Notes under the pieces: model-generated
The model's database searches: none
Seen by the model: the letters and a program-made list of their open reading frames with translations, nothing else
Told to the model about the DNA's origin: nothing
Position numbers and translations under genes: made by a program
NCBI GenBank assembly: GCA_036924285.1
Contig: JAYKYS010000005.1
Span: 23,410,001-23,474,000 of the forward strand
DNA length: 64,000 nt
Direction: 5' to 3'
From: Asterella californica
Lineage: Eukaryota > Streptophyta > Marchantiopsida > Marchantiales > Aytoniaceae
In this document: positions 1-64,000 of the stretch, one piece after another
Layout: each line of letters begins with the position of its first letter
Numbering within the stretch: the stretch's first letter is position 1

Positions 1-112
1 AGTGATGGATTGACACATACTAGAGGATGTGCAGGTTTGGAGGGGGTGAATGTTGTGTTGTACATGGGCATGTACGGTGAAAATTAGTTGTAGAAAGATT
101 TTTTCTTTATTG
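1..112. other. Flank left of the LTR-like repeat
   Basis: I see no gene, promoter or repeat structure here. It is the sequence outside the left LTR-like repeat, which appears to begin with TG at 113. Confidence 0.4.
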
Positions 113-1464
113 TGTAAAAGAAGCTACCATGTAGCTTATCAAATTGAACAAGAGCTAAGGTAGGGCTACGCTCGACAAGCTGCCCCCTAGCTTGGATTGA
201 AATATCACCTTGAAGGGTGCAAAAGTTTCCAGAATGCAGAGCTCGTCGAGGAGAACGACTTCACACTTCCGTTTCGACGAAAGTGTTCTAGGTAATAGTT
301 AGTACATGTTTAGACTATGAAAGAGAGAAATCCGTCGATTCCAACTCATGACTCAGACTTATGATATGACATCATGAGTGTATAGGTGTTCGCGAGTACT
401 ATAGTTTTGACTCTTTATTCACTACGGAGTTGTACAGAGAAGCTAGTGTAGAAAAAGCTAGTAAAGACTTTATAGGAAATTTTCTTCAGGAATAAGAATA
501 TGTACAGACTTTCTAACCTTTTAGAATAGAAACAGAGGCCATCCCAAGGATAGGGCACCTGCCTAGGAAAAAAAGTGGTCTCCGGATCAATTCCTCTTGA
601 CCTCTTATTCCTATTCTGGCATGTTGGTCTCTTGGAAGGGAGTCTATGTTGGATATGCAACCACGTCTTGCATATCTAGGGGTGGGAGACCAGTATCTCC
701 CTTAATCGTGATCGTGGGCTTCTTGGCCTAAGCCTCCGCATGCCACCGTGAATATACCATGGGAGATACTTGGTGCACATATGGAGGGTTGTAGACCATG
801 TGAGACAGCCTCATAAGTGTATGGACTTCGACCTACATTGGATGACTTGTGGTATATTCAGGATAACATCAAGAGCACCGGAAACTTTTGTTAATCCAGC
901 TAAGTAATCATCAAGGAGTCAGCTTAACAAAGGAAGTTGTAAAACCTTTATTATTGAAGGTGTCAGCTTAGCAAAGGAAGTTGTGAAACGTTTATTAAAA
1001 AAAGGGCCTGCTTAGTAAATAAGGTTGTGTAGCATAAGGATACTAGGGGGCAGCTTAGCTAAGGAGCTGCTTCTGATAAGTAGTTGTGCTTATAAGGAAG
1101 TAGGGGGTAGCTTAGCTGGAGGCTTATTTTTTAGGTTAAATAACCTGTGGTGGATTTGAACGAGGACTTTTACCGAGAACGAATAGAGGAGAGAGGAGAC
1201 GCGCGCAAGAGAGAGAAGGGAGGGTTTAGATTATTGAAGATTTTGATGGTGGAGTCGATAATGAAATAAAGTCTATTTGAGTATTGAAAGGCCTACCTGA
1301 GTATCTGAGTGTTTGATTTGCATTTGGTGGACGCAAGAAGCAAGATTTTGAGTTCTCATCGCTTGCAGCAATCTATTTTCTCTTTTGATCGTTTCTCTGA
1401 TCTATCACAGTCAGGAGGTCCGCCCTCTCCAAGAAAGACTCTCGCCACGACATCGAGCATCCCA
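113..1464 (+). mobile_element. LTR of the methyltransferase-gypsy family, plus orientation
   Basis: Read on the plus strand, 113 to about 1170 matches the reverse complement of 61540-62732, the 5' LTR region of the minus-strand gypsy element. Shared landmarks include the AGCTTATC start, the CTCGACAAGCTGCCCCCTAG block, CCAGAATGCAGAGCTCGTCG, one copy of the 151-bp module that is doubled on the right, and the AGGTTAAATAACCTG block near 1140. The proposed right end is CCCA at 1461-1464. A weak primer-binding-site-like string, TGGTCGTATCATAGCTC, follows at 1467-1483. No gag follows, so this is a solo LTR or a truncated element. The match is clear to about 1170; the end at 1464 is a guess. Confidence 0.6.
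917..1125 (+). repeat. Degenerate short tandem repeats inside the LTR
   Basis: The phrases 'TCAGCTTAGCAAAGGAAGTTGTGAAAC' (in diverged forms) and 'GGGGGCAGCTTAGCTAAGGA' recur about every 50-60 bases in four or so degenerate copies. The corresponding part of the right LTR (about 61575-61800) has the same organisation on the other strand. They may be enhancer-like modules of the LTR, but that is inference. Confidence 0.5.
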
Positions 1465-2124
1465 TGTGGTCGTATCATAGCTCTTGTGCATCTTTCCCAC
1501 ATGAGATTTTATCCCTTGCGAGGTAAATAACTGATTGTACATCGGACATGATTAGTCTCAAATCAGTCTCGATCTCATGAGAGAGAGAGTACTCATAACT
1601 AAAAAAGAGACGATATCCGACCAAACGGTGTCACGTCAGACGTTTGTTGCGTGAAGGATGTCCAGGAAAATGTGAGGTTCTTGGCTGTGGAGATGTTGTG
1701 TGCCGAACAGAGACAAGATAGAGAAGAACAACCACATAAATGAACGCGCAATATATACCTACTCCAAATGTATGTACACTGCCGGTTCTTTATCCTAAGA
1801 GCACAAAACTGAGGAACAGACCAGAGCAGTCTGTAACCTACTTCAAAGCCCCTAAAACAAACCCTTGAATCACAACCCCTAACCCAAAACCACCGAAGCG
1901 TAGCTCAAAGTAAGAGAAACTTCTCCTTGCTAACAAAAAGAGCTGCACCAGTATCATACGATTGAAACCCAAGTCCAAACCACACCTACGCACTAGCTCT
2001 TAGCTTAAGCTAGCTACTACAAGCCGTACACAACCAACTAAGTCCCTAACGAACTCAAAAGGACGAAATCCGTAGCAAAAGAATCAAAAAAGATCAATAT
2101 AAGAACTTTCTCCTTTCATCAAAC
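1465..2124. other. Non-coding stretch between the LTR and the next repeat
   Basis: No gag or other protein domain is recognisable after the LTR-like repeat. The sequence changes character near 1730 without a clear boundary motif, which suggests truncation or nested insertion. Confidence 0.35.
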
Positions 2125-2790
2125 GATCTTCAAATGTTGATAAGGTATCCTTCCCTGACTCCTTTGGCTCAAGAAACCTTCCGATCCGACTCCCGATAGC
2201 GGAGATATCGCCGATTTTCGATCGTAGGTGACAGAATCTTCAAAAAGTCCTCCTTGCGGCTTAAAACCGCACACACCGCACAAACGTATAGTCTAGATTG
2301 ATATCCGTCTTCTCTGGGAGGTAGATCTAGCTACCCTGAACCCAACAAGACTCCAAACAAGTCATTTGGAGTTCCCCTTGCAAGATAATTCTCGGAGAAA
2401 TTTGGTCGCAAGTTGCAAAAAACTAACGTAAATCGACTCCCTGCGGCTCAAACTCGCTCACCACACCCAAACCAACAATCCAATTTACGTATTGTCTTCT
2501 CCTAAGAGTAGATGAAGACTCCCCGATCGTGTAGGCACCAAGAACTAAGAGCTTGGCTCACCGATCGTGAAGAACAACCCAATCTCAGGTCGTAGGCGAA
2601 TGAAAATCTGACATGAGCGTTTCCCTACGAGCCAGTTTCACTCAAAACTCTTGAACCGCCCGATGAAAACCCGTATCGTCTTTAATTTCTTGTAGAACTT
2701 GGTGTTCTGATCCCGATGGATCTAAGGACAGCAAGTTTGGACTCCGGAACGGTTTGAACGGTCCAACTCTCCTTCACATTTAACTGAAAA
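2125..2790. repeat. Dispersed repeat, first half (direct copy at 48722-49352)
   Basis: Long collinear similarity to 48722-49352 in the same orientation. Shared strings include GATCGTAGGTGA, CAAACAAG.CATTTGGAGTT, GTAAATCGACTCC, GGCTCAAACTCGCTCACC, GGTGTTCTGATC and GTCCAACT. No protein domain was seen. It could be part of an LTR or another retroelement. Confidence 0.7.
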
Positions 2791-2854
2791 ATTCATATCT
2801 CCCTCTTACGTCTCAATTTCCCCCAGTATGCACTCCTCGATCCGTCTCTTCCCA

Positions 2855-3101
2855 AACCGTCTTAACCTGTGTGTAGCCTGCACAGATCTGAACCCAATAA
2901 CACCTTGCACGCGTGTATTGGACTTCTGAAATCCTCAAATCGTCCATCGACAGTCGCAGGCACAAGCTAACCCCTAAGCTGTCCCTTGTTACAATCTCTA
3001 TACGTACAAAGTTCAGTCAATTTTTAATAAAGCAGTCCCCTTGCGTCCTTGATATAACGCTTGAAACCTCAAATATTCAATCAGCAAATAAACTAGGGCT
3101 T
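2855..3101. repeat. Dispersed repeat, second half (direct copy at 53315-53549)
   Basis: This segment matches 53315-53549, starting near 'CACAGATCTGAACCCAATA' and ending where the 157-bp tandem units begin. On the left it follows the first half directly. On the right the two halves are separated by a roughly 3.9-kb insertion. Confidence 0.6.
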
Positions 3102-3569
3102 AGCTTGATTTTTCCTTCTTTCGAGTCGCATAACTTCTTCACTAGACGTCCAAACAAAGTAAACAATGTCTATGAAAAGCTGACAACGAGCTCTACCCAT
3201 CGATGCGATGAAAAGGAAGATCCGAAGTTGTGCCAAAAGCCTATAAGCTAGAGCTTAGCTTGTTTTCTCCATCTTTCGAGTCCTATAACTTCTCCACTAG
3301 GCGTCCAAACGAAGTAGACAAAGTGTATATGGAGTGTTGACAAGAAGCTCTATCCATTGATGCGATGAAAGTGGAGATCCGAAATTGCGCCAAAAGCCCA
3401 TAAACTGGAGCCTAGCTTGTTTTCTCCATCTTTGAGTCATGTAACTTCTCCACTAGGCGTCCAAATGAAATAGACGAAGTGCTTATGGAGTGCTAACAAG
3501 GAGCCCTATCCACTGATGCGATGAAAGTGGAGATCCTGAAGTTGCACCAAAAGTCCGTAAGCTGGGACC
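3102..3569. repeat. Three tandem units of about 157 bp
   Basis: Units begin with TAGCTTG at 3102, 3256 and 3413, and a fourth start is at 3570, giving periods of 154, 157 and 157. Each contains CTCCATCTTT or a variant, ACTAGGCGTCCAAA, 'GATGCGATGAAA' and a closing 'CCAAAAG.C'. The right-hand copy of the family (53550-53837) has one full unit and one partial. Confidence 0.8.
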
Positions 3570-3589
3570 TAGCTTGCTTTTCTCATGAG

Positions 3590-5960
3590 TGTCTTTGGAG
3601 CGACAAGCATCGAATTTTGAATTTCAAGTAAGAGCCGGTCCACGACACGACAACGGTACTTGTAATAAAAATATCTCGAAAAGAAAATCCACTAAAAAGA
3701 AGAACTCTTGTATGTAGAGAAAAAAAACAAAGAAAATAAGAAAGAGAAAAAACACACTAACTGCAGCTAGAAAGCTCTCCAATGTCTCTCACAAACCTTA
3801 AACAGAAGACTATGTAATCCTAAAACCAAAAAATCCAAAACTATTTAATATTCACTATTTAAATAGCGGACTGGAAGTTTGCTGCTGATTTCACTTTGGA
3901 GTCGGGGAAAGAAGGGACTCTATGTCTGCTGCTGGTTGACGATCCAACTACAGTCAATCTGCTGGAACTGGGTGAGGGTGGAGAAGCCATTAGCTATTTC
4001 TCCTGCCACGAGGTTCGATGAGCCTCAGCCAGAGGAGGTGCTACGCATTGACGGTCAACCAACTAGTCAATCTTATCCTACAGAGTTGTGAGTTTGGTGG
4101 TCCCATTTGGTGGACTACTATACATGAAAATATCTCCCAAGCTGTGCCGAGTGAGAAGTCGCATGTTTTCGTGACAAGTCGTGACTTGCTGTGGCCTTAT
4201 AAAATCTACACGCGAAAAGTTAAGAGATGAAAAGCCTGTATCGTTTGAATCGAAGAGAGAGCTTGTGATTTCAATGAGAACGTTCTGGAACTATACTTTT
4301 TTTGAGACCGGAACGACAAGTGTCTCTTACCACGATGGATAACTGTTTGACACATTTTTCATGGAGACCAACATATAAAAGAATTGCGCTTTGTCAAGGA
4401 GCATACCCAGTCTCAAAAGGTGGCACATACGACAAAGATAAAAACGCAATTGACGAAGTTCCCTCGATACGTGTCACAAAACTTGAAAGCAAAAAGAAAA
4501 AGTTCAACAACACCAAAGATCGCACGTGATCGGACTGCAGTACTCGCAGTATTTGAAATGTATATAATTAACTTGCTTGTACGGGAGAGATTCTGCTCAT
4601 AGATAGAGTTGGGGCCGGTCACTCCTTATAACAAAAGGTCCCGAAGTTCCTGGATTGAGATGAAACTTGTGGTTTGGATAATAATATTTAATATGTACAA
4701 AATAATTAAAATGAAAATTTTAACTTACTCTAGTATTCTTATCGAACATGTACAGATTTTATATAATTTAAACGAAAATATCACTAACACGTGTGAAAAG
4801 AAAAAATAAAAGGATATCAGAACAGTCACTAAAGTCATCTCACCATGAGAAACCAATCCACTCTTTCTACCTTTTCTTTCATATCTTGCTTGTCTCTTTC
4901 TGACTATCCATGGCTAGTTCATTCGGGTTACATATTTAAGTATAGTATGAGGTATGCATATTTCACCTCTCTATGCTTGTACTGAGAGGATGGCATGTTT
5001 CATTAATTTATTATCTATTATTTTTAGAATAAGTTAATAGTATTCTACATGGTACCAAGATATGAGTCTTATTGTTTCTGAAGCGCGTGATGGTGCACTC
5101 TGCTTTTAAGTTAAGTAAAGATCTGGACGTAACTCACGTACCACTTATCATTTCTAAAATAATTTAAATTTAATTTCAATGTAATGTAATATAAGGGTTA
5201 GTTAAAGCTATATATATAATATTAAAATAATATAGAACTTTGTGCGAGAGAAAATCAAAGAAATATCTCGGAAATACTCGCTGAGCCCATTCCACCGTGA
5301 GCCAATCTTCTTTCTTTATTTTCCTGGTTTGAGCATTTGTCTTTTTTTTCTAGCCACGTTCATGTTGTATGCATATTCATTACATATACGTTATAACGAA
5401 AAGATTTTTAATAACGTTATTTTAAAGTAATAAATAATTAATCTCCATATAAAATTTAAATATTTCAAAATTCACAAGTTAACTATTTGAACTCGACTTT
5501 TCGGAATTCTAAAGAGTTGAGAATACAAAGATGCAGGTTAGCCCCAACAGCGGGAGCCGGGTCGCCAATGACGGCCCGTCTTCGCTTGTCCACGTCACAA
5601 GTGAATATTCGCCAGTCGGGGACCAGAAATCCATTTCCGGGATTAGCGTGCTGGTCTTATTTTCGGTTAAATTCTAGATTTCTCTAATTTGTTGTCATTA
5701 CTGTACTTACTATAGCTGGATTTGAGGTTTTAGAAATTAAGGAATCATGTTTCTCACGATAACTATTGGCACGACGGAACAGTAATGACTACGGTACATT
5801 TGCTGTAAGATTGCTGCTGACAGTTTGAAAGGAAAGCGGTTGTCATACACGGATGAAAGATCGTTGAAGTGAACTGAAGTGAGGCGAAGCGAAGAGAAGT
5901 GGCGGGAGTGTGAGGAGGGAGGGAGGAAGGGAGTGACGGGAGAAAGAGTACAAGCAACAA
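3590..5960. other. AT-rich intergenic stretch
   Basis: No convincing gene is seen. Open frames are short and show no recognisable domain. Base composition becomes AT-rich from about 4650 to 5470, then richer in G and C toward the gene that starts at 6004. The part from 5530 may belong to that gene's upstream region. Confidence 0.4.
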
Positions 5961-5971
5961 ATGCTCGGCAT

Positions 5972-5977
5972 TATAAA
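5972..5977 (+). promoter_or_regulatory. TATA-box-like motif before the FMN hydrolase gene
   Basis: TATAAA lies 27 bases before the chosen ATG at 6004, after a GA-rich stretch at 5880-5945. If it is real, transcription would begin almost at the ATG, giving a very short leader. It may be a chance match. Confidence 0.3.
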
Positions 5978-6003
5978 CTTTTGATCCCTTCTTGTGGGCG
6001 AAA

Positions 6004-6449
6004 ATGCAGCCACAGTTATCATCTTCTTCTTGTTTGAGAATACCTGCAGTTGCGGCCGCAGCAGCAGCAGCAGGACGTAGGTCTAGTAGTAGAACAAGAG
6101 TGTCAATGCCGACTCCTCCAGTCTCCACTCGTTCGACTAGTGCCGCCGTGAGGATGTCCAGCGCACCGAACGTTGTGCAAATTACGCGCCCTGTGATTCT
6201 TTTCGATGTCATGGGCACCATCGTCCGCGACCCCTTCCATGACAGAATGCCCGCCTTTTTTGGGTTTGTACCTCACTCCTCCCCTCCGAGTTCCCTCTGG
6301 AAATATAATTTGCGTTCATTCTCATAGTTTGAACGGTGAAATTGGGTGCCTGTGGGTGACAGTAACAACAGGACGCTACAGAAGCTGAGAATCCAACTTC
6401 AACTATGTTGAGGAGCAGGTTCGTTGGATAAGAAGATAGGCTGACATCA

Positions 6450-6546
<97 letters not shown>

Positions 6547-8788
6547 TACTAACAAAGGGTTGCATGTCGTGGCTTTTCAACCATAGACGAGAAAGAGACA
6601 GAGAGAGTTGAGAGGCCCATGCTGTTAAGTGTTCCGTGCTCGGCTTCCTTGTCTGTGGGACGAGCGCTGTCGAGGATCAGCAGTTGTTAGATGCTTTGCC
6701 TGTTTTGTTAGCAGCCAGTAAGTCCCAGGGATTCGCGTTTCCTCTCCGCCGCACTGCTGCTTGTGGCTGGTTAGAAATTAAATTCCCGTCAGCGCAATTG
6801 AAGCCAGCTGCTGCTGCTTTATGTTACTGCCCTTAGCTCGTTATGACAGGCTCGAGGATGAGATCCCTTTGACAGATACCGGCTAGATGTGACAGGTTTA
6901 CCTTCAAGGAGCTGTTAGCGGCTAAACATCCCACAGCATGGATTGAGTTTGAGAAGGGACTTCTGAGTGAGGTTTGTCCGCTAATCCCTGCTTGAGTTCA
7001 ATTTCAACAGGGACGTGTTTGAGTGACAGATTTGATGGAGTTTTCCGATTCATTCGGTCGGATGGATTTGAAACGATTTGTAGGTGACAAGTGAACATTT
7101 TCACGTGCTGAAGAAGATTTTTTCTTGTTAGTGGGGCTTCGTGTGTGCAAGTGTAAGTAAGTTTGTAGTAACGACCTAATATACCCAATCCAGTGACTGC
7201 AGGAACAATTTGCTGCTAAGTTTTTTGAGGATGGAAGAGAGTATGATTATGAAGGTGCGTGCAATCAAAGTTGACATGCTCCATGTCTTGCCTGACTAGG
7301 ATTGATCGTTCATGGAATGCAACGATGCAATGCAAAGGAATGCCTTGTGAATTGGACCACGAATGTTGGTAAAATATTCATCTCGGCTTTGTTTCTGAGA
7401 GCCTCAGTGTCCGGCGCTAAGGAATTTGTCAGCGGGTTTCACCTTTTAGACGTGAGAAAACAGAACGTTCCCATCACTTGAGAAGTATTTCTCTGCTCCG
7501 CGAGTCATCATTTTCACATATTTCTCTACCGTGATGGTTAGATTGGGTTGTAAGCTCTTCTGACCAGAAAGGCATTTATCTCAAAGTCACGAAGTGAAGC
7601 GCCAACTATCCCACAGTTGATACGTGACGATATGGATTATGGACCTCAAGATGAACCTACAGTTAATGATATATTACTAAACTTTCCTCCATGACGCAGC
7701 CACCATGGTCGGAAACGGTACGACTTAGTTCGTTTCTACTGGATGATTTATAGTTAGGAACTGGGACTACGGGGAAACATTCTCTCAGTCGGTATTATAG
7801 TCCAGGCCGTTGAGCAGACTTCTTCACCTAAAGAGACTTCAGCTCCGAGGACGTAGCCACTTTACAGGATACCTTTTGGCAATACCCTTCGTTCTACTGT
7901 GGACAAATTGAGTGGTGAATCTCATCAGAGTGCTGGGTGAAACCTGCACTCCTCTCGGGGATTTATCTTGCAGGACTAAAACTCTGTATGGCAAGCGGCT
8001 ATGAGTACTTAAATGGAATGGCGACCCTATTACAACGTCTGAAAGCTGCCGGTTTTCAGATGCACGCTTTCAGCAACTACCCGACTTGGTAAGTGCCTTG
8101 CTGAAGCTTATACGAACATGATGATGCTCTCCTTACGGCAGGTCTTCGATATTGCGAAGCTCATTGTGTCCTCCCGTAAGCCTCCTCTCCACAATCTATT
8201 GTGCAGGTACACTATGATAGAGGACAAACTTAAACTATCTCAGTACCTGCCCTGGACTTTTGTTTCGTGCCACTCTGGTATATACTCAGCTCACGTCTGA
8301 GCACTTTGCTTTTCAGCGACCTTTCTGCTTTTCTACCTTCAAATGTCACTCGCGCAATGTTAGTCTGAATTGACTAATATGCTCATCTGATACGCGTGGG
8401 CTTGCCATCTGCTTGGTAATATACAGGCTTGAGAAAACCAGACCATCAAGCCTTCGTAGATGCTGCAGAGGAATTGGGCGTGCAGCCATCAGACTGCATT
8501 TTTGTTGATGACCAGTAAGTAACTCGTGTATATGCGGAAGTAGAGCCCAAGTTGGAGGAAGCAAGAGCTTCGGAATGAAGATATGCGTAATCTAGAATGT
8601 GTGCTCTGCATCTAGTTGACGGGTAAAAATGATGCAGATCCAGGAATATCGAAGCAGCAGTGAAGGTGGGCATGATGGGGATTCAGTTCGAAAATGCTGA
8701 AGTTTTGGAGAAAGAACTTGCAGCACGTGGCGTTGTCCTTCAACCTCCAGTCCCCTGCGTTTCAAATGTCATGGAGGCCCATACGTAA
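6004..8788 (+). CDS. Chloroplast FMN hydrolase-like HAD-family phosphatase (7 exons)
   Basis: The exons are 6004-6263, 6896-6971, 7203-7254, 7974-8088, 8207-8277, 8427-8514 and 8638-8788. All junctions are GT-AG and the phases join without a break to give 270 residues and TAA. Residues 1 to about 58 are rich in Ser, Ala and Arg with a poly-Ala run, as expected of a plastid transit peptide. The core follows plant FMN hydrolase (AtcpFHy1, At1g79790): motif I ILFDVMGTIV with Asp68, then FEKGLLSE, motif II AFSNYP, motif III Lys in LRKPD, and motif IV FVDDQ. In that family the enzyme removes phosphate from FMN to give riboflavin in the chloroplast. Motif I is unusual: the second Asp of the HAD DxD is Met70. 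Intron 1 holds a long GA repeat. The family assignment is from memory; the exon joins are from sequence. Confidence 0.9.
6454..6544. repeat. (GA)n microsatellite in intron 1
   Basis: An uninterrupted run of about 45 GA dinucleotides lies inside intron 1 of the FMN hydrolase gene. Long GA tracts near plant 5' ends can bind BPC/GAGA factors, but no function is shown here. Open frames through it that read as Ser-Leu repeats are artefacts. Confidence 0.95.
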
Positions 8789-9843
8789 CACCGGCGTAAC
8801 TATTACCCGGTACGCTTTTGTAGAAAGTGCATACTCAGGACCCCGGTGTACATGCTCGACAGAAAACACACTCGGTTGGGCCCCCATACACTGGTACAGT
8901 CGCAAATCTGTTGTGTTCAGTGATGGGGAACCTAGCGCCAACTTAATCCTGAGTCTTAATAATCTGCAGATAAGCTCATCGGCCTTTCGGGATAACTAGT
9001 TATCCTCGTGTACAACCCGGAACCAGCATCTTCTCTGTGAGACCCGAGCAAAGGAGAAGTAGGAACTCTGGGCGTGCTCGGTCATATACTCAGGAGCAAG
9101 ATCTACCGACTGACAGTCCGGAACTGTAAACCCGTTTTTTCCTTTTCTCACTGTGTACAGTAAGAAACTGAACCGAAAATTTCCAAGTGAATATATGGAG
9201 AGCGAAGAACAGAAAGAGGATTCTAAACTGGAACATTCCGGGTGTTTTGTAGTTGGATCCTTCTGTATCGTGGGCGGCTGGGACTTGGCAACCTAATGAA
9301 TGGCTTTTTGCTTCAAAGCCCTCGACAGTCCTATCACGTGAAAACTGAAACAGCCCAAAATAGGCTCTGTAGAGAACAAAGGTTCTCTGCACAGAACTTA
9401 CCTCTGTATCTTGCCTTGAATCTCAACTTCCTTCACTTCCGTTTCATCCTCGCCTGGGGTAAGCAGACGTTGCATATAATGCTGTCAGGCCGAGTGCACC
9501 GCTATTGACACCAATTTTCCTTAGCAGCGGTACCCTGATCAGAGAAGTCATAAGTGGGCCAGCGACAATTACATGCGAACAACGCAGAGCCTAACAAAAC
9601 TCAGGTAGCTGCTCGTGAAAGAGGATTGACGCAGTCTCAGAGCTTCCGGGAGGGGAGGAGGATACACTTAAAAGCCAGGTTCCATGTGGCGATTATAGTA
9701 CCTATGATAAGAACGGTCGCGATCTGAAAGTGTTTTAGAATTACGATAGGTTCCACGTCTGTTCATGCGATTGTGGTCTCAAATTGTTATGTAGACTCCA
9801 CTTAAAGTTATGAAAATATGATTCTATAGAGAATTCGGTTTCT
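8789..9843. other. 3' flank of the FMN hydrolase gene
   Basis: This probably includes the 3' UTR and then intergenic sequence. No AATAAA signal was picked out close to the stop, and the open frames here carry no recognised domain. Confidence 0.35.
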
Positions 9844-9956
9844 GGATAATATCTAACGTACGTCTATTTTACGTTTATTATTTTATCTTTATGCACTTTC
9901 TGTGCATAAAGATAAAATAATAGAGTCTCAACCTAAATCACCGTGAGATATTATCC
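9844..9956. mobile_element. Small hairpin element (MITE-like)
   Basis: The ends GGATAATATCTAAC (9844-9857) and, on the other strand, GGATAATATCTCAC (9943-9956) match at 13 of 14 bases. In the middle is a perfect inverted repeat with 21-bp arms (9876-9896 and 9902-9922) around TTTCT. This fits a MITE, but no target-site duplication was identified. Confidence 0.5.
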
Positions 9957-12360
9957 TGGGTAGAAAGAAGAAACACAACCCAATGAATAGCCAAGGCCAG
10001 ATGGGAAGACCCCATCAAGCCTTACAAGTGAAAGAGGACCCAAAGGGCCGAGCAATAACCACCCCGAAGGGGAGAACAATGGGGCTAAGCACTGCTATCA
10101 GTTATAAAATCGCAGTCGCACTTATAATGTAGGAGACTATAAAGTCAATATCTCTACATACAACAAATACACCTGAAGAAGTATCGCCTACTGCGATTGC
10201 TCTCTTGAGAACAGCGCCTGCTAAAACTCTGTAGAACAATGAAAACCCGCTGCCTGAAAAACATGAGATAAAAAAAGAGAGAAAGTGATACCCTTGATGC
10301 CTCTCATGGTAGAAAAAAATAAACGTACTTCTCGAAATGTGACGTGTTCTATTTTCCTCCCTTCGCTTATATGCGTATCGTACTTCAGGAAACATACGAT
10401 AGCGTTGATACGACGATCGCACTATTATACATGGAACCTGACTCCAAAAGAGCGAAAAGACTTCTTTCGTTGCTCTAAATTGTGTAATCCACGTATTCTC
10501 AGGAAACTAGTATGTTACCGTGCAAACCTAGCCCTGGGATTCCCACTCTGGATCACACCAAGTAAGCCTTACCGCATGTTTGACATGTGAAAAGTTCGAA
10601 CCGAGACAAGACATGGTAGGGCGGAACTTCACCATGAAAGTAAGAGTGAGTTGAACACCCATGTCCATCAAGAGTTCAAGACATGTCCAGAATAGCTCCA
10701 GACACGCATAGCTGTAATAGTGCAGAAACGATGTTAGGTATTCCTCGACGAAGCTGAGGCTCAGGGGTGAAACATCACATCAAATACTTTACAGTCTACC
10801 ATTCGTCCTAACAAATACTACTACCATACTACTCAAGTTCATTACGTAACACCATAACTGAGTAAACAAATCCTTGTGTTTGGCCTTTAGGACATGACGT
10901 TTTTCTCGAGGGGAAGACGGTAGCCTGTTCGCTTTGGTCTCCTACAATGAAGAAAGTGAACAGTTTCCAATATGATATCAGTTGTTGGGTGGCAGAGTGC
11001 TGTGAGGTGACTGTTCTGTCTACGCATGCTATCGCGAATTCTAATTTGCCCATCCGAAATGTTAACTCCTCCAAACTGATCGTCTAAATTGGAATTTTGA
11101 TCTCAAGACCTGATCGTAGATACCAACAGTTGGCACATCAGTACCAACAGTTGGCACATCACATCACCTGCTCGTGCTCCTCCTCTACAAACACAGTGAC
11201 TTATTTATTTCCCACGAAGTGCTTCGGCCAAATAAAACATGCATGCTAGATTTTGCTTCTTTTCTCTTATCGGAGAAGTTGTAAGTGTTATGCGTAAACT
11301 CTTTATTTAACTGTTACGAATAATAAATTTTTATCCGTAAGTGTTATTATATGATAACCACACTTATATTTGCAGGACAGTCTAGACATACTCATAAAGC
11401 ATAAACAGACAGACACGTTCCCGAAACTACAAATGCGAAAGGTTGTTAACAAACACATGATAATTTAATACAGATATTCATTTATTAACACTAATAATTA
11501 TTTTATTATTTTGGTAATAAATTAAACCTATGCATATTCTAATACGTATTGTGGGTACCAACTTTAATAGATATAGTTCGAGTAAAATAAGTATTTTATA
11601 TTGAGTCGCATTGGTCTTGACTTCTTCTAAATAGTATTTACATTATAGTCTGAATATTTTAATCGTAAAATGGTCTTCAGTTCTAAAGTGATAGTAATGA
11701 TCTAAACTCTGATGATAAACTAAAGTGATGGTATTATTTGAATATACAGCTATGGTTTATTAAGTGAATTCGCTTTATATTAGAATAATATCACCATGTT
11801 TCAAAATCAACAAACTCTTGAAAAGTTAAATACAAGGCCATGACACTTTTTTCGGGCAAGACTGTACATCGATCACTATAGCTATGATGGTTTCATGATC
11901 AGTCTGTTTAGATCCTTCGTGAAATTAATCACGAGACTTGTGATGGTAAACATCCACTGAAATGACGGACGTGCTGGTTCACATACTACCACTGTCAGGT
12001 ACTCTCAAGGTAAAAGTAATAGCATCATGTATCCATCGATTGATCACATTCTGCAGTACAGCTCCAGTTTGAGAAATGAACTAAGGAAGGAAAGAACAGA
12101 AAGGTCGTGTGACGAATGAATGCGGCGTAGCTCATGAACGGCAAAAACTCAGCTGGAGAGTCACCAGTCCAAAGTTTGAGGGTTTGACAACGACGTCCTG
12201 CATGCATGCATCTTTCTTTCTTCAGCTAAAGAAAGACATCTGCCCAGCGTATTATTCGTACGTCCAGCATCTGTTAAGTTAGTCAGTTACTGGTGGCAAA
12301 AGGCAAAAAGCTACACAAACTCTCGACACCCATCTATAGTTTTCACGTCATGCTGATTAG
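9957..12360. other. Intergenic stretch without a recognised gene
   Basis: Several open frames of 60-106 codons exist near 10102-10590 and 10829-11074, but none has a recognisable domain. A 21-bp unit, TACCAACAGTTGGCACATCA, occurs twice in tandem from 11121. The part from 11280 to 11840 is AT-rich. Confidence 0.4.
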
Positions 12361-13812
12361 CATTACTACAAGAAAGGCCACTTTGCGATGCATTCTGCAT
12401 CTCAAAATACAAAGAAAAGCTTTTTTCAAAAAGTACAATGTGAGGATTTACGATGCAGTTAAATTATCTCATAATGAGAGCATATTTGGCCATCCCATTG
12501 CTCTCCGATGTCGATCGAGACACCTGAAGTACATAACGAGGGAATAGGTTTCGTGCATGCATCTTCTCCTCGACGCACACGTGCTAGGATGGCTGCACGT
12601 TCTGATAGGTCAGATCGTTTAGTAGTTGTTAGGAGATATGATAATGTCACATTGAGAGGACTTGTAGTGAGTTTCCTCTTTCATTTTATGACGTGCTTAG
12701 TGAGATCTCTGTTAGTGTGGAGGTTCTTTTTTATCATAGATGGGTTGTGAGACAAAGCTCTTTGTGATAGTTGTGCATGATTGAGAGTGCTTGCGTGTGA
12801 CGACATCCTTATACCTCTAGGCACGAGTCAAGATCAATGGTCCATCTTGTTTTTCTATTATGATCTGATCTATTCTAGAGCTCATTGGCTGATTTTAGCG
12901 AGGGTGCATCCATCATTTGTATATATTCTTTGAGTGTGGATAGTGGTGTTCGACAAAGAGACCTTCGTTATTGTGATGGTGATCGAGTGAGATCATCAAA
13001 CCTTGCTGGGGATATCAACAACGTCACGAACATCACTCGATCGAAGAGGAAAACGAATGTGCAATTGGTGAATGTAGAGGAACCCGTCGCCGAGTATGAT
13101 CGCAGGTCTATAGAGTTCCATATCAGTACAGTGGCCATGAGATCCATTTCCATCGGCGAAGATTTATCAGCTAGATATTCTTATGGTAATCTCAAGATCC
13201 AGCACTTCCAACATAGCATTTAATACTTTATAAGTGTAAGTTTTGGATATGTCTAATGATTTATAAATTGTTTTGATGAAACTGTATATTATATGTTATG
13301 TGGAGTAAAATGACATGTGTTGGCATGTACATTTTGCATCAGTTTGCATCCAAATGCATATTGATATTGTGTTCAATATTCATTCCGATATGAAGAAGAC
13401 TTGGTCAAGTTTTGTCATGTTGTTGCATCGAATGAAGGAAAAACTCTGTGCGATTGAGCAAAAGTGCCCTCAATCTGTATCTCCATCATCATCTCCACAC
13501 TTGATGTCCTCCACAGATAAGACTGAGAATGATCTTTGCTATGAAGAACTAGACGTTGCATTACAACATGAAGAAGAAAGAGTGATCGAGTTTTTTCAAA
13601 AGTATTTTGGTCTAGAGAGAAATGACACAGTCACAATCGCAATGTTTGTGATGCTAATCGTATCACATTTGCGATAGAGATCGTGTTGTAAAGTTTGCAA
13701 TAGTAGCTTTAGCATAAATTTTGAATTTGCGATGCAGTCCGTATCGCAAGTGTTTTTTTTTGTCAAAAATAATATTTTCTAATAATACAAAAAACTTCTT
13801 TTTGTAGTAGTG
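12361..13812. mobile_element. CACTA-like non-autonomous transposon
   Basis: The left end reads CATTACTACAAGAAA (12361). The right end, on the other strand, reads CACTACTACAAAAAG and finishes at 13812. They match at 12 of 15 bases and resemble EnSpm/CACTA termini. Flanking triplets are TAG on the left and TAA on the right, close to a 3-bp duplication. Sub-terminal motifs around TTGCGAT and ATCGCAA recur at both ends (about 12381, 13637, 13666, 13727 and 13750), as is typical of CACTA elements. No transposase is recognised inside. Two open frames, 12885-13223 and 13315-13677, have no known domain. Confidence 0.6.
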
Positions 13813-13994
13813 TAAACATGTTTCTATACATAAAGGTTGTCTGGATGGTACATCTATTGTCAAACTTTGCAAATGGAGTTCTTTAATTCCACTCTCTCGC
13901 TACTATGGACACAGAACACGTTATGAATGTAAAATCATTTGTAGTTACTCTTTTGTGTTATGACACCCTTGAAATCTTAAGCTCCATGCAGCAT

Positions 13995-14340
13995 AAAGGA
14001 TCTTGGAAATATATCTGGGAAGTCTCTCTTTCTTTGTATTTTGGAGTGGTTTTTATATGGTTTTATGTAAAATACATCATTTTCCGTACTAGACTATCAG
14101 ACAATATATTTGATAAACTATGATCGATTAATAAACTATGATGTTTATATGTTAAATGTGATAATCCATGATCTTTAAACAATATATCTGAAAAATCAAT
14201 TCAACCGTTATATTTCTTCGGTAAACAATATCAGATTTGATATATTTTACATTTTTATACTATATTATAATTATAATAATTGTTCTTAATATTAAACCAC
14301 TTCTCCCGTTGAACCGAGGAGAAGGAAATGTGTAGAACTG
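13995..14340. repeat. Left copy of a diverged direct repeat
   Basis: Collinear with 17870-18170 in the same orientation. Shared landmarks are 'TTTTGTATTTT.GAGTGG', 'TATCAGACAATA.ATTTGATAAAC', 'TAAACTATGAT', 'CGTAAACAAT' or a variant, and 'TTAAACCACT'. It could be an old LTR pair about 3.9 kb apart. No reverse transcriptase, integrase or gag was recognised between the copies. Confidence 0.55.
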
Positions 14341-17300
14341 AGGAACCACTCCCTCCTGTGACTTCTGCTATGCTTTCCTCACTACAGTACTCGCAGTGTC
14401 AGACCGTGAGTCTTCCTCACTACAGCCCGTCGAGAGTTAGCAGCAAACAGGGACTGTGGTTAGATCACGCAGACCGGGAGACTACCCGGTACTGTAGTTG
14501 TCGGCTGGTACCTGTCGGATGTTCTCAACCAGGATTCACTGATCCATGACGGAACTACAGTAGTTACTGCAAGTAGTGTTACCATGACTATTTAGTCGAG
14601 CGTCGATTTCAGAACATACTTGTGAATCAATGTTAATAACAATAATTTCACAATCATATTATTTAGAAAGTGATCCAAATAGTGTTAGTAAATTCTTTTA
14701 AGCACAGTCAAGAAAATTGAAAATATTCTTTCTCTATTATAATTTCCTGTTTTTCGATTTGCAGTGTTAATCCAACTTAAAATTATTGTTACTGTCTCAG
14801 TTTCTACACCCGCATGCCAATTAGTGTTAACATTTATTATTTAGTTCATAATACTATTTATATTAATTAGTATTATTTAGTTACCAGTCACATTGTTTAG
14901 AGCATAGCACTATTTATACTAATTAGTGTAATACTTGGCTTCGTACTTCGTACGGGTCCGTTCACGATCCAGTAACTGGGGTGGATTTCGACAAGCCACA
15001 AACTACAGTAACGGACGGTTCGATCCAGGCCTCATACGGTAGCTGTGCATTGTCCACCGTCTTGTAGCTGTGGGGCCGGAAGTTGTCTTCACAGTGGCTT
15101 TGAAAACTTGACTGTTGACATCTATCTATACGAGGCTATGAGCAGCCGACGTGAACGTCAATGTGAACTGGACCTTGGCTCCTGAGAATCTCATTAAGAG
15201 CTCTCGGAATGTCATGATTCCGTTCGGTTCGGTTCTTGGACGTGCTTTTGCCCCCAAATAGAAGTCAGCAACTTCTCAAAACGGCGTACAAAAAGGGACT
15301 ATCTGCAAATACAGCCGCTGAGTCCAGTTTAAGTAGCAGCACCCCTTCAATCCTCCTGTTGAGATTTTCAACAAATAGTCCACAGCTCTGAATAGGTATG
15401 GGGTTGTGTCCATTTAGAACACCGCAGACTACTAATCTCCTGGGAAGCGGCAAAATGAAGAAGCTAGCACAGTAGAAGTTACATGTACGTTGGATGTGCC
15501 ATTCAGCTTGTGGATTATCCAAAAGGTACCCTAGTATGCTCAAATATTCCTGACTGTGTGCTCAGCATGGTGAATCTTGGTGCTACCGAAGGCCGGCTAG
15601 CCACCCAGCAAGCATCATATCTTTGGTATCGTCCATTAGTTCTCATACCCATACGTCTTGCTTTACCCCACAAATAATGACTTGTGGAGGTTTGGCCGGG
15701 CCCCTTTGAAGTTGACTGTTTGAACTCTATCAAATACACCATTTGTTTCATTCTAGCCACTTTGCTATGCTGTGCAGGCCACCAGTAGAGTGAGTATTTA
15801 TCAAGTCCAGATCTCAATGGGTCCCGCTACAACCAGCTTATGTGAATATCATCTAGATTTCCAGCAACTTATGAAACTTTGAAAAATCAAAATAATAGGG
15901 GTGTCAAAGTTAGGAATCTTTCTGAAAGATTTTATACCCATGGGAAAGAATTACGGTTTTGGCTAAACCTTGGCAAGTTTTTCGTGCGGACAACTCCGGA
16001 GGGCATTTTTCTAATGATTATTAATTCATTTTGTCTGTTTATTTTTGCAGTGAAATATTTACTACATTGAGTAATTATCTTGAATGTCAGAACTGAAAAA
16101 AATTAGTTGAAAATTTGTGATTTCTGAGTGACAAGCACGACTCAAACTCACTCGCTTCCATACAAAATTAGCTATTGCGATATTAGCTCTTTCTCTCTTC
16201 ACCATTGAAAAATATGTACCACCCAACTTTGACACTCGCTAATGGACCGTAGTAGTTCACTGTAGTCCTCGCCAGAGTTCTCTATCACAGTGGATATTCC
16301 GAAGGAACAATCGATTCCATAACTTCTTCCTATCTTTCTGGAGGATAAGTACCTCGATCAACATCACTCCATCATGATCGGCAAGTTTCATATCTTGGCC
16401 TTGTCTTTTGCTTTTCCGTTTGGGAAATGCGTGGTTTCACAGCTAGGCCTTTATCATCCCCAGTTCTTGGCCCTATACGGTTCAACACACATCTTTGCTG
16501 AATCCGTAATCCTCAGGTGGGTCTACACCTACAGAGATCGAGATCCTACACGTATGTGTGAACTCCTCATCACCAGTTAGTGCTCACTTTAACCAAGCAG
16601 ATTACATGAGTACGTTAACAGAGATGTTGGGAGTACCTACTCTTGTCCTTGAAATGAAAAATCGGTACATGATTAGCTGATGTATAACTATCCCACTGAA
16701 TGATCTTACGCTTGGAAGAAGTCACAAATTTGCACACAGCGAGCAGTTCAACGGGACCACTTTTGTGGACAAGTCTGCTAGCTATCCAGTGCGGGCACTG
16801 CAGTAAACTAGACGTCCAATTCGAGTGAAAGGTCGAGGCCTAGGAGACAAGCTTACCGAGCTCATTATGCACACTTCATTCATGCTCGTGCTTGTTTAAG
16901 ATATTTAACGTCTTGGCTTCTCCGATATGGGTTCCAAGGCTGCCGTGGAGTTCAAAGTAGGGACACTGGAGAATCAGCACAATGGAGACACACTGGCGAA
17001 AGCTCACCTTCACCTAGTGCATAGGTTCGACCAATTTTGAAGTGGAAAACTCTGGGCAACGATTGCCGTGCACAGTCCAAATTCCTAACTGGTCAGGTGA
17101 GCGGATTCTACACTTCACACCTGTAAATACAGTCGAAGCATAAACGTTTTCTCCACGTGTGAGCCTCGTTGAAGTGGAGTAGAAGTGGGTCTTAAGCCAC
17201 GATCCAAGAGCAAGAAGAGATATTTGTCTTCCGCGGAACATGCTGTGGATTAGCATGTCAAGAAAGAACAAACAGGTGGCCGTGTGGAAACCTCTGAGGT

Positions 17301-17869
17301 CTTTGGGCATTTCTGCCGACAGAGACTCTGAAAATTTGAATGCTCATTTCTTGACACATGATTTTCTGGTCATTTACCGCTCTAGATGATTTCATGCAAA
17401 CCAAGAACGGAAATGACTGGAGAATGAAGGGACAACGTCGTCTAGTGCTGTGGATTCGGGAATTCTAAAGAACCTATAGGAAATCTACAAGCACACAAAT
17501 GTGTGAGAGTCACCATACAGTGGAGTGACAACTCAAGATGACCAACAGAGTCTAGACTCTAAACTATTGCAGCAACATCAACGGAATAAGGACGCGTCCT
17601 TCATTGAAGAGATGACTGGTAGGCAACAAAATACCTACCAGGGATAATGACAGGTAATGAAGCTTACTTTGAAGCTTAAATCAACGGCGTTGTCACTACA
17701 CAAAGTTACAAGCAGTAGCTGGAGTCAAGTTGGACGAGAAAAATTGACTCCAGTTACTCCAATTATGATAATTATATCTCGTCATCCTATTGCTGACGAG
17801 AAGATGACTATAAAATAAGTGTAAACATATCCGTGCTCATCAAAGGAAAACATGTAAACACAATCGTAA
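14341..17869. other. Interior between the direct repeats
   Basis: Open frames on the minus strand at 15265-15543 and 15515-15817 overlap and resemble decayed coding sequence, but I cannot assign a family. Nothing else is recognised. If the flanking copies are LTRs, this would be a large non-coding (LARD-like) interior. Confidence 0.3.
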
Positions 17870-18170
17870 AAGATTCTGGAAATATAAACTCTCTCCTCTT
17901 TTGTATTTTAGAGTGGTTTTATGTATGATATATCACTCTCCTCAGTCGATTATCAGACAATACATTTGATAAACCACGATAAGTTGATAAACTATGATTT
18001 TATTAATTCGATAAACCGTATTTCTAAAAACACATTTTACCAGTTAGATTTTTTCGTAAACAATCAAGACTTCATATTTCTTTTATTTCTCACGCTGTGG
18101 AAGTCACGATTGTATTCGTGGCTCATTGTTAAACCACTCTCCGAAGTAGAACTGAGGGGAATGGAATGTT
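17870..18170. repeat. Right copy of a diverged direct repeat
   Basis: Partner of 13995-14340, with the same order of shared blocks and ending near 'GTAGAACTGAGG'. Both copies are heavily diverged. Confidence 0.55.
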
Positions 18171-20833
18171 TAAACACTACATTAAACCCTTAGTGTGGGT
18201 TTATAAGGCGTTATGAAACATATAAGATAACGTGACATTTCAGACTATGAGCTGAAGTTCTATGAGAAGAAAATCTCTTGAGAAAGCTAACCTAAAATAA
18301 ATAAGATGACATGGTATTCTAACGTATGGTTTCTGCAAGAAGAAGAAACTCTTGTGAAATTAGTTATAGATATATAGAAATTATTTTAACATGAATAGTA
18401 ATGGATAGAATTATGTAAAGGCTTTTGGAAGAAACCGGCCGGTAGGAAAATTTTAGCGAGCAAACGGTGACCAACCGGAACGCAAACGCGAAGGCAAATT
18501 TCTCACCACCATGCGAATGGGTTCGCGTGTTTCGTCTTGAAGAGCAAATTCTGTTCGAATATTCGGTTACCATTTTATATTTCTTACCGAACACTTTCAG
18601 TAGCAGGTAAAATGCAATGAAACGCGACTGAGGGTGGTTTCGCCTTGACGTCCAGTTGCCCGGCGTTTCACTGACGGCGGCCAGGACCGCCAGGTTTCTG
18701 TTGACGGAGATGCGAACGCAAAGGAAACGCACCACCAAACGCGGCCCTGCGTATGCAGCCTTGTATGTGTGAATTTCTGTCACGCAAGAATTCAGAATAG
18801 GTCGTTGCAAGCGCCTATGCGTGCCTCCGCAGACGAGTTCTGGCTTTATATAACAAGTCACTCAAGTGGCTGCGTAGAGGACACGTAAACGTTCAACGGC
18901 TCGAGGCAGCGGAAGGAGCTCAATTTTAAACATTTTACTACGAGTGAAAGCGCGTGGATCCTGTACATGTCCATGAATCTTGTGGCACTCCAGTATCGTC
19001 GATCTGTTGAATCGAACGGTCTTGCGTCAAGATCCTGGTGGCAGAGAACTGACCTCCATGACATGGTGGCATGACGTCGTACAACAGTGGGTCGGGGCTT
19101 CTGCCTCTGGTCCGGTGCAGGGAACTGAGATGCAGCTGAGATGAAATACAATGATGAGATGAGAACATGCTGTAATTGGAGGAAACAAAACTACCATTTT
19201 CTTGAAACCGTTGATCTTTCGACGAACGATTTGGATGAAGTAATAATACAGGAAATATTGTGAGTTCGTTGGGGATTCATTCCAACTAATCTGGAGTGCA
19301 TATCATATCTCAAGAAGTCCTCAGGTCAGTTGACATGGATATTTACCTCCTCATAGGGACTCACCCCTCACAACTAGAATGACTCTGCGGCTCAAACTAC
19401 TTGACCTAAAACTGAATCTCGGGGATGCCCTTGATCATTGTTCCTCCTCTCCGGTGACCGGTCAGCAGATCTCTCCCTCGGCTTACCTGAGTAACTTCAG
19501 AATGTAAGGAAGGGTGAAAATATGTAAAAGTAAAAGGTCAGACGAGGACGGGCAGTCGGCTGGGTCAGGAAGTAAAAAGAAAAAGCGGGTGGCAGCCAGT
19601 CCCCGACGAAACAATGAAGAGCAAAAGATTCGGTAATTCGGAGGCCTCAATCAATCACTATTGTAGTCTGTAGGTAGGCTCCAAAATGTCCAGTGATTTG
19701 GAAAGGAAAGGAGGCGAGAATGGCGAGAAGAGAACAAGCGAACGAGAACAGTTGAAAGAGCGTGTCGGCGATGGAGGAAGCGATCGAGACCTAACTGCTG
19801 CAGTGCTGCGATGGACATCGCGTGGGGCCGGTACCAGCAGCAGGAGGGCCAAGAGGTCGGACTGACTGACCTCAACGGGAGAACTTTTCGTCGTCGTCTC
19901 GAGTCGGCGATTGAGAGGCGGCCAGAAGAGGCCTGGCGGCCATTTGCTGGAACGAGGAGAGGCAAGACGCCTGTATTTTCGCGGCCCTTTGTTGCCTCGT
20001 GGATGCGGGACGAGGGGCAGAGGGAGGTTTTGCTTTTTACGGGGGAGCAGCGACGAAGTGGAAGGCTGAGAGTGGAGGACGGAAGAAAAGGGAAGAGGAG
20101 GGAAGGAGGAAGGCGTTGAGAGGAATCTTCTCTATTGGGCGCTCGACTTGTTCTCTTCTACTGGATGAATGCAGCAGGGCAGCAGATGCGGTAGATAGAT
20201 AGTCAGGTCAGTCAGTGTGTGTAGAGGACGGCGAGAAAAGTGGGAGGTGGGAGAGAGGCCCAAGCGGACCTGCCAAAGGCCCAAAGAAAGGCAGAAGAAG
20301 GACCGAAGGGAGACGAGCAGGGTACGGGAGAAGGAAGCAGGGGATGCATCCTGTTCCTCGGCGTCCATGACTGAGAAGGATAGAAGCGTCCATCAATCGC
20401 CGGAGTGCCGGTGGGGTGTAGGGAGGGAGAGAGTGAGTGATCAAGCGAGTGGGCAGGCGAGACGCCTTGCGGCGTGCTGTGAGATCGGGCTCGGCCTTTT
20501 GGGGGAAGGGTATAGAGCATCGATATTGCGGCCTTGCTGTTTCGGCTCTGAGGTTACTTCGTTCTTTCCATTTCGACGACCTTCATCCGCGTTTGACACG
20601 TTTGATAGCTTGGAAGCCATGTGCAAACCGACTCTCGTCTCAGCTTTCGGTGCAGCGGATTGACTGATTCGACAAAAAAAATTAGATCAAGTCTTAACCT
20701 TTGTTTCTTGTGTTTTTGCTACTATTTGCTGAGAGCGGTTCTCCGAGCCAAAGTAGATAGACCGATTATGCGAACTTCGAGGCTAGGCGGCTGATCGAGG
20801 TAAATTCTAGCGCGTAGTGCTGAAATTGTAGAG
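18171..20833. other. Upstream region and probable 5' leader of the coiled-coil gene
   Basis: From about 19500 the plus strand becomes purine- and GC-rich, with many GGAAG and GAGG runs to about 20500. This suggests a promoter and a long 5' UTR. An open frame at 20217-20663 (148 codons, Arg-rich) and its antisense frames show no domain and are best read as composition effects. Confidence 0.35.
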
Positions 20834-22996
20834 ATGTCTGTTTTTTCAATCACGGCATTGGATAGACTCATCGAGTCTGATCGAAGGTCTTCTTCGTCAA
20901 AGCAAATGAGTCCCTCGATGGAGAAGCATAATTATACGACTCAAGCTGAAAGAAGGCCTCTTTACGCTGCGTATCCCTACACTTCGATCACCACCACCCC
21001 TCTGTCTCCACGGCCTCGTTCGCCGTCCCCGACGGACTTCTCTCCTTCTCCGTATGTTGTCAACCATAAAAGGCGCGTTCCTAACGGTCTGGACTCTAAA
21101 CGAGCTTCCCAGCAGAATGGATTCCATGTCACAGAGAAGATCCCCGTGAGCCGGCCGACGGAATCTCAGGAGCTGGTACTGAGGTCTGGTAAGGAAAACG
21201 TTTCACTAGGCAGTCGATCTTTGAACGGGCTGGAAGGAAAGCAGGGACAGGAAGCCCAGTTGCTTCAAAGTAGTCTGACCAGAGAGTTACTGAGCAATAA
21301 TTCGGGTGGAGAAAGAGAAGACAACTTGAGAGTTAAGAAAAATGGTTTCGAGGAGAATTTTCGCCACCATGGTCGATTGACTGCAGCAGAAGAGAAGCTC
21401 AAGGGAAAGCGTTTTGGTTGGGATAAGAGAGATATGATTTCCAGAGTGGATGATCTGCGCGGGAAGCAAAAGATGGACGAGAGATTGGAAGAGGGCACGT
21501 CCGGACAGGAAAGGGCCAAGATCGACTGTGGCAATGCGAGCACTAGTGCTAGATCTCCACACGTTCCACCTAGCGATACCAGCTCTACAACTACCGAGGA
21601 GTGGTATGATGCACCTGACGCACCTCTTTCTGGTAAGGACTGAATCCCTCTCACTGACTTCATATACGAAAACACCGAATCTACTTTAAAGAAGATTGTA
21701 GGTCAGTATTTAACAACCCCGGGATACGGCAATTTCCGTAGATTAACGGTCTTTGAGGGGAACACCTGTTGGCTTGCAGTCTTGAAACTTCGAACATACA
21801 GGGACCAGGTTGTATTCTTGTGCACGACCTTTGGTTCGGAGTCCTTCGACAGTTCAGGTTCTCCTTGTTGGATATCCTCATATTGCAGTATAGTTTCTTA
21901 CACACTAGAGAGGGTAGAAGTCCGAGGTTATCGTTATGATGGCTAGCTGCATTGAGAATACTGGCCCCGATAAAGAGTGTGAATGACCGCTCCGTGTTTT
22001 CTGAGGCATACGCCCTAACGAACATAATCTGATTTGCGGTCCGCCGCCGCAAGTTTGTTCAAAAGTTAAACGTCTTTTGGGCCAATATTGAAGTATATTT
22101 TTCCTGAAGTTTGTATCTTACCTTATCTCTGTGCAGAAGATTCAAGTGACGATGAAGCAATCCGGAACACGCCTAGCAAACCTGTACCAAGTTCGAGAGG
22201 TGATCCAGATCCAAATATCGCCTCGCAGCTGGAGGAAGAGATCAAGAGGCGCATAAAAGCAGAGGAAGCTTTAGAAGCCTTGCAGCAACAACGAGATGGT
22301 ATGGCTCAAATGCTTTCCACAGCAGGGATTTCTCTTCCACGTTCAGATGCTACACAACTAGGACAACATGGGTTGGTGATGGGGATCCCCGGTAGTGAAG
22401 CCGAAAGATTAATGGTGGCTAAAATGGTAGCTGTCGCGGTAGCAAGGGGAGCAGTCAGGGCAGAGGCTGAGGCAGAGCTGCAAACTGTCCTTGCAGAAAA
22501 AGGCAAGGAAATTGCGAGACTACGAGATAAGCTGCTGTATTATGAGACACTGAACCACGAGATGTCACAGAGAAACCAAGAAGCAATTGGTGAGTTTATC
22601 ACGATGCTCCAGATGTGGCCACACTCTGTTTCCCTTATTCATGAATTTCATTTGATTTTACCCGTTGTGCAAACCGAAATGTACTTTCTTTGGTTTGGGT
22701 CTTGATCGTTATATCGTGAATTGATGTAGTCTATGAACTGATATTCCTGTTCTACAGAGGTGGCACGCCAAACCAGACGGAGGAGACAACGGAGACAGCG
22801 GTTTGCAGTGTTGGGCTTGAGTGCTGCCATTTGCTTCGGCGTTTCTGCTGCGGTCGTCTACCAGTACGGTCCTTGGGAGCAGATCATGAATTTGAGCAAA
22901 GGATCTGCGCTTACATCCGGAGAACATGTCAGTTCTGAATCCGGCGAGAAGGTTGTCGACTTCAGAGAGCCTGTAACTGACAGTTCCTACGATTAA
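20834..22996 (+). CDS. Coiled-coil, tail-anchored membrane protein of unknown function (3 exons)
   Basis: Exons 20834-21632, 22137-22589 and 22758-22996 join in frame at GT-AG sites to give 496 residues. Residues 1-265 are low in complexity and Ser/Pro/Lys/Arg-rich. Exon 2 begins with an acidic EDSSDDEA stretch. A predicted coiled coil follows, from LEEEIKRRIKAEEALEALQQ, through a conserved-looking block around MVAKMVAVAVARGAVRAEAE, to KEIARLRDKLLYYETLNHE. Exon 3 has a basic cluster RRRRQRRQR, then a hydrophobic segment at about 433-452 and a short tail, which fits a C-terminal membrane anchor. I recall similar plant proteins annotated as tropomyosin- or myosin-heavy-chain-related, with no firm function. 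The start was chosen because it opens the long exon-1 frame. Confidence 0.85.
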
Positions 22997-25900
22997 TTTT
23001 GTGTGTTAGAAAATAATCTGCTACGTGTATCTGAAGCACTTTTATATGGGGTCCTTGCGTGACTGGGTGCCGGAAATTTTGATGATCGTGGACACAGTAC
23101 AGGTAAGAACGTTATTGATGATGGTAGATGGGTTCTCCGGCCAAAAAGGAGAAATCCACTGTACATGGGGAAGCCTTGTGCTCCTGATATCATATAGACT
23201 ACTGCAGTACTTGTAGATACGGGTGGGGCTAAATGAAGCCCTTCTTAGCCAGTTCTTTTATTTATTTTCTTCTCCTGTTTCATGTTGAGAACTGAGCCTC
23301 CCTAGGTGGGTCGTGTTATTCATCAGAACCTGCAAGCTAGGATCCTGATTTTAGGCCACAATGTTCGTTCAAGTAAGTTGTAGTTAGACGATAATTTTGA
23401 AGATTGTCTCTGGACCTGGGCAGCAACCACTGTTCCTGCTTCCAACATCAAAGTATGACTATCCATCGTGAGCGATGAGTTGAAGCTACAGAATCTATAA
23501 AAGTACCATGTTTCTGATCATGTTCAGCTTGCTATGGTGTCTGCTTTTCTTTGAGTTTTCGTCCCCGGTAGACACGTCGAGTATGGTGTCGTGTCTCTTT
23601 AGAACATCAAAGTTTGTGTCTGACAAAGTCGAGCTGCCTATGCCACCCTGTGACCAGACAAGCTTCCGGGATGAGCTACTGAAGATGCTGGGAAAGGCTG
23701 GTGCTTTATTGCGTTCCGGAAAGTGTGTAAACGCGGTGGAAGTCGCTACAGTGGAAGACCCTGGTGAAATCCTGGCTGGTAAGCTTGATGAGCAGCAAGA
23801 ACTCCCCTGATATTATGGGGTGAGATAAGGAACGCCTAGTACGTGTACACGGAGGGTCAGTAAAGGTTATGCATGATGCACGCCTTGATTCATTAAAGCA
23901 AGTATCTACCAACGGAGATGCCCAGAATTGATCTCAAGAAGCAAAAGAATCGAAAAATAACATTATGGAAACTTGACAGTAGGATATGGTCAAATCAGCA
24001 CAGTCGGGTCATCATGATAATACTACTGTAGTGTGCGGTTCACCGATAGTGCGCTCCTTCTGTTTCCTTATCACCATGGAAAGGAAATGTGAGGTCTAAT
24101 GCATTCTAGGATTTGAGTCGATGGAATAGCTGCCTTGGAGCACTCCACCATTATCGTGTTGGATATGTCCTCTTTTGAATGGGTTGGATTGCGTCCTTCT
24201 CGACTCGCTGCAGGTATCGCTTGCGTCTTTTTATTTGTAGGTTTCCTCCTCTTGGCTGAACGATTACCCACGCGTGCCAGTCAGATTGCAACTGCGCAAT
24301 CCACAGGTTCGACTTTTCACGGTTCTGAAGTGAGCTCCATCGTGAAGGCCGGACTTCACGATCACCACACCTGGGCTCCGTAAAATGCTGGATGATTCAA
24401 CCTGTATTCTGCAGGGAATCCAAACCGAGATACGATCGTAGACGTGTTGTGTCTTTTTATATTCATGGCCATATGAATAGCTTGAGCAGGTCGGTTTGGG
24501 TTTATAAAGCGATCATCGAATTGTCTCGGAAGGTCTATATCTGTTAAGGCGCATCAGGATGGAACTGGCTCAACCATCACGAACAGCATCAAGTTACGGG
24601 CGGTGTCCTGAAAGCTGTAACCTCTGTAGGAGCCACTTCCCACGGGAACAATCAGATTCGACAACGTGGAAGTGACGGTGAGTCGAACCAGCACAAGTTG
24701 CTTTCCAATCTCGATCTCCAAACCCTAAACTGGAATACCTACCGGCTCATCCGCAGAGCTGATATCGTTCACCCGATTTCTCGTATATCTCCTTTGCCAT
24801 AAATGTCTGTGCGAGTTGTGACGTTCAGATTTGCACGTTATAGTTGCCTGTCCAGTTTCTTAGGTCGATTCGTATGTTAGCTTCTGGATGGAACGACATC
24901 TGTACAATTGCAGCTTGCAAACCTTGAACCCCATGGGCGGTCGTGAAAGCAGTCGAACAAGACGGCGGAGAGCTCATCAGCATTGAAACTGCGGGGTCGA
25001 CAATCACGAAGAAGAGTTCCACTTTTTGACTTTCTACATCCAGTTAGAAATTCTCCTCTGGTCACCTTTTCTTCTCGTCGTGCTGTGTAGGAGGTAATAG
25101 ATCCGTGGAAGGATTATCTGTTGCTAACTGTAAGGGTCTAGCACCCAAAGAGGGATCGAGAACATGAACGAGAGAGTTTGGTGTAGTACGTATGCTCGTG
25201 GTGGTTACCTTTACTTCCATTCTTTCGGAGCAGAGTGCCAGAAGAGAATCGGCTTTCTTTTCACCGCTGCAATGTTGAAGATTGAACTGCCCGTGGACCT
25301 TGGCATTGCTGCTTCTCTTCTCTTGTCCGCCATAAGCTTCAATCGAACACAATCATCGATAGCAGGTTGCAGTATCGGGAGCATAATCTCAATCACAGAT
25401 ATACCATCTCTCCTGACAGACGAAGAAAGTTGTTCAACTTTTTTCTGTAAGATTCACTTTAACGCCGAAGACGAAAGTAATCTCAGTTCTCTCATGTAAA
25501 ACCACCACTAGCGTCGAAGAAAATCACCGACGAAGAAAGTGTCTCAACTTCTTCTGTAGCACTGTACAACTTCCACTAGCACCCTCTGCAGTGCAATAAT
25601 TAGTCCTATGTTAGCACATGATAGACATATCACCATAGCGAATAAAATAATCCTTTCAAAGTTCTTAACTGCACACGCGCTAAAAAACTCTAGGTAAATA
25701 AACTTTGGATAAAAGCATTCAAAGTCTCCATCGCAACAATGGGAAAATCTCATAAACTTCACCCTCCTCTGATGCTCTGTCCATTGGAGAAATCACGAGC
25801 ACTGAAGTGACTCTTGCGGACTGCCAATTGGAAACCTTAATCAGACGGTCTTCTACTCTCCACACCTGCCTGTTGGATTAAACCTCGAGTATGAGTACAA

Positions 25901-27353
25901 GTGCTCTAGGTAACCCAGAATACATTGTTTTGCAAGGTGCTTTCAGAGAACTGAGAAATTTGACCGTTATGATTTTGGTCATCACTTTTTCATCCCAATT
26001 TGATATCAGTGAAATAAAGATCAAATTAAAGCTATTCACTAGCTTCACAAATTATGATTTATCTCAATGTAAACTATTTCTTATTGACAAAAAAACATAA
26101 TTTGTGTCAAAGTAAACTATTTTTTATTGACAAAAAAATGCTAATATGAATATTTTGGAGTTTCTTGGAACAAAATAGAATCCTTTCTTATGATTCAAGA
26201 TCATTACAGGAAAAAAAATTAGAATTCTCTTTCATGCTTTTATACTCACATTCGGGGTTTAACATATAAATCCAAAAACATGTCATAGTCTTGTCATCAG
26301 GTGAAGATGTTGTAGTTTGAAATTATGAATTATTATGGTGTGAAGCACGACTGAGAAAAGTGTCCAACAGATACTGGAAAAGGACGAAGAAAGGAAAAGA
26401 CTGTTATGGTACTTCTTTCCGCAGTTTCTCAAATAGTAACGTATTATGTAAAATTAGCACTTGTGACGGAGAAACTGCATGTTTAACTAGACCATAAGTA
26501 AATTTACTAAACTAATATAAGGAAATCAATAATTCTCGAATGATTACGTTCAAGATCTCAACTTTCCAAGAAGAAGTATGTACAAGTAAAACTCTATCGT
26601 TCTAGAGAGTTGAGTATTTCTCTACACACGACTAAGTCCTCTGCCGCTCGAGTACAATAGGGAGTGTCCAACTAAGGAAGCGAAAATCCTAACTAGCAAG
26701 ATGGACGTTCAGCCAATTTATGATAGTGACTCAGCCGGTCTTGATATCCATCCAACTTGAGTCGTGTCACTCATGAACAATGTTTGGGGAGTACCGGCTA
26801 CACGTTGTGTCATTTCTGGTTCGAATTGGCATTACCGAGATGGAGGGCAATCCGGAGGAAACATTTACGGCTTTTGCAACCAGAAAATCAAAAATTCACG
26901 GATCGAACACAGAGAGGCCGAAAATCTGCCAGAATATTCACGAGTATTTCGGAAAAATGACCGATCGACGAATTTTGTCTTTGGACTATTTAGGATTGCG
27001 TTTGAACTTTTCGGAAAAGAGCGGACGGCCGTTTTCACGACTGGAAATGACACGTACGTAAAAGGACACGTAAGCAGATTTTTAGGATTAAATATTTTTA
27101 AATTTGCGCATGTACAATCGTGACCGCACAAGACGAACGAGAATGAATCTCGTTCGTCCGTAGCAAACAATGAGGTGCCGGCACTCGCTGCTTGCGAGCC
27201 CTAATGCTCATTACGACATCGACAATGTCGATATCGAGCTCCATGTCCTCCGTGCTCTCGTCGAGTCGTAGTCAACCGTCGACGTAAATTCACAGTTGAG
27301 GAATTGGAAATTTGAGGTATTGAGGCTGCAGTGCATACATTCGAGGTCAGACG
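22997..27353. other. 3' flank of the coiled-coil gene and intergenic sequence
   Basis: Open frames at 23508-23810 (100 codons, hydrophobic start) and 24135-24383 (82 codons, one hydrophobic segment) could be spliced 3' sequence or chance. A frame at 26764-27123 overlaps others in all three plus-strand frames and has no domain. A perfect 10-bp-arm hairpin, ACGAACGAGA with its complement, lies at 27133-27157. The part from 25890 to 26560 is AT-rich. Confidence 0.35.
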
Positions 27354-27615
27354 GAAGAGGATTGACACGCAATCATTGCGATGATGCGAATCAATCGACT
27401 TTATGGGATATTTTGGACCAGGCGGAGATAAATTTTTGTCATTTAGGGCTGGTTGTACTCGACCGTCTGCTTTTCGGTCGACTTGCTTGTTCTTGCAGTA
27501 CGTGTTGTGCAGTCGAGGCAAGAAGGAAGAGGATTGACATGCGGTGATGCGAATTAAGCGAATTTGCGGGGCATGTTGGACCAAGCGGAGACGGGTTTTT
27601 GTCATTTAGGGCTGC
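27354..27615. repeat. Two-copy tandem duplication, period 172 bp
   Basis: Copies begin with GAAGAGGATTGACA at 27354 and 27526. Both continue through GATGCGAAT, TTGGACCA.GCGGAGA and TTTTTGTCATTTAGGGCTG. A shorter 'TCATTTGTTTATTG...GTTGTCTCATTGTGCA' pair follows to 27726. It lies about 1.1 kb upstream of the hAT coding region and may be that element's own upstream sequence. Confidence 0.75.
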
Positions 27616-28754
27616 TGGCTTTACTCGTATCATTTGTTTATTGCTGGTTGTTGTCTCATTGTGCACATGTTAATCGAGTACTCTCGTTTCATTTGTTTAT
27701 TGTTTCTCCGTTGTCTCATTGTGCAGATGCTTTTCGCTGGATTAGTTTATGTTTGTGTTGCTTTTTGAGACTGAACTACCGCACGCGTCCTTTTCTTATC
27801 GATTTTGAACTTGAAGCTACAGGCGAGGGGCCGCAGACCACGAATCGACTGAGAAATCGAGACTATTCACAGTGACTGATGTGGGTCTACGCAGCTTATG
27901 CTTCGATTTTATTGTCAATCACTTTTGATGTCAATCGCTTTAGTGTCCATTTTCTCCTAACATCTTAACCTCCTACATTCGCCGCTGTTTCTCTTCATAC
28001 CTTACGCGTCTTCCTCCCCTCCCACATATTGCACCACATTCTACGTCGCTGCGTCTCTCATCGTCTACCTCTAAACGCGCGAGCTGGTCCAAGTCCGTCT
28101 ATCATTCGGAGTTCTTCTCGTCTTTCTTCGTCTGCTATGAGAGGTGGTAGTTCTGTGCGTCGGCTCGTGGAGGTTCGTATGTCTTTAACCTCGGTTGAGA
28201 TGTTGCTAACATTGCTAGTATTGTAGAGGTTTAATCTTTTTGTTATCCTTGAGAATTTCTGGTGTGTGCATAGTAGTTCAGTTGTGTCCGTTCTTTTCAT
28301 TTAGTGAAACCAAGGTTGACTATAGCTACAGCGATCCGATATGCGACTGAGTATTTCTGGTTGAGACTCAAGACTGAAGAGAGAACTGTCAAGAAGGGCT
28401 GAGCTTCTAAAGTCGAGACTCGAGAGTGAACTGTTGAAGAGAAGGGTCTGTGTAGAACCAACTGAGCTTCGACAGGAGGGAAGTACCAAGTTTCTGAACA
28501 CATCGAATCTTGATAATCATTGTGAACTGATACTGCAAGTTAGCTTTAGACATAATAGTGGCACAATTTCTTCTTGAGTATCTACAGCTTAGAGCAATGA
28601 AGAGAAAGAAGCGTCTTTTTGATTCTGGTTTCACGTCCGAGAAGATAATTGTACAGTTACCATCCATCGGGTAGATACTGCAAGCTTAGATGAGAGCGTT
28701 AGTACCGAACATTTCACTACTGCTGAGAAGGTAGAGATCTTACATAATTGTAGA

Positions 28755-30829
28755 CATGGAATGATAAATGGCTGCTTGATTTTGACTGGATCCGCTTCGA
28801 TCCTTTCATTGGCAGAGTATTTTGTAAACTTTGTGAGAAAGGTAGGGGGCAAGGGCACTTTGCTACGAGAGGGTCTAGAAATGTAAAGACTTCTGCTTTC
28901 CATGACCATGCTATCTCAAATGAGCATAAGGCAATACTTACTGTAAAATTACTGGGTGCAAAAACCTTAGAGAAAGTCATAACAACCGCGAGAGAGACAT
29001 GCGACAAAGTAGTGCTAACACTATTTCATGCTGCTTACTTTATTGATAAAGAAGGTATCTCTTTCTCGAAGTTTCTGAAGCTATGTAAGATGCTTCATTT
29101 TGTTACTGACGACATAACCACTTTCATGTATCAAGACGACAAGAGTTGTGCTGAGATTATTTTCTGTATTAGTCAGATACTGCACAAGCGTGTCTTGGAC
29201 AAGGTAAGAAAGTCTCTTTTCTTTGAGATAATGGTGGACGAATCGACTGACGTCTCCGTGACCGGTCATCTAGTGCTCTTTGTTATCTTTTTGGACGAAG
29301 GTGTAGTGAAATCTACTTTTCTCGGGTTGTTGCAAATGCGGTTAAAAGACTCTGAAGCTATCACTTCTGCTATAATACATCTTGTTTCCGACTGTAACTT
29401 GGAGTCTAATCGTTTTATGGGATTTGGTTCGGATGGTGCGAGCATCATGATCGGTGTTTGAAATGGAGTCGCAGCGCGTTTAAAACGAACGGTTAATCCT
29501 CACATGCTTTCTGTGCATTATATCGGACATCGAACTAACTTGGCAAGTCTTGCCACAGCTAAAAGTCCTGGCTGCAAAGAGATTAGTGACAATGTCGATA
29601 GTATTCTTAATACGTTTGCTTCTTATTTCCAGAGCAGTTCCAAGTGTAAGGCAAGTCTGTCATCGTTGCAGGAATCATTGAATGATGCACGAAAGTGCAT
29701 GAAACGATACTTGAAGATCCGATGGTTAAGCCGTTGGCAAGCTGTTACTAGTGTTTGTGATAGTTACGAGTCAGTCTTGGTTTACTTTCGTGATGTTGCA
29801 AAATCTGACGACTGCGTGGCTTTGTCTGTTCCAGAAGCTTGGATCTTTCAAAATGTTGTATATTTTGTACTATTTAGCTGATATTCTAGGTAGCTTGGCG
29901 AGATTGAACAAAACCTTCCAGAGTCTATCCATAGACTGTTCTAATGTAGGTCCTCTAGTGAGGACTACGATAACTGAGATTGGTGTTAACTTCTTAGTGG
30001 AGATCATAGATCTCAACACATGTCTTCTGAACGAGGACACAAGATATCACATTCTGCCGGAGTATGGTCCTCCTGGTGGTTATCTGAAGCGCCTTCAGTC
30101 TGAACTAAGAGATAAAACGTTTCACTCTATGACTTTGGAGAGAGATCGTATTGACAGAGATTTGGAGAGTGCTTTGTTTTTCCAGAAAGATTTTTCTCAA
30201 GCGATGTGCTATACTTTGGAGGAGAGGTTCGAGGATAATTCTATCATTAGCTGTTTCAGGATTTTGAACCCTCTTTTGATGCCTTCAACAGCTTTAGCGG
30301 TAAGAGAATGGGGTGCGAGAGAGATAGAGCAGATTTGTGATTTTTTTGGACAAGATCTGCCATTCGGTTCGGGTAGTACACAAAAAGTCTTAATCTCTTC
30401 GTCTGCTATTCGAGGTGAATTTTGATCTTTAAGATTCACTGCAGATCAGAATGGGCAGAGAAGCGGTTTAACGACTTGTGGTTTATGTTGTCTGGTGATG
30501 AAATGTGTCAAGGTAAGTATCCAAATTTGTTTACTTTGGTCAATATTACACGCATTCAGTGTGTTTCCACCTCCATCTGTGAACGAGCTTTTTCTATCCA
30601 GAATGCTATCAAGACGAAGTTTGGAAATAGACTGCAAACCAAACATCTTGAAGCTACAATGAGAGTGAGTTTACAAGGTACTGGAGGAGACGAAGAACTT
30701 CTTTCTGAAGCTATTTCTCTCTGGAGGAACAGCATGGAGTATAGACACCTTTACGCACACCCTGCTGTGCATTTGAGTTCGACTTCTTCTGATCGAGGTT
30801 CATGCAGTGTTACTGCTCCACTGTCTTGA
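28755..30829 (+). pseudogene. hAT-superfamily transposase remnant (ZNF862-like)
   Basis: The translated fragments follow the hAT order. First is a BED-like zinc finger, FCKLCEK with HDHAISNEH (about 28815-28930). Then come the catalytic-domain motifs FFEIMVDESTDVS (near 29225) and GFGSDGAS (near 29425), and finally the C-terminal dimerisation block SICERAFSIQNAIKTKFGNR (near 30580). The copy is broken. There is an in-frame TGA at 29459-29461, where an Arg CGA would be expected; a frameshift near 29860; and a frame change around 30425. A TAG stands just before the first coding block and may be an intron acceptor. No terminal inverted repeats or 8-bp target duplication were identified. It resembles the ZNF862/KRBA-like branch of hAT-derived proteins. 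Confidence 0.85.
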
Positions 30830-30925
30830 AAGTTAGTTGTTTCTTTGTTCTGTGTTGCTTAGTTGTTTCTCTGTTGAGTTTGTTCTGTGTTTGCATTTTA
30901 CTTTCTGAGACTTCTTGGGAACCGT

Positions 30926-30962
30926 CTCCGAAATACAACTGTTTTTCAGTTGTATTTCGGAG
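30926..30962. terminator. Perfect 16-bp hairpin after the hAT coding region
   Basis: CTCCGAAATACAACTG (30926-30941) is followed by TTTTT and its exact complement (30947-30962), about 100 bases past the last hAT stop codon. It could mark a transcript end, an element sub-terminal structure or a small nested insertion; the role is unproven. Confidence 0.4.
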
Positions 30963-33232
30963 GGGGTAGGATCTCTTGCCCCAGTTGGGGGTTCTCCGGT
31001 TTATTTCCCGCAAGAGACCTTCGAGTTTTTATGAGCCCGTCGTAACATTATACCATCGCTACTATTCGGGAGGAGGAGGAATTCAAAAGATGGGCGTAAA
31101 CCGGAGAAAAAATGAATCCAAATGTTTAATTAATTAACGATAAAACATAATTTCCGAAAGAAATTCTCGAGAAGTCAGAAAAAAACAGCTTGTTAAAAGA
31201 AACGGTCGGAAACTCGACATGAAGGAAACAGGATGTTTGGAAAAATCCTTACCCTATTTAATTATCATCGGAAAGTTTATGCTTCAGGATAAAATTCACG
31301 GAAGGTTCCGGAAGTAAAACAGTGCCCCCGATCTCCAGTAAATATTTCCTGCGAAATGCAATTTTCCTTGACAACCTCCCCGAACACTGCTCATGACTAT
31401 TACGTCACCTCGATAATAGTGTCTTGAATAGAGTATTAAATAAGAAGTTTAGAATTTCATATATGAGAAAATAAGTTAATTCATTGCGTTAAAAATGGAA
31501 ACCATGTACTGTATAGAACATTAATTACAATGGCTGTGGTCATTTCAAACTGTCTTTCTCAGCAAAAAGTGGAGTTTCTACATAGATACCCCGCTTGCAA
31601 AGAGGACTCTCCCGGATGATACTATGTGGCAGAGACGCTTTTCGGCTAATCCCCCTAGTTTGACACCCTCTAATTAGTCTCTAGAGACTCTTGTGCTGGT
31701 TTGTCTTCTGAACGATCTCAGGTAGCGTGAGTAGCTGGGCAATCTGACCGAAGTGAGCCATGAACTACGTGAGAACGTGTAAGTTGCAGGATTCCCAGGT
31801 GAAGTTTGTTGTTTGTTTGTGAGCAATCACGACAATTGCCATGCTTTCGAGAATTTCATGTTGCCTAGGCTGACACAATCCAGCAGAGTAATCAACAAGA
31901 AAACTAGAATACCATAGTGCCGTTTTACTTGGCTCGTTGAATTGTAGTTCGACTTATCGTTCAATTGCAATTGACTTACGTTATTGATAATTTGTGCTCC
32001 CTCTCTCTAAAGTTGTTTTCACATCGGTGCGTTTTCGTGTTTTCGTAGGTATATTTCAAGTTTCCATTACTCTTTTCCGAGGAATTGTTCATTGTGACTG
32101 AATAATTTGAAGTCATTCTTGTCGCTGAAAATGAAGCTTTTAGTAGATTTACTTTCACAATGATTTTTTATATTCCGGTCATAGTTTTAACCGTTTAATA
32201 AAATAAATATAGTGATATGTAACAAACAAATTAGTGTTTAAGGCTTCCTGCATCTACTGTTCTCGCGTTCCACCCTTTCTCTTCACTTAAGTAAAGTAAG
32301 ATCTTCACATCAAAGTAAAATCGGTCATGATAGGATAAACTTTCAAGACTTGGAAAAACATCTTGTGTTTTAATATATGAATTCATTTTTTAAAGCGCAT
32401 GAATACCTACAGATATAATTCTCATGGCACGTGAAAGTGAATCATTATTAGAACTTTATTCATGAAAATCATTAAAATTGTTACTGGAAGTGTAAATATC
32501 CACAACTAACCAAAAAGTTATCTTGAAATAAATGGACCATTTTCTGGAAATGCAAACACAAATGCGCAAGATGTGAAAACTGCTTGATACATAGTTTGTA
32601 CTTTTCGGTGCGAGACCATAACTAGAAAGAGAACACTCAATACGATGCAGTAATATCTCGCTCTCAAGATCTCATTGGAGCGAAATACTTTTTACTTTCT
32701 TTGGAGGAAAACAATCAACAATCCTTTATTGAAGATAAGATACATGTACTTTTATCCTTTAATGAAGATACACGGAGTTTATTTCTATTTAAGTATACAT
32801 TCTTTTTTCAAGTTTATTTTTAACTTCACATTTGTTCATCATGATGGAAGTGATTCAACTTAACGTCATACCCAACAAAGAGAAGACATTTTACTCTCGT
32901 TTTGTTGTTCATAAACTGAACCTCAACCGTGAGTTAAGATTTCTCCATCTCTCGGTCATAGAAATGCTAGGGATCCAGCCTGCACCTCCATGTCTCCCCA
33001 TCGAACTAATGCATTAGTACACATTAGAAAAACCTTATCCATAGATTCCATGCACTTTTATACATGTCATATAATATATGCATAGCAAATGGTTTTCTCT
33101 CTTCGGTTACACATTCTTACTAACTTGACGATTAAGTTAGCAACAATTCTCCTCTATTTGCTATGTGTTACCTTACTATGTGCTTAATGAGGGTTCATTA
33201 TTTGCAAGTGTGGTGTGCTCTATATGTGCTGA
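30963..33232. other. AT-rich intergenic stretch
   Basis: No gene was recognised. Open frames are under 70 codons and lack domains. Confidence 0.45.
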
Positions 33233-34158
33233 GAGCATCTCCAGCGGCATACTCTATATAGTGTTACACTTGATTTTTCTTCGTTTCATTTCCAGTGAAG
33301 TCGATTAATTGTTCTGTCCAGTGGTATATATTCACAATATAGAGTATTTCACTTTCTTAGAGATGGTTCTTTCTAGCTGTAAAACTCCATTTTTATCATT
33401 CTCAACAAAAAACACAATCCCAGTCACAATCACGTGTTTCAAGAACGTGAGGATAAATAACAAACTACCGTATACAATATACTAAGATAAGGATTTAATT
33501 AGTGCTAAACACTTTAGAATTGAGTACACTAAAATAAGGATTTAATTAGTGCTAAACACTTCAGAATTGAGTGAGAGTTTAGTAGAAAGCGTCAAAGCTC
33601 GAGTAGATTCAACTCAACGACGAAGACATTGTGCTTTAGCCCGAGACCTATTGAATGACTACCATTGTTGTGCTTTAAGGATTATTTAAGGACCAGTGCT
33701 ATGGAGAGAATAACTTAACTATACACGGTTAATCTTCAGATTGCAGGTGATCTTCATCATGGCGAAGAACAAAGGAAACAGATCGTTTTTGACACAATTA
33801 AAAAGTGGCAACGACCTGTTCATGCGAGTATCTCAACAGGTGCTAGCAAGATAAACGACCGTAGTCGTAACCTCTGTACACAAAATTCGTATACTGAGTA
33901 CTGCAGAAACAGAAGACTGAATTTGCAAAGTGACTGGTTTTAGCGTCTACAGGCAGTAAAGGGTGTGATTACGTGACACATAGTTAAGAATGGGTGTGAT
34001 CAAGCACAACAAACCTACTTGGGTATGATCAAGCCATATCAAGCAAATTTCTGTGAGAATTGTTTCAGCTTTGACACTTTTTAACATACCCACATGAAAA
34101 ACTACCTCACGTCAGAAGAACGTTAGAGTATGACATAGGGGTTCAGCTGGAGATGCTC
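33233..34158. mobile_element. Candidate small inverted-repeat element (GAGCATCTCCAGC ends)
   Basis: GAGCATCTCCAGC at 33233-33245 is matched perfectly in inverted orientation at 34146-34158. This terminal string is common at the ends of plant non-autonomous DNA transposons. No clear target duplication was seen, and there is no coding capacity. Inside is a 38-bp direct duplication (33488-33525 and 33535-33572). Confidence 0.5.
33488..33572. repeat. Two-copy tandem repeat, period 47 bp
   Basis: 'TAAGGATTTAATTAGTGCTAAACACTT.AGAATTGAGT' occurs at 33488-33525 and 33535-33572 with one mismatch. Confidence 0.85.
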
Positions 34159-34221
34159 TTCATAGTTTTCGATTTGAGCTGCTATATACTCATGGACGAG
34201 TATATGACAAGAAGTAGGGTG

Positions 34222-34818
34222 CTATAGATATCTAAGGTAAGTTCTTAGATAAAGTATAGCTATGAAGCATAGAGCTACGACTAGAGCGCCAGCGGCGTTC
34301 ATGCCAAGCATTTCTTTAGCGATCCTCATTCCGTTCCTCCTTAGCCTGTCGTTACTGGTCGCGTATACGACTGTCTCGGATTCTGTTTTAGACAAGGCGG
34401 TTCCGAAGATGGTGGCCAGGTGCCTGAACATGAAATCAAAAACGAGTGCGGTTGTCCATGTTACGATCAGCCGGGGAACTGTCAGCGCCAAGAGAACCGC
34501 CATGGCCAACAAGCAGGCCTCGATTCCAAGAAGAACCGAAACCTGAATAGTTAACCTTAGAGAAGAAGTTGTTCTACCACGCTCGGATGAGCACTGCTGC
34601 CAAAGGTAGAGGGAGCGGAATATCATGGCGCCAAAGGTACAAACCATGCCCAGTGCCATGAGGAAACTGCGAATCTGTTGAGTGCCATTCTCTTCTGCTA
34701 CTTCTCCTGCGTTTGGCGGTTGTTCTTGTCGCGCATCGTCGCTAGCTGGAGATCTTCGTTTATCACCTGCGATAACCAGCACGCTATTTCGCTCGCGTAG
34801 AACACTTGTTTGGGCCAT
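34222..34818 (-). CDS. Putative four-helix membrane protein, 198 residues, single exon
   Basis: An uninterrupted minus-strand frame with ATG at 34818. The first 48 or so residues are polar and charged. Hydrophobic segments follow at about residues 51-73 (SFLMALGMVCTFGAMIF), 91-133 (long enough for two helices, LLGIEACLLAMAVLLALTV then LIVTWTTALVFDFMF) and 170-192 (NAAGALVVALCFIAILYLRT). I do not recognise the family and assign no function. The helix pattern and the length of the frame favour a real gene. The absence of introns and of a clear promoter leaves doubt. A lineage-specific gene or a transposon-borne frame are alternatives. Confidence 0.5.
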   Translation of the reverse strand: MAQTSVLRERNSVLVIAGDKRRSPASDDARQEQPPNAGEVAEENGTQQIRSFLMALGMVCTFGAMIFRSLYLWQQCSSERGRTTSSLRLTIQVSVLLGIEACLLAMAVLLALTVPRLIVTWTTALVFDFMFRHLATIFGTALSKTESETVVYATSNDRLRRNGMRIAKEMLGMNAAGALVVALCFIAILYLRTYLRYL

Positions 34819-37439
34819 TTGGAGCCCAATCGGGATTCTTTCTCGATTTTATCGATCGATCATATGGAATCCAAAGTATTCGAGAGTGCGAACCTGCCTT
34901 AGAGCCGCTTCACCACCCAAAACTGGATTCCCGGAAGCATTCTGAGAGCTAATATCACTTCGAACTGCTGAGGTGCAACCAGGAAAACGGGGTTCAGATC
35001 AACCGAGTATGGAGCACGTGCAGGTTAGTAACCGCAACGGGTCACCAGTGATCTCGAGAAGTGACTTTGACTTGATCCACTGTGGTAACAAACATTCGAC
35101 CCTGACTAGTCTACAATAGTCGTAGGAATTGATGACTGAGAAGGCTTTGGCAAGTGAGTGCGAAAGCATGCATATCTAACTCCCTTGACTCGCTTGAAAG
35201 AAGCTCCGAGGAAGCAAATGCACCAGATCGTAAAACTTCCTCCAACCCAAGGAGATCAACAACTCTAACAATTCATACTAAATGCTCTCTCTGGAAGCAT
35301 GTCCATTGTCTCTCTTACCTTTCTCTCAGATGTGGATGTCATCTTTCTCGTTGAAAAGATAATTTGCAACTCGTCTGTCTCCTTAGCATCCTCCTTTCTC
35401 GACGGCCATAGCCCTGATATGCTTCACATCTTCACTCCTTCCAGCTCTCATCCGCTTCACCTGCCTCGTAAACCCTGCCACCCTGGAGAGACCATATTTT
35501 CTTGGGTCTTGAAACGTCGTGACTTTACGTTATGATTCTGCATCATCAGCTTAGATATCAGCTGAGGCCATCCGTTTAACCCTAACCTAAGAGCAATCAT
35601 CTTTCTTGCTTGCCCCGGAGGCACATTCCTGTCCTTACAGCTGCTCAACGCATTCCGAGGACAGAATGCACTCAAGTCTCAATTCACGTCACGTTCTTTC
35701 TCCGTACAGATCCACGAGGGCTAACCGTGATGAAACAGATCTCTGATTAAGAGGAATGGTACTAACGATGTTATGCCATAGCTCACTCGAACTGCAGAAG
35801 CGAAAGCTACCTGTTGGTGTTGACGATGTACGTACTCTGACCTTCTCAATCTACTCCTCGATGAAATGATAGGGCATCTATGATGCATTGGCTGAGAATG
35901 CGAACCAAGCTAATGCCCACAACCTAGGACACACATATGTTTGTTTCGAGCAATGCCTAGATCGACAAATCTATCTATCTTCTAATGCGTTTTCCGGGTG
36001 CTCGACGGCACAAGCTTTCATCGAACTATGGTTAGTAGAAAGTCGTTCAGCCGTCGAGGTGCTCTTCGTTGAGATAATGTGCTGATCAGTCATGGTGGTA
36101 AGTAGCAACGGTTTCGCTGTGGGGAGCATCCCTCTCGCACGATCGCTTCGCCAGATCTGAGGATACAAGTGACTCGAGATGGGAATCGGTCAATGGTGGT
36201 GCGCGAGTCGTGGGCACACCAAGCAAAAGATTAAACCCCGAGTATGAGTATAAAAGCAAGAAAGAGAATATTCTTCTTTCTTCACAGTGTTCTTCGACTC
36301 TCCAGAAAAGATTCAGAGTCTCTTTTGCTCCAAGAAACCCCGGAATGTTCATCTTAAAGATTTCTCTGTCATACTAAGTAGTTTGTTTCGGGATGAATCA
36401 TAATAAGCTAGTGAATAGCTTTAATTTGATTCTTTATTTCACTGATTTCAAGTCCGGATGAAGACGATCTAGTCACCAAAAGCATTTCTGCATAACGGTT
36501 AATTTTCTCAGTTCTATGAAAGCAAACCCGCAAAATAAGTTCTTGCCGGGTCACCCGGAGCACTTGTAGTCACACTTGCTAGTCAAAAAAGGCAAGCTCG
36601 AAGGATGATGAGAAATGTGATTCGGTCGTCCTTTCCTGACAAAGAGGACAGTTCCTCTCCCGGGTGCAAAGAACAGATCAGGCTAGGCTGTGGAAGAATG
36701 ACCCGACGATCACTTGAACTGCACTCATAACGATCGAGTACCCGGAATCTAGCTGATAGGATCTACCAAGAAGCTGCGGGTGTTATAAACATATGTCTGG
36801 ATGCAGAATCAGCAGAATAAGCTACCAACCGCTGCTCGAACCCCCAAAATTCTACAGAATCCGTTGGCAACTGACGAGATCCGTGACTACGGATCTGCAG
36901 ATGGATCAATCAGGGGCAAGTTAAAGCTATCTCCTGGTTTGGGAATTGTACTAAATGACAAAAACTGGGAAGAGTGGAGAAAATTCCCTCCGTGCGCGAT
37001 AGAATCTCGAAGTTCTCTAGAAACTCATAACTACATTCTGTAATTGCTTTTCTGGGAGAGAAGACGTTTCGGCTATCGTGTTCATGTCATAGCAATCGCA
37101 AGTCTTCAGTCTCACCCTTGCTTGCCTCCGCTGCTTGCCATAGATATGTCTTCGACCGTCACCATTCATTGACTGCCTCGATTCTTTTGGGTTGTGGAGT
37201 GTTCGGTTATTTAAGAAAGAAAGCGGTGTTACTTTTAGGATAATATCTAAGTAATCTCCAATTAACACAAGGACCCCACTACTTGGTACATCTCGCACGA
37301 GGAAGAGTTAGTATATATAGCCAGGTCAAAATAGTAGGAAGAGCAGTGAGAAGTAGTAACTGTGTATCATTTTCATTCGGCTATACGGCAATAAGGGAAT
37401 TGACGAAGAAGTGATGATACAAGCACTATATCATAGTGT
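34819..37439. other. Intergenic stretch without a recognised gene
   Basis: Only short open frames without domains. A copy of the 'GGATAATATCTAA' string seen at the hairpin element 9844-9956 occurs near 37238, without a visible partner. Confidence 0.4.
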
Positions 37440-37762
37440 GATAGGTACATTTTATAACTTGTCTCAGTTTATTGTATCTGGGGTACCTTCGGCAATAACT
37501 TGTGGTAGAGGTACAAGGGTGCAGGCTATGGGCGAAGGGAGATTTGAACTCCAACATCATCTCCTGGTATTACATGTCCCTTGGGGTTTTCGAGGACCAT
37601 GAGACTGTTCATGTGAGTCCATCACAACGTGACTCATACCAGAAACTTCATTATCAGTTTGAAACAACATTCAACTCCAACCGTGCCCACAAGGGATTGA
37701 ATCCATGACCTTTCTCTTAGAGGACTCTAGGCTAAACCACTTGGTACACCGATCATGAGAAG
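37440..37762 (-). mobile_element. tRNA-derived SINE candidate
   Basis: On the minus strand a pol III A-box-like string TGTACCAAGTGG (37738-37749) is followed by a good B-box match GGATTCAATCC (37694-37704) at tRNA-like spacing. A second B-box-like GGAGTTCAAATCTCC lies further on, near 37540. The phrase GGTCATGGATTCAATCCC resembles the head of plant SINEs such as Au. The 3' end is not defined. It does not fold convincingly as a functional tRNA. Confidence 0.45.
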
Positions 37763-38033
37763 AGGGTTTCAAAGAGAGTTCGGAACTAGAAGTACTGTAG
37801 CAGGGCTAGAACAAAGGCCGAATGAGTGTACCGGCGAGGTGACCGTTAGTAACAAGACAAAGGTCTATTGAAGGTGAAGAAGAATAACCGGACGAAGACG
37901 AAAGGAGGTTCAAGCCGAAGGAGTACTTCTTTATCCAACGACTACCCACACGGAATATATGAATCGGAGAATGTGCATCCGATAAGTTATGAGATCCGCT
38001 GCTCGTGGATCCAGTAGTTGAGAGATCTAGTTC
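37763..38033. other. Flank outside the TTAA-bounded element
   Basis: No gene or repeat was recognised. Confidence 0.4.
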
Positions 38034-38051
38034 TTAAACCCCCCCTCCTCA

Positions 38052-38058
38052 TATAAAA
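38052..38058 (+). promoter_or_regulatory. TATA-box-like motif inside the left end of the TTAA element
   Basis: TATAAAA lies 14 bases inside the element's left end and could drive the plus-strand segment that follows. This is position-based inference only. Confidence 0.3.
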
Positions 38059-38123
38059 AGGGCCGGAGAATGATTCATGAGAATCATTCTTCGCGGAGCA
38101 CTTGCCCGAGGAGTAGGACAGGA

Positions 38124-38153
38124 GGCGGGCAGAGCGGTCTCGCTCTGCCCGCC
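38124..38153. repeat. Perfect GC-rich hairpin, 13-bp arms
   Basis: GGCGGGCAGAGCG (38124-38136), loop GTCT, then the exact complement (38141-38153). A weaker 9-bp hairpin, GAATGATTC/GAATCATTC, lies at 38068-38089. Both are sub-terminal in the TTAA element. Confidence 0.85.
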
Positions 38154-38580
38154 TGCTCATGGCCTTTGTGTCCTAGCCATCATGGCCAGAAGCAACTCGC
38201 CTCCCGCCTCCTCGCCTCGCTTGTCTGCCGCGTTTTTTGAATCACGGACTCGTCGCTCGTCGCTCGTCTGCTCTCTTTTTCGCCACTCGTCGCTCGTCTG
38301 CTCTTTTTTTCTAATTCGATACTACTCGTGGTTTTGGCTACCTTCTTGTCGATTCTTGTTTTGGCTACCTTCTTGTCGACAGGTTACAGGGTTACGTGTA
38401 TTTTTTGGTCTTTCTTCTTCTTTCACGTAATTGAAGCTCCCGCAGCCTTTGAAGGAACGAAGCGAAGCGAGTGCCTGTCTGTCATCGGCGTTGAGTTGTT
38501 GTTACAACTTCTGCGATCTTTTACATCGAAGGCTTTCAGTTACGTGTCTGTCTGCCATCGGCATTTCTTCGGCTGCTGTC

Positions 38581-38780
38581 TCTTATCGGCTGCGGTCTCT
38601 GGTACTCGGTGGCACATTCAATCGCTGTCTTTGATCGTCTACGTGCTCTTATCGGCTGCGGTCTCTGGTACTCGGTGGGTACATTCAATCGCTGTCCTTT
38701 TATCGTCTACGTGCTCTTATCGGCTGCAGTCTCTGGTACTCGGTGGACACATTCAATCGCTGTCCTTTTATCGTCTACGT
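38581..38780 (+). repeat. Three tandem copies of a 66-68 bp unit
   Basis: Units start with TCTTATCGGCTGC at 38581, 38647 and 38715. Each runs through CTCTGGTACTCGGTGG, ACATTCAATCGCTGTC and ATCGTCTACGT. Shorter duplications precede it, such as CTCGTCGCTCGTCTGCTCT near 38255 and 38287 and GGCTACCTTCTTGTCGA near 38336 and 38363. Confidence 0.85.
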
Positions 38781-38915
38781 TTATCGTTTATCGTCTACAT
38801 TTATACGTCTGCCTCTGTTTGTCTCTCGATCTTTTCGGATGCGGTTTCTGATCGTTTACTTGGATGTTGGCTTCAGCTGTTTGCTGTCTCAGTTTGGACG
38901 TTTTGAACTTACAAC

Positions 38916-39310
38916 ATGACTAACCAAGTTAGTCATACAGCGAGTGTAAAATGAGATTCTAATGGAGGCGCTGATGGTTTTTGGCGAGTAAGTGGGGGTA
39001 AGCTGGAGAAGCCACTTTCTGTCACTCCTGAGGACATCCGACTAAATTTCCTGTATATTTCGATGCTTGTTTGGAGTTCGCATCTGAAATGCCGTTCGTT
39101 ATCGAGGACGAGACCTTTCTCTTAGCATGTGGTGCAGCTTCGTTTACTGAGGTGGCGTTGAATCGAAAACGGTTCCAAGTGTATCGTGCTTTGGCTCTTT
39201 GTCTTGGTTACAGCGACCGCAAGGAGTTGCCTGAGATTCTAGTTACTGCTGTGAAATCGACCTGGTCTGAGGACGGAGAAGGCTTTGTTCGTTTCAAAAT
39301 GCCAGAGTGA
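38916..39310 (+). pseudogene. Decayed second coding segment in the TTAA element
   Basis: An ATG at 38916 opens a short frame that meets TGA at 38952-38954 and continues in frame as DSNGGADGFWRVSGGK and further. Near 39045 the coding-like reading shifts into the frame of 39071-39310, which runs through LEFASEMPFVIEDETFLLAC and ends with TAG-free sequence to TGA at 39310. I do not recognise the family. One stop and one frameshift would explain it as a broken gene. It could also be unrelated frames. Confidence 0.4.
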
Positions 39311-40425
39311 TTTGCAGTATCCACCTGTTCGGTTTGCAGTATTTTCTTCATCTATTGCATTGTATATTATTATAGGCATGTTTGCATCCCGGCTAGCGGG
39401 TCGCAGGAGCTGATGCTCCTACGAAATGTCATCCCGACATGTTGTTTCTCAGGCAGCTGTTCGATAGGCTTGGCTTCAATTTTTTAAAAAACTTTGAAGA
39501 GAAACCGAAATGACGAGTTGAATAGAAAAACATTCTCCTTACGTTGGCCAAGAAGATTTCATAACGATATTCTCTGTGCTATCAGTCTTCCGAATGCTGG
39601 AATCATAAAAGACTGTAAGTACTCGAGCCGACTTCAAGTTTTGAACTACATGTAAAACTATATTAGACACGGGAGGCAGTAACCCACACAAAAAGGTAAA
39701 AGCACATAGTCGTGATAAGGTGGATTGTTCTCTACACGCCTAGTCCTGCTTGTGTTTACCACTTGATTCTCTTGAAGTCGGAGAAAAGCACACTAGAAGC
39801 GAGGACTCAGCCTAGGCTAGCTAAACGATTTCCACCCTCATCAGTTCAGTTCCGTTCTGTTTCATGCTCATGCACTTACGCTGGTATGCGATTTCATCAT
39901 CTTCGCATTAGATATAAACCTCGGATGGATGTCAAAAAGTAGCCGGTACTCCCGAGGAAAGCTTGGGCGTGTCCAAAGGCTAACAAGGTGGCGGTGGATC
40001 GTGAGTATCTATCTCTCTACTCTGTCATCTAAACTCTCGTCTGAACCCATCGAAGTTTCAACTGTTCCATCCTCAAGCTCCTTCAAATTTTCAGAATCCA
40101 TCTCGGCAACTTCACGCAGGTTTTTTTTCTGTAACACACCTGTCCCGTCAACAGAATTAGTCGACATGAATACACGAAGTTTGAATGTGGTCCACGAGTT
40201 GACTCGATATGACTTCTTCAGTTAGCTGGACGATTCTGAAAAAGCTGAAAATGAATCCTACCGGCATTACACACATCAGGAGCCTTGGAAGGGTACAACG
40301 TGAAAGTCACACAGTTACAATCTCGGAAAAAGCGACATGCGCTCAAAATAATGTATTTTGCTCCGAAAATATAAAAATAATTTAGAATCAATGATAGCTT
40401 GGAGCTAAATAATTACCTCATAGCC

Positions 40426-42642
40426 TCATTGACCAAAAATACGCATTCGAAGTACGTCTTTCCAAATCGTGATACGAGGAACAAGGACCCTGTTGGATGC
40501 TGGTCTGCGACGGATAGTTCTGTCATTTTGTTGACGTTGTCTTCTTTGAATAACTTCACGGCGAATATTCTCGTTCCAATCCATAGCGGCGCAAGCTAAA
40601 CGAGCCTCGTGCGAGCTATCCCAATGGATCCGCTTTGTCGCAAACTTATTGATGACAGAATGAAACGTCTTACTCATGAAGTTCTCCCTCGCACGAGTGT
40701 AAAAACGCATCTTCAACCAAGTGAAATGCTTCTCGAGAAATGCAGCTATTGCAAGATGCGTACGTCCTCCATGAAGATATCGTGCTCCTTCTCCAAACGC
40801 TAATGAGACACACTGACGATCATCCGGGAGGATACGACAATCCGTGTGATCACCTGTCCAATGCTTCGCCGCTGTGAGGATATCAAAGACCATCAAATGC
40901 GGACCCTCGTCGCCTCTAAAAAAGAAGCTCACATTAGCCATGAATAAATAATAACATAAAGACTAAGATGCATCGGCATAATATGATAGTGAATACCTGT
41001 CACGTGCAGCACGAGAACAAGTATAAATCCATGACTTCAACTTGTATGCAATATCATGGGCTGCCAGCTCAGGATACTTCAACCCTCGGGCTCGTTCAGG
41101 TGCCCAGTAGTCTTCGGCAGATAGTCCTAAGTCCTCAGCTACACGATTTACGAAGTCCGCCTTACTGCCACTAAGAGGTAGACTCTTTTTACGACAATAT
41201 GCTTTGAACTGGACTACTGAGAATATGGCTAGCTCCCTCCTGCTCCGTGTCTCTTCGATATTCCGATCTCTAGATGACATCTTCACCTCTTGCAACTCCT
41301 CCTTGAATTTTTGCACAATATTTTTTGCCTTGTGCCAAAGATCTTTTTGATTGCAAATTCCATTTCTATATAATAAACAAGTTAGTGGGTTACTTGGAGA
41401 AATAATGTACATAAAATACACTCATAATGAATAAAAGCACAATGGAAAGAACTCACTCTTCAATAATGCAGTCCACGGAACGATTGTCGTCGTGGATGAT
41501 CTCCGAGATAGTCAAACCTTTGTCTTTCAACGTGGCAATGCCTTTCTCCACGGCAGCTATCTCTATCCTCCAAGAACTACTGGTCTCCACCCTGGTCATG
41601 GTTATCATCTCGATAACTCGATTGTCTGCAACATTGATGAATTGCACAGTTTCATGGTACCTGTTGCGAGACGAGTCCCATCTACAATCAACATATAATA
41701 CCAATGGCTCTGCACACCAAATAATATTTGTAAGTACTAATGAGCTGACATCAAAACTTGACTCAAGTCAAACACAACGAGGAATAGTGAGGTCTAACCC
41801 GTGGATGTCAATAGCTCGGACTGCAACAATTCTTTTTGCTCCGTCCATATTCCCTCCGCTGCATTGCACCAACCTATGGCTCGATCGGTGTCACTTTGAA
41901 AGTCATACCAATGCGACTCGGTGGGCACATTCATCCTCATCGCCCCCAACATATTCGCAACATTGGTGTAACTCAGACCGGCACATAAAGCAGCATGATA
42001 CATCTGACCAATCACGTCAAGTGATCCTCGATCCCTCTCCATCTCTCCGATGGCAAACACGGTGGTGTGACCCTCGTCACAACTAAACTTCAGCTGCCAA
42101 CACTGTTGGTAAGCTGTGACAACATGCTTGAGACAATAAAGCGTGCATCCTAATCTTGGGCACTTCACATGAAATACATCACAAAACTCCAAAATCTTCC
42201 CGCGACCCCAAAATCCATACTCAACCTCTCTATGCTCTATAGGTGCCTCCGGAACGTCGTCAAGAACCTCCTCCGCCAAATCAGAAGCCTGATTATCTGC
42301 AACTATAGTTTGACTATCCTTGACAATCATAGCCTCTACGTGCTCAACAACATCATCAGCAAGATTGATCTCCACGGATGCTTCTTCGATGGGCTGGGCT
42401 ACACGAGCAGCACGTGCTCTCTCTAGACCGTCTATACGGCCTGCAGCTCCATCCAACAACCATCTCAAACACTGAGAGTGTGTTGCAGCAGGTCCCGATG
42501 TAGGACTTAGTGCACGGCGTAATCGGCTGTAGACGTCTAAGAGGTCCTCGGGAATCCTAATGACCTGGATGGTATTCGGTCTTCTTCTAACATGATAGTT
42601 GTTCCGGTCAGAAGGATACTGTCCCCATTGCCTCTCAGCCAT
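40426..42642 (-). CDS. TTAA-element transposase-like protein with SAP motif (4 exons)
   Basis: Exons 42642-41799, 41709-41457, 41365-40997 and 40915-40426 join at GT-AG sites with matching phases to give 651 residues and no internal stop. Residues 154-192 hold a zinc-ribbon-like set (C161, C166, C188, H192). D289 in YVDCRWDSS and D355/D356 in EIIHDDNRSVD, followed by DLWHKAKN (374-381), resemble the first two acidic residues and the W-H segment of DDE transposases. E566 in RENFMSKTFHSVIN is a candidate third, followed by AAMDWNENIRRE. This order matches a widespread transposon-derived family I recall in fish and cnidarians (pattern GDGRMDS, DVWHVAKG, EAFHSVINHFAPK). Residues 412-446 (VQFKAYCRKKSLPLSGSK) fit a SAP DNA-binding motif lying between the acidic residues. 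Exon joins are seen in the sequence; catalytic roles are inferred. Confidence 0.75.
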
Positions 42643-43573
42643 GGCTGAACTATAATCAATAATTATCTACATTTACATAATCATAAATATGAGAAAAGAT
42701 GACAACAGAAATAGACTTTTTAAATTCTTGTCTAAAATTAATCTATACCACAGTAAAAATATCATGAATACAGAAAAGGATTTATCTCTAAATATCTATA
42801 AAAAGCAGAAATAAATAATAATCAAATCACGACTGAATTACCTAACACCAAGCTTGTGCTGAAAACTGAACCCACTCTTACAGGAAATAGTTTCTGCTCC
42901 AAATATATGTGACAGTAATAGAGATATGTTAGTAAACAAAACATCAAGTTCACAATATATATCACAAATGGAAGATCAATAAAGATATAATATATAAACA
43001 GAAAACATAATAATAAATATTTACTAAAATTAAATATACATATCTAATCGATAATGACTACAAAGAACTAGAAAATAAACTAAGTGCTAAGTACTGGTTC
43101 CAAGAGAAGAGAAAAATTCATCTTTGGAGCAAAGGAGTTAGAGCCTCACTGTGCAAAAAGCACAATGAGCCAAAAGCACACAAGGATGGAGGCTTTGCTA
43201 CTCCTGCGCTGGAGGAGGAGGGGGCAGGAGCTTCCCTCCTGCAGTGCCCCTGACAGTAAAACAGTAGGCACCTGCCCCTGCCCCCCTCCTGATTTTTGCA
43301 GCTGCCCAGAAATTCAAAATTTTCGAAATTCAAATGAACCTGCCCGTGTGAGCTTGTGGTGCAGTTTGTGGTCCAGAATTATTTCACTCATTATATTTAT
43401 TTAGATCTTGAAAATTCGAATTTTTTTCTGAGAAGTAGCGCCTCAAAATATCTATCAAAAATGAGTATTCTCATCGGAAACAGCTCACAGATGGCGACAC
43501 ATTCTTCTATCGCGAAATGCTCTGGGTAGCCCAGATTTTGTCTTCCGCTAAGCCCGCACAGCGAAAATGAAAA

Positions 43574-43590
43574 CTCTGGGTAACCCAGAG
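43574..43590. repeat. Short palindrome near the right end of the TTAA element
   Basis: CTCTGGGT-A-ACCCAGAG is palindromic. A related ATGCTCTGGGTAGCCCAGA lies at about 43516-43535 in the opposite sense, so the two can also pair with each other. They are sub-terminal, mirroring hairpins at the left end. Confidence 0.7.
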
Positions 43591-43616
43591 CATTAGTACC
43601 AGGAGGGGGGGTTTAA

Positions 43617-46600
43617 GGGATTCCGAACGGTCGTTAAATATAGGAGAGGAGTATTGTACTGTTAAAATGTTATGATCATTGTACTATAACTTTGTCTTCT
43701 AAATCGTCTGAATGAGATACCTTCTTACGTGGTAGAATCAGTCGAATTACTGGGATTGATAGATCACTTCCATAGCTCTCACGGACTCACTATTTTACAC
43801 TAACAGAAAGTCGTTTAGCCTGAGGTGTGTTCACATCATCTGAAATTGAGCACTGAAGTGAAGTGAACCGCACGGATATTGGTTGGTTATGTCATCTCTC
43901 GGTTTACCATCTTAGTTTTCTTATCTTTTTCTATATTTAATGAGATTTATCATTAGTTTTAGAGTTTGCAGTTCTCGTCGTCTAACGCTATCGAGTCTGG
44001 GTTAATGAAATGTGAATGCGTTGCTTCGATGGGCGGTTCAGCTGATTCATGACTTGGCATTGTCTTGCACTCTTAGGTGTGTTGTCGTTTCTGTAGTTTC
44101 TTTGCACTCCACATCTACTCTGACTCCAGTTCACATGAACTTGTCGTACCGCGTGGTTGTAGTCGAGGCGTTTTTGCTTTGAGACGTGCGACGGACGTGT
44201 CCTTCGTTTAGTTGTATAGTCAAACTTTTTAATGTATCGGATCGAAGTTTGAAACAGTCGTTTGACGCCTGTATGGATGCATCTGTTGAGATACAAAAAA
44301 TCCAAGGTCAAACTATCCTCTATCCGACACTCTCTTGTCCTCTGTAGAGACTGTCCTCCGGAATACTTTATGATACTGATGATATGTTTGATACAACATC
44401 TCACTCGTGGGTTATGTGCTTTCGCTCTAAATTCTCTGGAGTGCACCGCAACTCTTTTTACTTTGCTTTCTATGTGAAAAGAGTGACACATTTCATTGAA
44501 AGTGACGATGTATTTTCCATAGCTCTTTTGCGATCATCACGTTGACTTTGTTCATTCATAAGTTTTGGAGTTCTTGAGATCACTCAGCCCGATTGTTGAA
44601 GTAGTAGCACATGTCCACTATTGACACACACACTCATTGAGTATCAAATTCAGTCGCTCTTCAAGTGACTCTAGTAGTGCCACGACAAGTTTTCAAATCA
44701 AACTGTTGTATCCCTAGCAGATTCTTCTTCGGACGGAAATAACCAATTTCATTCAGCATCCTCCCCAAGGTTTTGGGTATCCGATAGCATCCAGCCTTTG
44801 ACACTTCTGCTGATAGAGAAATGGCAATATCTTTTGCAGCCTGAACCTTATTGCCTCCTTGAGGAGTCAAAAAGTTTATAGGCACAACCTTGCACTTAAG
44901 CCTAACGTGCTCCTCAAAAGTGTCGAAGCTAAAAGTATTGGCACCTTCATCCTAGATCTACGTTAATCAATACATGACTTCGCACGTTTGATCTCCCTCA
45001 CTGGTCCAAGGGGTCCAACATTGCTGACCCTGCAGTTATGAAAGGATGAAGCTTGACACTCACCATCAAAACCTACGACATCTTATCTTGTCGCCAGAAA
45101 GTGGGTATAGAAGTTCCTTCATCTCCTCATAGAATTTCACAAGTTCTGTAGTGCTGACGTGCTATGGTGTAAGGGGGAATGACAGCCTTGCTAAGATCAA
45201 ACTGTTTATTTTTCTCTTAACCTCTCACTAACCAAAATGGTAATGGATGATTACATTGTCACATGTTCTTATCAAGAGCCAACTGTGGTTATACAGGATG
45301 ACTGAAATTTCAAGGAGATGAAAAGGCTGCTGAAATGCACCCACATGCCCCTCCCTTCGTCAAATTTTGAGCTCGTCCAAACGAAAACAAACAAGCAATA
45401 GAATCCTCCAAAAGTCTTCATTATGATTTCGTTCTGGAGGTCTGTGCTAAATGTGGAAGTTTTGAATTAAAGGTAATGTCCAATTTGTCCTCGAAGCCTG
45501 AAAAGGAAAGAACAGAAGAATGAAATCGTAAGCAAAGATCTCCATATTATCTCATAAACATGGTAAGAGTTCTAGGAACACAAGATTGACGAGAATAAGC
45601 ACACCTGAATATTTGGATCCCTTTCCTTCACTGACCTACCCTAAGGCAATTTGTCAAAAACCAGGATTCTATAACTTCCAAAATCACAGGTTGACCTTCT
45701 ACTTGTCAGTTGGAGTCTTCATCAAAGCATCTTTAATTGGATGATTGAAACGTGTGTAATTCCAAAAAGAGCAGCACACTTTGGTAAATTTTGTTCTTCT
45801 CAAGACGAATATAACACCACCCTTGAGAGAGTTATTTTGTTTGTTTATTAGCGCAGTGAGTCGGATCTTTGAGGGAAGCAAAACTGGATGTTTACTCTAC
45901 CAAGTAAGTATGAGATTACACAGACACCCCCATGAAAACTTGTGTTACTTTAGAGCATTTAGACCGTAATGTAAAAAAACCATAGACTCACCCTAGCAAA
46001 AGGAGTATTGAGCTCCTCGTTCAACCTTCTCGACCATGTATGATTCTTGTACTTACGGCTTTGGTCGGAGATGTGGGTTTGACCAAGTGATTCAGACAAA
46101 ACATCTTTACGTTGCATGTTTAGATGTGTTAACAAGGTTGAGAGTGAGATTTTGGTAGCATTTACTCAGGTTTAGTAGTAAGGTCACTAGCGCTTAGGAC
46201 ACAAGAACTTGATGCATCAAAAATCTACAAGGTAAACTCCTCATGACTCTGGTAGCACCTTTCGAACCAGATCGAGGTAAAAGTTTTGGAAGACCTTTTA
46301 GTCCTAGAGAACAGAAACTCGAGCCGACATAGAGATCGCCATTGTCTTGGGCTTTGCTCTTGTCACATAGGATTCCAAGAAAGGCCATGTAACATGCATG
46401 AGTCCATACACTGCAATGTCAAAAGCGTACAAGCAAAAGAATAGGCCATTGCTGGCTCAGTTATACACCAATTACACCCAACCCGTTTGGTACCTACAGT
46501 TGTACTTCCATGCCTAGTCATGGGTTCATCATCCTTCGGTTATAAGTCGATTGATATATCCCAAACAAGCATGCGTTAATCATTGTCCACCTGATCTAAA

Positions 46601-48721
46601 TCAAGTTCAAGATCTTCTGCAAATTTGCATAAGATCTTGAACACTACTTGAGATAAGACGCGCAAAACATAAAGTGACGCATTCAGCTGAATTCTTAGAA
46701 CAACAGCGTCTCAAAAAGATCTCCACTCTTGCAATAGTACTTAGTGTCCATTTCATTATGTTGTTCTAGTGAACAATGATGAAGAAAATGCTTGAGCAAA
46801 TATCAAAGTAAATCCATAGATCGACTAAAGGTGACATGAAAACAAAGACTATAATTTGAAGTTCATATGGAGAACACAAAACAAAAGAACAAAGTTACGA
46901 GAAGCACGTGAAACGAAGAACTGCACTTGACGATACACATGATCATAATCTCATTCGTAATCCCATGCCAAAAATGACCCCAATGTATTTTACATACACA
47001 TGGAATACTCTGGAGACGAGAAATTTGACTACAGAGAGAATGAAAATACTGAAAATACCTTCCAGTTGTGGTAAGAACAAGATGGTCGATTAACAAAGAA
47101 GTATTATAGCGGATTCAGCCTACATTTGTATTTCAGAAAAGAACATGAAAACTTTGATGAAAATCATATGTTTTGGCAATCAGTGTCTACTCTGCATCAC
47201 TTGGTGTTTATGTGTAACATCCAACATTACACTCAAATCTTAAAATAGGACACATTCCAGAAACAACCAAAATCTGTAAATATTTTCAGAATTTGATAAC
47301 ATTCAGAGAAACGATCAACCGATCACTTCTCCATAAAGCATCAAAAGTGAAAATCTTCACGCGTGTGTGAAAACTGATGAAAATGTAACCGGAGAATGTT
47401 AGCAAAACTTACAACTTTCGGAACTAAACGAAGAAGTGATCTCTCGATCACTTCTCTAAAAAGCGATGGGTGGTAACATTTATACACATGTGCAAAAATG
47501 ACAAAAACACAAAAAAATTGCTTAACAATATAGAGCCAGATGATCTCTCGATCACTCCTCACATTTGTCAAGAGAAAGGTTGTCACTAGTAAACACCGTA
47601 TAGTCGAAAGTAACCCAGTCACTTAATTAGTTGCCACAGTAGATTAAGTTATAACTTGCGACACAAAATGCGATTCAGAGAAGGTTGAAATCTAACCATG
47701 GAGATTAACTAAACGGAGGTGGACAAAAAAGATGAACAAAAAGAGGTACACAAAAAGATGAACCGCAAGATTCGATTAAAATTTATGTGGAGAACGTGTA
47801 GTGTGACATCAAGTAAAAGATTTCGAGGAACAACCAGCACTTAGTATTTAATGCCATGAGGCTCAATAAATGATATTTCATCTGTAACAGAAGCAATAGA
47901 AGTATTTTTTCTAAAAATAAATAAACATAAAATGATCAACAATGACAACGAGTGTAAGTTAAAGATGAATAAGGGTCTTAAAGTCCTAACGAGCGAGTAA
48001 CAATCAGAAAACAAACATTACTTAAATAGTCTGAAAGATTAACTTCACAACATAATTATATTGGTTAAAGTTGAGAACTACATTCTCTTAACAGCCTAAA
48101 GAATGTCAAACTGAACTGTACCATTCCAGTCTAATAAAAATTGCTCCTAAACGTGGTTGCTTTTATTACCAGAAGACAAATCATTTGCGGCTTCTGATTT
48201 AGTGTGGTTCTTATTTTCTCACTCTAAGATGACTTTTTTGCAAACGTTTCAGATCCCTTGCAAGAATTATCTTGTTCTTTATTCAACTTGATATTGTACC
48301 TAAATACTTGAGTATCAACAAAATTCAACTCATAAATATTCGATCTTTTCTTTTCTTATTTGACTTTTAATTCTGGTAAGTAAGCACCATCAAATGAATC
48401 CGCCACTTGTGTTGCATACCACATATTTCTTGATCAAAGTCAATACTTGTACAACAATCATTAAAATTTTATTCACTTTAGCTAACCAAAATGACCGCTT
48501 TTGCAAATCTTTGTAAGGAGCAAGAGCAATGAATCATTTCTCTTCTAAATCTTTGAAGTCTCTAGGTGTTTCATTACATTCGTTGTCCCGTCTTGTACCA
48601 GAGTACAATGAATGAGACGGTCAAGCAATTCGTTCCAACAATTCTTCTTCCAATTCTTTTCCTTCTTTAGTCACTTGGTTGTTGACTATCTAGGAACTTC
48701 CTTCTTCGTCAAACTGTCTTC
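43617..48721. other. Intergenic stretch with unassigned coding-like fragments
   Basis: A minus-strand frame of 167 codons (43988-44491) is basic, Arg/His-rich and without a known domain. Minus-strand fragments near 44661-44885 (PINFLTPQGGNKVQAAKDIA), around 45100-45180 (ELVKFYEEMKELLYPLSGDK) and 46194-46388 read like a decayed gene or retroelement, but no family is recognised. From about 46850 to 48550 the sequence is AT-rich with nothing identifiable. Confidence 0.35.
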
Positions 48722-49352
48722 AGATGTCAGTAAGGTCTTCCTTCTTAACTCCATAGGTCCAAGAAACCTTCAGATCCAACTTTTGATAACCGAGATATCT
48801 CTGATTTTTGATCGTAGGTGATCGAATCTTCAAAAACTCCTCTCTATGACTTAAAATCACATACACTTGTAAAATGGACCACCTGATCTGAGTCTTCTCT
48901 GGTAAGTAGATCTAGCTATCTTGAACCCAACGAGACTCCAAACAAGCCATTTGGAGTTCTCCTCGCAAAACCATGCAAGAAATTTGATCGCAAGAAGTAC
49001 AAAATTGACGTAAATCGACTCCTTACGGCTCAAACTCGCTCACCACACCCAAATCAACAATCCAATCCACATACCGTCTTCTCCTAGGCGTAAGTGAAGA
49101 GTCCTTGATCACATAGACACCAAGAATGAAGAGCTTGACTCAACGATAGCAAATAACAACCCAATTTCAGATCACAAACGAACAAAAACTGATGTAAGCG
49201 CTTGCGAATCAGTTTCTCTCACATCTTCCAAATTGCCCGATGAAACTTCATATCGTCTTCAATTCCTAAAGAACACGGTGTTCTGATCTCAATGGATCCA
49301 AGGACAACAAGATTGAACTCCAGAACGTCTCCAACGGTCCAACTTTTCTTCA
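48722..49352. repeat. Dispersed repeat, first half, right copy
   Basis: Direct copy of 2125-2790 with the same order of blocks and many substitutions. It stops near 49375, where the inserted GAAGAC-rich segment begins with a hairpin. Confidence 0.7.
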
Positions 49353-50144
49353 CAGATCACTGAGCACTCCAAATCTCTTCCGTGAAGGTGAACGACATTC
49401 ACCTTCACGGAAGCTCAATAGAAGTCTCGGAAGCTCACTAGAAGAAGGTAAGAAGATGAGGAAGATGGGAGAAGATGGGGAAGAAGAGAAAATCCAAACA
49501 AGAGAAAACAAGATGGAAAGAGGAAATTAAGATTCCGACAGGCTTCTAATCCGGATCCTGACTAACAAGCCATCCCTGCTTGTAATAGTTTGGAGAGGAA
49601 GACAACAAATGTGAGTACTGTTGCACCGTCTTCTACTTAAGGATGTCGTCTTCTGTTGTGAGAAGAAGGCTTCTTTCTTCTTCTCTTCGCTGCTCCGACT
49701 ACTCTGTCTTCTGGGATCCCTTACCCATAAGACCGTCCGTGCGCGGATCTTAAGTGCTCCACTGGACGAGCCAAGCTACACTTCCACAACTGCTGACAGT
49801 CACCGCCACTCAAGAAGAACACTTCCCATGCACAAGCGGGAGCGAATTCAAGGAAACCCACCACCCGGAAGACATGGACAAAGCTTCTGCACTCAAATCA
49901 ACAATCCATTCCCCGCGAAGAAGGTACATAGGTGTTGGGAAGCTCACTCCCTCTACTGTCTGCTCCTACTCCTCGACACATCAGTCTAACCAGCAAGACT
50001 GCACGAGGATGCCGTTCCCTGCTCCTAGACTGCCCACTACTCATCTACATCTCCGAATCGCTGCTGGTGGTAAGAGAATGCAGATTTTTTCTTGCGTTAT
50101 CCTCTTATTCCAACATCGAGTGTAGTGTACAGTGTGTACCTCTA

Positions 50145-50261
50145 GTGTCTAATCTGTCTCCTGCACCGTAAGATTGGTATGTGTGTGTAGGCAGCCAGTT
50201 TCTTCGAAGACTCCCCCGTGTGTCTAATCTGTCTGCACCGTAAGATCGGTATGTGTGTGCA
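50145..50261 (+). repeat. Two-copy tandem repeat, about 72 bp apart
   Basis: 'GTGTCTAATCTGTCT', 'GCACCGTAAGAT.GGTATGTGTGTG' occurs starting near 50145 and again near 50219. Confidence 0.7.
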
Positions 50262-50759
50262 GAACTCAATTCTTCACACGGGTCTAATTTCCTACTCTAC
50301 AATCCTACTTAACCATCGCCATGAGAACCAGGGGAGACGACCACCGGAGAGAGATGGACGCTGACAGGAGGCTGCCACCCCACATGCAAACGGTTTCCCT
50401 TCCTAATTAGCCATCCACCTTGTTGCTCCTACGCTACCTATGCCGCCACATGGTATCCTAACTAATTTAAGACTGGTTCTGTCACCTTCTAATATAGCAT
50501 GTGATTACTTTACTAAGTTTGGACAAGATTGACTTGTCTGCGGTGCTTGCTGCCTACTCTGATTGCTCGGTGGCAATCTCTACCTGATTTGCTCCTATCG
50601 GAGCTTCTAATGCGGCTTCTGATAAGCTGGGAAGCTGCCGGTGCCTCTTGTTTGATATCATGAAGGTCCATCCTTGTAACTCTGGTACCATGAATGCCGT
50701 CCTCCTCAATCTTACAGCTTGTCTCAAATTCATGCTTTAGATCTGCGGCAGAGAACTGC

Positions 50760-51249
50760 ACCATTCTCTGAGAGAAATTATCCTCAGTACAGAATCTTCA
50801 CTCCCTACCACCTTAGCTGATGTTGAGGTCAAGACAGCCATAAGCTTTCTCCGCTATAGCATCACTGAACTTTAGAGGAGAGCAATTCATAACGTTGAGA
50901 TTGTCGTTTGCTGTGCTCTGCCATGCTCAAGACGTTCTCCCCTTCCATTAGAAGCTGCGGTGTAATTTCTTCATTACCCAGTTTCAGCTCCACAACAGCA
51001 CGCTGCTGCAATTGTTCAGCTACCTGTGCAAGATGCCTAAATCGAATCCTTGAGGCTGTCATATCGATCGTGAACTTGTGAAGCCTCCAACTGTAAGAAT
51101 TCCGATTGAGCTTCCAACTCCTCTGCGGTAGGAACTTTTTCTGCAATAGGTGGTTGGGCATTTACGACAAGAGATACCAATTGCCTCATTCTCCTATGAT
51201 TGCCAATCTGGAGAAAACTTCGTGACCATTGTAAACTCCCCTCATCCAT
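50760..51249 (-). pseudogene. Captured fragment of a coiled-coil protein gene, broken
   Basis: The minus strand reads MDEGSLQWSRSFLQIG, then AEELEAQSEFLQLEASQVHD (51249-51037). With a one-base frame change near 51040 it continues as RFRHLAQVAEQLQQRAVVEL, NEEITPQLLMEGE and SQRYELLSSK. A second shift near 50870 leads into SDAIAEKAYGCLDL. The continuous amphipathic, Glu/Gln-rich pattern across both shifts implies one ancestral coiled-coil protein. It resembles plant proteins of unknown function that I recall only loosely. Two frameshifts argue against a working product. A further minus-strand frame (50764-50513) may be another exon. Confidence 0.5.
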
Positions 51250-53314
51250 CCAACGCTTTTACCTAAAACTGGGTGCTTCATCAATCTCTGGATTCTGTCC
51301 ACGGGAGAATAGCAATGAAACGATATGGCAGGACTTCCACCATCCCACTTTGAGGATTGTCAATAAAGATCTCCAAGCAGTCATTCCTGCACGCTGTTGC
51401 ACCACAGTCTTCGCAGTCTAGCTTCCACTCTTCAGAAGACGAATCTAGTCTTCCAGAAGACAGCTACTCCGTCTTCCGGGATTCTAACAGTGCTTCCTAA
51501 ATAGCTCTCGTCTTCCGAGCTATATCTAAACAATCCTAACTAAGCAAGGCCTCGCATGGATTACCAAGAAGACAACCCACCTTGCATTACATCCTACTTC
51601 CTATCAGAAAATACAAGATTCACAAAACGTAAAGTGCATAACAGGTTCAGAAGATGGTTGCGGGCTCCTGCGGTGACAGTGGCCTCTAGGAAGACCCCCG
51701 GGACAGTTTCCGATTCAATGTCTTTCTCGGAAGACCTCCCGAAGTCAGGCTTCCCTTCACTGGTCTCACCTGTCTTCGTCTTTCTACGCGCAATCTATCC
51801 TCACAACAGACTCAAGACAATTGCACTCTGTTCTTCTGACTTCTCACCTCTCATACACACTCAGAAGAAGCTTGCTGTTCGGTGGGAAGACATGACCCTC
51901 GACCATTCTCTCCAGATTCTGTCAGCAAGTCTTCTCACGACTCTCTCCTAAGTTTGGGAAGAAGAAGGAATGGTTGCTAGGGGTCGGACAGAAGAGACCC
52001 GAAATGGACCCTCACGTCTTCTCGCTCATTTTGCCAGCCTTTCAGTCTTCTAGTCTCTCTAGGAAGATGTGGAGTTGAGAAGCTTGGAAGACCGGGAGGC
52101 ATAGGCCTAGTCCCCGACTTCCAACTCCTCAAAATAATAAAACAACTCATCAAGCCACTCAGGATTCGTACCAAGCCTCCCTTAACACAAAAGCAAAGCA
52201 AATCCACTCTTGATACGAATTTGTACAGTCGACTTCCGAAGACAGTCTTTCGAAGATGTTCTAATCTTCCGAATCGTCTTCTGTTCAAAGTTTTGGGAGT
52301 AGAGAGATAGTAGGGTAGGGAAATTGATAGCTGGGATCGTCAATTTGAGGACGATGGGTAGGGAAGCTCGAATTGAACTCAGGAAGAAGTAGGAAGATGT
52401 CTGAAGGAAATTGGACAGTGCTTCCGCACCCAATGTCACAATAGGAAAAATGGGGATGGGGGGGTAATCGATCAGGCTGCTTGCAAACAACCGGGGAAGC
52501 GCGGGGGATACCAAACAAAGGCGAGAAGCAGTGGGAAGGGAAAAGAACATGGGAAGAACCTCTACAGTCTTCTGTCTGCTTCTCGAGTTGTCTTCGACCT
52601 TCCGCGCGCTTCTGGCTCTGGTCCCAACTCCAATGCGACCTCACTGAGCTGCTTCCGTCGTCAGCTCCTGTCTACGCCTCAATCGATTAAGCCGTCCACC
52701 TCCGATTCCACTCAGCTGCTTCCAATGTCAGCTTCTAGGAGTTTCACAGGAAACGCTTTTCACTTAGTATGCTTCCTACGCATCAGTAATTCGACCCCGT
52801 CTTCCTTCTAGCTTCTAATCGATCCTATCTTCACTCAATTTCACCTCGCTGCCTCCTTACTCGAAGCTCACCCTCTGAAATCGATCTTCTCAAGAAGCGT
52901 GCTTGCTACAGGAAGTTGGAATGCGCTAATGCGCTTCTTGCGCATCTTCCCCACAGATTAGGGGTTTCGACCCTAGATGGCTTACCCGACCTACCTACCA
53001 CCTTGGTGTAACCTAGTAGGTACACCTACTCCTTTACCTGGAAATTCATGGTTAGACCTTCGCGGTCGCTGTCTTCCGGAAGATGGGTGTCTTCTGCTGT
53101 CTTCCCGTCTTCCGAAGACGCATTTGAGAAGACGCTTCCCGGAAGACGGTCGTCTTCCGAAGAAGTCAACTTCTTATTACAAAAAGCTCATAAGATCATC
53201 TTCCTTCTAAGGAAGCAGTAGTCTTAAGTAACAACGCTTCTTCAGTTATACAAACAAGTTATTAATCTTAAAAATTTTAAAAATTCGTGAATCTTGTAAT
53301 TTGTGGGCACCACA

Positions 53315-53837
53315 CACCGTCTGTCGACAGATCTGAATCCAATGACGTCTTGCTTGTTTGCATTAGACCTCTCAATCTCTCGAACCATCTGTCGATCGAT
53401 CATAAGTACAAGCTAACTCTTTAAGTTAGTTCCTTACGTCAATCGTTGTACGTGAAAGTTTTCACAGGTAAAGAACAAGCAAGCGCTTTGCGTCTTTAAT
53501 ATAGCGTCAGGAACCACCAATACCTAGTCAGCAATAGTAAGCTATGGTCTAGCTTGATTTTCTCATCTTTTGGATCTCGTAACTTCATCACTAGGGGTCC
53601 AAATGAAGTAGACGAAATACGCATGAGAAGGTGACAATGAGCTCTACCAGTTGATGTAATGAAAATGAAGATATGAAGTTGTACAAAAAGTTCGTAAGCT
53701 AGGACTTAGCTTGATTTTCCTACTTTTCGGACCTTTGTACTCCACCACTAGGCGTCCAAATGAAATAGATGAAGTGTCAATGGAAAATTGACAATGAGCT
53801 CTACCAGTCGATGTAATGAAAGTGAAGATCTTGTTTG
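53315..53837. repeat. Dispersed repeat, second half, right copy, with 157-bp units
   Basis: This resumes the similarity to 2855-3590 after the insertion. Tandem units start with TAGCTTG at 53550 and 53707 (period 157). The second unit ends early near 53837. Confidence 0.7.
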
Positions 53838-55004
53838 GTCTACTAATCACTAATCATCGAATAACTCATTATCTACAAAATGACAAGCTGCAAAGAAAAT
53901 GATGTCCAGCATGAGAATGATATATGAAGTCATCTATCTATCCGAATAATTGTTGCTTATTTTGTTATAGATCAAACGAGATAGATCAATCCAAATCTAT
54001 CAAGAATGAGCTCCGAAACTATCTTATTTGTAGAGCTTCGAGGCATAAGACTGATACAAAAGGATCCTCTATTCTAGCAAAAGTCTTGTGGTGATTCTCC
54101 ATCATTCCGGATTTGTTACATACGTGTCGATGTCTAAGTTTTACAGAGTTGATGTTGTGGCATCCTACTCACAGATTAGATGATGATATCATGTGGAGTG
54201 TGGCTGATTCTTTAGTCATGAAGCACGTTGTCGAGGAGAGTCCTTCTCAGGAAGGGCAAGCTTTGTGGCTGTGATAGATCGCGAGGTAGAAGTAGAGATT
54301 GAATACCAAGACAAGGACCAATCTGGTAGTCCACGATGGCTGAAGTCACTCATAGAGACTATGACTATAGGTCACTTACTACTTAACAGATCAAATCTCA
54401 ACCCTCAAGAAACAGATCCATCTTCGTACACAACCTCACGATGCTTTATTTCTCTTCCAAACACACTCAATAGTCCTCCACATACATCAATTTTTACAAG
54501 CTATCTCTACTCAACTCCTTATGTTGATCCTCGTAGATGCCAAACAGTCAATTCTCACTCAACTAATATTCTCTTCAGCAGATTACTCTCCAAAACCTAC
54601 AGCCGATGAAGATCTGAAACCCCAATGTCTTGTATCCCTTCTTGCAACAGCTTCAGCACTGAAATCCTTCAGAAAACTCGACCTTCTCAATCGTTGGCTC
54701 ACCAGATTCACCTCAAATAGCCTAGTAGGTGAATTCAAGCTCTTCCAACTCTTAATCCTCTCTCTACGTCAATCTCCCAACGGAAAACTATCAAGAATTT
54801 AATCTAGCGACAATCAAAAGTCCTCTGCCAATTATCAAAATGATCTTCTTAAATAAGACTACCTCCTGTCCGTTCAGAAGGTAGTTCTGCCTCCAAACTG
54901 TATAATAGATAAAATTTCAACTCCCAAACACTTTGTCGTGCGCATACACATCGCTACACAACATACATCGCTGTCAGAGGTACACCACACATACACATAA
55001 CACA
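53838..55004. other. Stretch between the repeat and the truncated gypsy element
   Basis: No recognised domain. A plus-strand frame at 54265-54609 may be chance. A short inverted sequence, ACTACCTCCTGTCCGTTCAGAAGGTAGT, lies near 54857. Confidence 0.35.
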
Positions 55005-55009
55005 TGGAC

Positions 55010-55470
55010 GATGTCATACACATACACAAGTGTACCACAATCTGTAAACCCTAGATCTCCTCAGGTGTAGGCATGGCATACTTATCGGGCTTCGTCTGCC
55101 GATTGATAGGATGGTAGTCCTCACACATCCGCCTATTCGTGTAGTTGCCATACATATCCTTCTTGGCTGGCATAACTGTGGCAGATGCATACTCTCCATG
55201 CGACATCTCCACCAACCCAGTCTCCAACAAGTCTTGAGTCCGACTCTAGATCAAGGCTCTCTCCATGTCACTGTATCTGTAAGGACGTCGAAAGATTGAC
55301 GTGCCATTAGCCAAGTCGATCCGTATACCAGGTCCCTTCAAGGTACCCAAATCCTTCATACTGAAGGCAAAACAATTCCTGTAGCTCTTCAAGAATCTTT
55401 GGACTCTTCGTCTCTTCTCTCCTATAAGCTTAGGTCCAATCTCTGGCTCCCAAGTATCCTCTGTCACCAT
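55010..55470 (-). pseudogene. Truncated gypsy reverse transcriptase N-terminus
   Basis: The reading starts with an RT-connection segment (KLIGEKRRRVQRFLKSYRN, then GIRIDLANGTSIFRRPYRYS). It passes a TAG at 55246-55248 and continues in the same frame through LLETGLVEMSHGEYASATVM, AKKDMYGNYTNRRMCEDY and DKYAMPTPEEI. The YxDD catalytic part would lie beyond the truncation near 55010. This is the usual Ty3/gypsy RT entry region. It shares its frame with the C-terminal part of the methyltransferase upstream, separated by a single TAG at 55501-55503. Confidence 0.85.
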
Positions 55471-55739
55471 GCTAGAGGTAGAAGACGAAGTCGTTGACTG
55501 CTATCTTACAACCTCTGGAGCAGTTTCCTTTTGCTCACCACCAACAACCTCCACCGCTACTGCGCGTAAAACTTCTGCAGTCCTAGCTGCAAGCTCCACA
55601 CTCTCTCCTATGACATCCCATGATGTCCAAGGATGACGAACTCCATACGCCTCGCCCCCAGTCTTTGCCTCCACCGACTCGATAGGCAAAGAACTCAGAA
55701 GTGTCCGAGCAATAACACCCGTCGATCGCATCCGACGCT

Positions 55740-56735
55740 GCTCAGCCAATCCAAGGCTAACAATCCATGTCAAGCAATTCAAGTCCATTGCTTGACCCAA
55801 TACTTGACGACGTGAAGTCTCCGACACCGAAGCTACTGCCGTCGTACTCAATGCCGATGAGAGAGAGCGAGCGAATCGCTCGCTCTCTCTCATCGGCATT
55901 GAGCTCCACCAACTGCCGTAATTGAGCATCCCACACAAGCCTAGGTCCTCCATCTCTATAAGCATGTGACGCTGGAAAGCTCATCAACGTGAGCAACGCT
56001 ACCATAGGTCGTCCCACTAGGTTCACCACTGCCATGTGTGACATATCGACGACTCTCACTACTTGAGATCGTCGTCCTGCATCCAAGATGTTATCAACCG
56101 TGAGATGCGCTAGTCGTCTCACTCCATCGTGTGCGCGCTTAAGCACCTCTCTCGATAACAAGTTCATCCACCACAACCGTGGACGATGTGCACGAGATCC
56201 TACCCTCGCTGCATCCAACAACACTGTTGGCCAACCCAAGACCGCACTTGGTGCACACTCGTCATCATCTGTGTACGAGCATCACCCAACAAAAGAACGT
56301 TCTCCAAGATGTACGTTGGAGAATCCACCTGATGCATCTGGATATGCATAAGATCCGTAACATCTCCCAGAATATCCTAGACCGTGGGTTATGTAATCCT
56401 TGACCTCTCCCAGCACGCGTGTGACCTTGACATGGCCATCCGGCTATCACCAAGTGAATGGTGCCAACAAACGTAAGATCCTGTGTCCCCAGCAGTGAAA
56501 TATCTGACGGTAATGCTTGCTAGTATCCTCTAACAGCTGATATGGACAACAACTCAGGATATCTCTGCACCAAACATGCCACATGTCGCAATGAGATGCG
56601 TCTCGCAATCTCATCTCTCTCCACATACAAGTATCGATGTACTTGTATGCTTGCTTGCAATACCGTAGCCAAACCTGTGCTGATTCCTCCAAACAGCTCC
56701 AGCACACATACACCCTCCTCTGGATAATGTCACAC
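55740..56735 (-). pseudogene. Retrotransposon-borne C5-cytosine DNA methyltransferase, broken
   Basis: Motifs appear in the canonical order. Motif I is VCVLELFGGISTGL (56670-56710), followed by YLYVERDE. Motif IV is AGWPCQGHTRAGRGQG, with the catalytic Cys codon at 56430-56432. Motif VI is YILENV (ENV at 56296-56304). Motif VIII is ARVGSRAHRPRLWW (near 56170). Motif X is RRQVLGQAMDLNCLTW (near 55780-55820). The family transfers methyl from S-adenosylmethionine to cytosine C5 in DNA. This copy carries TGA at 56730-56732 and TAG at 56520-56522. Frameshifts lie near 56350 and 56230, and a 27-bp inverted duplication (55847-55903) sits where a GFP-type motif IX region would be. The frame upstream is shared with the protease. 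The target-recognition region is short. Confidence 0.85.
55847..55903. repeat. Perfect 27-bp-arm inverted repeat inside the methyltransferase
   Basis: Arms 55847-55873 and 55877-55903 are exact complements around AAT. On the minus strand the first-read arm encodes LNADERERA, a phrase expected in this family. The second arm is its mirror, so it looks like a local inverted duplication that overwrote coding sequence. Confidence 0.95.
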
Positions 56736-57113
56736 AATGGGAGTTGTATCCAAAGGTGATAAGGTCACAAGACCAGTAACAAGAACAACCCTTTGTTCCT
56801 CTATTGGTGGTACAAAGGCTTCACTCCAAGCCTGCTGCACCAAGTGATCAGCATACTGCTGCAACTCTCCACTCGAACTCCAGAGTGGAACATCCAAGGC
56901 AGATGGTACTAACGTAGACATGCTAGGCATGTCCTCCACCTCCTCAAAGACCGGAGTATCCTCCGCATAGGCATTGCCTTCTAGCAACTCGTCCGACCAA
57001 GTGATGACCGAATTGAACCTTGCAACGGATGCCATCGTCCTTGGTGTAGACTCCGTCGTCCCAATTCTAGCACTGAACCGCACTGATAAGCGGCTCACTC
57101 GTCCTTCACCGGA

Positions 57114-57440
57114 CTACCAACCTGGTCTGTAAGATGCTATCTCCGCCCAATAGTCGATCACGAATCCCATAGGGTACAACACAGCACCTCCAACCAATAC
57201 ATCATAAGACTCTGAGGCTGTAACGATGACCTTGGCCCTCACCATAGAGCCTTTCGTGGGATGATCTGGCCGAACTCTCATCGTCAACATCTCACGTGTC
57301 ATGTGTAGAGCCGTACTCCTTGATCCTCCTAGAGATGTCTGCAACTGAATGGACATCTCTCCACCTCGGACTTCTTCAGACCCAAACCAATACATGACGT
57401 CTTTCCCAACATCAACGGTTGGGCTCCAGAGTCTAACAAG
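57114..57440 (-). pseudogene. Gypsy retropepsin-like protease
   Basis: LLDSGAQPLMLGK carries the aspartic-protease DSG. It follows the gag frame through an in-frame TAG at 57464-57466. Near 57395 the reading shifts frame and continues through QLQTSLGGS and VIVTASESYDVLVGGAVLYP to WAEIASYRPGW and TAG at 57114. In Ty3/gypsy elements this enzyme cuts the polyprotein. The frameshift and stop make it inactive here. Confidence 0.8.
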
Positions 57441-57463
57441 ACCTTCTGGGGTCGATACACTTT

Positions 57464-59610
57464 CTATGAAGGTGCCATCAAACAGAAGATACCACTTTTG
57501 TTGTCCAACAACACTACACCTGGTGCCAAACCAACACGGTCAATCGCCGGCTTAGCTGGTAACTCATCTAACCTAGCAGCCGTCGCTTGCCAAGTACCAC
57601 TGGTAGTTGTCATGATCCTCGACTCCATGGACACGTCTACCGCCTCTCGCTGAACTACTTCAGCACTAGAGGTAACTACATCCTTGCTCTCACTGAGCGT
57701 GACCGCCAACTGGAACACTGAGCCAAGTTGACTCCCAATGTCCTCATATCCGTGGCTGAGAATAGTGGAGCTCGCAAAACTGCTGTAGCCGCCCCCAACA
57801 TCGAGTTCGACGTCGCATCCACAGACGTCGAGAGTGGACTCACATCCACTCCTGGATGTCGATACCTCCAACTCTATTGCATCATCGATAGGCCATTTAG
57901 GAACCATAGATGTGATCCTCAACGCCTCCGATAACGTGAACGGCTGGGGAAGCCTGGTCTGTCTACCAGCCTCTCCACGTTGTGGATCCAACTCCACTGA
58001 CGCACCTCGTGGCTCGGAGGCACGTACTACACCTCTAGTCATTGCCGCAGATGTCTCAATCTGCGCCATGTCAGCCATGAAGTCGAAGTCACCTCCTTCT
58101 CCTCCGTAAGACGTGGAAGCCTTTGTTCCACCTGATCTCCGTTGAGCCATAGCCATACTAGCTATCCTCTGCTTCAACTGCTCAATTCGAGCAGCTATAC
58201 CTGCTTCTGACGTCGTAGCAGGTGGTGGACAGACCGATCCTCTCTTAGGTGTTGGACCTCTACCTCCAGCTCGACCACCACGGCCTCCCTGAGCTCCTCC
58301 GCCTCGTCCACGATCAGCCTTCCCTTGCCGCAACTCGGGATGGAGATCAAAACAACAGTCACTACTGTGACCAAGTCGTCCGCAATGCTCACATTGCCTA
58401 GGTACTGCTTGAGACGTCCCTGACGTCCCTGAAGTCTCATAACCTCTCCTCTGTGGACAATCCTTCTGCTGATGAGGACCATCACATGTCCAGCAAGGAC
58501 CCGCTTGCTGCTGACTAGAGAAGGACGGCATGGGCTTCTGCCCACCAGATCCTCCAACACCTCCCTGAGATCGTGACTACTCTGCACTATCCTTACCACC
58601 ACCACCACCACGCTGTTGCGTAGCCTGTGATCCTCGAGAAGAGGTGGTCGCTTCATGTGGTGTCTCCTTGCTGAATCCAGCAACCACCACCCTCTCCTCC
58701 ACCATGTTGAGCTCAATCTGCTCAGCCAGACCAAAGACAACTGCCAACGTCGGAGCGGTGTCTCTAAGAAGAGTAGCATCTCTAAGTCTCTTACGCAGCT
58801 CCCGGTCTAGTATCCCATATCAGAACTGGACTGCCTGTGCTTCCGTCACCCCTTGGGTAATGCTGATCAACCGTCTCATGCGAGTAAACGCCTCGCGTAA
58901 GCTCTCTCCAGTCTTCCGCTAGAACTCTTGTAGACTCCTCAACTTGTCGGTCCGCACACCCTGATAATTCTTCCTCAAACATTGGAAGAACTGAATCACA
59001 GGGTTAAACCATGGTGGTATCCACCGCTGGTAGTAGGTACTCCGTCACCTGTGGATGTACCACTGCTATTGGCACCCGAACTCGCAGGTGCTACGCCTCC
59101 CAAAACTGCGCAAGTAGTGATAGAAACGTAGTTGGGAGACCAATGTTGTCTCCACAACTCGATCTCAACACTGTAATCTCGTCTGAACTCATGATAATCG
59201 TCCATCGGCGGTTCCTCCAAGTGCTGGAACAAACCCTTCCACGCCATGAAGGATGTAAACAGCTGTGGGTTCCACATCTGCTGCATATCGCACCAACTGT
59301 CGAACTCCTGGATGAAGTCATCCAGCTCAATGGTACCAACTGTACCCGAGTAACGTCGAGGCCCCTTCGTGGCTCCATAGATCTCGTCCATGTTCCACAA
59401 CAACGGTGTGGTGACACTAGACTCACCATCAGAAAATGCGCTGTCTGCGTCTGACTCATCCTCTGGAACAACTGACGGCAAGGGTGTAGGTAGTCGGTAC
59501 CTCATCCCACTCCGTGTATGCCCACTGTCCGAGAAGTCCTCACCAGAACCTCCCGAGAACTCCGTGATGAGAGAATCTTGATAACACACTCCCCAACCGG
59601 AATGTCGCAA
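57464..59610 (-). pseudogene. Gypsy gag with two zinc knuckles, broken
   Basis: The frame from ATG at 59610 runs to a TGA at 58996-58998. The coding sense shifts by one frame near 59008 and continues with FNPVIQFFQCLRKNYQGVRT, a retrotransposon gag core. It has TAG near 58919 and near 58575. From 58531 an open stretch carries CWTCDGPHQQKDC and CEHCGRLGHSSDCC, two CCHC knuckles (the first with three residues before His instead of four), then a Gly/Arg-rich run. The capsid/nucleocapsid role is that of the family. Stops and the frameshift mark it as decayed. Confidence 0.85.
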
Positions 59611-59619
59611 TCCCCGTCA

Positions 59620-61539
59620 CCACCGTAACCACCACTTGCCTAACCCCGCTCCTACTAAGCTCACCTATCCCCTACTAGGACGGTCAAGGTAAGGACAACC
59701 TGTACCTAGCATCACCACAGGCAGCCTCTCACGGTCTGCTGGTCGTCACTCCAACCGCACCGTGAGAGAGACAAAGGTAGTCTGACTGATCCGCAACTCC
59801 AACCTCACTACCGACAGCACACTGGAGTGAACTCACTATGGAAATCAAGCGCCAACACAAGCAAACGCGGCGCACAAACAGGAAGCAGAATATGGAGGGG
59901 TTTCAACCACAAGAAGTCCAAACGATAACACTCCACACTCAAACATTCACATAAAAGGAAACTCAACCTCACCCGGACTAACGACTCCTCGTCGGTGACC
60001 ACATGCACAATATATGATCACCAACTATCATAACTATATTTGAGATCACTAACTAGATGTCTACACCTCTAGTAGCTCCAAAAATATCCACGTGGTAGCT
60101 CTACTAGCTCACCCAAGACAACTATCACCAACTGCCTTCATACGCGTCTCTACGCTATAGGCAAACACTACCACAACTATAGCTTACCCCTAATACTATG
60201 GGGTCACCCTACCAGTCCTCTAGGAACATGCAAGAATGTCTCATACTACCTTATACAAGTCCATAAGTACTTGCACGTATCCCTATAGGACACCAAGAGC
60301 TATTGGTCTAGTGGTAAAGCCAAAGCTAAGACTACAGAGTTAAGTGTCCAAGTCCAGAAATAGTGTTGGCATCGGTGACCAGCTGGAATTACACTTCCCA
60401 CACAACTGAAACTTGGATACCTCTCTCACGCACGCACGCACGCCAGCAAGCTTGCTTGCGGCGGGCGCGGGCTCGGACTCAGGCTCGGGCTCAGGCTCAA
60501 GCTCCGCTCCGCCTCCGCACTCTCGCACTCCGCTCTCACGCCTCCGCACTCACGCACCTCTGCTCCTCGAAGCAGCAAGAACACCCAAAGTCAACCCAAA
60601 CACCACTACAACAGATTCGCAAATGCACCATACACACTTCGCGAATGCACACACACACAACAAACTCCTAAACTCGAGTTTCCACATGAAATTGCACCAA
60701 AATTTGACGTATCTAGCCTTTTTGCACTTTTGGGTGACACGGCAGCGAACTTCGACATGCCATAACTTCCTCGATGCTCGGCCAAACTCCACAAAACTTG
60801 ATGCACTAGAATCGTCTCTCCAATGCACTTCCAAAGAGCCCACTCCGACTTGACATTGACAAGTACTTCGGCTACCACGCCTAAACGCGCACTCCGGATT
60901 CAACAAGTCACTTCAAGAACATTCCGCAAAATTTCTGCAGCGCTTCCGCATGACAGAAAATCTTCACTCGATCCCACAACAACAATCGATCTGTGACCAG
61001 TAATGTAGCATGCGCCCACACACCTCGATCATAGCTCCAAACAATCAAGCACGAACGACAACGCCCGAAGATACCAGCGGACTATTTCAGATCAGCGAGT
61101 TCTTACTGAACTCCATCTCGACCTGCATTCAGTTCTTCGAGTAATCTGAACAGAGAAATTACCATCTCCAGCACTGCGGCAAAGATTACTCACAAATGGT
61201 CAAGCCAAACCCACTCTATGCTCAAGAGAATCCGGATTACACTCAACTAGACTATCCACCATAGCCAGGAGCTTGAAGGCTCAACTCGAAGAACTAAGGC
61301 CTCCAAGCCCTACCTGCGAAGTATACCTCTAGTGGGCTCTCCCATCAACTCGTCCTAATGGCACTAACGGCCTTACCAGGATGCGCCACTTCGCACTCGA
61401 TCAACCTAACCGAGGAGCCAAACTGACTGAGCCAGAAATCTGATCTCCCCGAGCTCCCAAGCTTCTCCTGTCCGTCTCGATGGCTTCCGCCTCCGCTCTT
61501 TGAAAAAAGTCCCTTGAAAAGTCCCCGTCCAAAGTCGCC
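59620..61539 (-). other. Leader or LTR 3' part of the gypsy element
   Basis: Lies between gag and the LTR portion shared with the left copy. The LTR end and primer-binding site could not be fixed. A low-complexity CACG and GGCTC repeat stretch occupies 60424-60560 and yields Glu-Pro repeats on the minus strand. A weak tRNA-like A box and B box occur at 60308-60352. Confidence 0.4.
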
Positions 61540-62732
61540 GCAGGTTATTTAACCTAAAAGTTAAGGCCCTAGCTAAGCTGCCCCCCTTACTGTCCTTTTA
61601 AGCACAGTCACTTATCAGAAGCAAATCCTTAGCTAAGCTGCCCCCCTATTGTCCTTATGTATACAGAACTCTTCTTGCAAAGCTGACACCTTTTTAATAA
61701 AAAGTTCACAGCTGTCTTTACAAAGCAGACTCCTTCACTGATAAAGGTTTCACAACTTCCTCCGCCATTGCTAAGCCGACTTGACGACTAATTAACGGAT
61801 TGACAAAAGTTTCCCGTGCTCTTGATGCCACCTTGAATATACCACAAGCTATCTGCCGAAGCCCATACACTTATGAGGCTGTCCCACAGGGCGTATAACC
61901 CCCTCATATGCGCACCAGGTATCTCTTATGATATATTCACTGTGGCATGCGAAGGCTTAGGTAAGGAAGTCCACGATTAAGGGAGATATCGGTCTTCCGC
62001 ACCTAGATATGTAGGATGTGGCTATGAGGCTGCCTCACAAGGCTTACAACCCCTTCATATGCGCACCAGGTATCTCCTATGGTATATTCAGTGTGACATG
62101 CGGAGGCTTAGGTCAGGAAGCCCACGATTAAGAGAGATACCGGTCTTTCGCCCCTAGATATGTAGGATGTGGCTACATATCCAACATAGACTCTCATCCA
62201 GGGGACCAACATGCCGGAATAGGAACCGAGGCCAGGAGGGATTGATCTTGAGACCACTTCTCTCCTAGGCAAGTGCCCTATCACTGGGATGGCCTTTGGT
62301 TCTGTTCTAAAAGCAAAAGAATTCTGTACATATGCTTTTTACAGAGAAATTTTTCTGCAAAGTCTTTACTAACCTTTCCTACACTAACTTCTCTACACAA
62401 CTCCGTTTCTAATGAATGAGGAGTCAAAACTATAGTACTCATGAACACTTACACACACACCTTATCAGATCCAAGGTTCGAAGCACGAGCCAGAATCGAC
62501 GGATTTCTCTCTTTCGCATATTTCTCAAGCTAAAACTCGTACTAACTACTACTTAAAACACTTTCTGTCAGAACTAGAAGTACGAAGTTGCCGCCTCGAC
62601 GAGCTCTGCATTCTGGAAACTTTTGTCCCTTTCAGGGTGATATCTCAATCCAAGCTAGGGGGCAGCTTGTCGAGCATAGCCCCAACTTAACTCTTGCCTA
62701 GCTTGATAAGCTAGGGTGCAGCTTCTTAAGCA
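61540..62732 (-). repeat. 5' LTR region of the methyltransferase-gypsy element
   Basis: Reads from TGCTTAAGAAGC at 62732 down the minus strand and matches 113-1170 of the window in inverted orientation. Beyond about 61540 the two copies diverge. It contains a duplicated 151-bp module. Confidence 0.7.
61872..62173. repeat. 151-bp tandem duplication inside the LTR
   Basis: Units 61872-62022 and 62023-62173 both begin with TATGAGGCTG and end with GTAGGATGTGGC. Between are GCGCACCAGGTATCTC, GGCTTAGGT and CACGATTAAG. The left LTR copy has this module only once (about 668-815). Confidence 0.9.
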
Positions 62733-64000
62733 AACGCCAGTTGAGTGCCTTCTGAAGCTCTGTTTCATCATCTTGAATGCCACGCACTACGACAACGTGA
62801 AGACCGCATACATAGGAATGCATAACAATCGGAGGGCTGTACGGCTTGATCTCGTCATTGACAGTTTTCACCTGTTGGGACGACGAAAATCTATTCTACA
62901 TGGCTAGCTATGTTTATCAACTATAACATTTCACTATGGATGGTCACCAAGAAAGATCACATGTTATTGTCTTTGATCATATATGTACCATGCAAGTCAA
63001 GAATGTCAAGTCAAGATAGAATCCATGATTGAGAAGTTAGGATCTTATGGAAAGGGATTGCTGCATATGATGTTAGAGCATCATATCATGGATAGGAGAT
63101 TCAGACTATAGAAAATGGGGAATACTTGAGTCTAATATATATATACAGTATTTATTTCAGAGTTATCTATTATTTATTTTAAATATTAGTATATTTAGAT
63201 ATATATGTTGTATATATATCTAATAACATCAGATACAGAAAAGAATAATAATGTATATTTTCTATCCTTTTACCAAATGAAACATGTTACTGATACTTCG
63301 AAGTTTGAACTCGTTTGGTATATTTATTATGTCTATGATTGGAATCATTGGGATTTTAGATATAAATTAAGTGATAGTTTTTCTTTTAAATATAAGATTT
63401 TCTCATAAATTAATGACCATTAAGAAAAGAATATTTTATAGTATTATATTATATTCAGTCATAATAATTAACTAATATTATACAAATTAGTTATTTGAAA
63501 TTTTATTAGATTGTTAGACCTTGTATTGAATACATTATTTGCTACTAGAAGATTGGAAACAAAGGGTCTGTCAGCTTTCACGTTACAAAAATGCTACAAT
63601 CAATCTCTAATCGTCTATTTTGATATCATGTGGATATGCCCTGTAGGCTTTTTGTTCAAATCAATAAATAGAGTTTGATACATTTTCACGAGGAATATAC
63701 ATTATACAATATCTTTATAGAGTTCATATCTTACATGTAGCCTTAAAAGAACATACTTTAGAATATGAGAACTAACAACCCACAATCGGATTCTCAACTT
63801 ATCATCTTTAGTAAAATATGTTTTCATGTATTATTCATATTATTATGTATTAGCATATCTTATCGTTGATATTTCTAAAAAACGAAACGGCGATAGGAAG
63901 AGATGGTTTTTTCATTTTACACTTCTGAATAAAGGACAGGACATGAAAAAGGAATAGGACTTCTTTCACCTCTCAACAAATTAAAGTTCATAATAAGTAA
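62733..64000. other. AT-rich flank right of the gypsy element
   Basis: No gene was recognised. The sequence becomes strongly AT-rich from 63110 onward. Short open frames (62716-62907, 63205-63408) lack domains. Confidence 0.45.

Follow-up and report, generated by a model that had tools for sequence, protein, structure and literature searches.

A decayed copy of a high-copy gypsy-type retrotransposon with a predicted DNMT3-class cytosine methyltransferase in the bryophyte Asterella californica

The window analysed here, a stretch of 64,000 nt from Asterella californica, carries on its minus strand a broken copy of a Ty3/gypsy retrotransposon in which a C5-cytosine methyltransferase (MT) lies between the protease and the reverse transcriptase (RT). 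Its features are given below in the reading direction of the element, with the evidence for each; L037 is a host copy with open frames that served as the reference for the window, and L040 and L041 are further host copies.

61143..61434, minus strand: repeat A, 5' terminal, begins with TG (blastn, about 89% over about 290 bp to A of L037, L040 and L041)
59581..61142, minus strand: 5' untranslated leader, about 1.5 kb (blastn to L037, L040 and L041, 86-93%)
57437..59580, minus strand: Gag and linker, broken (tblastn of the L037 ORF1 translation, 84-90% identical, with internal stops)
about 58393-58352, minus strand: zinc knuckle inside Gag/linker
57100..57436, minus strand: aspartic protease region, end approximate (motif and tblastn)
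about 57436-57419, minus strand: protease motif LDSGAQ, upstream of the MT
55740..56711, minus strand: MT domain, broken by stops and frameshifts, assigned to the DNMT3 class (PF00145; tblastn motifs; profile and predicted fold of open-frame relatives)
about 56702-56685, minus strand: MT motif I, LELFGG (tblastn against L037)
about 56435-56427, minus strand: MT motif IV, PCQ (tblastn against L037)
about 56304-56296, minus strand: MT motif VI, ENV (tblastn against L037)
about 56191-56183, minus strand: MT motif VIII, AHR (tblastn against L037)
about 55800-55783, minus strand: MT motif X, LGQAMD (tblastn against L037)
55849..55900, no strand: 26+26 bp inverted duplication without spacer, in the MT before motif X (sequence; reverse blastn, L037 5466-5491 to 55849-55874)
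55495..55503, minus strand: UAG followed by CAGUCA (CARYYA, type I readthrough context), between the MT and RT ORFs (sequence)
55054..55500, minus strand: RT ORF, N-terminal 149 residues, then cut off (tblastn to ORF2 1-149, 94%)
55042..55053, minus strand: deletion junction; RT core, RNase H, integrase, PHD finger and purine tract gone (blastn, L040 coordinates jump from 6269 to 9118)
54934..55041, minus strand: repeat B, 3' terminal, ends CGACA (blastn, 97% to B of L040; sequence)

An earlier note, made from the letters of the window, had read, on the minus strand, methyltransferase motifs I, IV, VI, VIII and X in succession, with a gypsy protease on one side and the beginning of RT on the other. 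The tblastn comparison with L037 bears this out, as it returns Gag, protease, MT motifs I-IV-VI-VIII-X, stop and RT ORF start in that order, and the coordinates given there (55740-56735) fit the motif positions. The Pfam check that it proposed came out positive: PF00145 (DNA_methylase) matches the broken frame at 56519-56268 (minus strand) with 27.3 bits against a cut-off of 22 (E 3e-6), while the other eight pieces in the same search gave no match at E <= 1. A Pfam protease domain was matched neither in the window copy nor in L037 ORF1; the relative P0030 has Asp_protease_2 (E 1.3e-5).

Over 3981 alignment columns the window copy is 93.6% identical to L037 (blastn), and it is dead, given its stops, its frameshifts, the inverted duplication within its MT and a deletion that runs from within RT (about 55053) to the 3' B (55041). 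Splicing was considered as the cause of the deletion and ruled out, because the open-frame copies end with GGGGGGCG before B, and not with AG. The 5' end consists of A only, not of A+B; at the 3' end there is a single B, a second A was not found, and no target duplication was found around the copy (TTTC versus AAGT). The inverted duplication at 55849-55900 is a repair-type scar. As for the surroundings, a 151-bp unit in two tandem copies (89%) lies at 61872-62173, immediately upstream of the element, and a 157-bp tandem repeat is present twice in the window (3088-3584 and 53537-53829). The 3' flank of L041 (9603-9731) matches the latter at 75%, and that of L040 (9630-9899) matches window 52091-52330 at 86-87%; therefore, these copies sit in repeated DNA.

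A broken copy with no target duplication could be a chimera or artefact, with a fragment of a host methyltransferase inserted into one gypsy copy. We hold this to be extremely improbable, as a single-copy chimera is refuted by the host genome (516.7 Mb), where the MT-to-RT junction pattern, with exact context and a free middle codon, occurs 901 times (437+464), and its reversed control 0 times; therefore, the arrangement is not due to chance. The situation that the earlier note named as contrary to its claim, a gypsy family devoid of the domain with an insertion at this one place, is thus not what the genome holds. Also against a chimera are homologues in other species, as well as an ORF1 that runs uninterrupted across the MT as far as the UAG in 15 of 16 copies (chosen for open frames). 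The MT is an integral, fixed component of the element family.

In the PF00145 search of the host genome, at least 123 places scored among 1250 candidates, several of them in open frames, the longest of 1381 codons. Sixteen element copies were fetched, picked for the length of their open frames and hence a biased sample, together with four other PF00145 loci. Both ORFs are open in nine of the 16; ORF2 behind the stop is fully open in nine (1041 codons in eight, 1038 in one). ORF1 of L037 is a Gag-protease-MT frame of 1370 codons whose last part is the MT, and PF00145 is above its cut-off in open frames of L037, L035 and L043. ORF2 of L037 (1041 codons) contains RT, RNase H, integrase zinc and rve domains, and a C-terminal PHD finger (Pfam, E 6.8e-11 for the last); in the place of the PHD finger no chromodomain was matched up to E 0.1. 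It can be seen that RT, RNase H and integrase stand in the Ty3/gypsy order with an rve core, that a tyrosine recombinase is absent among the Pfam matches, and that the best solved-structure match of ORF2 is Ty3 Gag-Pol (2.1e-99). For the PHD part, the best structure matches include the PHD fingers of KDM5B, KDM5A, Lid and PHF21A, several of which read unmodified H3K4. With open frames in other copies, Pfam, profile and fold in agreement, the earlier description of a Ty3/gypsy element with its own C5-methyltransferase is upheld.

For the substitution rates, 43 host loci with an MT match were reduced to 24 with at least 300 residues free of gaps and stops, of which 22 were distinct. Among these 22 open frames the MT dN/dS is 0.19 by sums, with a median of 0.185 over the 174 of 231 pairs with dS > 0.05; the pairs are not independent, and the selection of open frames pulls the ratio down somewhat. 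Judged by these ratios, the MT is under purifying selection. An origin of the MT as a host gene fragment was rejected, since the other host PF00145 loci are DRM-type or DNMT3-like: L048 and L050 are DRM-type (with a PDB match for L050), L049 is DRM-type by its similar Pfam span only, and L001, the sole host locus put in a tree, is DNMT3-like with split exons and stands apart from the element MTs. L049 and L050 lie on the same contig about 31 kb apart, on opposite strands and with the same PF00145 span, so that L049 looks like the pair of L050.

The class of the enzyme is DNMT3 by profile and by predicted fold. Motifs I, IV, VI, VIII and X are found in order, with the AHRxR expected of DNMT3, and in the profile search of the PDB, DNMT3A was best (7.9e-21), followed by DRM (1.5e-10, a partial match), HhaI (2.2e-8) and tRNA-C38 MT/DNMT2 (1.4e-5 or worse). 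DRM methyltransferases are permuted. The MT of the relative P0043 (80% identical; alignment of 28) was modelled with a pLDDT of 90, and all 50 Foldseek matches listed for this model are DNMT3 structures. The MT could still be kept for something besides DNA methylation: it could extend Gag as a structural or RNA-binding part, or methylate the packaged RNA. In favour of such a role are its position within the Gag ORF, before the stop, the strongly diverged MTs (57-84 bits) of one algal subgroup and the lack of activity of the Klebsormidium MT in yeast, a result which the accessible part of that study (PMC5890265) makes inconclusive by its own control. However, the motif IV Cys, the Glu and Asn of ENV, and AHRxR are invariant across 11 diverse aligned element MTs, DNMT3 is a much better match than DNMT2 in both profile and fold, and the dN/dS is 0.19, so we regard a non-DNA role as rather improbable and continue with the MT as a putative DNA methyltransferase.

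Between the two frames stands a stop codon in a particular context. ORF1 ends with TAG followed by CAGTCA, in frame with ORF2, in 15 of the 16 fetched copies (chosen for open frames), and in the sixteenth (L046) it ends earlier, at TGA. At the free middle codon, the 100 sites listed of the 901 in the genome have TAG (95), TAA (3), AAG (1) and TGG (1); the flanks were fixed by the junction query, and therefore this genome-wide listing tests the codon only. According to the accessible text of PMC5382211, tobamoviruses, benyviruses and pomoviruses use UAG-CARYYA as their type I readthrough context. A 49%-identical relative, L062, has the same layout with TAG CAA TCA (UAG-CAAUCA), which fits CARYYA with different letters. 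Among the 41 proteins of the first relatives search, 19 (P0002-P0004, P0006, P0007, P0009, P0015, P0017-P0025 and P0027-P0029) end 69-125 residues past the MT, while P0010, P0013, P0016, P0031 and P0032 end sooner after it. Five Marchantia models (P0005, P0008, P0011, P0012 and P0014) and one Sphagnum model (P0026) have no stop after the MT and continue to RT or to domains beyond it, a point against the leaky stop, which splicing by the annotator may have hidden; P0030 has all domains in one ORF, and the ten left over (P0033-P0042) belong to the algal type.

The ends of the element follow a plan of split repeats. A copy consists of a 4-bp target duplication, A, leader and ORFs, the purine tract GGGGGGCG, B, GC, A, B and again the 4-bp target duplication, where A is 293 bp (TGTCACG...CAGATT), B is 108 bp, and the final B ends CGACA. 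This A-coding-B-A-B order with TG..CA termini was present in all ten copies whose 5' end was read, and the target duplication is exact in eight of ten copies examined, with three of four letters in L033 and L046. Two full direct LTRs at the ends, as in Ty3/gypsy elements, are not present, whereas the TG..CA termini and the short target duplication of that group are. The B-GC-A junction is exact or has one change in 13 of the 16 fetched copies (not in L031, L032 and L036), and exact junctions number 574 genome-wide (control 0). Measured insertions are young, because their repeat pairs are identical or nearly so: B1 equals B2 in seven of ten measurable pairs and differs by one base in three, and A1 and A2 differ at 0, 0 and 2 of 293 positions in three copies. 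Inspection by eye after A revealed no TGG-type primer site, and the replication model is incomplete because no primer binding site was recognised. L062 keeps CACGACA-GC-TGTCACG and the purine tract, while its repeats otherwise look different; the two ends of its contig (1-9285) overlap by 127 bp, as they would after circular closure of B-A during assembly. The contig, which the public record bins as an uncultured Synechococcales cyanobacterium MAG, consists of a gypsy element with MT and PHD, and looks like contamination of that genome record from a eukaryote.

The earlier note was unsure whether land plants have such elements; named relatives occur in liverworts and Sphagnum. Those listed are from Marchantia polymorpha (up to 76% identity over the MT), M. 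paleacea, Riccia sorocarpa, Calypogeia fissa, Sphagnum fallax, Sphagnum troendelagicum and Closterium sp. NIES-53. A search with integrase-PHD named Chlamydomonas eustigma, Tetrabaena socialis, Cymbomonas tetramitiformis, Pseudoscourfieldia marina and 'Tetstr1' models, which we take to be Tetraselmis striata. No row named Klebsormidium was among the matches listed, most rows having no species label. In a search for relatives in viral contigs, 46 stretches matched a pattern, and none was confirmed.

The integrase-PHD search found 139 relatives, of which 120 were listed, the query protein included. By profile, an MT is present in 104 of these 120 and absent in 16, and a PHD finger is present in 109 (the query itself contained PHD). 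The MT lies after RNase H and before the integrase in 77 (hereafter mid-position, as in many algal elements), before RT/RNase H in 25 (bryophyte-like elements have it before RT) and at an unclear place in 2. All trees were quick, with long rows and a thin outgroup. In the RT-RNaseH tree (54 rows), MT-bearing elements and six MT-less rows part from six MT-less outgroup gypsies (97), and a single branch (100) unites the mid-position rows with three MT-less ones that fall among them. Two of the MT-less outgroup elements, P0271 and P0274, have a PHD finger before the integrase, so PHD alone does not define the clade. In the first MT tree the mid-position MTs are one branch (95), and the host element groups with Marchantia, Calypogeia and Sphagnum elements (100). 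In the rooted MT tree, all 30 element MTs form one clade against the host DNMT3-like gene and four bacterial MTs (SH-aLRT 99), and the mid-position MTs are not resolved as a single branch.

The simplest reading of these trees suggests one old capture of the MT and its later relocation, in preference to a capture confined to the Klebsormidium lineage. Independent capture was proposed for Klebsormidium by de Mendoza et al. 2018 (PMC5890265, accessible part), and in general form this would mean that gypsy elements captured MTs separately in several green lineages, with the shared layout as convergence. The two MT positions would agree with this, as would the long branches, the 16 of 120 listed relatives lacking an MT by profile and the mid-position MTs not being one branch in the rooted tree. 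Against it stand, in trees that are quick, the single clade of element MTs apart from host and bacterial enzymes (99) and the mid-position group, one branch both in the first MT tree (95) and, with its three MT-less rows, in the RT tree (100). We therefore think separate captures unlikely, with some weight left to them, and favour a single old capture.

Some algal elements deserve separate mention. One subgroup (P0241, P0244, P0248, P0249, P0251-P0253, P0257-P0260, P0265, P0268 and P0272) keeps the MT slot before RT with the strongly diverged MTs mentioned above, which possibly changed substrate or were replaced. In others there is an extra domain after the PHD finger (P0036, 1641-1881; P0040, C-terminus), with DPWAGTG and TSPWF in P0036. 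From these motifs, the extra domain of P0036 looks like a second, adenine-type methyltransferase; it had two weak PDB matches (E about 0.5) and no Pfam match up to 0.1.

As to how the element may work, we propose that ribosomes would mostly stop at the UAG, with Gag-PR-MT as the main product, while a minority would read through and make the RT-RNaseH-integrase-PHD enzymes; the MT would therefore be made at Gag stoichiometry and enter the particle. There it would most likely methylate cytosines of the element's own cDNA before integration, presumably at CG by analogy with SymbioDIRS-Dnmt3, and once methylated, the cDNA might escape sensing, or be silent from the moment it joins chromatin and burden the host little. 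Standing at the site of the chromovirus chromodomain, the PHD finger may steer the integrase to a histone-H3 state. The internal B-GC-A (GACA-GC-TGTC) in the RNA could template the termini left incomplete by transcription, as supposed for PAT/DIRS, and the DDE integrase would process the CA ends and join them with a 4-bp stagger.

Traces of methylation were sought in the decay of the copies. Between the window copy and L037, transitions amount to 12.6% at CHG, 6.7% at CG, 5.5% at CHH and 2.8% at A:T, and this CHG-biased decay resembles host CMT-type methylation of a silenced plant transposon. Twelve of 27 further loci, those less than 95% identical to L037, when pooled give CG 8.2, CHG 7.9, CHH 6.3 and A:T 5.1%, which is only a mild excess at CG and CHG. 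CG-specific decay as a footprint of self-methylation was not seen in the window copy or in these 12 diverged loci.

Taken as a whole, the explanation of the window as a decayed copy of a high-copy gypsy-type element with an integral DNMT3-class MT, made at the level of Gag and methylating cDNA, with PHD targeting and B-GC-A restoration of the ends, is in our opinion probable. A bolder form of it is a tentative proposal, which we would sooner doubt than expect to hold in full: that a single ancient DNMT3 capture founded a green-lineage gypsy clade from chlorophytes to bryophytes, with, in bryophytes, a tobamovirus-type leaky stop, a packaged MT that pre-methylates the cDNA, and a PHD-directed DDE integrase that joins PAT-like split-repeat ends. 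If true, the element would write its own epigenetic state ahead of integration.

Retrotransposons are usually the victims of DNA methylation. Green algae and bryophytes harbour a family that has kept a DNMT3, with hundreds of copies, some of them young, and with purifying selection on the enzyme; this implies that carrying it pays, and the family is well suited to asking why a parasite of the genome should carry a silencing enzyme. The question of why a transposon would methylate DNA becomes testable in tractable plants, e.g., Marchantia, where relatives sit, and the leaky stop gives a concrete prediction of the amount of enzyme. The split-repeat ends together with target duplications call for a replication mechanism that is neither that of an ordinary LTR element nor that of DIRS.

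In the openly available literature, as judged mainly from titles and the beginnings of abstracts, no report was found of MT elements in bryophytes, of the PHD finger, or of CARYYA readthrough in retrotransposons. This suggests that the bryophyte copies, the leaky stop and the PHD finger are apparently new, while DNMT-bearing retrotransposons as such are already known. In comparison with chromoviruses, the chromodomain-bearing gypsy elements of mosses and other plants, the element has the same gypsy Pol with a C-terminal domain of chromatin-reader type; the chromodomain of chromoviruses is C-terminal, after the integrase, whereas the Asterella element has a PHD finger and no chromodomain match, plus the MT and split repeats. 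PAT/DIRS tyrosine-recombinase elements, as described in the accessible text of PMC4157794, have the same A1-B1-A2-B2 split direct repeats but neither integrase nor target duplication, unlike the DDE integrase and 4-bp duplications found here.

DNMT-bearing retrotransposons have been described in dinoflagellates and in a charophyte (PMC5890265), and were restated for streptophytes and dinoflagellates in 2025 (PMC12344493), both as far as accessible; DIRS elements were previously known for Dam-like adenine MTs (PMC5890265, likewise). SymbioDIRS-Dnmt3 of Symbiodinium (same source) has the same DNMT3 MT inside a retrotransposon and the A-coding-B-A-B repeats, and its domain methylates CG de novo in yeast; however, it is a DIRS element with a tyrosine recombinase, and the Asterella element a gypsy with a DDE integrase. 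The closest system is KnitGypsy-Dnmt3 of Klebsormidium nitens, for which the accessible part of PMC5890265 gives the same gypsy domain composition with a DNMT3-class MT in the polyprotein, purifying selection (Ka/Ks < 0.2), as in Asterella, and repeats described as DIRS-structured (Fig. 4c legend), the same plan as here. The likeness to the elements of de Mendoza and colleagues is therefore closer than the earlier note had claimed, because the split-repeat plan is shared as well. That part of the paper makes no mention of a leaky stop or PHD finger in KnitGypsy-Dnmt3, and the Asterella element differs from it in belonging to a bryophyte, in having its MT upstream of a CARYYA-type stop, and in carrying a PHD finger after the integrase.
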